From Pseudanabaena sp. lw0831 (GTDB taxonomy: Bacteria > Cyanobacteriota > Cyanobacteriia > Pseudanabaenales > Pseudanabaenaceae): 37,791 bases of DNA. Positions within the stretch are counted from its first letter, which is position 1; each line of letters opens with the position of its first letter. Of this stretch, positions 1-37,791 are shown in pieces. A model generated the notes under the pieces. The model was not told the DNA's origin. It searched no databases and saw only the letters and a list, made by a program, of their open reading frames with translations. Made by a program: the position numbers and the translations under genes. The stretch spans positions 1 to 37,791 of the forward strand of contig NZ_BBJB01000036.1 in NCBI RefSeq assembly GCF_016584665.1. Reading direction: 5' to 3'.

Positions 1-480
1 GAACTCGATCGCTTTGTCATATTTGCCGAGGGAATAGTAAGCGATTCCCAGATTTCCCAGAGACTGTCCCTCACCGAGACGGTCTTTGATTTCCCGCGCG
101 ATCGCTAATCTTTGCAGTTGGTACTCGATCGCTTTGTCATATTTGCCGAGGTAAAGGTAAGCGATTCCCAGATTTCCCAGCGCGGCTCCCTCACCGAGAC
201 GATCTTTGATTTCCCGCGCGATTTCTAAGCTTTGCAGTTGGAACTCGATCGCTTTGTCATATTTGCCGAGGGAATTGTAAGCGAGTCCCAGATTTCCCAG
301 AGACTGTCCCTCACCGCTACGGTCTTTGATTTCCCGCACGATCGCTAATCTTTGCAGATGGAACTCGATCGCTTTGTCATATTTGCCGAGGGAATAGTAA
401 GCGAGTCCCAGATTTCCCAGCGACTGTCCCTCACCGCGACGGTCTTTGAGTTCCCGCGCGATCGTTAAGCTTTGCAGATG
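1..480 (-). repeat. Four near-identical 120-bp tandem repeats encoding TPR units
   Basis: Units at 1-120, 121-240, 241-360 and 361-480 each begin with a form of GNACTCGATCGCTTTGTCAT and differ at only a few positions. Each encodes one 40-residue TPR. DNA identity this high, including third codon positions, points to recent unit duplication or gene conversion rather than ancient repeats kept only at protein level. The preceding units (481-700) are much more diverged. Confidence 0.9.
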
Positions 481-780
481 GAACTCGATCGCTTTGTCAT
501 ATTGACCTAAATAGTAATATCCAAGTCCTAATCCGTTATAAGCACGACCTTCACAATCCCGATCTTTGAGTTCGCGGCAAATAGCAAGAGCATTAAGATC
601 GGACTCTATCGCGTTTTGGTACTGACTTGCACGTCTCGCTTTAATTCCCAGATCCAGTAACCGAGTTGCTTCTGCTTTGCGGTCTTGATTTGTTTGTGCT
701 TGGACGCTTTCACTCATCACTATCTGCACTTGCCCACAAGCCAAAAAAGTCAACATCGCAATACTAACAACCTTATTCAT
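1..780 (-). CDS. TPR-repeat protein, 3' part outside window (paralogue of the two TPR-CHAT genes)
   Basis: The frame is open for 260 codons from an ATG at 780 to the window edge, so the C-terminus is missing. It starts with a hydrophobic leader (MNKVVSIAMLTFLACGQVQ) that ends in a cysteine, possibly a weak lipobox, although position -3 is Phe rather than Leu. At least six 40-residue tetratricopeptide repeats follow, of the form YxLGKYDKAIEFxLQ. The leader closely matches that of the TPR-CHAT protein encoded at 5708-8974 (L-S/A-CGQVQ), and 16 bases are shared there, so the two are recent paralogues. By analogy the missing end may carry a CHAT protease domain, but that cannot be seen. The TPRs should be a protein-binding superhelix, probably outside the cytoplasm because of the leader. 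Confidence 0.85.
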   Translation of the reverse strand, partial: MNKVVSIAMLTFLACGQVQIVMSESVQAQTNQDRKAEATRLLDLGIKARRASQYQNAIESDLNALAICRELKDRDCEGRAYNGLGLGYYYLGQYDKAIEFHLQSLTIARELKDRRGEGQSLGNLGLAYYSLGKYDKAIEFHLQRLAIVREIKDRSGEGQSLGNLGLAYNSLGKYDKAIEFQLQSLEIAREIKDRLGEGAALGNLGIAYLYLGKYDKAIEYQLQRLAIAREIKDRLGEGQSLGNLGIAYYSLGKYDKAIEF

Positions 781-902
781 CGCCAAAACCCTCGCATTTA
801 CATCAAAACCCGCAGTGGCACAACAGACAGCATAAAGCCATATTCCGAAAAATAAGTGATCGTTACAAAAAATGTAACTAAGTACCTTGACGTAATAAAA
901 AC

Positions 903-961
903 TAAAGCCCCAAAAAAGCAAAGCGCCCGTTACGCGGGCGCTTTGCTTTTTTGGGGCTTTA
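903..961 (-). terminator. Perfect 27-bp stem-loop, likely terminator of the solute-binding protein gene
   Basis: Arms 903-929 and 935-961 are perfectly complementary around a 5-nt loop. The element begins 11 nt past the stop codon at 972 of the minus-strand gene, and on the minus strand it is followed by TAGTTTTTATTA, so an intrinsic terminator is the simplest reading. The stem tip (GCCCGCGTAACGGGC on the minus strand) is almost the same as the tip of the hairpin at 11118-11158. Confidence 0.75.
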
Positions 962-971
962 AGGAGAAAGA

Positions 972-1958
972 TTATTTTGAGAGTAGCAATGGCAATACAT
1001 CTACTTTACGGCTGAGGACTTTCTCACTGGTGAGAAAATCAAAGAAATATTGAAAATATTTAACATCGTCAGCAGAAAACTCATCAAACATTCTGTAGTC
1101 TGGTAGAGGTACTCGACTGGTCAGCGCGGGATTGATTTTTGTATAACGCTGCAAATATTTACGCGATAGAATTGGATTGCGGCGTACTTCCATCACTCCC
1201 ATGCGATAGGCGGTAATAAATTTTTGGGCGATCGCAGGATACTCCGCAAGAAACTTAGTACTGATTGCTGCCGAGCCTCCAAACCAAGGCGCTAGAGGAT
1301 CGCCAAGAATGTACTTAGAAACAACTCCTGCTTCGAGAGTGCGCGTTTTGCCTTCACTTCGTCCCACAGTGCCGATCGGTTCCAAAGTATAAGCACTATC
1401 TACTTCTCCTGACTCGATCGCGGCAATATGCTTGTCAAAGGACAAAGGCACTATTTGGGCATTAGGATAGCCATTTTTTGCCAAAATCGCTTTGGCTAAA
1501 GCAATATTCTGAGGACCCAATCCCGAACAAACTTTTTTACCGTTTAGTTCGCTAATCTGTTTGATTTCGCTATTTTTGGCAACGACAAACTGTTCGAGGA
1601 CAAACTTAGTATTACTGCTATTGGAACAGATAATCTTGAAAAAACCTGGGGATTTATCCTCGCCGATCGCTAAATTTCCAGATGAGACTCCATTGCCCGC
1701 AGCCTGAATCTTTCCTTTAATGATTCCTTCGACAACTTCTTGAGGATTAGCAAAGGCGATCGCCTCCACATCCAGTCCCATTTTGGTGAAGTAACCCTTT
1801 TCTAGGGCTAAGTAGAGCGGTAATGCTGGAGTTACGGCTGGATAGCCAATGACAATTTTTGGGTTTTTAGCTTGAGCATTGCTACTCAATGCGTTGGCAA
1901 AAATTGCTCCAGTCGTTCCTCCTAATAGCTGCAAAAAATTCCGTCTACGAATTCTCAT
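972..1958 (-). CDS. ABC-transporter solute-binding protein, NitT/TauT (SsuA/THI5-like) type
   Basis: The 328-residue product is a periplasmic type-2 binding protein. The N-terminus MRIRRRNFLQLLGG has a twin-arginine motif followed by a hydrophobic stretch and an A-Q-A cleavage-like site, so Tat export is likely. The mature part opens with KIVIGYPAVTPALPLYLALEKGYFTK, typical of the NMT1/SsuA-like family that binds nitrate, sulfonates, pyrimidine precursors or related small molecules (about 310-340 residues). The middle has the usual lobe features (EQFVVAKNSEIKQISELNGK and the ExxxVDSAYTLEP region). No permease or ATPase gene is adjacent, so it is an orphan here and the ligand cannot be assigned. 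It is separated from the upstream CHAT gene by 174 bp containing a hairpin and is probably transcribed alone. Confidence 0.88.
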   Translation of the reverse strand: MRIRRRNFLQLLGGTTGAIFANALSSNAQAKNPKIVIGYPAVTPALPLYLALEKGYFTKMGLDVEAIAFANPQEVVEGIIKGKIQAAGNGVSSGNLAIGEDKSPGFFKIICSNSSNTKFVLEQFVVAKNSEIKQISELNGKKVCSGLGPQNIALAKAILAKNGYPNAQIVPLSFDKHIAAIESGEVDSAYTLEPIGTVGRSEGKTRTLEAGVVSKYILGDPLAPWFGGSAAISTKFLAEYPAIAQKFITAYRMGVMEVRRNPILSRKYLQRYTKINPALTSRVPLPDYRMFDEFSADDVKYFQYFFDFLTSEKVLSRKVDVLPLLLSK

Positions 1959-1998
1959 AGGGATTTACCTAAGTTTAGGGTCTTAATTAAGGTATTGC

Positions 1999-2033
1999 TG
2001 ATGATGAGCCGCGCAAAATAGGGCTCATCATCA
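1999..2033 (-). terminator. 12-bp stem-loop downstream of TPR-CHAT gene
   Basis: TGATGATGAGCC at 1999-2010 is perfectly complementary to GGCTCATCATCA at 2022-2033, with an 11-nt loop. It lies 100 nt beyond the stop of the minus-strand CHAT gene and before the next gene start at 1958. There is no clean U-tract directly after the stem, so factor-independent termination is uncertain. Confidence 0.5.
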
Positions 2034-2132
2034 CATCTTTCTAATCTTTATTTAGTAACATGGGCGCGATCTCTATTTCTGAATCAGCCGTTACAAAAAA
2101 GACGCAGCAATTAATCTGGCAATTTTCTCTCC

Positions 2133-5100
2133 CTATAACCCATTACCGATCGCAAAAAATGCAGACCAATAATTAGGATGATTGAAATTAGAAGATTTAA
2201 TCAGTGATATTTGTGCTCTGCGCAAAGCTTCAGTAACATTAACATCACCTTTCTGTAACTCTTTATAAAAAGCTGCCATGAGAGCTTGTGTGCCAGCATC
2301 ATCGACTTTCCAAAGAGAGGCGATCGCATTTTTTACACCTGCTTTTTGGACTTGATAGCCAAAGCCAAGAATCTCCACACCATTTTCTAATGTGCTAGTT
2401 CCAGTTTGACAAGCACTGAGTACGATTAGCTCTACATTTGGGATTTGCCAATCAGTAATTTCACTCAAACCAATTTTGTCGCCATTGCCAAAAATGATAA
2501 ATGATTTCTCAGGCGCACCGATATTAAATTCTGCATGGGTGGCTAAATGGAGAATATTATAATTTTTGAATTGGGATTCAATAGCTTGGCGGCTAAATTG
2601 CTCTTCTTGAAGCGTAGTTGAGTTTTGGAAGGAGTTAGCGATCGCTTCCACTTCTTTAAGCGTAGCAGGTAATCCTGACTGACCAAACCTTTTCTCACCT
2701 CCTTTGCCACCAAAAGCGCCAGCGAGAATACTTGGCGACACTTTTTGCTTAGCTACAAAATCACTGAGACTGTAGGAAATCAGATTGCTAATGCGATATT
2801 TCTCAATTAGCCATTGCTTGCCATCATAGAGAGCTGCAAGGGGAACATAACGCAATTGTCCATCAGGTGCATAGAGGATTGTTTGCGCTTTTGCTTGAAT
2901 GAGTTCCTGCTCTATGGGTTTAATCAACAGTTTATATAGTTCTTTTGCTGGCTCTAGTACATCTTCAGATCCAGCATCTAATAGACTAGATTTGAAATCA
3001 ATGATTAATTCTTCTAGTTTCGATTTAGAGATTTTGACATTACGGCTGATGGGGGAACTGTTAGCAGAAAAGAGGACTAATTCTAAGCGATCGCTAAGAA
3101 TCAAAGGATAAATTAAAACGACTCCCTGAGGAAGCTTTTGGAGATGTACAGGAACCTTATTAATCTCTGACTGCGGGAGTTGTTGGATTTCACGGAAAAG
3201 TAGACGATTAAATTCAGAGAGTTTTTCAAGGCTGATTGTTGGCAAATGACTAAGCACCTCTTTTTCTGGCGCTAAAAATCTCACGCCCTCTGCTGTGCGC
3301 TCATTCCCTTTCACATTTTTGAGATAGTCTTCTAGCTCCTGAATTTTGAGCAGGTCGATAATTTGCAATGCTTCCATCACCCGTCCTTGCTGGAGCAATA
3401 AATCACCAAGACGACGATAGGTGAGGGAGACGGTTGCTAAATATTTAGTTTGATCCTCTTTGCTCAAGCCTCTGATATCTTTGCGAATGGACTCAGTGAC
3501 ATTGATCGATTGTTTGTAGAAAACGATCGCTGATTCAACTTGATTCTGTTGGGATAGCAAAAAACCCATATTATTGAGGATTGCTCTTTCTCCTTCGCGA
3601 TTGCCAATTTTTCGGGAGACTTCTAAGGCTTGCTGATAAGAAACAAAGGCTTTTTGCGGTTGTTTGATTGCGCTGTAAGCGACTCCTAAAAAGTTAAGGG
3701 AATTACCTTCTTCTTTTTGATCGCCAATTTGTTTGGCGATGCTCAAGGCTTTTTCAAAGAAGTTAATGCTTTCTTGATGCTGACCGATATCGTTGTAAAT
3801 CAGACCCAAATTGTTTGTCGCAACGCCTTCTCCTTCACGATTACCGATCTTTTGAGCAATGTCAAAGGCTTGCTGATAGGATTCGGCTGCTTTTTGATAC
3901 TGTCCTAAACTCCGATAGGCTAAACCGAGATTATTGAGAGTATTTCCTTCCCCATTTCGATCGCCAATGTTTTTTAAAATCGTTAAGGCAGGCTGAAAAA
4001 AGTCGATCGCTTTTTGATATTGACCTAAATTGTTATACACCAATCCCAAATTACCTAGCAAATTTGCCTCGCCGTTGCGATCGCCAATTTGTTTTAAGAC
4101 GGACAAGGACTGCTGATAGAAGTTAATCGTTTTGTGATACTGACCTAAATAATAGTAGTTACCGCCAAGATTGCCTAATTGAGTCCCTTCACCATTGCGA
4201 TCGCCAATTTCTTTAGCAATGCTTAAAGATTTTTCATTGAAGTCAATCGCTTTTTGATATTGACCCAAACTGCTATAGGCTTTAGCCAAATTACCTAACG
4301 CGCCGCCTTCACTGCGGCGATCGCCTATTTGCTTGGCGATGGTTAGCGCCTGTTGATGGAATTCTATAGCTTTTTGGTATTGCCCAAGATTGTTATATAC
4401 CAAACCAATATTCGCTAGAGAACTACCGACACCTCGAAAATCACCAATTTGCTTAGAAATTTCTGCGGCTCGCTGATGGAATTCCAAGGATTTTTGATAT
4501 TGTCCTAAAGCGTCGTAGGCAAGCCCCAAATTCCCCAATGCGTCACCTTCAGAAAGGAGGTTCTTAAATTGCTTGGCGATCGCCAAAGCTTGCTCAAATA
4601 AATCAATGGATTTCTGATATTGTCCTAGTGAATAGTAGGCATTACCCATATTATTTAGGGTGACTCCTTCGCTGTTGCGATCGCCAAGCTGTTTTCTAAT
4701 CGCCAAATCCTGTTGAAAAGACTCAATCGCTTTCTGATATTGCCCCAAATTGAAATAAGTGTTGCCTAAATTGGTCAATGCCGAAGCTTGATTATATAGA
4801 TTCCCAATTTGTTTTGAGAGCGCTAGTCCTTCTTGCAAGGCGGAGATCGCAGGCTGATATTGTCCCAAATTTCTGTACGCTACAGCCATATTGATGATGG
4901 TATTGCTTTCTCCAAGTCGATCTTTAATCTCTTTGAAAATCACCAAAGACTGTTTATAGAATTCAATCGCCTGTTGATATTTCTGTAATGAATAATATGT
5001 AAGCCCTAGATTCGATATGGCATTGGCTTCACCTTGGCGATCGCTTAGTTCTTTAGAAACAGTAATCACCCGTTGATATAGCGAGATGTTTTCTTGATAT

Positions 5101-5633
5101 TTACCCAAAGCTTGATAAATGACAATTAATCCACCCAGAGTTGTCCTCTCGTTAGCGCGATCGCCAATTTGCTGCCGAATGGTCAAAGCTTGCTTGTAAA
5201 GGTCAATTGCTTTGTCGTATTGTCCTAGAGATGCATGGGCTAGCCCTAGATTGTTATAGGAATTACTTTGTCCTTGGCGATCGTTGATTTGGATTCTAAT
5301 TGCCAAAGATTGCTCGTGGAAGGCGATCGCTTGTTGGTACTTGCCCATATAGTTGTGGGCTAGCCCTAAGTTACCCAGTAGTTTCGCTTCATCAATGGGG
5401 CTTTTTAACGCTCGAAATATTTCTAAGGACTTTTGCCAAATGGCGAGCGCCTCAGGATATTTTTTATTGGCATATAGCTGCGTTCCTTGCTCCAGTAGCT
5501 GTGTTGCTTGGGTTTTGCGGTCTATGGCTTCTTGCGCAAAACTGCGATCGCTGCTAAGGGAGACTTGCACAGGTAAGCAAGATAAAAAAGCGATCAAGGT
5601 GATTTGTCCTGCCGCGCCCAAATTTTTATGCAT
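2133..5633 (-). CDS. TPR-CHAT protein (caspase-like protease domain with about 17 TPRs)
   Basis: An ATG at 5633 gives 1166 residues. A TTG 33 bp upstream is also in frame, but the ATG sits directly before the leader MHKNLGAAGQITLIAFLSC, which is export-signal-like. About 17 TPRs of 40 residues follow (GQYQKAI-type cores), roughly residues 45-720. The last third is a CHAT domain (caspase HetF associated with TPRs): the His motif HLATHAEFN lies near residue 1031 and the Cys motif VLSACQTG near 1074, giving the expected His/Cys dyad. The domain ends WSAFFAIGNGL. CHAT proteases in cyanobacteria include HetF, and others act as effectors in conflict systems; the substrate here is unknown. It is the middle member of a three-gene TPR cluster and lies 74 bp downstream of the next paralogue's stop, so the two may be co-transcribed. 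Confidence 0.88.
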   Translation of the reverse strand: MHKNLGAAGQITLIAFLSCLPVQVSLSSDRSFAQEAIDRKTQATQLLEQGTQLYANKKYPEALAIWQKSLEIFRALKSPIDEAKLLGNLGLAHNYMGKYQQAIAFHEQSLAIRIQINDRQGQSNSYNNLGLAHASLGQYDKAIDLYKQALTIRQQIGDRANERTTLGGLIVIYQALGKYQENISLYQRVITVSKELSDRQGEANAISNLGLTYYSLQKYQQAIEFYKQSLVIFKEIKDRLGESNTIINMAVAYRNLGQYQPAISALQEGLALSKQIGNLYNQASALTNLGNTYFNLGQYQKAIESFQQDLAIRKQLGDRNSEGVTLNNMGNAYYSLGQYQKSIDLFEQALAIAKQFKNLLSEGDALGNLGLAYDALGQYQKSLEFHQRAAEISKQIGDFRGVGSSLANIGLVYNNLGQYQKAIEFHQQALTIAKQIGDRRSEGGALGNLAKAYSSLGQYQKAIDFNEKSLSIAKEIGDRNGEGTQLGNLGGNYYYLGQYHKTINFYQQSLSVLKQIGDRNGEANLLGNLGLVYNNLGQYQKAIDFFQPALTILKNIGDRNGEGNTLNNLGLAYRSLGQYQKAAESYQQAFDIAQKIGNREGEGVATNNLGLIYNDIGQHQESINFFEKALSIAKQIGDQKEEGNSLNFLGVAYSAIKQPQKAFVSYQQALEVSRKIGNREGERAILNNMGFLLSQQNQVESAIVFYKQSINVTESIRKDIRGLSKEDQTKYLATVSLTYRRLGDLLLQQGRVMEALQIIDLLKIQELEDYLKNVKGNERTAEGVRFLAPEKEVLSHLPTISLEKLSEFNRLLFREIQQLPQSEINKVPVHLQKLPQGVVLIYPLILSDRLELVLFSANSSPISRNVKISKSKLEELIIDFKSSLLDAGSEDVLEPAKELYKLLIKPIEQELIQAKAQTILYAPDGQLRYVPLAALYDGKQWLIEKYRISNLISYSLSDFVAKQKVSPSILAGAFGGKGGEKRFGQSGLPATLKEVEAIANSFQNSTTLQEEQFSRQAIESQFKNYNILHLATHAEFNIGAPEKSFIIFGNGDKIGLSEITDWQIPNVELIVLSACQTGTSTLENGVEILGFGYQVQKAGVKNAIASLWKVDDAGTQALMAAFYKELQKGDVNVTEALRRAQISLIKSSNFNHPNYWSAFFAIGNGL

Positions 5634-5707
5634 AGCCGCAACTTTTTCTCTAACTACAAAACTCAATCTAGTTTAACAATACAGGCTCTAAACTTTATCC
5701 GCAAAAT

Positions 5708-8700
5708 CTATAACCCGTTACCGATCGCAAAAAACGCCGACCAGTAGAAAGGATGATTGTGATTTGACGATTTAATTAGGGAAACTTGTGCTTTGCGTAA
5801 TGCCTCAGCTATGGGGACATCACCTTTTTTTAGTTCTCCATAAAATGCTTCCATGAGGGCTTGTGTACCTGCGTCATCGACTTTCCAGAGTGAGGCGATC
5901 GCGACTCTGGCTCCTGCCGCTTGCATTTGATAGCCTAAACCGAGAATCTCGACACCATTGCCTAACTTGCTACCTAGTCCTGACTGACAGGCACTCAGCA
6001 CCACAAGATCGACATTCTTTAAATCCCAGTCTTTAAGCTCACCAATCGTTACCTTCTCCCCATTACCAAACACAATAAAAGAATCTTCAGGTGTGCCAAC
6101 TAATAATTGACCATGAGTAGCAAGGTGCAAAATCGTATGGGAATTTGCTCTATCTGCTGTTACCTTCTTGGTAAAGTCCTTTTCGATCAGACTGGTAGTA
6201 TTAGGAAATAAGCTAGTAATTTTCTGGACTTCAGGAATTGAGGCAGGTAAGCCGTTAAAGCCTGAACGGGTTTCACCTCCTTTACCACCAAATGCTCCTG
6301 CGAAGATGTGAGGATTGGCGATCGCTTTGCTGTTAAAAGCAGTTAATGATTCGGCGGTGATGTTATTCACACGATATTTCTCGACTAGCCATTGTTTGCC
6401 ATCATAGAGACTCGCAAGGGGAATATAGCGCAGTTGTCCATCGGGAGCATAGATGATCGTGTTGATTTTGAGTTGATTGAGTTCGCTTTCAAAGGGTTTA
6501 ATCAGGATGTCATAGAGTTTCTGCGAGGTTTGTTTAACGTCTTCTGAGCCTGAATCTTGCAAGTCTGCGCGTAAAGCGATGATTAGCTGATTCAGTTGTT
6601 CGCGTTTGATGTTGACGGTGCGGCGTAGGGGTGGGATTTTGGTATTGAGAATGACTAGCTCTAGGCGATCGCTGAGAATGAGGGGATAGAGGAGAACGGC
6701 GTTAGGGAATTGCGATAGAAGATCTTTTTGTAATTTGCGGTATTTGGCAATATCAACATTTTGGTTGTCTTCGTTGCGGCGGAGTTCGGTGATCAGTTTT
6801 TTGATTTGGGGGCTGTCGAGAAAGGCGTTAAATTGTTTGTTTTGATCGCGTTCGGCTTGGACGAGTTGGGAGAGGCGTTGTTGTTCGGTTTCGTTCAGTT
6901 TGCCTTCACGGTCTTTTTGTTGCAGTTGGTTGAGTTCACCTGCAAGGGCGATGATGTTCTGCTCGGGGCGTTGGAGATCGACTCCTTGGGCGGTTTGATC
7001 GTTGCCGCGCACGGTGCGGAGGTAGTCGCTAAGTTCTTGGACTTTGAGTAAATCGAGGACTTGTTGGGCTTCGAGGATGCGGTCTTGTTTGAGCAAGAGA
7101 TCGGCAAGATCGCGATAGGAAGTTTCGACCGTAGATAGGTAAGATTTCTGTTCTGCTTGGCTTAATCCGCGAATATCTTTACGAATAGACTCTCGGACAT
7201 TGATCGATTGTTTGTAAAAGAGAATAGCTAATTCAGGCTGTTTTTTAATCGCCAGCAATTTACCCAGATTGCTAAGTACAGTACCCTCCCCATCGCGATC
7301 GCCGATTTCCCTTGCGATGGTTACCGCTTGCTGATATATATCCAGTGCTTGCTGGTGCTGTCCTCGATTGGCATAAGCTACACCCAGATTGCGGAGTGCC
7401 GTACCTTCGCTATCGCGATTTTTAATTTCTCTGGCGATCGCTAAAGCTTGTTGATAAATTTCAATCGCCTGCTCATTCTGCCCTAAATTACGATAAGTAT
7501 TCGCCAAATTGACTAGTACTCGACCTTTACTAGCAGTATCTTTGATTTTCTGCATTATCGTCAAAGCTTGCTGATGCATGACAATTGCCTTGTCAAATTG
7601 TTGGGAACTGTCATAGGCATTACCTAGATTGCTCAATACTGCTCCTTCACGGGCGATATCTTTGATTTCGCGTGCGATCGCTAATTCTTGCTGATATAGG
7701 GCAATTGCTTTGTCGAATTGACCTAACCTTTCGTAAGCCAGCCCCAAATTACTGAGTACGATGCCTTCCGCCATCCGAGCTTGGATTTCTGGCAGAATCA
7801 CATAATATCGCGGCGCAAAAAAACGAATTGCGATTTCATCCTGTCCTAAGCTGTCGTAAAGTCGATCTCTAGCTATATTACTGAGCAATCCTTCTCTATC
7901 ACGATGATCAATGCTGCGGGCGATCGCTAAAGATTGCTGATAAAGAGCGATCGCTTGTTCATATTTTCCTAACTTCAGATAAGCGTTACCGAGCTTAACC
8001 AAAATTCCTGCTTGAGCAATCCGATCTATCAGTTTGCGAGATAGCTCTAAGCCCTGCCGATAGAACTTAATAGCCTGTGTATATTGTCCTAAATTGCGAT
8101 AGCCATCACCTAAACTGATTGTGGCTATAGCTTGCCTAGTAGGATCTGGAGACATTCTCGAACTTACTAACATCTGCTGAAAAATCGCGATTGCTAGTTC
8201 ATATTTTCCTGCCTTCAGATAAACATTACCTAAATTATCTAGCAAGTTACGTTCTTGTTCCCGATCTTTCAGTTCCCTCGCAATTACCAAGGCTTGCTGA
8301 TACATGACAATGGAACGTTCATAGTCTCTAGAAAATTGGTAAGCTTGGGCGAGATTATAGATGACTCTTACTTGCTCTGTCAGGAGCTTTCTCTGCCGCA
8401 CGATCGCTAATTCTTGCTCATAAACTGCGATTATTTTTTGATATTGTCCTAAATCCGCATAAATAAGCACAAGTTCTCCGATAACTTCTCTCAAGTAGGC
8501 GTGAGGGAGATCGTTGATTGTCGTCCTGATTGCCAAAGCTTGTTCATAAAATATCGTGGCTTTCTCTGCTTGATTCAGAATTGAGTAAGCATGTCCTATG
8601 CGAAAAAGTGTTGTACTCTCATCAAGGGGAGCTATATTCTTAAGTTCTCTCATGATTAGCAATGACTGCTCATAAAACTTGATCGCTTTTTGGTACTCTT

Positions 8701-8974
8701 CAAGTGCGTCATAAGCCTTACCTAGACCATTCAATGAGTTACCTTCACCCTTGCGATCTTTAATCTCACGGTAAATTTGTAAAGCTTGCTCCCAAGCTTG
8801 TAATGCTTCCTGATATTTATTAGCTTGATATTGCTGATTTCCTTGTTTGTAAAGTCGTTCGGCTGCTGCTTTACGATCTTGGATAGATTGCGATCTCGCA
8901 GCATCGCATACTACCAGTTGCACTTGCCCACAAGATAAGACTGTCAAAAGTGCTATCTCCAAACCTATACGCAT
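5708..8974 (-). CDS. TPR-CHAT protein, second paralogue
   Basis: The product has 1088 residues from an ATG preceded by GAGGTGAGG. A leader (MRIGLEIALLTVLSCGQVQ) resembles a lipoprotein or Sec signal, with Cys at position 15. About 14 TPRs follow, more diverged than in its neighbour and including less regular units (SLGQDEIAI, SSQQFDKAI). A segment after the TPRs (IRKDIRGLSQAEQKSYL) is shared with the neighbour. A charged, Gln/Glu-rich helical stretch (roughly residues 675-745) is absent or much shorter in the neighbour. The CHAT domain shows the His motif HLATHGQ near residue 952 and the Cys motif VLSACQSG near 996, and ends WSAFFAIGNGL exactly like the neighbour. Both catalytic residues are present, so protease activity is plausible; target and trigger are unknown. 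Confidence 0.88.
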   Translation of the reverse strand: MRIGLEIALLTVLSCGQVQLVVCDAARSQSIQDRKAAAERLYKQGNQQYQANKYQEALQAWEQALQIYREIKDRKGEGNSLNGLGKAYDALEEYQKAIKFYEQSLLIMRELKNIAPLDESTTLFRIGHAYSILNQAEKATIFYEQALAIRTTINDLPHAYLREVIGELVLIYADLGQYQKIIAVYEQELAIVRQRKLLTEQVRVIYNLAQAYQFSRDYERSIVMYQQALVIARELKDREQERNLLDNLGNVYLKAGKYELAIAIFQQMLVSSRMSPDPTRQAIATISLGDGYRNLGQYTQAIKFYRQGLELSRKLIDRIAQAGILVKLGNAYLKLGKYEQAIALYQQSLAIARSIDHRDREGLLSNIARDRLYDSLGQDEIAIRFFAPRYYVILPEIQARMAEGIVLSNLGLAYERLGQFDKAIALYQQELAIAREIKDIAREGAVLSNLGNAYDSSQQFDKAIVMHQQALTIMQKIKDTASKGRVLVNLANTYRNLGQNEQAIEIYQQALAIAREIKNRDSEGTALRNLGVAYANRGQHQQALDIYQQAVTIAREIGDRDGEGTVLSNLGKLLAIKKQPELAILFYKQSINVRESIRKDIRGLSQAEQKSYLSTVETSYRDLADLLLKQDRILEAQQVLDLLKVQELSDYLRTVRGNDQTAQGVDLQRPEQNIIALAGELNQLQQKDREGKLNETEQQRLSQLVQAERDQNKQFNAFLDSPQIKKLITELRRNEDNQNVDIAKYRKLQKDLLSQFPNAVLLYPLILSDRLELVILNTKIPPLRRTVNIKREQLNQLIIALRADLQDSGSEDVKQTSQKLYDILIKPFESELNQLKINTIIYAPDGQLRYIPLASLYDGKQWLVEKYRVNNITAESLTAFNSKAIANPHIFAGAFGGKGGETRSGFNGLPASIPEVQKITSLFPNTTSLIEKDFTKKVTADRANSHTILHLATHGQLLVGTPEDSFIVFGNGEKVTIGELKDWDLKNVDLVVLSACQSGLGSKLGNGVEILGLGYQMQAAGARVAIASLWKVDDAGTQALMEAFYGELKKGDVPIAEALRKAQVSLIKSSNHNHPFYWSAFFAIGNGL

Positions 8975-9007
8975 ACCTCACCTCGTAGTAACTACAATTC
9001 TTTACCT

Positions 9008-9028
9008 CTACAGTCCATTGCCGATCTC
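9008..9028 (-). pseudogene. Possible leftover 3' end of a third CHAT gene copy (EIGNGL-stop)
   Basis: Read on the minus strand this reads E-I-G-N-G-L-stop, matching the A-I-G-N-G-L-stop end of both intact CHAT genes. It lies 34 bp upstream of an intact CHAT gene in the same orientation. Only about 18 bases match and a stop codon lies just before them, so chance cannot be excluded. Confidence 0.35.
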
Positions 9029-9088
9029 CTATTGCTCACAAACTGTCAGGATCTTAACCCAACTCCCTTAGCTATTAATTGTCGCGAT

Positions 9089-10039
9089 TTAGATCTTTCC
9101 TGCTATTTGTAGAAGCGTCACTTCCCAAACTAGTCTCGGTTGCACATAACGGGCAATCAATTCCCGCGCTTTATCAAGATGTTGTAGAACTGACTTCGTT
9201 CTTTGCTGCTCCCAAAAATAATTTTGTAAATAATCAATCAGCCATAACTGCAAATCTACATCTAGTTCCTTGTTGATTTGTTTGGCGATCGCCATCGCAC
9301 TTTTCGCATCGTTAGGAATTTGGCGGACTAAGTTTAATAGCTCGGCAGGAATACTTTTGAAGCGATCGAATGACTCGATCGCATTACCCGCAGAACCTTG
9401 CGCCAGTGCCACCACTTCGGGCGGAATATCAGTATGACCTTCGCGAGTGAGGACTTCTTGCATTTGCGCTTGATTGAGCCTCGTAAAGGGAATGCGTTGG
9501 CAGCGCGAAACTAGCGTCGGCAAAATTGAGCCAGCATCGGGAACGATCAAAATAATTGTGGCGTAAAGAGGTTCTTCGAGGGTTTTGAGCAAACTGTTGG
9601 CGGCGGACTCAGCCATCGATTGCGCTTCTTCGAGGATCACGACCGATCGCTTGCTTTCAAGAGGCGATCGGCTGACAAATTCGCTAATTTCGCGCACTTG
9701 CTCGATCCTGATCTGGGGCAATGCACGACGCTTTAGCCCCGCTGTGTCTGCTTCCTTTGCCGTCAGCATTTTACCCTTATCTAAATAAGTCGGCTCCACC
9801 CATAGCAAATCGGGATGATTGCGATCGCTTAGCCGATTAGCCGACTTGCGATCGCCTAATAAAATCTCTGCAAATGCTGATGCTGTTTTGCTGCGTCCTA
9901 CACCACTCGCACCAGCAAATAAATAGGCTGGCGCAATGCGATCTCGTTTGATCGCAGCTTTTAATAGAGCGATCGCTTGACCTTGACCAACGACGAGATC
10001 GAATGGTGAATTTAGAGATGGATTTGGGGCAGTTACCAC
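9089..10039 (-). CDS. holB: DNA polymerase III subunit delta' (clamp-loader)
   Basis: The product has 316 residues and starts with GTG at 10039, which overlaps the upstream stop (TAGTG). It is a member of the AAA+ clamp-loader family that helps load the beta clamp onto primed DNA. Visible motifs are the P-loop-like GASGVGRSKT at residues 43-52, in which the Walker A lysine is replaced by Arg as in non-hydrolysing delta' subunits, the Walker-B-like VVILEEAQ, the core ANSLLKTLEEP, and LVSRCQRIPF around the sensor region. The zinc-binding cysteines found in many bacterial delta' proteins are absent between the P-loop and HPDLLWVEP. It is translationally coupled to the preceding membrane-anchored small gene. 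In many cyanobacteria tmk lies nearby, but not in this window. Confidence 0.93.
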   Translation of the reverse strand: MVTAPNPSLNSPFDLVVGQGQAIALLKAAIKRDRIAPAYLFAGASGVGRSKTASAFAEILLGDRKSANRLSDRNHPDLLWVEPTYLDKGKMLTAKEADTAGLKRRALPQIRIEQVREISEFVSRSPLESKRSVVILEEAQSMAESAANSLLKTLEEPLYATIILIVPDAGSILPTLVSRCQRIPFTRLNQAQMQEVLTREGHTDIPPEVVALAQGSAGNAIESFDRFKSIPAELLNLVRQIPNDAKSAMAIAKQINKELDVDLQLWLIDYLQNYFWEQQRTKSVLQHLDKARELIARYVQPRLVWEVTLLQIAGKI

Positions 10040-10584
10040 TAGTCATTCCACAAATGTTGTGATGCTCTCCTTGAGTCATGGGATCTTAAACCTACTGGAA
10101 AACGACGATCTCGATTTCCAGAATCGAGATCGTCAGCATTGCGCCGTCTTAGCCACGATCGGATCGCCTCATCAATAATTGCCGCAGGGTTATCAGTTAT
10201 TTCCAATAGTTCAGTCAGCAACTCTGGTGCAATGTCCACTTTATAGGAAAGATCGATCTCAGGAAGGTTTGCTTGATTCGCAGTCGGATCTGGTGAAGAT
10301 GCCGAAGCTTGATCGCTATGATCGGTCAGTTTTCCTTCAAGACTTATTTCATTATTAGCTAGGTTATTCACTGCATCTTTTGCGTTATTAGGTGAACTTG
10401 GGGCGATCGCAGCAGATTTAATTTCATTTAGGTTGTTTTGATTACTAACATCTTGCTTATCTAAAGTTAGCTTGCGCCAAATTAGTTTGCTCAAATTGAC
10501 GATCGTAAACATTATTAGAATAAGTCCGAACTGAAATAGTCCAATAATCAAGATCAGCCTTTCTTTTAGCCAAAATTCATACAT
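10039..10584 (-). CDS. Membrane-anchored small protein with an RHH-like C-terminal helix pair
   Basis: The product has 181 residues. The N-terminus (residues about 9-33, ERLILIIGLFQFGLILIMFT) is a single hydrophobic membrane segment. It is followed by a Ser/Asn/Ala-rich low-complexity linker of about 75 residues and a C-terminal segment VDIAPELLTELLEIT...AIIDEAIRSWLRRR. That segment resembles the two helices of ribbon-helix-helix antitoxin-type regulators, though no convincing beta strand is seen. The protein ends in W-N-D, as does the next gene upstream, and the helical segments of the two are clearly related. The stop overlaps the holB GTG by one base, so it is probably translated together with holB. 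No established function is recognised. Confidence 0.8.
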   Translation of the reverse strand: MYEFWLKERLILIIGLFQFGLILIMFTIVNLSKLIWRKLTLDKQDVSNQNNLNEIKSAAIAPSSPNNAKDAVNNLANNEISLEGKLTDHSDQASASSPDPTANQANLPEIDLSYKVDIAPELLTELLEITDNPAAIIDEAIRSWLRRRNADDLDSGNRDRRFPVGLRSHDSRRASQHLWND

Positions 10585-10628
10585 AATTTCTGGGTTCTAC
10601 ATAGTACCGATAGCTTTCCTGATTGATC

Positions 10629-10883
10629 CTAATCATTCCACTCGCCGCGAGGAGGCACAACTGGATTCATCGTCAGGGGGCGCGAGCGATCGGCTTCTTT
10701 GATCGCCCGACGCTGCAACCATTGACGGATCGCTGTATCGATCGCCTGTTCAGGATCGTTAGTTACTTCACCTAGCTCAGCAAGTAAAGCAGGGTCGATG
10801 TCTATACTTTTTAGCACCTCATTAAATACTGCTTCATTAGCCGATTGGTTTATTTGCGGTACGTTGGCGTTATCTTCTGGCAT
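10629..10883 (-). CDS. Small protein with RHH-like helix pair, paralogue of the adjacent gene
   Basis: The product has 84 residues. An acidic N-terminus is followed by IDIDPALLAELGEVT and AIDTAIRQWLQRR, the same pattern as the C-terminal region of the protein at 10039-10584, and it ends EWND. It lacks the membrane segment. The genes lie 44 bp apart on the same strand, so a tandem duplication with later gain or loss of the anchor is likely. The helix pattern is reminiscent of CopG/Arc-type regulators, but DNA binding is only a guess. It probably forms an operon with the next gene and holB. Confidence 0.75.
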   Translation of the reverse strand: MPEDNANVPQINQSANEAVFNEVLKSIDIDPALLAELGEVTNDPEQAIDTAIRQWLQRRAIKEADRSRPLTMNPVVPPRGEWND

Positions 10884-10983
10884 AAGGAATATTTAAATTA
10901 ACTGGCACTATCCAGATTTTACCTAGATTTGTTACCTCCTGAATGTACAGTGCGATCGCAATCTCTCCAAACCCAAAAACAAA

Positions 10984-11004
10984 AGACAGCGCTTTGCGCC
11001 GTCT
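10984..11004. repeat. Short stem-loop, tip GCGC-TTT-GCGC
   Basis: AGACAGCGC at 10984-10992 pairs with GCGCCGTCT at 10996-11004 with one mismatch and a TTT loop. It is the first of three hairpins upstream of hisS. Confidence 0.6.
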
Positions 11005-11013
11005 CCTTAAATA

Positions 11014-11042
11014 TTGAAAGTATTGCAAAGCAATACTTTCAA
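11014..11042. repeat. Perfect 13-bp stem-loop with AAA loop
   Basis: TTGAAAGTATTGC at 11014-11026 is perfectly complementary to GCAATACTTTCAA at 11030-11042. Its tip GC-AAA-GC matches in type the preceding hairpin's tip. Confidence 0.8.
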
Positions 11043-11117
11043 CAAAAATGGGGGTTTTCGCGACCAAAAACTCTGTATTCTGGAATAAGTAACTCAGCCG
11101 AATTAAAAAGACAGTAA

Positions 11118-11158
11118 CAGAATCTGTACCGCCCGCGTAGCGGGCGGTACAGATTCTG
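11118..11158. repeat. Perfect 19-bp stem-loop with GTA loop upstream of hisS
   Basis: Arms at 11118-11136 and 11140-11158 are exactly complementary around GTA. The inner part CGCCCGCGTAGCGGGCG nearly matches the tip of the hairpin at 903-961, although the outer stems differ. It sits about 70 bp before the hisS ATG, so it may be an mRNA leader structure, or a small mobile palindrome. Confidence 0.8.
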
Positions 11159-11226
11159 GAGTTTTATATTTAATTTTGCCTAGCTACTTAACATCACAGT
11201 CTCATGTAAATCACCCGTTAGTATCC

Positions 11227-12492
11227 ATGTCTTCACTTCAGGTCACACGCGGCACTCGCGACATCCTCGCTCCCGAAATTTATTACTGGCAGCAGTTAGA
11301 GACAACTGCGCGTCAAATTCTCAGTCAAGCCGCCTATACCGAGATTCGTACACCCATTTTTGAAGCAACTGAGCTATTTGCAAGGGGTATCGGTGAAGCC
11401 ACAGATATTGTCGGTAAAGAAATGTACAGCTTTAGCGATCGCGGCGATCGTTCTTTGACTTTGAGACCTGAAGGCACGGCAGGTGTGGCACGATCATATA
11501 TTGAAAATAAATTATTTGCCCAAGGTGGCGTACAGCGACTCTGGTACATGGGCGCAATGTTTCGCTATGAGCGTCCGCAAGCCGGTCGCCAACGCCAATT
11601 TCATCAGTTAGGTGTCGAAGTAATAGGCAGCGCCGATCCGCGTGCTGATGCTGAAGCGATCGCGATCGCCAGTGATTTTTTACAATCAGTTGGTTTAAAA
11701 GATTTAGTCGTCGATCTTAATTCGGTCGGCAGTGCTGAAGATCGGGTTGCTTATCGTCAAGCCTTGGTGGACTATTTCACACCCTTTGTTGAGGAAATTG
11801 GTGCTGATTCACGCGATCGCCTGACTCGCAATCCTCTCAGAATTCTCGATAGCAAGGACAAACGCACTCAAGAAATTTCTCAAGATGCGCCCAGTATTCT
11901 CGATTATTTAAGCCCTGAGTCGCAACAACATTTCGAGAAAGTCCAAAGCCTATTAGCCGATCTCAATATTGCCTATCGGATCAATCCTCGTCTTGTGCGT
12001 GGCTTGGACTACTACACCCGTACTGCCTTTGAGATTCAATCTAATCTCCTCGGCGCACAGTCGGCAGTCTGTGGTGGTGGACGTTACGATCGCCTAATTT
12101 CGGAGTTAGGCGGCGCGGATGTACCTGCGATCGGTTGGGCGATCGGTTTAGAGCGTCTGGTCATTCTCATGCAACAGGTTGCCGAACAAAAACAAGCAGC
12201 GATCGACTTTTACATTATTTCTCGTGGTGAACAAGCTGAAGCTAAGGCTTTATCCATTGCTCAACTATTCCGTAAAGCAGGATTTACAGTAGAACTCGAT
12301 CTCAGTGGTGCAAAGTTTGATAAACAATTCAAACGGGCTAGTAATGCTAATGCGAAAGCTGCCATCGTCATCGGTGATAGCGAAATCGAAGCAGGACAAG
12401 TTCAAATCAAATGGCTAGAGTCTGGCGATCAAGAAGCACTAGCGATCGCCGATCTCAGCGACAGTTTTGAGGCACTGCGACAAAAGTTGTAG
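11227..12492 (+). CDS. hisS: Histidyl-tRNA synthetase
   Basis: Charges tRNA-His with histidine; class II aminoacyl-tRNA synthetase. I choose the ATG at 11227 (421 residues, MSSLQVTRGTRDILAPE) because the family begins with this RGTRD segment. An in-frame TTG at 11176 would add 17 unconserved residues. Motif 2 appears as MFRYERPQAGRQRQFHQLG, the histidine-specific motif as LVRGLDYYTRTAFEI, and motif 3 as GGGRYDRL followed by AIGWAIGLERL. The C-terminal anticodon-binding domain is complete. It is convergent with the response-regulator gene, with 64 bp between the stops, and is probably monocistronic. Confidence 0.96.
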   Translation: MSSLQVTRGTRDILAPEIYYWQQLETTARQILSQAAYTEIRTPIFEATELFARGIGEATDIVGKEMYSFSDRGDRSLTLRPEGTAGVARSYIENKLFAQGGVQRLWYMGAMFRYERPQAGRQRQFHQLGVEVIGSADPRADAEAIAIASDFLQSVGLKDLVVDLNSVGSAEDRVAYRQALVDYFTPFVEEIGADSRDRLTRNPLRILDSKDKRTQEISQDAPSILDYLSPESQQHFEKVQSLLADLNIAYRINPRLVRGLDYYTRTAFEIQSNLLGAQSAVCGGGRYDRLISELGGADVPAIGWAIGLERLVILMQQVAEQKQAAIDFYIISRGEQAEAKALSIAQLFRKAGFTVELDLSGAKFDKQFKRASNANAKAAIVIGDSEIEAGQVQIKWLESGDQEALAIADLSDSFEALRQKL

Positions 12493-12556
12493 CTATTTTT
12501 TTGCTTCTGTTCTCCCCACCATGACAGTTGTTAAATCGATGACTGATTGGAACTAA

Positions 12557-13012
12557 TCAATAGTTTGAAGTTCGATTCATTAAAACCCAATAAAGTCCTA
12601 GTTGCTCGACAGATTTGTTAAATTGCTCAAAATCTACGGGTTTGACAATGTAGCTATTCACGCCAAATTTGTAACTCTCGATGATGTCGCTATCTTGAGC
12701 GGAAGAAGTCATCACTACAATCGGAATAATTTGGGTACGGGGATCGGCTTTTATTTGGCGCAAAACCTCTAATCCACTTACTTTCGGCAACTTTAAATCC
12801 AGTAAAATTATCTTAGGATGATCGGTGATTTGTCGATGAGCATAAGCCCCGCGACAAAAAATAAAATCGAGAGCCTCAGCCCCATCTTGCAATAATTCAA
12901 TGTGATTAGCAATTCGACCACGACGTAATGCCCGTATAGCTAGTTCGGCATCGGCGGGATTATCTTCAACTAAGACAATAAAGATCGGTTGTTCAGGGAA
13001 TAGCGCTGTCAT
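12557..13012 (-). CDS. Single-domain response regulator (Rcp1-like receiver)
   Basis: The 151-residue CheY-like receiver has no output domain. Landmarks are the acidic pair in VEDNPADAELA near residues 16-17, the phospho-acceptor Asp in IILLDLKLPKVSG near residue 72, the conserved Thr/Ser in VVMTSS, and the Lys in IVKPVDFEQF. The insert CRGAYAHRQITDHP between helix 2 and strand 3 is characteristic of the Rcp1-type regulators that partner cyanobacterial phytochromes and hybrid kinases. The start lies 14 bp after the stop of the upstream kinase gene, and its GGAGAC ribosome site nearly abuts that stop, so the two are very likely cotranscribed and form a cognate pair. Confidence 0.93.
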   Translation of the reverse strand: MTALFPEQPIFIVLVEDNPADAELAIRALRRGRIANHIELLQDGAEALDFIFCRGAYAHRQITDHPKIILLDLKLPKVSGLEVLRQIKADPRTQIIPIVVMTSSAQDSDIIESYKFGVNSYIVKPVDFEQFNKSVEQLGLYWVLMNRTSNY

Positions 13013-13026
13013 ATTTTGGATGTCTC

Positions 13027-16000
13027 CTAATTGGGGATTGTGAAGAAAAACGTAGCGCCTTGGTTGACGGCGGCTTCAGCCCAAATCTGTCCGCCATGAC
13101 GTTGGACGATTCGTTGCACGATCGCTAATCCAATTCCTGTGCCTTCAAAATCGCGCTCAAGGTGCATTCGTTGAAACAAGCCAAACAATTTGTCAGCATA
13201 TTGCATATCGAAGCCAGCCCCATTATCACGGATAAAGTAAGTATTTTTACTGTTAATTACCTGACAGCCAATTTCAATCCGAGCATTTTCAGTTTTACTT
13301 GTATACTTGATTGCGTTGGATATGAGGTTAATCCAAACTTGGGTTAATAGAGAAGAATCGGCTTCACAGTTGGGCAAATCGGCAATTACAAACTCAATTT
13401 GCCGATCGCCTATTTCTAATTCAAAGCTATGCAATACTTGTTTGATGAGGTCAATGATGATGATCGATCGCCTTGTTATTTCTTTGCGATTCATCCGCGA
13501 TAAATTTAAAAGATCGTCGATTAGTTCGCCCATGCGTTTGGCATTGTCGCGCACTATTTTGAGATAGCGATCTCCTTCCGCATCTAAGCGATCGCTGTAG
13601 TCCTGTTGTAACATTTTTGAAAATCCATCGATTGCCCTCAATGGAGCGCGGAGGTCATGGGAGACCGAGTAAGAAAAAGATTCTAGTTCTTTGTTTGCTG
13701 CTTCCAATTGAGCAGTTCTTTCGATGACTCGATTTTCAAGAGACTGGTTGAGTTGAGACAAAGCCTCGTTAGCATATTTGCGCTGTAACTCGGCGGAAGC
13801 TCTCGCCGCAAAAACTTGCAATATATTCCCAATCCTTTCAGTGTCATGAAGCGGTTGGGTATCGAGAATGCAAAGATTCCCGATCGATTCTCCGTTAGCA
13901 TTTTTTAGGGAAATTCCCATATAGCTCTGGGCTTGCATCGTAACTAGATCGAGATCCTCTGGAAATATTTGCTGTACTAAGCTGTCACAGATAAACTCGC
14001 CATTCCTCAAGGCTATTTCGCAAGGAGTATATGCAGGAAAATAAGTAATTGGAGGTTGAATCGCTCCATGCGCCCAAAATGCTAATGCATGAAGCCGATC
14101 TCCAACTAACTCAGTGACTAGCGCATATTTGACATGCAAAGCCTCAGCGATATGTTTTGCCAGTGCAGGAAAAAAGTCTTCGCCTGTAACAGCCGCAGTA
14201 CCTGCAACTAAATTTTGTAATGTTTTTTCCGATCTCGTCAGGGCAGCTTCACGCTCTTTCGCTTCGCTAATATCACGCATGATTGTAGAAATATATTCTA
14301 GTTCTCCATTATCAGATTTATGGGTAATAATCATTTGTGAGACTGGAATTTCTATCCCCTCGTGGGTTAATAGCGCCGTTTCGCCCAACCAAACTCCATT
14401 GGTAACTGCTGCGGGAATACCTTGATTTTGAATAATGTCTAACGCCCATGCGGGATGATAATTCGGGATCTCTAAATTAGAAACATCGGCATCAGGTGCA
14501 AGCCCTTGAACTTTATTGGCTTGAGCGTTATTCCAAATTACTTTCCCTTGAGGTGATGTCATCCCAATAATATCGGTTGAGGCTTGGATAATCGCAATTA
14601 GGCGATCGCGTTCTTTTTCGGCTAATTGGCGATCGCTGATTTCGGCTTGCAATGATTGATTTAAATCTTCTTGTTGCTTTAACAGGCGAGCTTTGACAAT
14701 AGAAATAGCAGCTTGGGATGACAAGAGATTGAGGATTTCTACTCGCTCTGGTGTAAAGGAATTAGGGATTAGATTATTTTCTAATAGAACAATTGCAGTC
14801 AAGGTTCCTTGATTTAGCAAAGGCATACAGAGAATTGATTTTGATTGGTACTTAACGATCCAAGGATCGTTTTGAAAATCGCCTAGTTGAGCCGCATTAC
14901 TTAAAATGACATTCTCTCGCGTGCGAATGACATAATTAACTAGAGAGATTGGCACATAAAAGTTATTGTCAGTAGAAATCTCATCAATGGAAATTGATTG
15001 CATAATTACATTTTTGGAATTGATTGCCTTGATAGCTTCAATACGCCATTGCGCTTGAGGATTTACGTTGTTTGGCAAAAGTAAATAACCAGTCTCAGCT
15101 CCTGCATTCTCGATTAAGATCGTCATCAAGGTCGCTAAAAGCTGATCGAGCTGAATTTCACTAGCGATCGCTTGAAATGTTTTGAGGACAGACTCTAGAT
15201 CGATTATATCTAGATTTTTAGAAGATGTGCTAGTAGACAATGAATTGCGTGGATTTTTGTTTGTACTTCTATCTGTCGAATGAACCTCCCAAATCATTGA
15301 ATAGCGATTTTCCATCTGCTGAACTTTAGCTGTAGCTCCCCATTGGGTGTAGCAATATCTTGCTTCTCGCATATAGGCTTTAGCGATCGTGATACGATTT
15401 TGAGCTAGATAAAATTTGGCGGCGAGTTCGTTGGCAAGGGCCTCTTCTTGGATATAGCCATTTTCTTTAGCCCCTGTGATCGCTATATCGTAAGCTTCCA
15501 TTGCCTCTAAAGTCTGTCCCAATATTCGATATCTTTCGGCTACGATGAGATGCCATTTATGCAAATAATTCATGGGCGCATGGGATGCCCAAAGTTCTAT
15601 CTTGGCTAGATTTGCCCCAACTTTCACTAAGGTTTGTTCGCGATTGTCAGGCGAAAGTTTTGAATAGATAGCTAACAGATTGAGCGTGTCATAAAAATAA
15701 AATAATGCATAGGATTTAATACCTATTCCTGAGTCTAAATACAAACTTACTTGGGAAGCATTCTGATTGGCTTGGTCGTGATTTTCAAACAGATAGCAAA
15801 GAATTAGCTGATGAAAATACAACATATACAAGGAGCTGCGATCGCCTGCCTGTGTGTGAATTGGTGTCATCGTCTCAGCGTTATAGATTTCGCCGATTAA
15901 ACTACAAGGATCTTGGGACTTTCCGAGTAAATTTAAGGTCGCTTGATGGTACGTTTGCAGCCAATTTAAAGTTGTTTGTTGTTTGATTTGGCTTATGAGC

Positions 16001-19000
16001 TTTCCGTACTCAGTCATTTCTCGTTCCAAAGTGACTAATTCTGCACCCATAAAGTAAAGATAATTGCTATAAAGACATAAGCCATAAGCTGCAAACTCAA
16101 AATCGCCTGTTTCAACGCCGATTGCATAAGAACTTAGTAGGGGTGGCAAACTCTCTTGCAGATAGCTTTTCCAATGATTAATAAATACATAAACGATAAC
16201 AAGGGTTTTTGCTCTCAATGTTTGAGATGTAAATCGATCCAACAGTTGCAGAGCCAGTTGTCCAAATTGATATCCATGTTCCATTTGATTCATCAATCCG
16301 CAGAGAATCAAGCCACAAGCCGCATATCCATAGCAAGAACCTTCAGAGTTCCCTTTAGCGATCGATAGTTTAACTAATTGGAGTACGACAAGAATATATA
16401 ATTCTGGAGCGGCGACATAAGCTGCTGCCGCAATGCTCAAAAGAATGTTGACCGCCGCTAAGGCGATCGCATCGGACATCATCGGCAACTCCAATAAATC
16501 ATCGACAGAATGCGCCGAGAGGATTGCTTGCAATTCTTGTAGTGCCGATCCGACATCAGCTTGAGAGGCTCGAATCGGCAGTTCTATCCCTAGTAGATTT
16601 AAAGTTTCAACGCCAATTCTAATTGCTTCCAACCGCTGATTTTGAGCGACAAATGCTTGGATTTGAATTTCATAAATCTTAATCTTATCTAGTAGAGTTT
16701 CCGCACGATTAAAAATTGCAACGGCAAAATCCTCCATCTGCACGAAATCACCGTTTAAAAATGCCGCTTCGACAGCTAACTGATACGCCCCTAACGATAA
16801 TTCATACTCTCTTTCCCAGCTTGAAGCTCCCAGCAATTCCACACCAGTTTTTGCGAAGTTAAATGCTGCTCTATATGCGGTTGATGCTATAGCTTTTTTG
16901 CTGGCAATTAGGTTGAGTTGAGCTAGTTGATCTCGCTCAGACTGACTGGAAATCAGCGCTAAGCTAAGATCGAGGTGATTGACGATATCAAATATTTTTG
17001 CTTCTAGCTCTAGAGTGGGAGTGCTTTTGAGTAACTGCTGGCCGATGCTTTGATGGATTTGGGTTCGCGTTACTTCAGAGATTAGAGAGTAGGAGGCTTG
17101 TTGAATGCGATCGTGCACAAATTTATAAGCGATCGCAGGGCGAGCATTAGTTAATTCGATACCATAATTTATTGATTCGTAGGCATTGCTGAGTGGTAAT
17201 ATCAATCCTTCAATTATCGCTTCTTTTAGAGAATGCATAGTTTCACGATGAGATGAATCTGATGTAAGTACGAGCATATCAAGATCGAACTGATTGCCAA
17301 TACAAGAAGCAATTTGAAGTAGATTTTGGGTTTTATCACCCAGTTTTTGAATCTTCGTCGCCATTAACTCCACGACATTATCCGTAATTCCCTTTTCTTG
17401 AATCTGAGCGATCGACCATTGCCACGTTCGCGATGAATATTCAAATTGCAATAATTTCTCATCATACAGAGACTTCAGAAACTCATTGATAAAAAATGGA
17501 TTTCCACCTGTTTTCTGTTGCACTAGTTCCGCAAGGGATAAACAATCAGTTAGAGCGCAATGCAAAGTATCCGCAATAAGCTGATTAATATCAGTGAGAT
17601 TTAATTCTGATAGCGAAACTTGGCTAATTATTCCATCTGCTTGCTGAATATTCGCAATCATTTGCATCATCGGATGAGCAGTATTCACCTCATTATCTCG
17701 ATATGCACCAATCAATAGCAGAAATTGCTTTGAGGTTGCTGTTGCCAATAGCTCTAGCAATTTCAAGGAAGCGCGATCGGTCCATTGCAGATCGTCTAAA
17801 AAAATGACAAGTGGATGTTCAAATTTAGCAAAAACCTGAATAAAGCTTTGGAAAACTCGATTAAAGCGATTCTGTGATTCGCTAGCCGATAGATTAGCCG
17901 ATGAATTAGCGATCGCTAATTCATCAGCTTTCTTGCCAATAATCAATTCCAGTGATGGAATCACCTGCGTAATCAAGTGACTATTTATTCCCAATGCCGC
18001 GATAAGTTGCGATCGCCATTCACTTAAATCTTCCGCGCTCTCAGTCAGCAATTGCTTGATCAAGCCCTGAAAAGCTTGAATGATTGCAAAATATGGGATA
18101 TCACGTTGGTACTGCTCAAATTTACCAGATATATAATACCCGCGACTTTTTGTGAGTGGCTTTTGGATTTCTTGCACTAATCTGGACTTGCCAATCCCCG
18201 AGTATCCTGACACCAAAACCATCTCCACGAGATCGCCTGAATCTTCGATTGCCGTTACCCTCTCAAAGGCAGCTAATAAAACCTCAACTTCATTAGTTCG
18301 ACCGTAAAGTTTTTCGGAAATCAAGAATCTATCCGCAATATCTTGCTCTGCCAACTCAAAAGTCTCGATTTTACATTCTATCTGCAACTGACTTAGACAA
18401 TTCTCTAAATCCGCTTTTATGCCCCATACACTCTGGTATCTGTCTTCGGCATTCTTCGCCAGTAACTTCAAGATAATTTGTGAAAGTATTGGTGGAATCT
18501 GCCGATCAATTAAGTTTGGAGCGATCGGCTCTAGTGCTAAATGATAATGAATTAGTTCTAACGGATCGCTAGACTCAAATGGCAAACGCCCCGTTAACAT
18601 CTCATAAAAAGTCACCCCCAGCGAATAAATGTCAGTGCGATAATCTAGCGATCGATTCATCCGACCAGTCTGTTCGGGGGATATGTAGGCAAAAGTTCCT
18701 TCTAACAGTTCAATGCGATCGAGCATTAATGTCTCTTTTTTTAAATCAGAAGCAATTCCAAAATCAATTATCTTTAATTGCTGAGTATCTGGATTAAAAA
18801 CTATATTTGAGGGATTGATATCTTTATGAATAATATTAGCTTGATGAATGTAACCGATTCCTTCACAAATTTTAATTGCTAATGTTAAAAATTCAAATAT
18901 ATTGAGTTTTTTTGCATCCAAAAATGACGCTAATGACTCCCCCCCAAAATCTTCCAATACAATTAGAAAGCCATATTGATGTTGTTTGAAATCATAGGCA

Positions 19001-19206
19001 GCGATCGCAAGATCTGAACCAAGACTTCTGGTGATTTCATATTCCAGCTTATATCTTCCAATTACTTGTGCAGTAGGAAATTCTGTATTTAAAACTTTAA
19101 AAATAACTGGTAAGTTATCTTGATTTCGGCGACCTCGATAAACTTTAGAGTTTGAACTTTCATAGATCTTCTCGAATACTTGATAATCAGACAAGTTTAA
19201 CAACAT
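13027..19206 (-). CDS. Giant hybrid Ser/Thr kinase-AAA ATPase-GAF-PAS-GAF-histidine kinase
   Basis: The product has 2059 residues. Approximate domain order: Ser/Thr protein kinase 8-270 (catalytic loop IIHKDINPSNIVF near 128, DFG in IIDFGIASD near 150, activation-segment SPEQTGR); AAA_16-type signalling ATPase from about 300 (Walker A GYSGIGKS near 335, Walker B-like VIFLDDLQW); a long helical TPR-like region to about 1300; GAF about 1335-1500; PAS about 1530-1650; GAF about 1660-1830; histidine kinase with H-box SYSVSHDLRAPLRAIDGF near 1849; and HATPase_c to the end (N-box WINLISNAIKYTSK, G-box GTGIGLAIVQR). This is the multi-sensor multi-kinase (HstK-like) architecture of cyanobacteria. It can in principle phosphorylate Ser/Thr and His targets, and its likely His-Asp partner is the receiver encoded 14 bp downstream. 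The signal sensed is unknown. Confidence 0.93.
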   Translation of the reverse strand: MLLNLSDYQVFEKIYESSNSKVYRGRRNQDNLPVIFKVLNTEFPTAQVIGRYKLEYEITRSLGSDLAIAAYDFKQHQYGFLIVLEDFGGESLASFLDAKKLNIFEFLTLAIKICEGIGYIHQANIIHKDINPSNIVFNPDTQQLKIIDFGIASDLKKETLMLDRIELLEGTFAYISPEQTGRMNRSLDYRTDIYSLGVTFYEMLTGRLPFESSDPLELIHYHLALEPIAPNLIDRQIPPILSQIILKLLAKNAEDRYQSVWGIKADLENCLSQLQIECKIETFELAEQDIADRFLISEKLYGRTNEVEVLLAAFERVTAIEDSGDLVEMVLVSGYSGIGKSRLVQEIQKPLTKSRGYYISGKFEQYQRDIPYFAIIQAFQGLIKQLLTESAEDLSEWRSQLIAALGINSHLITQVIPSLELIIGKKADELAIANSSANLSASESQNRFNRVFQSFIQVFAKFEHPLVIFLDDLQWTDRASLKLLELLATATSKQFLLLIGAYRDNEVNTAHPMMQMIANIQQADGIISQVSLSELNLTDINQLIADTLHCALTDCLSLAELVQQKTGGNPFFINEFLKSLYDEKLLQFEYSSRTWQWSIAQIQEKGITDNVVELMATKIQKLGDKTQNLLQIASCIGNQFDLDMLVLTSDSSHRETMHSLKEAIIEGLILPLSNAYESINYGIELTNARPAIAYKFVHDRIQQASYSLISEVTRTQIHQSIGQQLLKSTPTLELEAKIFDIVNHLDLSLALISSQSERDQLAQLNLIASKKAIASTAYRAAFNFAKTGVELLGASSWEREYELSLGAYQLAVEAAFLNGDFVQMEDFAVAIFNRAETLLDKIKIYEIQIQAFVAQNQRLEAIRIGVETLNLLGIELPIRASQADVGSALQELQAILSAHSVDDLLELPMMSDAIALAAVNILLSIAAAAYVAAPELYILVVLQLVKLSIAKGNSEGSCYGYAACGLILCGLMNQMEHGYQFGQLALQLLDRFTSQTLRAKTLVIVYVFINHWKSYLQESLPPLLSSYAIGVETGDFEFAAYGLCLYSNYLYFMGAELVTLEREMTEYGKLISQIKQQTTLNWLQTYHQATLNLLGKSQDPCSLIGEIYNAETMTPIHTQAGDRSSLYMLYFHQLILCYLFENHDQANQNASQVSLYLDSGIGIKSYALFYFYDTLNLLAIYSKLSPDNREQTLVKVGANLAKIELWASHAPMNYLHKWHLIVAERYRILGQTLEAMEAYDIAITGAKENGYIQEEALANELAAKFYLAQNRITIAKAYMREARYCYTQWGATAKVQQMENRYSMIWEVHSTDRSTNKNPRNSLSTSTSSKNLDIIDLESVLKTFQAIASEIQLDQLLATLMTILIENAGAETGYLLLPNNVNPQAQWRIEAIKAINSKNVIMQSISIDEISTDNNFYVPISLVNYVIRTRENVILSNAAQLGDFQNDPWIVKYQSKSILCMPLLNQGTLTAIVLLENNLIPNSFTPERVEILNLLSSQAAISIVKARLLKQQEDLNQSLQAEISDRQLAEKERDRLIAIIQASTDIIGMTSPQGKVIWNNAQANKVQGLAPDADVSNLEIPNYHPAWALDIIQNQGIPAAVTNGVWLGETALLTHEGIEIPVSQMIITHKSDNGELEYISTIMRDISEAKEREAALTRSEKTLQNLVAGTAAVTGEDFFPALAKHIAEALHVKYALVTELVGDRLHALAFWAHGAIQPPITYFPAYTPCEIALRNGEFICDSLVQQIFPEDLDLVTMQAQSYMGISLKNANGESIGNLCILDTQPLHDTERIGNILQVFAARASAELQRKYANEALSQLNQSLENRVIERTAQLEAANKELESFSYSVSHDLRAPLRAIDGFSKMLQQDYSDRLDAEGDRYLKIVRDNAKRMGELIDDLLNLSRMNRKEITRRSIIIIDLIKQVLHSFELEIGDRQIEFVIADLPNCEADSSLLTQVWINLISNAIKYTSKTENARIEIGCQVINSKNTYFIRDNGAGFDMQYADKLFGLFQRMHLERDFEGTGIGLAIVQRIVQRHGGQIWAEAAVNQGATFFFTIPN

Positions 19207-19248
19207 AATTACTCCATCTTGATTGTTAGATTATTTTTTTGTTGACTT

Positions 19249-19284
19249 TTAAATTGTAAAGAAGAACGTAGCGCCTTGGTTGAC
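19249..19284 (-). pseudogene. Remnant 3' end of a histidine kinase paralogue
   Basis: On the minus strand it reads VNQGATFFFTI-stop, the same as the end of the intact kinase (VNQGATFFFTIPN-stop, 13027 onward). Twenty-two bases are identical between the two sites (compare 13049-13070 with 19265-19286). It lies 42 bp upstream of the intact kinase's start, in the same orientation. The rest of the gene copy is absent, cut off exactly where the inverted-repeat element begins. Confidence 0.65.
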
Positions 19285-19288
19285 GGGG

Positions 19289-19542
19289 CACTGGACAGTT
19301 AAAACGTGATCGACGTATTTGCGTCTTTTTTGTCGGTATGAAATGGGCATTTCAGCACCTATCCCCGATTAGCTGACCATTGCCCGAGGTACTGAGTAAA
19401 AATTAGAGATAAGCAAAGACAACTTTTGTCAGTCAATCAGCAATTGTAATTGCTCAACCCAGTAAAATCAACAAAAAACGATGGTTAAAAGCTGACTTCG
19501 CCAAAGACGTAAATACGCTGATCGCGCTTTAGCTATCCAGTG
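19289..19542. mobile_element. MITE-like unit with imperfect 40-bp terminal inverted repeats
   Basis: The sequence at 19289-19328 (CACTGGACAGTTAAAACG onward) matches the reverse complement of 19503-19542 (CACTGGATAGCTAAAGCG onward) at 33 of 40 positions, with most differences being transitions. The unit is 254 bp and has no coding capacity for a transposase. No target-site duplication is evident, so it is either old or made of two IS ends. The parent element is not recognised. Confidence 0.6.
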
Positions 19543-19563
19543 TCTCGCCAAGTATTGATCCTC

Positions 19564-19625
19564 GCTAAAAAGTACCTGATAATGCATCGACACAGCGATC
19601 GCATATATGCAGCTGCTCAGCAGAC
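19564..19625 (-). repeat. Second copy of the ileS 3' end (attachment-site-like direct repeat)
   Basis: This 62-bp block matches the true 3' end of ileS (21184-21245) at 56 of 62 positions in the same orientation. It still reads SAEQLHICDRCVDALSGTF-stop in frame, against SAEHPHICDRCVGALAGTF-stop in the gene. Similarity stops sharply at both ends. It bounds the AlbA_2 gene on its far side, as expected for an insertion at the gene's 3' end or for a duplication. Confidence 0.9.
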
Positions 19626-19675
19626 ACAGTCAACAGATCAATAAGTCTTCTTCAGCTTTATTTCATCTTTTTTGG

Positions 19676-19760
19676 TTTGCATTAAAATACTTTTTAGTCC
19701 ATTTTATAAGGGTTTCAGCGATCAAAGACTATTGATTTAGTTTTGCGTTAAAGTACTTTT
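19676..19760. repeat. Imperfect direct repeat around the 3' end of the AlbA_2 gene
   Basis: TTTGCATTAAAATACTTTT at 19676-19694 recurs as TTTGCGTTAAAGTACTTTT at 19742-19760, 17 of 19 bases matching and 66 bp apart. The second copy overlaps the stop codon of the minus-strand gene, and the similarity continues weakly into its last codons. Confidence 0.6.
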
Positions 19761-20868
19761 ATGCCCAAAAAGGTAGATAGCGTGCATAGCGATTAGAGTT
19801 TGATTCAGAGTCATCTGTCTTAATTAAGCCAGCTTCTTTAGTAGCTCCTATGATCAGAGAAACAGTGGCTGTTTTTGACTCACTTAGACGAAATCGCTCT
19901 CTTAAAGTCTGATTAGACATCTTTCTATTACTAATGTGCTGTAAACAGCAATGCTGATAGCAAGCTCGAATCCGATCAGATTTGCTCATGTCATCAAAAA
20001 TCTGGTAAGCAAATAACACAGTCGTTGTACGGATATCATCTACCCGAAAATCTGGTGCAGGTAGCTGAAATACCTCTGCTGCGCTCACAACTTTGTCAAT
20101 ACCACTGCCTTTTTCTTCACATATTCCTAAGCGTCTCATTAGGTCAGCAAGTTGTTCGTTGCGTGATCGATTTTCATCAATGAAGCGATTAACAGGAATA
20201 GGGGGAATACCAGGATTAGAGATTTCAATGCGATCGCTGTACATTTCAATCATTACAGAAGTACCTGTTTCTAGAAAATCCTGATGTACCAAAGCATTAG
20301 CAATAAGTTCTCTTAGTGCTTGCATCGGGAACATTTTCACTTCTTGGCGAACCGCTTCTTCGATAAAGCGATTTTGTGGGGCTGCTGAATGGACAAAACT
20401 GACTAATTTCTCAAAGCTGACTGCATATCCGCGATTTCCCATTTTGTCATCGCGAGTTTGTAGTTTGTTAATACCTTCATAGATTACGACACGAGGAGCT
20501 TTACGAGCTAATGCGAGAGAAAAAGCATCAAGTTTTTTTGCTAAAACGATTGCGGCTAAATTGGTGATTGTCCAGCCTTGATTTGTTTGTTTGATTAAAT
20601 CTTGGCTTTGTAATCTTTCTAAAACAGCATCACGGGTGGTTGGATAAGGAACTTTTAGGAGTTCAAAGTAAGTCTGGGTGTCTAGCAAAGCGATCACATC
20701 ATCTGGACTGGCATCTAGGCGAGCAGGTTGGGAGAACCAATCTTGATGATCTTCTGCAAAAATCTGTTTCAGTCGATCAGGAGTCATTGGTTGTAGTTCT
20801 TCACCGACTCTCATCAAGTAGGTTCCCTCATATTCCAATTTGTCCCACAGGACGAGGAGGCACATCAA
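19759..20868 (-). CDS. C-terminal part of frameshifted AlbA_2/HATPase_c_4 regulator
   Basis: The frame has 369 codons, but the first (MMCLLVLWDK) are probably not real: family-like sequence begins at LEYEGTYLMRVGEELQPM, which continues the AlbA_2 domain encoded just upstream in another frame. The middle carries a HATPase_c_4-type segment: ALRELIANALVHQDF (about residues 184-198), IEMYSDRIEISNPG, then NEQLADLMRRLGICEEKGSGIDK. A winged-helix-like region follows (LRERFRLSESKTATVSLIIGATKEAGLI). Such proteins are often annotated as putative transcriptional regulators or RecG-like C-terminal proteins. With the upstream frame restored the protein would be about 460 residues. It is either a pseudogene, a sequencing error or recoded. 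Confidence 0.8.
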   Translation of the reverse strand: MMCLLVLWDKLEYEGTYLMRVGEELQPMTPDRLKQIFAEDHQDWFSQPARLDASPDDVIALLDTQTYFELLKVPYPTTRDAVLERLQSQDLIKQTNQGWTITNLAAIVLAKKLDAFSLALARKAPRVVIYEGINKLQTRDDKMGNRGYAVSFEKLVSFVHSAAPQNRFIEEAVRQEVKMFPMQALRELIANALVHQDFLETGTSVMIEMYSDRIEISNPGIPPIPVNRFIDENRSRNEQLADLMRRLGICEEKGSGIDKVVSAAEVFQLPAPDFRVDDIRTTTVLFAYQIFDDMSKSDRIRACYQHCCLQHISNRKMSNQTLRERFRLSESKTATVSLIIGATKEAGLIKTDDSESNSNRYARYLPFWA

Positions 20869-21175
20869 AGACTAGTACTCGACCGTTTGCATGTTGTAAT
20901 TCGGTAATGTCTACCCGAAATCTAAGTTTGTGAAATATATCAGCTTTAATTCCGTTTAGAGCTTCTGCTGTTGACCAAGCTTGAGAACCCACGACTTGGC
21001 GAGGTCGTTTATCGGTAACTCCTAAAACGATATAACCACCACCTTCATTTGACAGCGCAACACAGTATTTCAGCAGCTTCGTCTGATTAAACTGTTGTTT
21101 TGCTTCTTTAAATTCAAGCCGTTCTGTCTCTGTGGGTGCAAGCAGCCAGTGGTCGAGGGTTTCAAGATTAATCAT
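20828..21175 (-). CDS. N-terminal AlbA_2 (Schlafen-like) part of the same regulator
   Basis: The frame has 115 codons and starts with ATG 9 bp after the ileS stop. It contains the AlbA_2 signature: TERLEFKEAKQQF near residue 17, the core ALSNEGGGYIVLGVTDK near residue 40, and VLVFDVPPRPVG at the end. It then runs into a stop (QIGI-stop), while the continuation of the domain (LEYEGTYLMR) sits in the next frame, which overlaps this one by 41 bp. Removing one G from ATTGGAATATGAGG near 20832-20836 would join them. AlbA_2 domains are nucleic-acid-associated. The gene lies directly behind ileS, inside the interval bounded by the two ileS 3' ends. Confidence 0.8.
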   Translation of the reverse strand: MINLETLDHWLLAPTETERLEFKEAKQQFNQTKLLKYCVALSNEGGGYIVLGVTDKRPRQVVGSQAWSTAEALNGIKADIFHKLRFRVDITELQHANGRVLVFDVPPRPVGQIGI

Positions 21176-21183
21176 AGGGCAAT

Positions 21184-21245
21184 GCTAAAAAGTACCAGCT
21201 AACGCACCGACACAGCGATCGCATATATGCGGATGCTCAGCAGAC
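21184..21245 (-). repeat. True ileS 3' end, partner of the direct repeat at 19564-19625
   Basis: This block includes the last codons and stop of ileS and ends at the base just after the stop (TAGC). It shares 56 of 62 bases with the displaced copy 1.62 kb away. Confidence 0.9.
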
Positions 21246-24200
21246 TCACCGATATGAGTTGAGTAGTTATAGCAACGCGGACATTTTTCACCATCAGCTT
21301 TTTCCACGACAATCTTTACTCCTTCAGGTCGATACTTCTTGTCGTCAGATCCTGTGGCGAATCCTGACAACTCATTTGATGGATCAAAAAGGGGTTCCCA
21401 AAAATCACGTCTTGAATTTAAATCACCTCGATAAACTGCATGATTGCACTCTTGTCCCTCATTATCAAAATCAAATCCACGAATTTCTCCATTTTCATTA
21501 ATGAGAAGTACATAGTCACGAGTATCTTCAGGTAATCCAGTAAGAAATTCGACTTGTGAACAGATGAAAAGATCTTCCAATTGATGATCTTTTTCCAAGG
21601 ATTTCAAGTCTTGTTGAACTATACCCGGTGTAACCTCAATCTTTACTTTAGCTTCAAGTGATGAGCCAATTAGCTTTTCCCTGCGTTTCTCTTCCATTCT
21701 TTTGTTTACTTCAGAACGAAAAACAATTAAACGCTTCCATTTAGACGCTAGTTCGGGCTTAAGCCATTCGTCATGGGTAATAAACCAACCTGCTTGGAAT
21801 ACTGACTTTTGGGGTACGGGATAGGGTAGATGTTGCCAGATATCTTCGGCGGTGTGGGAGAGGACGGGGGCGATCGCCTTAGTAATCGCTTCGAGGCAAT
21901 ACATCAGCACGGTTTGACAACTGCGGCGGCGGGGTGAATTAGGCGCACTAATATATAGACGATCTTTGGCGATGTCTAGATAGAAGTTAGATAAGTCCAC
22001 TGTGCAGAAGTTTTGGATGGTTTGGAAGAAGCGCGAGAATTGGAAGTTATCGTAGGCTTCGGTGACATCTTTGGTGACTTCAGCGAGACGATGCAAGATA
22101 TAGCGATCGCTTTCTGGCAATTGGTCGTAGGTCACTACATCCTTCGCAGGATCGAAGTCAAAGAGGTTGCTGAGCAAGAATCTCGCCGTATTCCTAATCT
22201 TGCGTGACATATCTGACATCTGCGCCAAGATCGTCTTCCCAATCTGGACATCGCCAGTATAGTCCACACTCGCCGCCCACAGACGTATTACATCTGCACC
22301 ATAAGGCGGTTCTTTTTTCTGATCCTTACCACCATTAATCACAACTGTGGGATCGACGATATTGCCGAGGGATTTGCTCATTTTCTGTCCCTTCTCATCT
22401 AGGGCAAAGCCATGCGTTAGCACGGTCTTGTAAGGCGCATAGCCGTTGGTTGCCACACTTGTCAGCAACGAAGATTGGAACCAGCCACGATGTTGATCGG
22501 AGCCTTCCAGATACATATCCGCAGGATAGTTGAGATCATAGGGAACGAGTTTAGAATCATGGTTCTCACCACCTAGCACCGCAGCCCAAGAGGAGCCAGA
22601 GTCAAACCAGACATCCATTGTATCTGTGCCTTTACGATATTTATGTCCATTGTTGCGATAGGCTTCAGGAAGCAATTCTTCAACTTCTCTTTCCCACCAG
22701 ACATCAGATCCATGCTCGCCAATCAGGACTTGAATATGCGCGACTGTTTCTTCTGTCAACAAAGGTTCGTTGGTTTCTTCGTCATAAAACACGGGGATTG
22801 GTACGCCCCAAGTCCGTTGACGGGAAATACACCAATCCGATCGCTCTTGTACCATTGAGGTAATCCGATTTTCGCCGATCGCAGGAATCCATTTCACTTC
22901 TTTGATTGATCGCAGTGCTTCTTCACGGAAACCATCAACGGAGGCAAACCACTGTTCGGTCGCTCTCACAATTACAGGTTTCTTAGTGCGCCAATCGTAA
23001 GGATATTTGTGGTTATAGGCTTCTTCTTTAATGAGAGTTCCATTGGCGGTCAAAATTTCCACAACCTTGTTATTGCCTTCCTTCAGAACGCTCAAACCTA
23101 CCAACTCTTCGCCCGCATCAGCATTAAAAACACCGCGATCGTCTACCAGCGAAATCATTCCCAAATTATATTTTTTGCCAACGATAAAGTCATCGTGACC
23201 ATGATTGGGGGCGGTATGCACTAAGCCAGTACCTGACTCGGCGGTGACATGATCGCCTAAGACAATCGGACTAGGGCGATCGCTGATGGGATGCTTACAA
23301 ACTGTATGTTCTAAAACATCACCATTGAAGCTATATTTAACTTCTAAAGCTTGCTCAAAGGTTGCCGCTAGTTTCTCAACTAGTTCGGTAGCGACAATGT
23401 AGTTTTGATCACCAGCCGAGACAATGCTGTAACTAAGGGATGGATTGGCACTGATGCCCAAGTTGGCAGGAATTGTCCAAGGTGTTGTTGTCCAGATTAC
23501 TGCATGGAGATTTGGTAGATCTGCGATCGCTTTCAACTTGTCGCTAGACTTTGTGACAGGGAAAGCCACATAGATACTACGCGAAATATGATTTTCGGGA
23601 TATTCCAATTCCGCTTCCGCGAGAGCAGTGTGCGAACTAGGCGACCAGTAGACAGGTTTGAGTCCGCGATAGATATACCCCTTGAGCGCCATTTTCCCAA
23701 ATACACCGATCTGTGCGGCTTCGTATTCAGGCTTCAGAGTGTAATAAGCATTTTCATAATCACCCCATACTCCCAAACGCTTAAACATGGCAGCCTGTTC
23801 TCCAATTGTTTGTAGAGCAAATTCCTTTGCTCGTTTCCGCAATTGCAAAGGGGTTAAATTAGCCCGTTCTTCTGCCTTGATATTTTGTAATACCTTAAGC
23901 TCGATTGGTAAGCCATGACAGTCCCAACCCAATACATAGCGAGCTTTTCGTCCACGCAACAGTTGATAGCGATTAATTATATCTTTTAAGGATTTGCCCA
24001 AGGCATGTCCCATATGCAGCGTCCCATTGGCGTATGGAGGCCCATCGTGAAGCGTAAAAATGTCGCCTTGGTTGTGCTGGCTTAGGTTTTCATAAATGCT
24101 TTGTTCCTGCCAAAACTTTTGAATCTCTGGCTCCTTAATAATCGCATTTGCCCGCATCGAAAAGTCTGTTTGCGGTAGGTTAACAGTGTCTTTGTATTCA

Positions 24201-24259
24201 GACTGTTCGAGGCTTTTTGGCGCAGGATTCTCAGAGTTGGCTTTATGAGCAGATGTCAT
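21185..24259 (-). CDS. ileS: Isoleucyl-tRNA synthetase
   Basis: A 1024-residue class I aminoacyl-tRNA synthetase that charges and edits tRNA-Ile. The HIGH motif is HMGH in PPYANGTLHMGHALGK (residues 82-85), the CP1 editing domain includes VIWTTTPWTIPAN, the WWEREVEELLPE and DTMDVWFDSGSS segments are typical, and KMSKS is intact in KGQKMSKSLGN near 623. The C-terminal zinc module is complete (CPRCYNYSTH...ICDRC). Between the anticodon-binding region and the zinc module (about residues 910-980) is an extra stretch of about 60 residues (DYVLLINENGEIRGF...ELSGFATGSDDKKY) that I do not recognise from cyanobacterial IleRS, which makes the protein longer than usual. It is adjacent to the AlbA_2 gene, which begins 9 bp downstream. 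Confidence 0.96.
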   Translation of the reverse strand: MTSAHKANSENPAPKSLEQSEYKDTVNLPQTDFSMRANAIIKEPEIQKFWQEQSIYENLSQHNQGDIFTLHDGPPYANGTLHMGHALGKSLKDIINRYQLLRGRKARYVLGWDCHGLPIELKVLQNIKAEERANLTPLQLRKRAKEFALQTIGEQAAMFKRLGVWGDYENAYYTLKPEYEAAQIGVFGKMALKGYIYRGLKPVYWSPSSHTALAEAELEYPENHISRSIYVAFPVTKSSDKLKAIADLPNLHAVIWTTTPWTIPANLGISANPSLSYSIVSAGDQNYIVATELVEKLAATFEQALEVKYSFNGDVLEHTVCKHPISDRPSPIVLGDHVTAESGTGLVHTAPNHGHDDFIVGKKYNLGMISLVDDRGVFNADAGEELVGLSVLKEGNNKVVEILTANGTLIKEEAYNHKYPYDWRTKKPVIVRATEQWFASVDGFREEALRSIKEVKWIPAIGENRITSMVQERSDWCISRQRTWGVPIPVFYDEETNEPLLTEETVAHIQVLIGEHGSDVWWEREVEELLPEAYRNNGHKYRKGTDTMDVWFDSGSSWAAVLGGENHDSKLVPYDLNYPADMYLEGSDQHRGWFQSSLLTSVATNGYAPYKTVLTHGFALDEKGQKMSKSLGNIVDPTVVINGGKDQKKEPPYGADVIRLWAASVDYTGDVQIGKTILAQMSDMSRKIRNTARFLLSNLFDFDPAKDVVTYDQLPESDRYILHRLAEVTKDVTEAYDNFQFSRFFQTIQNFCTVDLSNFYLDIAKDRLYISAPNSPRRRSCQTVLMYCLEAITKAIAPVLSHTAEDIWQHLPYPVPQKSVFQAGWFITHDEWLKPELASKWKRLIVFRSEVNKRMEEKRREKLIGSSLEAKVKIEVTPGIVQQDLKSLEKDHQLEDLFICSQVEFLTGLPEDTRDYVLLINENGEIRGFDFDNEGQECNHAVYRGDLNSRRDFWEPLFDPSNELSGFATGSDDKKYRPEGVKIVVEKADGEKCPRCYNYSTHIGESAEHPHICDRCVGALAGTF

Positions 24260-24420
24260 CGTTCTAGACTATGTCAGATTTTGCAAAGGTTTAGACTTCA
24301 TAATACTACAAACTAGTTTGTAACTTAAAAGCCTGAATCATATTTGCATTCAACCGATGTAACTGCTTCTCCATCTTCAAGTGTATATAAATCAAGCTCA
24401 TTGTGTAAGAAATTCAATGA
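24260..24420 (-). other. Gap downstream of the 47-residue gene, with a coding-like tail
   Basis: Directly after the TAA of the small minus-strand gene, the same frame continues for 31 sense codons to another TAA at 24325 (…LHNELDLYTLEDGEAVTSVECKYDSGF). Composition is protein-like but there is no good start codon other than a TTG. It may be the rest of a longer protein, or of a lost downstream partner. The remaining bases up to ileS hold the ileS promoter region. Confidence 0.4.
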
Positions 24421-24564
24421 TTATCCCGTTTGAGCTAGTTTAATAAGTTCCTCGGTTGATGGTGCAGATAGCTCTAGAAATAATTTTTCTTTCAAAAGTG
24501 CTTGTTCGTCTTTTGAAAGGGAAGAAATAATTTGGGTGATTGATTCAACTGATTTCGTATTCAT
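24421..24564 (-). CDS. Small 47-residue protein, antitoxin-like
   Basis: ATG at 24564 to TAA at 24421. The sequence begins MNTKSVESITQIISSLSKDE and continues QALLKEKLFLELSAPSTEEL, a helical, charged pattern like short cyanobacterial antitoxins or regulatory peptides that precede toxin genes. No toxin gene follows; only the short in-frame tail described in the next entry. The gene is divergent from the radical SAM gene and upstream of ileS on the same strand. Function not established. Confidence 0.5.
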   Translation of the reverse strand: MNTKSVESITQIISSLSKDEQALLKEKLFLELSAPSTEELIKLAQTG

Positions 24565-24768
24565 TTCTGATATCTACTGAACTTAGATACTTAACTCTGA
24601 CACATCTAATAATAGATCGATTTTACTTATATTTTTGGTTGCGGCGATCGCTATCATAGCTACTGCAGCCGAAACCAAGCAAAGTGGGTAATATATAAGC
24701 ACACCAAAATTCTGCGTATTGGCAATCTTTTTGTCATTTGTCTCAATATAAATAAAGAGAATAAATTT
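24565..24768 (+). other. Promoter-bearing gap before the radical SAM gene
   Basis: About 200 bp between divergent genes. It is AT-rich near the radical SAM start, with TATAAATAAAGAG just before the ATG. I see no strong -35/-10 pair with correct spacing, no riboswitch-like fold and no gene. A hydrophobic open frame around 24590-24690 lacks any good start codon. Confidence 0.5.
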
Positions 24769-25779
24769 ATGATAATTGACTATACTCTCAGTCTCGCAGA
24801 ATACTTAACAAAGAAAAACTTACAGCACTTGATTTTGCATGTTACAAACAACTGTAACTATCGTTGTGATCATTGCTTTATTGATTTCTCTCCCAAACGA
24901 GATATGACACTGGCGCAGTATCAAGACTTAGCGAAGCAAGTAGGAAAACTTTTTTGGTTAGATATTGCAGGTGGTGAGCCTTTCTTAAGACTTGATCTTG
25001 CCGAAATAATTGCCGCTTTTGACTTCAAGGTTGTGCAAATTCCGTCTAATGGTTCGCTATGTGATCGCATGGTTGATCAGCTTCAGAAACTAAAGCAACT
25101 CACCAAAGCCGAAATTACGATTTCGTTGAGCGTCGATGGGCTAGAAGAAACCCACGATCGCATTCGTCACCAGAAAGGAAGCTGGCAGCAGATATTGAAA
25201 ACGTTGGAAGCTATCAAAGCCTTAGGAGGAATCTCAGTCAAGATTAATTCTGTTTTAAATGCCGAGAATGCCCATGAAATCATTGATCTCATGAAGGTGG
25301 TGCGCAAATATGAGCCAGATTTCCATTCGATTATTCTATTGCGTGGTGATCCAATGAATCCATCGCTAGGATTGCCAACTATGGAAGAACTACACAGACT
25401 AGCGCCAGCGATTTTTGAGATTTTAGAAACCTACAACTATGGCAGAAATAAAGTCGCTGCAAGGATTCTCCGCAACTATCATCGATATTTATGGAAGATT
25501 TCATTACAAACAATTGAACAACAAACACAGGTGATTCCATGTTTGGCAGGGCTTGCACATCAGGTTGTGTGGGGAGATGGCAAGGTAGCACCCTGCGAGA
25601 TGTTAGCATCCGTAGGAAGTTTACAGACTCACACCCTGAAGGAGATTACTAGTAGTCCAGCATGGCAACAGCAGCTAGAGGATATCAAAGCCAAAAAATG
25701 CCACTGTACCCATAACTGCGCTATGTTCGATAGTATATTTTTCAATCCTGCCAATTTCCCTCATTTAGCATTGGGCTAG
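24769..25779 (+). CDS. Radical SAM protein with C-terminal cysteine cluster (SPASM-like)
   Basis: The product has 336 residues. The CxxxCxxC motif that holds the catalytic 4Fe-4S cluster is CNYRCDHC at residues 29-36. It is followed by the GGEP motif (WLDIAGGEPFLRLDL, near 66) and the SLSVDG segment, so a radical SAM TIM barrel is secure. The C-terminus has further cysteines (CLAGLA, APCEM, CHCTHNC), suggesting a SPASM-type auxiliary cluster. Such enzymes modify peptides or small molecules, and others act in cofactor or hopanoid pathways. The substrate is unknown. The next gene, a glycosyltransferase, starts 10 bp later, so the pair is almost certainly one operon, and the product may be a modified and glycosylated molecule. 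No precursor-peptide gene is apparent. Confidence 0.9.
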   Translation: MIIDYTLSLAEYLTKKNLQHLILHVTNNCNYRCDHCFIDFSPKRDMTLAQYQDLAKQVGKLFWLDIAGGEPFLRLDLAEIIAAFDFKVVQIPSNGSLCDRMVDQLQKLKQLTKAEITISLSVDGLEETHDRIRHQKGSWQQILKTLEAIKALGGISVKINSVLNAENAHEIIDLMKVVRKYEPDFHSIILLRGDPMNPSLGLPTMEELHRLAPAIFEILETYNYGRNKVAARILRNYHRYLWKISLQTIEQQTQVIPCLAGLAHQVVWGDGKVAPCEMLASVGSLQTHTLKEITSSPAWQQQLEDIKAKKCHCTHNCAMFDSIFFNPANFPHLALG

Positions 25780-25789
25780 AACAGACTGT

Positions 25790-26752
25790 ATGAATGCTTC
25801 CAATCAGGGTGATACCAAATGTTGTATTGTCATTCCTTACAAAGATAACAGTCATATTTTGGCTAGATGTTTGACTTCTGTATTGTCAAACGTTCCTGCA
25901 ACAACATTGATTGTCGTTGTTGATGATGGCTCTCAAGTTTCCGTCAAAGCCGATCCCGACCTTATTAACTTTCTTAGCGATCGCCGCCTACATTTGCTCC
26001 AGCATTCAGAGAATCTAGGCGCTGGTTCTGCGCGCAATACTGCGATTCAATGGTGTTACAAACATGGCATCGAAATCGTTATCTTACTGGACTGTGACTG
26101 TTCGATTGAGACGAAATTTGTGGAAACTCACTGCCATCTTCATGCCCAATATCCTGAAGTTGCAGTATTTGGGGGCGCAGTTCATGGAATCGGTGATGGA
26201 ATTTGGGCAACCTTAGATAATTTGATGTCTTGGTTTACTTCTATTCCTAACGCACCTTTTCGAGAAGTTGACAGACTCTACCATATACCAACCACAAATA
26301 TGAGCTTAAAGCTGAATTTGTTGTTTAAAGAGATTCCGTTATTTGATGCTCATTTAAAAACAGGTGAGGATGTGCGGTTTGTGCAGCGTCTCAGACGTAA
26401 TGGATATAAGCTAATGTTCTCGCCTCAACCAGAAATTAGTCATTACGATCGCCAAAGTTTTGCAGATTTTCTCCAGCATCAATATCGTTGGGGTCTGCAT
26501 ACATTTATCTTACGCTTTCCTCAACTTCAGCATCATAAGCTAGCCCGATTTCTGCTGATCATTCTATTTATCTTGCTTCTACCAGTTTTTGCGATCGCTG
26601 CAAGCATAATTACAATCTTGCCTTGGTTAAGGCAGTCTCTAAAATATTGGTGGTATTTCCCCATGATCTTTTGTGTGTATCTATACAAAGGTTTTGCGAT
26701 CGTTGTTGGCACTTATAATCCTCAGCTTGCTACTAATCCAAAGAAGTTTTAA
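25790..26752 (+). CDS. Family 2 glycosyltransferase with C-terminal membrane segments
   Basis: The product has 320 residues. It shows a GT-A fold: CCIVIPYKDNSHILARCLTS at residues 11-30, VVVDDGSQ near 43, ENLGAGSARNTAI, then the metal-binding DCDCS near 105 in place of DxD, and TGEDVRFVQRLRRNG in the acceptor region. The last 80 residues contain two to three hydrophobic helices (FLLIILFILLLPVFAIAASI and a second near WYFPMIFCVYLY), so it is membrane-anchored and probably acts on a lipid-linked or membrane acceptor. It follows the radical SAM gene after 10 bp. The last codons form one arm of the shared terminator. Confidence 0.9.
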   Translation: MNASNQGDTKCCIVIPYKDNSHILARCLTSVLSNVPATTLIVVVDDGSQVSVKADPDLINFLSDRRLHLLQHSENLGAGSARNTAIQWCYKHGIEIVILLDCDCSIETKFVETHCHLHAQYPEVAVFGGAVHGIGDGIWATLDNLMSWFTSIPNAPFREVDRLYHIPTTNMSLKLNLLFKEIPLFDAHLKTGEDVRFVQRLRRNGYKLMFSPQPEISHYDRQSFADFLQHQYRWGLHTFILRFPQLQHHKLARFLLIILFILLLPVFAIAASIITILPWLRQSLKYWWYFPMIFCVYLYKGFAIVVGTYNPQLATNPKKF

Positions 26753-26796
26753 AAAATGCCGTGAAGCAGCCTTTTTAAAAACTTCTTTTTGGATTA
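26734..26796. terminator. Bidirectional terminator between convergent genes
   Basis: TAATCCAAAGAAGTTTT at the start of this block pairs with AAAACTTCTTTTTGGATTA at its end, about 20 bp of stem with small bulges and A/U-rich tracts on both strands. The arms include the last codons of the glycosyltransferase (NPKKF-stop) and of the dehydrogenase (TVLTF-stop), so both genes overlap the hairpin. Confidence 0.75.
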
Positions 26797-27903
26797 GAAA
26801 GTCAATACTGTCCGAATCGCATCACCTCTATGCATCATCGCGAATGCCTCATTGATTTCTTCAATCGGCATTACATTCGTAATCAAACTATCGATGTCGA
26901 TTTTGCCTTCCATATACCAATCAACAATTTTGGGAACATCAGTACGTCCCTTTGCGCCACCAAAGGCTGTGCCTTTCCAGACGCGACCTGTGACTAATTG
27001 GAATGGTCTGGTGCTAATTTCTTGTCCTGCTCCTGCTACACCGACGATTACGCTCACGCCCCAACCTTTGTGACAACATTCGAGGGCTTGGCGCATGGTT
27101 TGGGTTCTACCGATACATTCAAAGGTATAGTCTGCACCGCCTTTGGTTAGATCGACGAGGTAGGGAACGAGATCGCCTTCTACCTCCTTGGGATTCACAA
27201 AATGAGTCATTCCCATTTTTTCAGCAAGGGCGCGTTTTTTGGGATTAATGTCTACGCCGACGATCATGTTTGCGCCGACCATCCGACATGCTTGGATCAC
27301 GTTGAGACCAATGCCACCTAAGCCAAAGACAACGACGTTGGAGCCATATTCAACTTTGGCGGTATTAATCACTGCGCCAATACCAGTTGTGACACCGCAG
27401 CCGATGTAGCAGACTTTCTCGAAGGGAGCATCATCGCGGATTTTGGCTAGGGCAATTTCAGGGAGAACGGTGTAGTTTGCGAAGGTGGAAGTTCCCATAT
27501 AGTGATGGATTTTTTCGCCATTGATGGAGAATCGGCTAGTTCCATCGGGCATTAAGCCTTGACCTTGGGTGACGCGGATCGCTTGGCAGAGGTTGGTTTT
27601 ACCACTGAGGCAGTAGGAGCAGTTGCGACATTCGGGGGTGTAGAGAGGAATGACGCGATCGCCTGCCTTGAGAGAGGTCACACCTGCGCCCACTTCGACG
27701 ACGACACCTGCGCCTTCATGTCCGAGGATGGCGGGAAATAGTCCTTCGGGGTCATCGCCTGAGAGGGTAAATGCGTCGGTGTGACAGACTCCTGTGGCTT
27801 TGATCTCAACAAGGACTTCTCCTGCTCTGGGGGGATCTAGTTGGACGGTCTCAATTTTGAGGGGTTGTCCTGCGGCGAAGGCAACTGCGGCTTTTACGTC
27901 CAT
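26794..27903 (-). CDS. frmA: S-(hydroxymethyl)glutathione dehydrogenase / class III alcohol dehydrogenase
   Basis: A 369-residue zinc-dependent dehydrogenase that oxidises the glutathione adduct of formaldehyde using NAD+ and can reduce S-nitrosoglutathione. Visible features are [12 protein letters not shown] (catalytic Zn Cys near 39), GHEGAGVV (catalytic His), the structural zinc motif [15 protein letters not shown] with four cysteines, [13 protein letters not shown], and the Rossmann motif [11 protein letters not shown]. The length is standard. It is monocistronic; no esterase (frmB) or regulator (frmR) gene lies next to it. Cytosolic formaldehyde detoxification is the expected role. Confidence 0.95.
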
Positions 27904-27970
27904 GAATCTTATGATGTCCCTGAGTTTATGACTGGCGATTTATTTGAATTATAAGGGAGACAGATATATA

Positions 27971-28360
27971 TCAGATTAGTATTTGAACTGTTGGATAATT
28001 AATTATTTCTTGATCGACAGTAATGATGGTTAAATCATGCTGAATAGCCTGACAAATCAGAAGGCGATCAAAGGGATCGCGGTGTAAAGGTGGTAATTTG
28101 ATCAGGTTGGTAATACTGGCTTCGTTAATGGGAAGACTATCAATCTGATGGCGGATACGCTGTTTGGGTAAGTATATTTCTGGGGATTCAGGTAAAGGAA
28201 GTTTACCAAGTTGATATTTAATTGTAGCTTCCCAAACTGATACGACGCTTAGATAGACTTCATTGTTGGGATCTTGGATATGGGCGCGAAATTGGGGTGA
28301 AAGTTGCGGATCACCATTTAGGAACCAAAGAAAGATATGTGTATCAAGAAGAAATCGCAT
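27971..28360 (-). CDS. PIN-domain toxin (VapC-like ribonuclease)
   Basis: I choose the ATG at 28360 (129 residues, MRFLLDTHIFLWFLNG) because the PIN fold begins at this strand; an upstream in-frame start would add 33 unconserved residues that overlap the antitoxin gene. The acidic active-site residues are visible: Asp in LLDTH, Glu in SVWEATIK, Asp in HRDPFDR and Asp in IITVDQ. The WEATIK-x-LGKL motif is typical of VapC relatives paired with DUF2281 antitoxins. The gene starts 16 bp after the antitoxin stop, so the two form a type II toxin-antitoxin operon. Confidence 0.92.
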   Translation of the reverse strand: MRFLLDTHIFLWFLNGDPQLSPQFRAHIQDPNNEVYLSVVSVWEATIKYQLGKLPLPESPEIYLPKQRIRHQIDSLPINEASITNLIKLPPLHRDPFDRLLICQAIQHDLTIITVDQEIINYPTVQILI

Positions 28361-28376
28361 ATGTGATTGTGCTGTA

Positions 28377-28676
28377 CTATTCAAAGTCCCGTAGTATATC
28401 TTCTGGTAAAGGTTCGTTAAAATTTTTCGGTACAACAAATTCACCAGCGCATAGGGCATATGGTCTTGGCGCTTTTTGTTGCTCAGAGTTAAGTTGATCG
28501 ATAAAACTTAAGTAGTTTGGGAGGTTAGAGTGTTCTGGATTAGGACTTGGGCTAGTTTCTTGTGTATCAGCTTGATTGGTTCTAGATTTGATGAATAGTA
28601 GGAAGTTTAAAACTTCTCTCACTAAAATATCTGGTGTTTGGTCGAGTTCATGAATAAGTTGTTCGCGATCGGACAT
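28377..28676 (-). CDS. DUF2281-type antitoxin
   Basis: The product has 99 residues from the ATG at 28676 (MSDREQLIHELDQTPD). Upstream in-frame sequence runs into the IS end and is not conserved. The N-terminal helix pattern LVREVLNFLLFIK and the C-terminal signature PYALCAGEFVVPKNF followed by EPLPEDILRDFE are diagnostic of DUF2281 antitoxins that neutralise PIN toxins. It lies 16 bp before the toxin. An IS5 element is inserted 56 bp upstream, within or close to the operon's promoter and autoregulatory operator. Confidence 0.9.
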   Translation of the reverse strand: MSDREQLIHELDQTPDILVREVLNFLLFIKSRTNQADTQETSPSPNPEHSNLPNYLSFIDQLNSEQQKAPRPYALCAGEFVVPKNFNEPLPEDILRDFE

Positions 28677-28732
28677 TGGTGTATCCTCGGTGTTTAGAGG
28701 TTTATTGACAATTATATCCTGACCGTTAATAA

Positions 28733-29606
28733 GAAAGCATTTAAGAATGCAAGGACGCACCAAAACAGGTATAAATACGGATGAAGTCTAGTATCAGCCT
28801 ATCAAGATGCGCCAACCCTATAATACGGATTTATCAAGCAAAGAGTGGGAAATAATTGCCCTAATGATGCCGAAACCGTCAAAATTGGGGAGACCACCAA
28901 AAATAGACTTTCGGGCAGTGCTGAATGGGATTTTCTACATAACCAAGAATGGTTGTACATGGCAAAATCTGCCACATGATTTCCCACCATATTCGACGGT
29001 TTACTTCTACTTCCAAAGGTGGACAAGAACAGGAGTTATAGCTAAAATCAATCGCCAGATCAGCGAACAAGTACGTTTAGCGAATGGTCGAGAAGCAACG
29101 CCTAGTCTATTAAGCCTCGACAGTCAAAGTATTAAAACAATGGACAGTGCAGGTAGTCGGGGTATTGATGGCGGTAAAAAGGTTAATGGTCGCAAGCGGT
29201 TCATCATGGTTGATATATTGGGGTTAGTGTTCGGGGCTATGGTATGTCCAGCCAATATTGGTGAGAGAGCAGGGGCGCTGCGACTATTAGAAAGTCTGAA
29301 ATATCCACTGAGCCGATTACAAAAAATATTAGTTGACAAGGGATTCTCTGGTGAGGACATAACCCAGTGGGTTAAAGACAACTTTGATTGCATTTGGGAA
29401 GTAAGCACAAGGGCTGAAGAGCAGAAAGGTTTTGTTGTGGAATCAAAGCGTTGGGTAGTGGAGAGAACCTTTGCTTGGATAGGTAAATATCGCAGACTGA
29501 GCAAGGATTATGAATTTTATGAGATTACCTCAGAGTCGTTTATCTATCTAGCTTTGATCCGCAAAATGCTTAGAAATCTTACTGCTGTCAATTCTTAAAT
29601 GCTTTC
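28733..29606 (+). mobile_element. Complete IS5-family (IS1031-like) insertion sequence
   Basis: Terminal inverted repeats GAAAGCATTTAAGAAT at 28733-28748 and ATTCTTAAATGCTTTC at 29591-29606 are perfect over 16 bp. A 3-bp target duplication TAA flanks both sides (28730-28732 and 29607-29609), as expected for the TNA target of the IS1031 group. The length is 874 bp with one intact transposase frame. Intact ends, frame and duplication indicate a recent insertion. Confidence 0.93.
28807..29598 (+). CDS. IS5-family transposase
   Basis: A 263-residue single-frame DDE transposase. The N-terminal DUF4096 region contains WEIIALMMPKPSKLGRPPK and FYITKNGCTWQNLPHDFPP. The catalytic residues fit: Asp in LLSLDSQSIKT, Asp in ILVDKGFSGE, Glu in VVERTFAWIGKYRRLSKDYE. 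It fills almost all of the element, ending 8 bp before its right end. It catalyses cut-and-paste or copy movement of its own IS. Confidence 0.95.
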   Translation: MRQPYNTDLSSKEWEIIALMMPKPSKLGRPPKIDFRAVLNGIFYITKNGCTWQNLPHDFPPYSTVYFYFQRWTRTGVIAKINRQISEQVRLANGREATPSLLSLDSQSIKTMDSAGSRGIDGGKKVNGRKRFIMVDILGLVFGAMVCPANIGERAGALRLLESLKYPLSRLQKILVDKGFSGEDITQWVKDNFDCIWEVSTRAEEQKGFVVESKRWVVERTFAWIGKYRRLSKDYEFYEITSESFIYLALIRKMLRNLTAVNS

Positions 29607-29634
29607 TAAAGCAGATAATTACAGATTGTCATGT

Positions 29635-29703
29635 AGGGGCATAGCATTCCCGCAGTAATTTATCAATTTTTAAGATCCCCTTTTTTGGGAATGCTTTGCC
29701 CTT
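29635..29703. repeat. Palindromic intergenic repeat
   Basis: AGGGGCATAGCATTCCC at 29635-29651 pairs with GGGAATGCTTTGCCCTT at 29687-29703 at 15 of 17 positions around a 35-nt AT-rich spacer. The arm resembles a GGGCRAAGCATTCCC-type dispersed repeat common in cyanobacterial intergenic DNA. It sits between the IS5 element and the second PIN gene. Confidence 0.65.
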
Positions 29704-29798
29704 AACCTTGCAACGCAGGGACAATTTATCTGTGAAGGCTCAGAGCGATTAGCATTTGCGGATCGGGTTTGTTTTAGGAAATATTTTATTTGGAGTTA

Positions 29799-30269
29799 TT
29801 ACAACCGAATTGACTCCCACTCAAAAGCTTCTGTAAAGCGAGATAAATGCCTCACATTCGTCGTTGCTACCACCACATATCGACTGGGAAACTCCTCCTT
29901 TAACAATTCCCAATGAGCGCAAATAATCGCATCAACATCAATACTGGCTCCATTTGACATCGCTTGCCCTTGTAAACGCGACTTTGCCCAAATATCAGAA
30001 GCCGCGATCAAAACCTTTGATGTAACTGGCAAAAACTCAATAAAATCATGCAACTCATCTAGAGAAGTTAGCGGTTGAAGTCGCTTCTCAAATCTCATCG
30101 ATTCAAGTACTAGATTTCGCCTTACTTCATAATCGCAAACATCTGAACTCACAACATACATACCCTTAGCCAACAAGCCGTACAACCAATTTTCACAGGC
30201 AAGAACTTGATCTCGCTTGTTAGGATTGGACAATAGCCCGATTACACCCGAATCTAGAAATACAATCAT
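29799..30269 (-). CDS. PIN-domain protein (putative toxin)
   Basis: A 156-residue protein. MIVFLDSGVIGLLSNP carries the first Asp, SSDVCDYEVRRNL the Glu, and SIDVDAIICAHW the later Asp pair, while the last position reads TTNVRHL with Asn. It belongs to a VapC subfamily different from the one at 27971. The ATG overlaps the stop of the upstream partner by 4 bp (ATGA), so the two are translationally coupled, as in toxin-antitoxin pairs. RNase activity is inferred from the family. Confidence 0.85.
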   Translation of the reverse strand: MIVFLDSGVIGLLSNPNKRDQVLACENWLYGLLAKGMYVVSSDVCDYEVRRNLVLESMRFEKRLQPLTSLDELHDFIEFLPVTSKVLIAASDIWAKSRLQGQAMSNGASIDVDAIICAHWELLKEEFPSRYVVVATTNVRHLSRFTEAFEWESIRL

Positions 30270-30613
30270 AGATAGAGTTTTGCGTCTTCAGGGCGATCGC
30301 TATCTATGCTTTCTTTAAAGCGTTCAAAAAAAAATTCCGCATCCTTCATCTCGGTTTCAGTCATTTGAGCAATTCTTTGTCTCCTTTTTTCTAGAAGTTG
30401 AAGGGCTAAAATAGACTTAGAAGACTTTTCCCAATCAGCATAGTTTTTTAATTGGTTTTGAAATGTTTCAGTGGGAGTGACAGGATCTAATAAAATTTGA
30501 CCCGCATCGTTCTTAAAAACACGGTAAGTATTTGCGGTGTTTAATCCCAATTCATTTAATTTTTTACCACTGACGGTCTCAGGCGACATCCGAAAATTTT
30601 TATCAGCAAGCAT
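30266..30613 (-). CDS. Putative antitoxin partner of the PIN protein
   Basis: A 115-residue protein with no domain I can name. The N-terminal half has a short beta-like piece (TYRVFKNDAGQILLDPVT) that could be a swapped-hairpin DNA-binding region or simply a conserved stretch, then a charged helical C-terminus (KSILALQLLEKRRQRIAQM and AEFFFERFKESI). The 4-bp overlap with the PIN gene makes an antitoxin role likely. It lies downstream of the STAND gene on the same strand, separated by about 200 bp with a large palindrome. Confidence 0.7.
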   Translation of the reverse strand: MLADKNFRMSPETVSGKKLNELGLNTANTYRVFKNDAGQILLDPVTPTETFQNQLKNYADWEKSSKSILALQLLEKRRQRIAQMTETEMKDAEFFFERFKESIDSDRPEDAKLYL

Positions 30614-30693
30614 TTCGATCCTCCTTGAATGCGATCATCAAGTAAGTTTTTAGTATAATCGATCATAAACATTACGTTCCGCACAAAAAGCAC

Positions 30694-30759
30694 AGATCCC
30701 CGACTTTTTTTGTGATGGGGAAAAGCGAACTGTAATAGCAAAGAAAAAGTCGGGGATCT
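30694..30759. repeat. Palindromic repeat of the AGATCCCCGACTT type
   Basis: AGATCCCCGACTTTTT at 30694-30709 is exactly complementary to AAAAAGTCGGGGATCT at 30744-30759 with a 34-nt spacer. This arm is a dispersed repeat I recall from filamentous cyanobacteria. It may also help end the STAND transcript. Confidence 0.75.
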
Positions 30760-30811
30760 CAATCCCTCGCAAATTAACCAATACCAATTTTTCCTTTTTC
30801 CTTTTCCCCTT

Positions 30812-33800
30812 TTACTTCTCACAAAGTTGTCTGTCGCTTTCAGAAACATTGGGGTTATTGGTGAGGTATGGACGTAGCCAATCACAGGCTTCAGAAATTG
30901 CGCTATCAGGTTCTAACTTCCATAACCTGATAGTTCCGTTAAAACTACTAGAGACAATCATTTTACCGTCAGAAGAGAATGCCATGCTACTGATCTCATA
31001 ATGCCCTCTTAGTGTTCGCAGTCCTTTACCTTCTAAATCCCATAATTTGATAGTGCTGTCACTACTACTAGATGCGAGTACTTTCCCATTAGGAGAGAAT
31101 GCCAAACTATTAATTGAACCTTTATGTCCTGTTAGTGTTCGCAGTTCTTTACCTTTTAAATCCCACAATTTGATTGTATTGAGCCAACCACCAGAGGCAA
31201 TCACTTTCCCGTCAGGAGATAATGCCAAACTCTGAATTCCATTGGTTTGGCCATTGATAGTAAGTAGTTGAGTACCTTGGAGATTCCAAACTCTGATCGT
31301 GTTGTCATCACTGCTAGAGATGATTAGTGCGCTATCAGGAGAGAATATAACACTGTTGACACTATCTTCATGTTCATTCATGGTGAGTAATTCTTCACCT
31401 TGGAGATTCCACAATTTGATTGTGTTGTCATTACTCCCCGATGCAATCATTTTTCCATTAGGTGAGAAAATCACGCTCTTAACCCAAGAACTATGTCCTG
31501 TAAAACTAACTGTCTTTTTACTTTCTATATTCAACAATTTGATCGTATTGTCATTACTCCCCGATACAATCATTTTTCCATTTGGAGAGAACGCTAAGTC
31601 ACGGATTGATCCAAAATATTCAGTAAGAGTGAGGAGGTTATTACTGTCTAAATTTTTTAATTTGATTTCATCACGACAATTGAAAGCAATTGTTTTACAA
31701 TCAGGAGAAAATACTACACAGTTGACGTTACTACCTGTAAAGATATTCAGTTTTGAACCTTGTAGACTCCATAATTTAATTTCGTTGTCGTCATTACAAG
31801 AGGCAATCATTTTACTGTCAGGTGAGAATGTAATATCCCAAATCTCACTATTGTCAGTAAACGTCATTAGTTCTTCCCCTTCTAAATTCCACAATTTAAT
31901 TGTTTTGTCTAAACTTCCAGAAGCAATCATATCCCCATTGGGTGAGAAAATTACGCTATTAATCCATGAGCTATGTCCTGTGAGTGTAATTAATTCTTTT
32001 CCTTCTAAATTCCATAATTTGATCGTGTTGTCAGTACTCCCTGATGCGATTAGTGGAAAGTAAGGTGAAAAAGCTACGCTATTAACAAAACCTAGGTCAG
32101 CATGACCTTTAAAAATAATTGCTTTTGTTGTATCTTCCAAATCCCATAACTTGATTGTGTTGTCAAAAGCAGAAGCAATTATTTTGCCGTTAGGAGAGAA
32201 TGTTAAACTAGTAAACATGACAGGTGCATTATCATGATTTTCTGTAAATGTAATCAATTCTCTACCTTCTAAATCCCATAGTTTGATTGTATTATCATGA
32301 CTACTAGAGGCTATCATTTTGCCATTAGGCGAAAATGCAATACTCAAAACCTTGTTAGAATGCCCCTTGATTGTGATTAGTTCTTTCCCTTCGATACTCC
32401 ATAGTTTAATTGTGTTGTCATTACTACCCGATGCCAGCATTTTTCCATCAGGGGAGAATGCTACGCTAGTAATTCCTGCTGTATGTCCCTTAAAAGTAAT
32501 GAGTTCTTTTTCTTCGATACTCCACAGTTTAATCGTGTTGTCATAACTCCCTGAAGCTATCATTTTTCCATTTGGAGCAAAAGCTATGCTATTAATTCGA
32601 GTACTATGCCCTTCAAATCGATTATATTCTCGAATACCATATATTACTTCCCAAAGTCTTGTAAAAGCTTTGCTTTTGGTAGAGTTGGAAACTTTGTCAT
32701 ACATATCTGGACTTAAAATTCGATTAGCTGCCTTTACTCCTGCAATCATTGCCTCTAGTTCTTTATGAGCAAGCCAATAAGCTTCGCAAGAAATGCTTAA
32801 AGCTTCAATTTCGGCAATTTCGGCACGTTGTAGTTCCTTTTCTTTTTCTGCTAAAGCCGATCGCAATTGTTCTTTGGTCATCCGCAACTCTTCCGCCATA
32901 CCGAAGACATACTTTTTGCGAATAAAGCTAACCAAATAATCATGAATCAATTGAAACCGATCATCAGGCGAACTACTAACTCGAAAAGCAAGCCCAGAAC
33001 CAACGAGAACCGCTAGTACTAGCGAGAGATTTTCCTCTCCTCCTTTCTCCGATGTAATGTTATCTAGCCCCCTAAATCCCCCAATACTGGGGGACTTTGA
33101 AAGACTGCTATTTTCTTGTCCCCCCCAGAATTGGGGGGCTAGGGGGGCTTTAGAAACCTCATCTTGTCCCCCCCAGAATTGGGAGGCTAGGGGGGCTGAA
33201 GAGGGCAACAACTCACTGGCAAGCTCTGCTTGCGTCTTTTGCGGACGCTTCTCCTCATTCCCCGTCAGCGCATACAACACCCTCTCCGCCAAATCCTGAT
33301 TCGCCACCCCACAATCCCGCACCACATTCTCCAACCACCGTTCCACCAACACCTCACTCGACTTCCGTCCCCTATTCTCAGCAGTATTACCCGTCAGAGC
33401 CAGATATTGCTGAAGAGTAGAAATAGGAGGAATCTCTGACTCCAACTGCGCCCCCACCACCTGCAACTCAATCGGCAAAATCCGCAACTGCTCACCGCTC
33501 AAATCCGTCACAAGGCGATCGATCAACTCAGGCTCCAAACGTAACTGCGATCGCCTAGTCAACGTCTCGATCACCTGTCGCGCCTGAGCCTGCGTAAAAT
33601 CCCCCAAATAGTAGCGCACCTGCTTACCGAGAATATCATTCTCCACTTTTTCCAAATCCACAGCCCGATCGCATTCCAACAAATAATGCAAATAATCCTC
33701 CCGCAACGACAATACCACCCGCACAAAATCTGTATGCAAACAAGCCTTGAGGAACTTGTAAAACGGCAAGCGATCGCGAAAATCTTCCTTCTTAAAAAAG

Positions 33801-35749
33801 AAATCCTCAAACTGATCGAATATTAAAACCGTCAAATAATTCTCATCAATATTCCGCTTGAAATGATGAATCGGATCGAGATCGGGAGCGCGATTTGGAA
33901 AATAATCCTGTAACTGCCGCCGAATTTCCCCACTCCAATCTTTATAGGTTTTCACTGCCAAAACTAAAACCTTGCGCCCATCAAAGCTCTCCCTTAGCCG
34001 TAACGCAGGAATCACACCACCACTCAAGATTGAACTTTTCCCCGCCCCCGAATCACCATGCACGATGGTTAAAGGGAACCGCGCCTGGCCAATGCGATCG
34101 ACCAAGTTCTGCACGTCTGGCATCCGCCCCGAAGCCTCAATCTCTTGAGCAATGCTATCCGACTGATTCACAATTTCTGTATATATATTTGGATTGTTCG
34201 CTTCCCGTTTAGGGTTCAGCGTACCCGCCCCGATAAAGGCGCGTAAGCCATACTGCTGCTCCACCGATCGCTGATGTTGCTTGGTTTCAAAGGCCTCTAA
34301 ATATAAACCTGTTGCCGTATAAAGCGATCGCAATTCCCTTAAAACCGTCACATAGATCTGAGCATCGTACTGATGATTCCAGCTAGATTTTACGGCTTCT
34401 AATCGAGTAATTGCACCTTGGCGATCGCCCAGCCCCTCTAAAGCCCTTGCTAGCCAAAGCTCTTGCTTACAATAAGCATAGCGTTGGGAAGGGATTAAGT
34501 TAGACAGTTTCAGGATTTCGCCTTCGTGATATAGCGCCAATGCTGTCTCTGCAAATTCCTTTGCCGAGGCATAGTCCTGTTGCCATAGTCTTACCGAGGA
34601 CAAGATTGCGCGATCGTGAGCCTCCCGTAATTGATTAGGATAGATTTGATGTAGCGCAAGTGCTTCGTTGGCGAGAGCTTCTAAGCCCTCACCCCCAACC
34701 CCTCTCCCAGAGAGCGAGGGGTTGGGGGTGAGGGCTTCCCGACTCAACAATTCTTCCATTGTTGCTGTCAAAAAATTGATATATAACGCCACTAAATCTC
34801 CACGTTCCAATTGTCGAAAAATGGCGATACTTTCCGTAAGATATTGCTGCGATGCAAGATAAAACAGCTCTTTATCAAATCGATTGCCAAAAGCTTGATT
34901 GAAATTGCACATTCCTAATTGCAACAGACAAACCGCCTGCTTGAGTTGATTATTACCCTGCCAAGTCGCCAGACTCTTCTGAAATAGTTCCTTTGCCAAA
35001 TCAATTTGCGACTCAGCAAACGCAATACAACCAAAAGCAAAATCAAGATTTGCCCTCAGTTCTTCATCTATCTCTATTTTTTGAGTTTCCAACTCAGAGA
35101 TCGCCGTCTTTAGCTCAAACTGTTGCAACCGATCTGCGATCGCTGTATGTATCGATTCACGTTTGCGTACATCCTGAAAGCGATCGAACATCTCCTCCGT
35201 CGATGCTTGTACCAGCATTTTTAGCTCCAGCGGCTCCAGCCGAAACTCGATTGCCCCCGCCGTAGTCCAATTCGCCAGATCGCTTGCCTCACGGGTCAAA
35301 ATATCCTGAGTGCGATCGCTCAACCAAAGAATCATCGGAAATTCTAAACAATTCGCAAACTCCTCCCGCACCCGATTTGCCGATTTTAAAACTGCTTCAA
35401 TTTCTTTGACCGCATCTAACCCCAAAACCATCAAAGCTTTTGGCTTCTGCTCTGGTGGAGCATGATGCACTGTTTTCATTAATTCTTGGATAGGCGTAAG
35501 CAAAGTCTTTGCCTCAGGCTCCAATTCGAGAATAGCGATCGCAGTTTCAGCCAATCCTTGAGCCGCAACCTGCGATCTCAAGTCCTGCAAAACTCGACTT
35601 TGCAAAACCTGATAATTACACAAAGCGATCGACAATGAAAACCCTTGAGATCGCGTCACAACTCTCTCCAAGCGCCGCATCGCATCACGATTCTGATCGA
35701 CAATTGTCTCAGTAATTATGTCTACATTTGTGTCTATGAGATCGCTCAT
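30812..35749 (-). CDS. nSTAND NTPase with TPR-like region and 14 WD40 repeats
   Basis: The product has 1645 residues. Residues 1-180 form a domain I cannot name, with the segment FPMILWLSDRTQDILTREA and an ANWTTAGAIEF end that recurs in cyanobacterial STAND proteins. Helical TPR-like repeats cover about 230-500. The P-loop NTPase has Walker A IVHGDSGAGKSS near 566 and Walker B LTVLIFDQFEDFFF near 640, consistent with the nSTAND family. A winged-helix-like part and a coiled coil (EQLRSALAEKEKELQRAEIAE) follow. Fourteen WD40 repeats (GHxxxINSVAFSPNGKMIASGSxDNTIKLW type, about 1036-1616) would make two seven-bladed propellers. Residues about 338-356 and 850-895 are low-complexity inserts encoded by palindromic DNA repeats. 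STAND proteins are regulatory switches that oligomerise on ligand binding. Its ligand and output are unknown. Confidence 0.92.
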   Translation of the reverse strand: MSDLIDTNVDIITETIVDQNRDAMRRLERVVTRSQGFSLSIALCNYQVLQSRVLQDLRSQVAAQGLAETAIAILELEPEAKTLLTPIQELMKTVHHAPPEQKPKALMVLGLDAVKEIEAVLKSANRVREEFANCLEFPMILWLSDRTQDILTREASDLANWTTAGAIEFRLEPLELKMLVQASTEEMFDRFQDVRKRESIHTAIADRLQQFELKTAISELETQKIEIDEELRANLDFAFGCIAFAESQIDLAKELFQKSLATWQGNNQLKQAVCLLQLGMCNFNQAFGNRFDKELFYLASQQYLTESIAIFRQLERGDLVALYINFLTATMEELLSREALTPNPSLSGRGVGGEGLEALANEALALHQIYPNQLREAHDRAILSSVRLWQQDYASAKEFAETALALYHEGEILKLSNLIPSQRYAYCKQELWLARALEGLGDRQGAITRLEAVKSSWNHQYDAQIYVTVLRELRSLYTATGLYLEAFETKQHQRSVEQQYGLRAFIGAGTLNPKREANNPNIYTEIVNQSDSIAQEIEASGRMPDVQNLVDRIGQARFPLTIVHGDSGAGKSSILSGGVIPALRLRESFDGRKVLVLAVKTYKDWSGEIRRQLQDYFPNRAPDLDPIHHFKRNIDENYLTVLIFDQFEDFFFKKEDFRDRLPFYKFLKACLHTDFVRVVLSLREDYLHYLLECDRAVDLEKVENDILGKQVRYYLGDFTQAQARQVIETLTRRSQLRLEPELIDRLVTDLSGEQLRILPIELQVVGAQLESEIPPISTLQQYLALTGNTAENRGRKSSEVLVERWLENVVRDCGVANQDLAERVLYALTGNEEKRPQKTQAELASELLPSSAPLASQFWGGQDEVSKAPLAPQFWGGQENSSLSKSPSIGGFRGLDNITSEKGGEENLSLVLAVLVGSGLAFRVSSSPDDRFQLIHDYLVSFIRKKYVFGMAEELRMTKEQLRSALAEKEKELQRAEIAEIEALSISCEAYWLAHKELEAMIAGVKAANRILSPDMYDKVSNSTKSKAFTRLWEVIYGIREYNRFEGHSTRINSIAFAPNGKMIASGSYDNTIKLWSIEEKELITFKGHTAGITSVAFSPDGKMLASGSNDNTIKLWSIEGKELITIKGHSNKVLSIAFSPNGKMIASSSHDNTIKLWDLEGRELITFTENHDNAPVMFTSLTFSPNGKIIASAFDNTIKLWDLEDTTKAIIFKGHADLGFVNSVAFSPYFPLIASGSTDNTIKLWNLEGKELITLTGHSSWINSVIFSPNGDMIASGSLDKTIKLWNLEGEELMTFTDNSEIWDITFSPDSKMIASCNDDNEIKLWSLQGSKLNIFTGSNVNCVVFSPDCKTIAFNCRDEIKLKNLDSNNLLTLTEYFGSIRDLAFSPNGKMIVSGSNDNTIKLLNIESKKTVSFTGHSSWVKSVIFSPNGKMIASGSNDNTIKLWNLQGEELLTMNEHEDSVNSVIFSPDSALIISSSDDNTIRVWNLQGTQLLTINGQTNGIQSLALSPDGKVIASGGWLNTIKLWDLKGKELRTLTGHKGSINSLAFSPNGKVLASSSSDSTIKLWDLEGKGLRTLRGHYEISSMAFSSDGKMIVSSSFNGTIRLWKLEPDSAISEACDWLRPYLTNNPNVSESDRQLCEK
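33064..33197. repeat. Cluster of palindromic repeats inserted in frame in the STAND gene
   Basis: One unit (33064-33100) is of the AGCCCCCTAAATCCCCCA type. Two further copies (33117-33149 and 33165-33197) share 32 of 33 bases, containing CCCCCCAGAATTGGG. On the coding strand the latter read APLAPQFWGGQ twice and the first reads SIGGFRGL. The reading frame is preserved. They lie in the linker after the NTPase domain. Confidence 0.85.
34683..34737. repeat. Perfect 22-bp palindromic repeat in frame in the STAND gene
   Basis: Arms 34683-34704 and 34716-34737 are exactly complementary around an 11-nt loop. The block encodes ALTPNPSLSGRGVGGEGL in an otherwise helical region. Repeats with CCCTCACCCCCAACCCC arms are widespread in cyanobacterial genomes, so this is a mobile palindrome that has become coding sequence. 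Confidence 0.85.
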
Positions 35750-35906
35750 CGAACTTTCCTTGATATTTCTAGCGAAGAATTACCTTTCCTCCCAGTCGAG
35801 AACTTTTAGGATGGGAAAACAATCAGAGAATTCCTTTTCTAACCGATAGAAAGTACAAAATAATAATAGTTGATAACAGATTAGCTTTGTTTAAACTTTG
35901 CTAGGA

Positions 35907-36206
35907 TTACTGTTTTTCCTTTATTACTTTATTATCTATTAGATGCTTAATATATTTCTCTTCTGTTAAAGTACATTCAACAAATAATTCAAGTTGTTGA
36001 TTATCAGACAGCTTCATTTCTTTGCGTACATAACCAATGAGATTATTGGAATAAACTGCCTTGCTACCTCGTGAAATAGATACACGAATTGATGTTCTAT
36101 TGTTTCTATAATAGAAATAATACTGAGTATGTCTACCACCTTCATGTTTTTGAAAACCTTTTTTAAGTAAGGCTTTTTCAAGATCTTTTGCATCAATTGG
36201 TTTCAT
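35907..36206 (-). CDS. HicA-like toxin
   Basis: A 99-residue protein with a HicA/YcfA-like double-stranded-RNA-binding fold. DLEKALLKKGFQKHEGGRHTQYYF carries the GxxH element with the candidate catalytic His near residue 26. It is longer than the usual 60-residue HicA, with a C-terminal helical extension (ECTLTEEKYIKHLIDN). It starts 5 bp after the HicB stop, so the order is antitoxin first. mRNA interferase activity is inferred from the family. Confidence 0.75.
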   Translation of the reverse strand: MKPIDAKDLEKALLKKGFQKHEGGRHTQYYFYYRNNRTSIRVSISRGSKAVYSNNLIGYVRKEMKLSDNQQLELFVECTLTEEKYIKHLIDNKVIKEKQ

Positions 36207-36211
36207 TAAGC

Positions 36212-36700
36212 TTATGACGGTAAATCTTCACCAAACAATGCACAATATAATCTCAAAATTGATATAGCATCATCAGTCAGCCTTTCTGGATAATCCTTTA
36301 AAAATGCCAAATAATCATCAACAATAAGACTCTTGATCTCATCAATTGATTCATCATATGTTTCACCTTGCGCATATAGATTTAAAGTATTACATTCAGC
36401 AATAAAGATACCATCATTTTGTAGTTCTTTAATTTCAATGGTAATTGGATATAGAAAACTATATCCATCGATAAGATCTTTGATTTCATAGTGGGGAGAA
36501 GTATTTTCTTGATGAAATACAGGATTCTCTCTTGGGGTTAAATTTTGAGTAGTAGTTTTCGATTGAATTGTCAGTGGGATAGTAGTAGATGTTTTAATTG
36601 ATTTTTTACTTACGTATTCAGACAATGTAACAACTTTGATTCCTGTTCCTACATACCCACTAACAATCGGCTCTTTATTATAATAAGTTGATTTACTCAT
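36212..36700 (-). CDS. HicB-like antitoxin
   Basis: A 162-residue protein. The C-terminal half matches HicB: PITIEIKELQNDGIFIAECNTL and YAQGETYDESIDEIKSLIVDDY. The N-terminal 75 residues are Ser/Thr-rich (KTSTTIPLTIQSKTTTQNLT) and not recognised. No helix-turn-helix or RHH is obvious at the C-terminus, which reads RLTDDAISILRLYCALFG. It lies 28 bp downstream of the next small gene, and its stop is 5 bp before HicA. Confidence 0.8.
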   Translation of the reverse strand: MSKSTYYNKEPIVSGYVGTGIKVVTLSEYVSKKSIKTSTTIPLTIQSKTTTQNLTPRENPVFHQENTSPHYEIKDLIDGYSFLYPITIEIKELQNDGIFIAECNTLNLYAQGETYDESIDEIKSLIVDDYLAFLKDYPERLTDDAISILRLYCALFGEDLPS

Positions 36701-36728
36701 AAATACCTCAATAATGATTCGGAATTGT

Positions 36729-37028
36729 TTAGTCTTTGACTATCGAGCCATTCAAAATTGATTCAAGTTGCTTCAACAAGTTTTCTGCTACTTCACGAGT
36801 AAGTAAAAGTCGCGATACTGATTCAACTTCACAAGTTGAATCAGGAAGAGAATCTAAATTAACAGAACCTTGAACGGATAACGGATCGAAAAAACCAAAA
36901 TCCAAAATAAATGCTTCTTTAGAAACCATATTTACTAAAACAGCATTAGTAAATGAAGGAAGATTGTTTTTAATATATGGAAAAGAAAGTTTAATTTCTT
37001 GTGCTTTAATTTTTGGTTCTTCTGTCAT
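36729..37028 (-). CDS. Small DUF3467-like protein leading the HicBA genes
   Basis: A 99-residue protein. The core NAVLVNMVSKEAFILDFGFFDP and the segment SVSRLLLTREVAENLLKQL resemble DUF3467, a family of small bacterial proteins of unknown function. I cannot confirm this without a profile search. It is the first gene of a probable three-gene operon with HicB and HicA, with 28 bp to HicB. Confidence 0.65.
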   Translation of the reverse strand: MTEEPKIKAQEIKLSFPYIKNNLPSFTNAVLVNMVSKEAFILDFGFFDPLSVQGSVNLDSLPDSTCEVESVSRLLLTREVAENLLKQLESILNGSIVKD

Positions 37029-37100
37029 ATCTCTATTAGAGTAATTACTTTTCTAATTATTTGCCAATGATTTATCTAAGCCAACTATATATTAATCTTA

Positions 37101-37133
37101 CCCTTTTTTCTAAAATTATTCCAGAAAAAAGGG
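37101..37133. terminator. 11-bp stem-loop upstream of the edge transposase
   Basis: CCCTTTTTTCT at 37101-37111 is complementary to AGAAAAAAGGG at 37123-37133. It lies between divergent genes, so it ends neither. It could sit inside the IS left end and shield the transposase from outside transcription. Confidence 0.5.
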
Positions 37134-37235
37134 AGAGTGCGCAGAGATAATATCCTTAGTGGTGCAGAAAAGTCTTGAAAGCATTGACACACATAGATTC
37201 TCATAATGAGACAGGAGATAGGGAAAGGGCAAAAC

Positions 37236-37791
37236 ATGAGATACTCAAGTTCCTCAACAAAAGTTCTCATGCAAATACCCCACCTCTATCTTCAACTACA
37301 ACAACAAATGCGTCAATGGATTAAGCCAAAAGACAAACGACATCTGCAAGGATTTGCTGAGGCAGTAGCCGCAATATTACAATCAGGAAGTGCAAGTCTT
37401 AGTCATTGGTTGCCCTATTTGAGCCATCGGGACTGCAAAGCAAGGAGCCAAATGGAAAGACTAAACTACTTTGTGCATAATCCGCACATCATCCCTGAAA
37501 CATTCTATAACCCATTGCTGAAGCACTTTCTGCAAGCATTTGCAGGAGCATCGTTAGAACTGGTTCTAGATACGAGTATGCTGTGGGATAAATTTTGTTT
37601 AATAGAAGTATGCTTGATTTGGGGAGGAAGGTCGATTGGCTTGGCGCAAGTAGTGCTGGAACATCGCAGTGCCACAGTTGGCTTTGAGGATTATCGTCCA
37701 GTATTAGAACAAGTACTCACCCTATTGCCACCGCAAAGCACGGTGACCTTACTTGCCGACCGAGGTTTTGAACATGGGGAATTAATCCGTT
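37236..37791 (+). CDS. IS4-like transposase, 3' part outside window
   Basis: Open from the ATG at 37236 (MRYSSSSTKVLMQIPHLYLQ) for 185 codons to the window edge. A second ATG 11 codons later is an alternative start. The N-terminus has GFAEAVAAILQSGSASLSHW, then SQMERLNYFVHN. Candidate DDE residues are Asp in LELVLDTSMLWD and Asp in VTLLADRGFEHG; the third acid would lie beyond the edge. This order and spacing fit the IS4 family. The left end of the element is not certain because only one end is in view. Confidence 0.85.
   Translation, partial: MRYSSSSTKVLMQIPHLYLQLQQQMRQWIKPKDKRHLQGFAEAVAAILQSGSASLSHWLPYLSHRDCKARSQMERLNYFVHNPHIIPETFYNPLLKHFLQAFAGASLELVLDTSMLWDKFCLIEVCLIWGGRSIGLAQVVLEHRSATVGFEDYRPVLEQVLTLLPPQSTVTLLADRGFEHGELIR

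Follow-up and report, generated by a model that had tools for sequence, protein, structure and literature searches.

The window analysed here is a stretch of 37,791 nucleotides from Pseudanabaena sp. lw0831 (NCBI RefSeq assembly GCF_016584665.1, contig NZ_BBJB01000036.1, positions 1 to 37,791 of the forward strand). Two small genes lie in it directly ahead of holB, the first for a soluble protein and the second for a paralogue with a predicted membrane anchor (hereafter the soluble and the anchored copy), and hisS is divergent on their upstream side (table 1). A 1088-aa TPR-CHAT protein is encoded on the same strand as holB and just downstream of it (5708–8974). No match to Rfam was found in the window.

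Table 1. Features of the locus (positions in the window; aa, amino acids).
Feature	Position	Strand	Details and basis
Soluble copy, RHH-derived helix pair and GEWND tail	10629..10883	−	84 aa; ORF, relatives, purifying selection
Soluble copy, residues 26–60, remnant strand and helix pair	10704..10808	−	AlphaFold2 helices 31–40 and 44–65
Soluble copy, residues 73–84, conserved C-terminal tail NPVVPPRGEWND	10632..10667	−	alignment
Anchored paralogue	10039..10584	−	181 aa, ends HLWND
Anchored copy, residues 11–29, predicted membrane helix	10498..10554	−	hydropathy, model
Anchored copy, residues 113–150, helix pair homologous to soluble copy	10135..10248	−	BLASTP, model, hhalign
Anchored copy, terminal W-N-D	10042..10050	−	alignment
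Conserved promoter-like block upstream of soluble copy ACAAATCTAGGTAAAATCT	10914..10932	−	tandem AATCT 11 nt apart
holB (DNA polymerase III delta prime), GTG start	9089..10039	−	NCBIfam NF005638, E 1.7e-120
hisS, divergent	11176..12492	+	first ORF start TTG

The two small proteins were compared by BLASTP in a single comparison and were found to be 42% identical over 60 residues (E 2e-11). A preliminary description of this DNA, made from the letters alone, had read the pair as a duplication with a common helix pair and a common W-N-D end (GEWND in the soluble and HLWND in the anchored protein), and this reading was borne out. Its further claim, that one copy is soluble and the other has a membrane anchor and a linker, agrees with hydropathy and model: the anchored copy has a single hydrophobic segment (residues 11–29, mean Kyte–Doolittle 2.72) and the soluble copy none, and the model of the anchored copy contains a helix at residues 3–50, with pLDDT about 90 at residues 11–29, and a low-confidence linker. 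The two copies were the only clear family members in the genome of the window (third match, E 0.25). Neither protein matched a curated family above cut-off; no NCBIfam entry was found, and the kinship with Pfam families was weak. The soluble protein is identical in the record of Pseudanabaena sp. UWO311, of the same genus. Its dN/dS was about 0 to 0.07 in six comparisons (nonsynonymous changes 0 to 8.5 versus synonymous 9 to 32), and that of the anchored copy about 0.2 in three; the first 40 residues of the anchored copy taken alone gave 0.8 to 0.96, on very few changes, and no constraint was visible there. Together with the recurrence of both genes in the genus and their common W-N-D end, these values mark the pair as more than a chance pattern.

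With up to 2 mismatches allowed, the genome contains the block upstream of the soluble copy only once, and 23 of 24 genus genomes have its core TCTNGGTA ahead of the soluble gene. The block is probably the promoter of the operon and might serve as an operator; a sigma-70 scan found no promoter at the block. The true start of hisS is likely the ATG at 11227. A 41-nt perfect hairpin upstream of hisS (11118–11158) is a dispersed palindromic repeat, for which 22 matches at up to 3 mismatches were counted in 19 places of the genome (reversed pattern, 0).

Both copies were present in 24 of 26 genomes of the genus, that of the window included. The other two (G006 and G009) contained neither the locus nor a holB match, which pointed to assembly gaps. 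The gene was further found in each of the nine genomes sampled from the rest of the family (G026–G034) and in 16 of 23 genomes of other families; 24 of the 31 cyanobacterial genera in this sample of relatives carry it. A profile search of the phylum (386 genomes) gave matches in 111, of which 108 were strong and reached the last profile position and 3 were weak and of another kind. Extra weak RHH matches in some genomes were fetched as possible members and turned out to be proteins of other RHH families. No match to the family came from phage, plasmid or viral collections, and searches of open PubMed Central papers showed nothing on it or on PPRGEWND, the query GEWND bringing only unrelated papers. 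On these sequence comparisons the soluble protein is a member of an unnamed cyanobacterial RHH family. Synechocystis ssl1326, given in the available part of one report as a possible CopG-family gene induced by salt (PMC8670252), could be a further member. Two records call for comment: the gene and a downstream kinase occur on a metagenome-bin contig labelled Chloroflexaceae bacterium (L152), probably a misbinned cyanobacterial contig, and on two scaffolds of Baaleninema simplex PCC 7105 (L142 and L147) the gene lies within 10,053 bases of identical sequence, which reflect either a large duplication of recent date or a repeat in the assembly.

The C-terminal tail was analysed on 63 distinct strong sequences, taken from genome-search loci and region fetches (E < 1e-15 in the first set and < 1e-8 in the second). 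All 63 ended in GEWND, a count that leaves out 80 loci found partly by a tail-containing pattern and that was obtained with a search profile which includes the tail and so favours tailed matches. In this set the mean fraction of the top residue was 1.0 over the last five positions, 0.93 over the last twelve and 0.66 elsewhere. As an independent check, a DNA pattern for E-W-N-D-stop was run against the genomes of 58 relatives, where it matched 60 times and the reversed pattern 15 times. Of the 60, 49 were the ends of the 49 family genes (coordinates compared by eye), seven others, when fetched, lay in very short frames or in an unrelated 68-residue frame and were implausible gene ends, and the last four had TGG in the stop position. 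Thirty codon combinations encode the tail among 126 distinct soluble-copy gene ends; because the codons vary synonymously, the constraint is on the protein. All 19 Pseudanabaenaceae members examined end in GEWND. The anchored copies have exchanged the residues ahead of W-N-D and retain W-N-D itself in 17 of the 17 aligned, which makes these three residues the part that is kept; even a gapped copy (L018/L101) still has the WND end, and in one metagenome assembly (L108) the frame shifts before the tail and leaves it out of frame. The tail is thus the most conserved part of the protein, more fixed than the DNA-binding domain. It could, for instance, be a degradation signal or a part of the fold.

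Ancestry of the helix pair was examined with the Pfam RHH_1 profile (PF01402). All 19 members picked from the 49 outside Pseudanabaenaceae matched at E up to 1, at least one of them (L128, 21.6 bits) above the gathering score of 20.5 bits; under a stricter limit of E 0.1 the profile was matched by 47 of 71 members. The best of these matches were in register over positions 2–37 of 39, that is, over the strand and both helices. None of the 19 Pseudanabaenaceae members matched (L102 and L104 being placed in this family by similarity), and none of 17 anchored copies. The failure in Pseudanabaenaceae is explained by a change in the strand before the helices; prolines occur in the ribbon strand in several genera. 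The kinship of the window's family with RHH proteins follows from its homology to the other members, the hhalign probability being 99.7 for the Pseudanabaenaceae set against the outside set and 96.8 for the anchored copies against the RHH set. An AlphaFold2 monomer of the soluble copy contained both helices (pLDDT near 77; mean of the model, 63) and no strand, which would be expected of a monomer. Foldseek and VIA-align with the monomer model returned nothing useful, such searches being uninformative for a small dimer, and a sequence search of the PDB gave weak CopG-type matches at most (best E 0.21). Since the monomer model is modest and Foldseek gave no match, the case for a dimer comes from family membership. 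The RHH fold suggested in the preliminary description is therefore supported outside Pseudanabaenaceae, and in the window's own family the ribbon looks eroded while the helix pair and the tail stay. Compared with the RHH_1/CopG-type superfamily at large, members outside Pseudanabaenaceae have in common with it the strand and two helices, and the family differs in its invariant C-terminal GEWND, in one membrane-anchored paralogue and in that the window's family has no model match.

The anchored copies formed one clade (support 100/100). Among the 17 aligned, 12 had one hydrophobic segment and five (L085, L090, L095, L096 and L097) had two or three. In a sister genus (L100, genome G032) the gene for a 115-aa membrane protein starts 21 nt after the RHH gene, and this protein belongs to the SdpI family (PF13630, E 4.7e-14, 52.7 bits versus a cut-off of 28.2). 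The five anchored copies with two or three segments, which branch early, aligned with it over 100–111 positions at 26–30% identity (E 9e-13 to 1e-9), so that the predicted anchor of these early branches is traceable by homology to an SdpI-like protein; the PF13630 profile itself matched none of the five, and nothing in the genome of the window. A stand-alone SdpI gene was present in 1 of 33 genomes tested, that of L100. The SdpI-type membrane gene is likely the source of the anchor. The membrane helix of the window's copy aligns by eye with the first membrane helix of the SdpI-family protein, and from this alignment we infer its descent from the SdpI-like part. The simplest history would be that an SdpI-type gene was fused to a second RHH-plus-tail module and that the product was then cut to its first helix in most lineages.

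Base 10039 is common to the TAG of the anchored copy and the GTG of holB, the one-base overlap that had been described for the window. Across the genus the order soluble copy, anchored copy, holB was kept in 24 of 24 genomes with the locus, and holB started at −1 (11 genomes), +2 (8), −8 (3) or +3 (2) nt relative to the end of the anchored stop codon, as measured to the first usable start, several genomes having more than one candidate. The tight spacing is thus kept in the genus and the one-base overlap is not; translational coupling of the anchored copy with holB is plausible on this arrangement. AAT encodes the Asn of W-N-D in every one of the 23 distinct gene ends of anchored copies, soluble copies using both AAT and AAC, and in three genomes an ATG formed at this AAT codon may be the holB start. 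In the neighbourhood set (99 loci) holB adjoined the gene in all 17 genus loci and in 0 of the other 82. In the 12 non-genus genomes with a located holB the gene lay on a different contig or hundreds of kilobases away. The gene upstream of holB was there a dTMP kinase in L187 (TIGR00041), with a similar frame by eye in L189, L191 and L192, and other genes in the remaining genomes. The link to holB that had been proposed accordingly stands inside the genus and fails as a general one: other lineages have one copy, located away from holB. Scattered homologues unlinked to holB and variable C-termini had been named as the findings that would speak against it; the former were found outside the genus, and for the C-termini the opposite was found.

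Outside the genus a different neighbourhood was observed. The 82 loci (a few of them repeated, such as L142 and L147 with 10 kb of identical sequence) had a codirectional downstream member of the kinase cluster in 68 and a divergent upstream lepA in 51, neighbour genes being called by greedy ORF picking, so that '+1' and '+2' ranks are approximate. One lepA was confirmed (TIGR01393), and the domains of the neighbouring kinase were GAF, HisKA and HATPase. Among the matches listed, 85 of the 108 genomes with a strong match had a codirectional kinase downstream of the gene, at a distance of 94 to 2465 nt (median 270 nt between matches). The profile used for this linkage is the N-terminal half of the kinase, and some of the 85 linked kinases are partial, the farthest lying at 2465 nt; the count used part of the kinase matches, the others being further matches in the same genomes or matches to GAF only. 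The remaining 23 genomes, in which every candidate was scored in 20 and also in G000, and six candidates each in G002 and G007, comprised one with a full-length orthologue elsewhere (G155) and 22 that showed none. Four genomes among the matches listed had a kinase match without the gene, and in G045 and G046 lepA and the kinase are still neighbours and the gene between them was not found. Pseudanabaenaceae lack the kinase: in 14 of 14 genomes the best matches were partial and reached E 8.6e-42 at most, compared with 1e-122 or lower in two control genomes; most of the profile was covered by a few weak matches that lie in proteins of 1400 aa. The tail persists where the kinase is lacking, as all 108 strong matches reach the last profile position. 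Four members outside Pseudanabaenaceae (L173, L174, L179 and L180) are without the kinase and have an intact ribbon, so that loss of the kinase and loss of the ribbon may be unconnected.

Several explanations were weighed against these data. The small proteins could be accessories of the clamp loader, their synthesis tied to that of delta prime and perhaps binding it, as the preliminary description had it; gene order in 24 of 24 genus genomes and a holB start −8 to +3 nt from the anchored stop agree with this, but the family is at home beside lepA and the kinase, with no holB link in the 12 non-genus genomes or the 82 non-genus neighbourhoods, and we consider such a role quite improbable. That home neighbourhood would fit an old pair of kinase and regulator, the small protein being the output of the GAF histidine kinase: a codirectional kinase follows in 85 of 108 genomes (among the matches listed) and in 68 of 82 non-genus loci, lepA is divergent in 51 of 82, and in G045 and G046 both flanking genes are present and no gene of the family was found between them. 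Against this, the analysis found no phospho-acceptor domain, and in 22 of the 108 genomes gene and tail persist although a full-length orthologue of the kinase is missing, which leaves the pairing unlikely, if somewhat less so than a role at the clamp loader. An RHH domain with a flexible C-terminal tail is the usual layout of a type II antitoxin, and CcdA has a flexible tail ending in tryptophan. A stand-alone antitoxin, its tail neutralising a toxin encoded elsewhere, would fit this layout and the weak matches to CcdA (29 of 71 members), BrnA (15 of 71) and other antitoxin families. The CcdA match (PF07362) covers the RHH half only, about positions 1–40 of 71 and the N-terminal half of the profile, and, unlike CcdA, the family has no recognised toxin next door (45 commonest neighbour clusters of the 99 loci, judged by eye) and did not turn up on mobile elements, with no match in phage, plasmid or viral collections; this reading appears very improbable.

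The SdpI connection suggests a further alternative. In Bacillus subtilis, according to the available part of one report, SdpI sequesters the autorepressor SdpR at the membrane (PMC1626106), and the order of a small regulator gene followed by a membrane-protein gene, as far as the accessible portions of PMC1626106 and PMC6818787 describe it, is that seen in L100. Here the membrane part differs in being fused to a second copy of the regulator, of which the window's version keeps one membrane helix. The regulators differ as well, SdpR being of the ArsR type and the present one of the RHH type. By analogy, the soluble protein would repress its own operon, holB included, and the SdpI-derived paralogue would titrate it in mixed dimers on a signal. 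The RHH ancestry, the SdpI-like source of the anchor with its precedent, and an upstream block that is unique in the window's genome and has its core in 23 of 24 genus genomes are in favour, and the SdpI link and the conserved block keep this alternative close. Yet the ribbon that would contact DNA looks eroded (RHH_1 in 0 of 19 versus 19 of 19, with prolines in several genera), the block may be merely a promoter, and the fixed tail is left unexplained. Autorepression with titration is therefore regarded as possible, if on the unlikely side.

The explanation that we consider best, and that is put forward tentatively as somewhat short of an even chance, is a scaffold for a docking peptide with an SdpI-type membrane fusion. 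The tail is kept where kinase, intact ribbon and neighbourhood have been lost and, in the paralogue, where its own upstream half has gone, and the simplest reading of this is a docking peptide with a partner elsewhere in the cell. The helix pair would form a dimer that presents two flexible C-terminal peptides ending in PPRGEWND-COOH, and W-N-D with its free carboxylate would be the irreducible part, docking onto a conserved cyanobacterial protein other than the neighbouring kinase. In an ancestor of Pseudanabaena a second module would have been joined to an SdpI-type membrane protein and have settled between the soluble copy and holB; in most lineages, the window's among them, the membrane part would later have been reduced to one helix and a linker. 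The anchored copy may keep this module membrane-bound: it could pair with the soluble copy in mixed dimers, or it could offer the docking peptide there. The sequestration of SdpR by SdpI in Bacillus subtilis would be a precedent in kind. As the downstream gene of the operon, holB would gain steady translation from the close spacing, with no bearing on function. The full statement, namely a W-N-D-COOH docking motif read by a core cyanobacterial protein and placed on an RHH scaffold that has dispensed with kinase and ribbon in Pseudanabaenaceae and is displayed at the membrane by an SdpI-type fusion in Pseudanabaena, is more doubtful and is offered as a possibility well below even. A C-terminus more fixed than the DNA-binding domain predicts a partner that recognises W-N-D with its end free; as a natural experiment, the fusion in Pseudanabaena shows which part of the tail is needed. 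The identity of the partner would explain the conserved lepA–RHH–kinase neighbourhood, and the gene-fusion route from a soluble regulator to the membrane. Worth keeping in any case is an unnamed cyanobacterial RHH family whose C-terminus is fixed, whose ancestral neighbour is a kinase and of which one copy has been fused to a membrane part of SdpI type.

Other cyanobacterial RHH proteins were compared with the family. The 'all' rather than 'asl' in the name all0854 (TrcR of Anabaena PCC 7120) implies, by the naming convention, a longer protein. Like the present family, TrcR is a cyanobacterial RHH regulator absent from some picocyanobacteria, and in the available part of the report it has phage homologues (PMC10272220), a difference from the family, two proteins of which found no phage match. 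An assignment to TrcR was set aside, as the operator published in that part of the report does not lie upstream of the family: in a scan of 176 upstream regions (20 new and 156 earlier, repeated genomes included) the 18 operator positions showed between 4 and 10 mismatches, usually 7 to 9, with the best value of 4 in one region. A second group (L197–L207 and L209), MazE-like by our own naming and with an RHH domain that gives weak matches to the profile of the family (E about 1e-7 to 1e-9), differs in having longer acidic tails, or none that was read, and none of its members ends in WND; the tail type is YxNRSQxDIxxExxW in most. Another RHH-related cyanobacterial protein (L052, L196 and L208) ends in DETGWLV and so provides a second W-containing C-terminus on an RHH domain.
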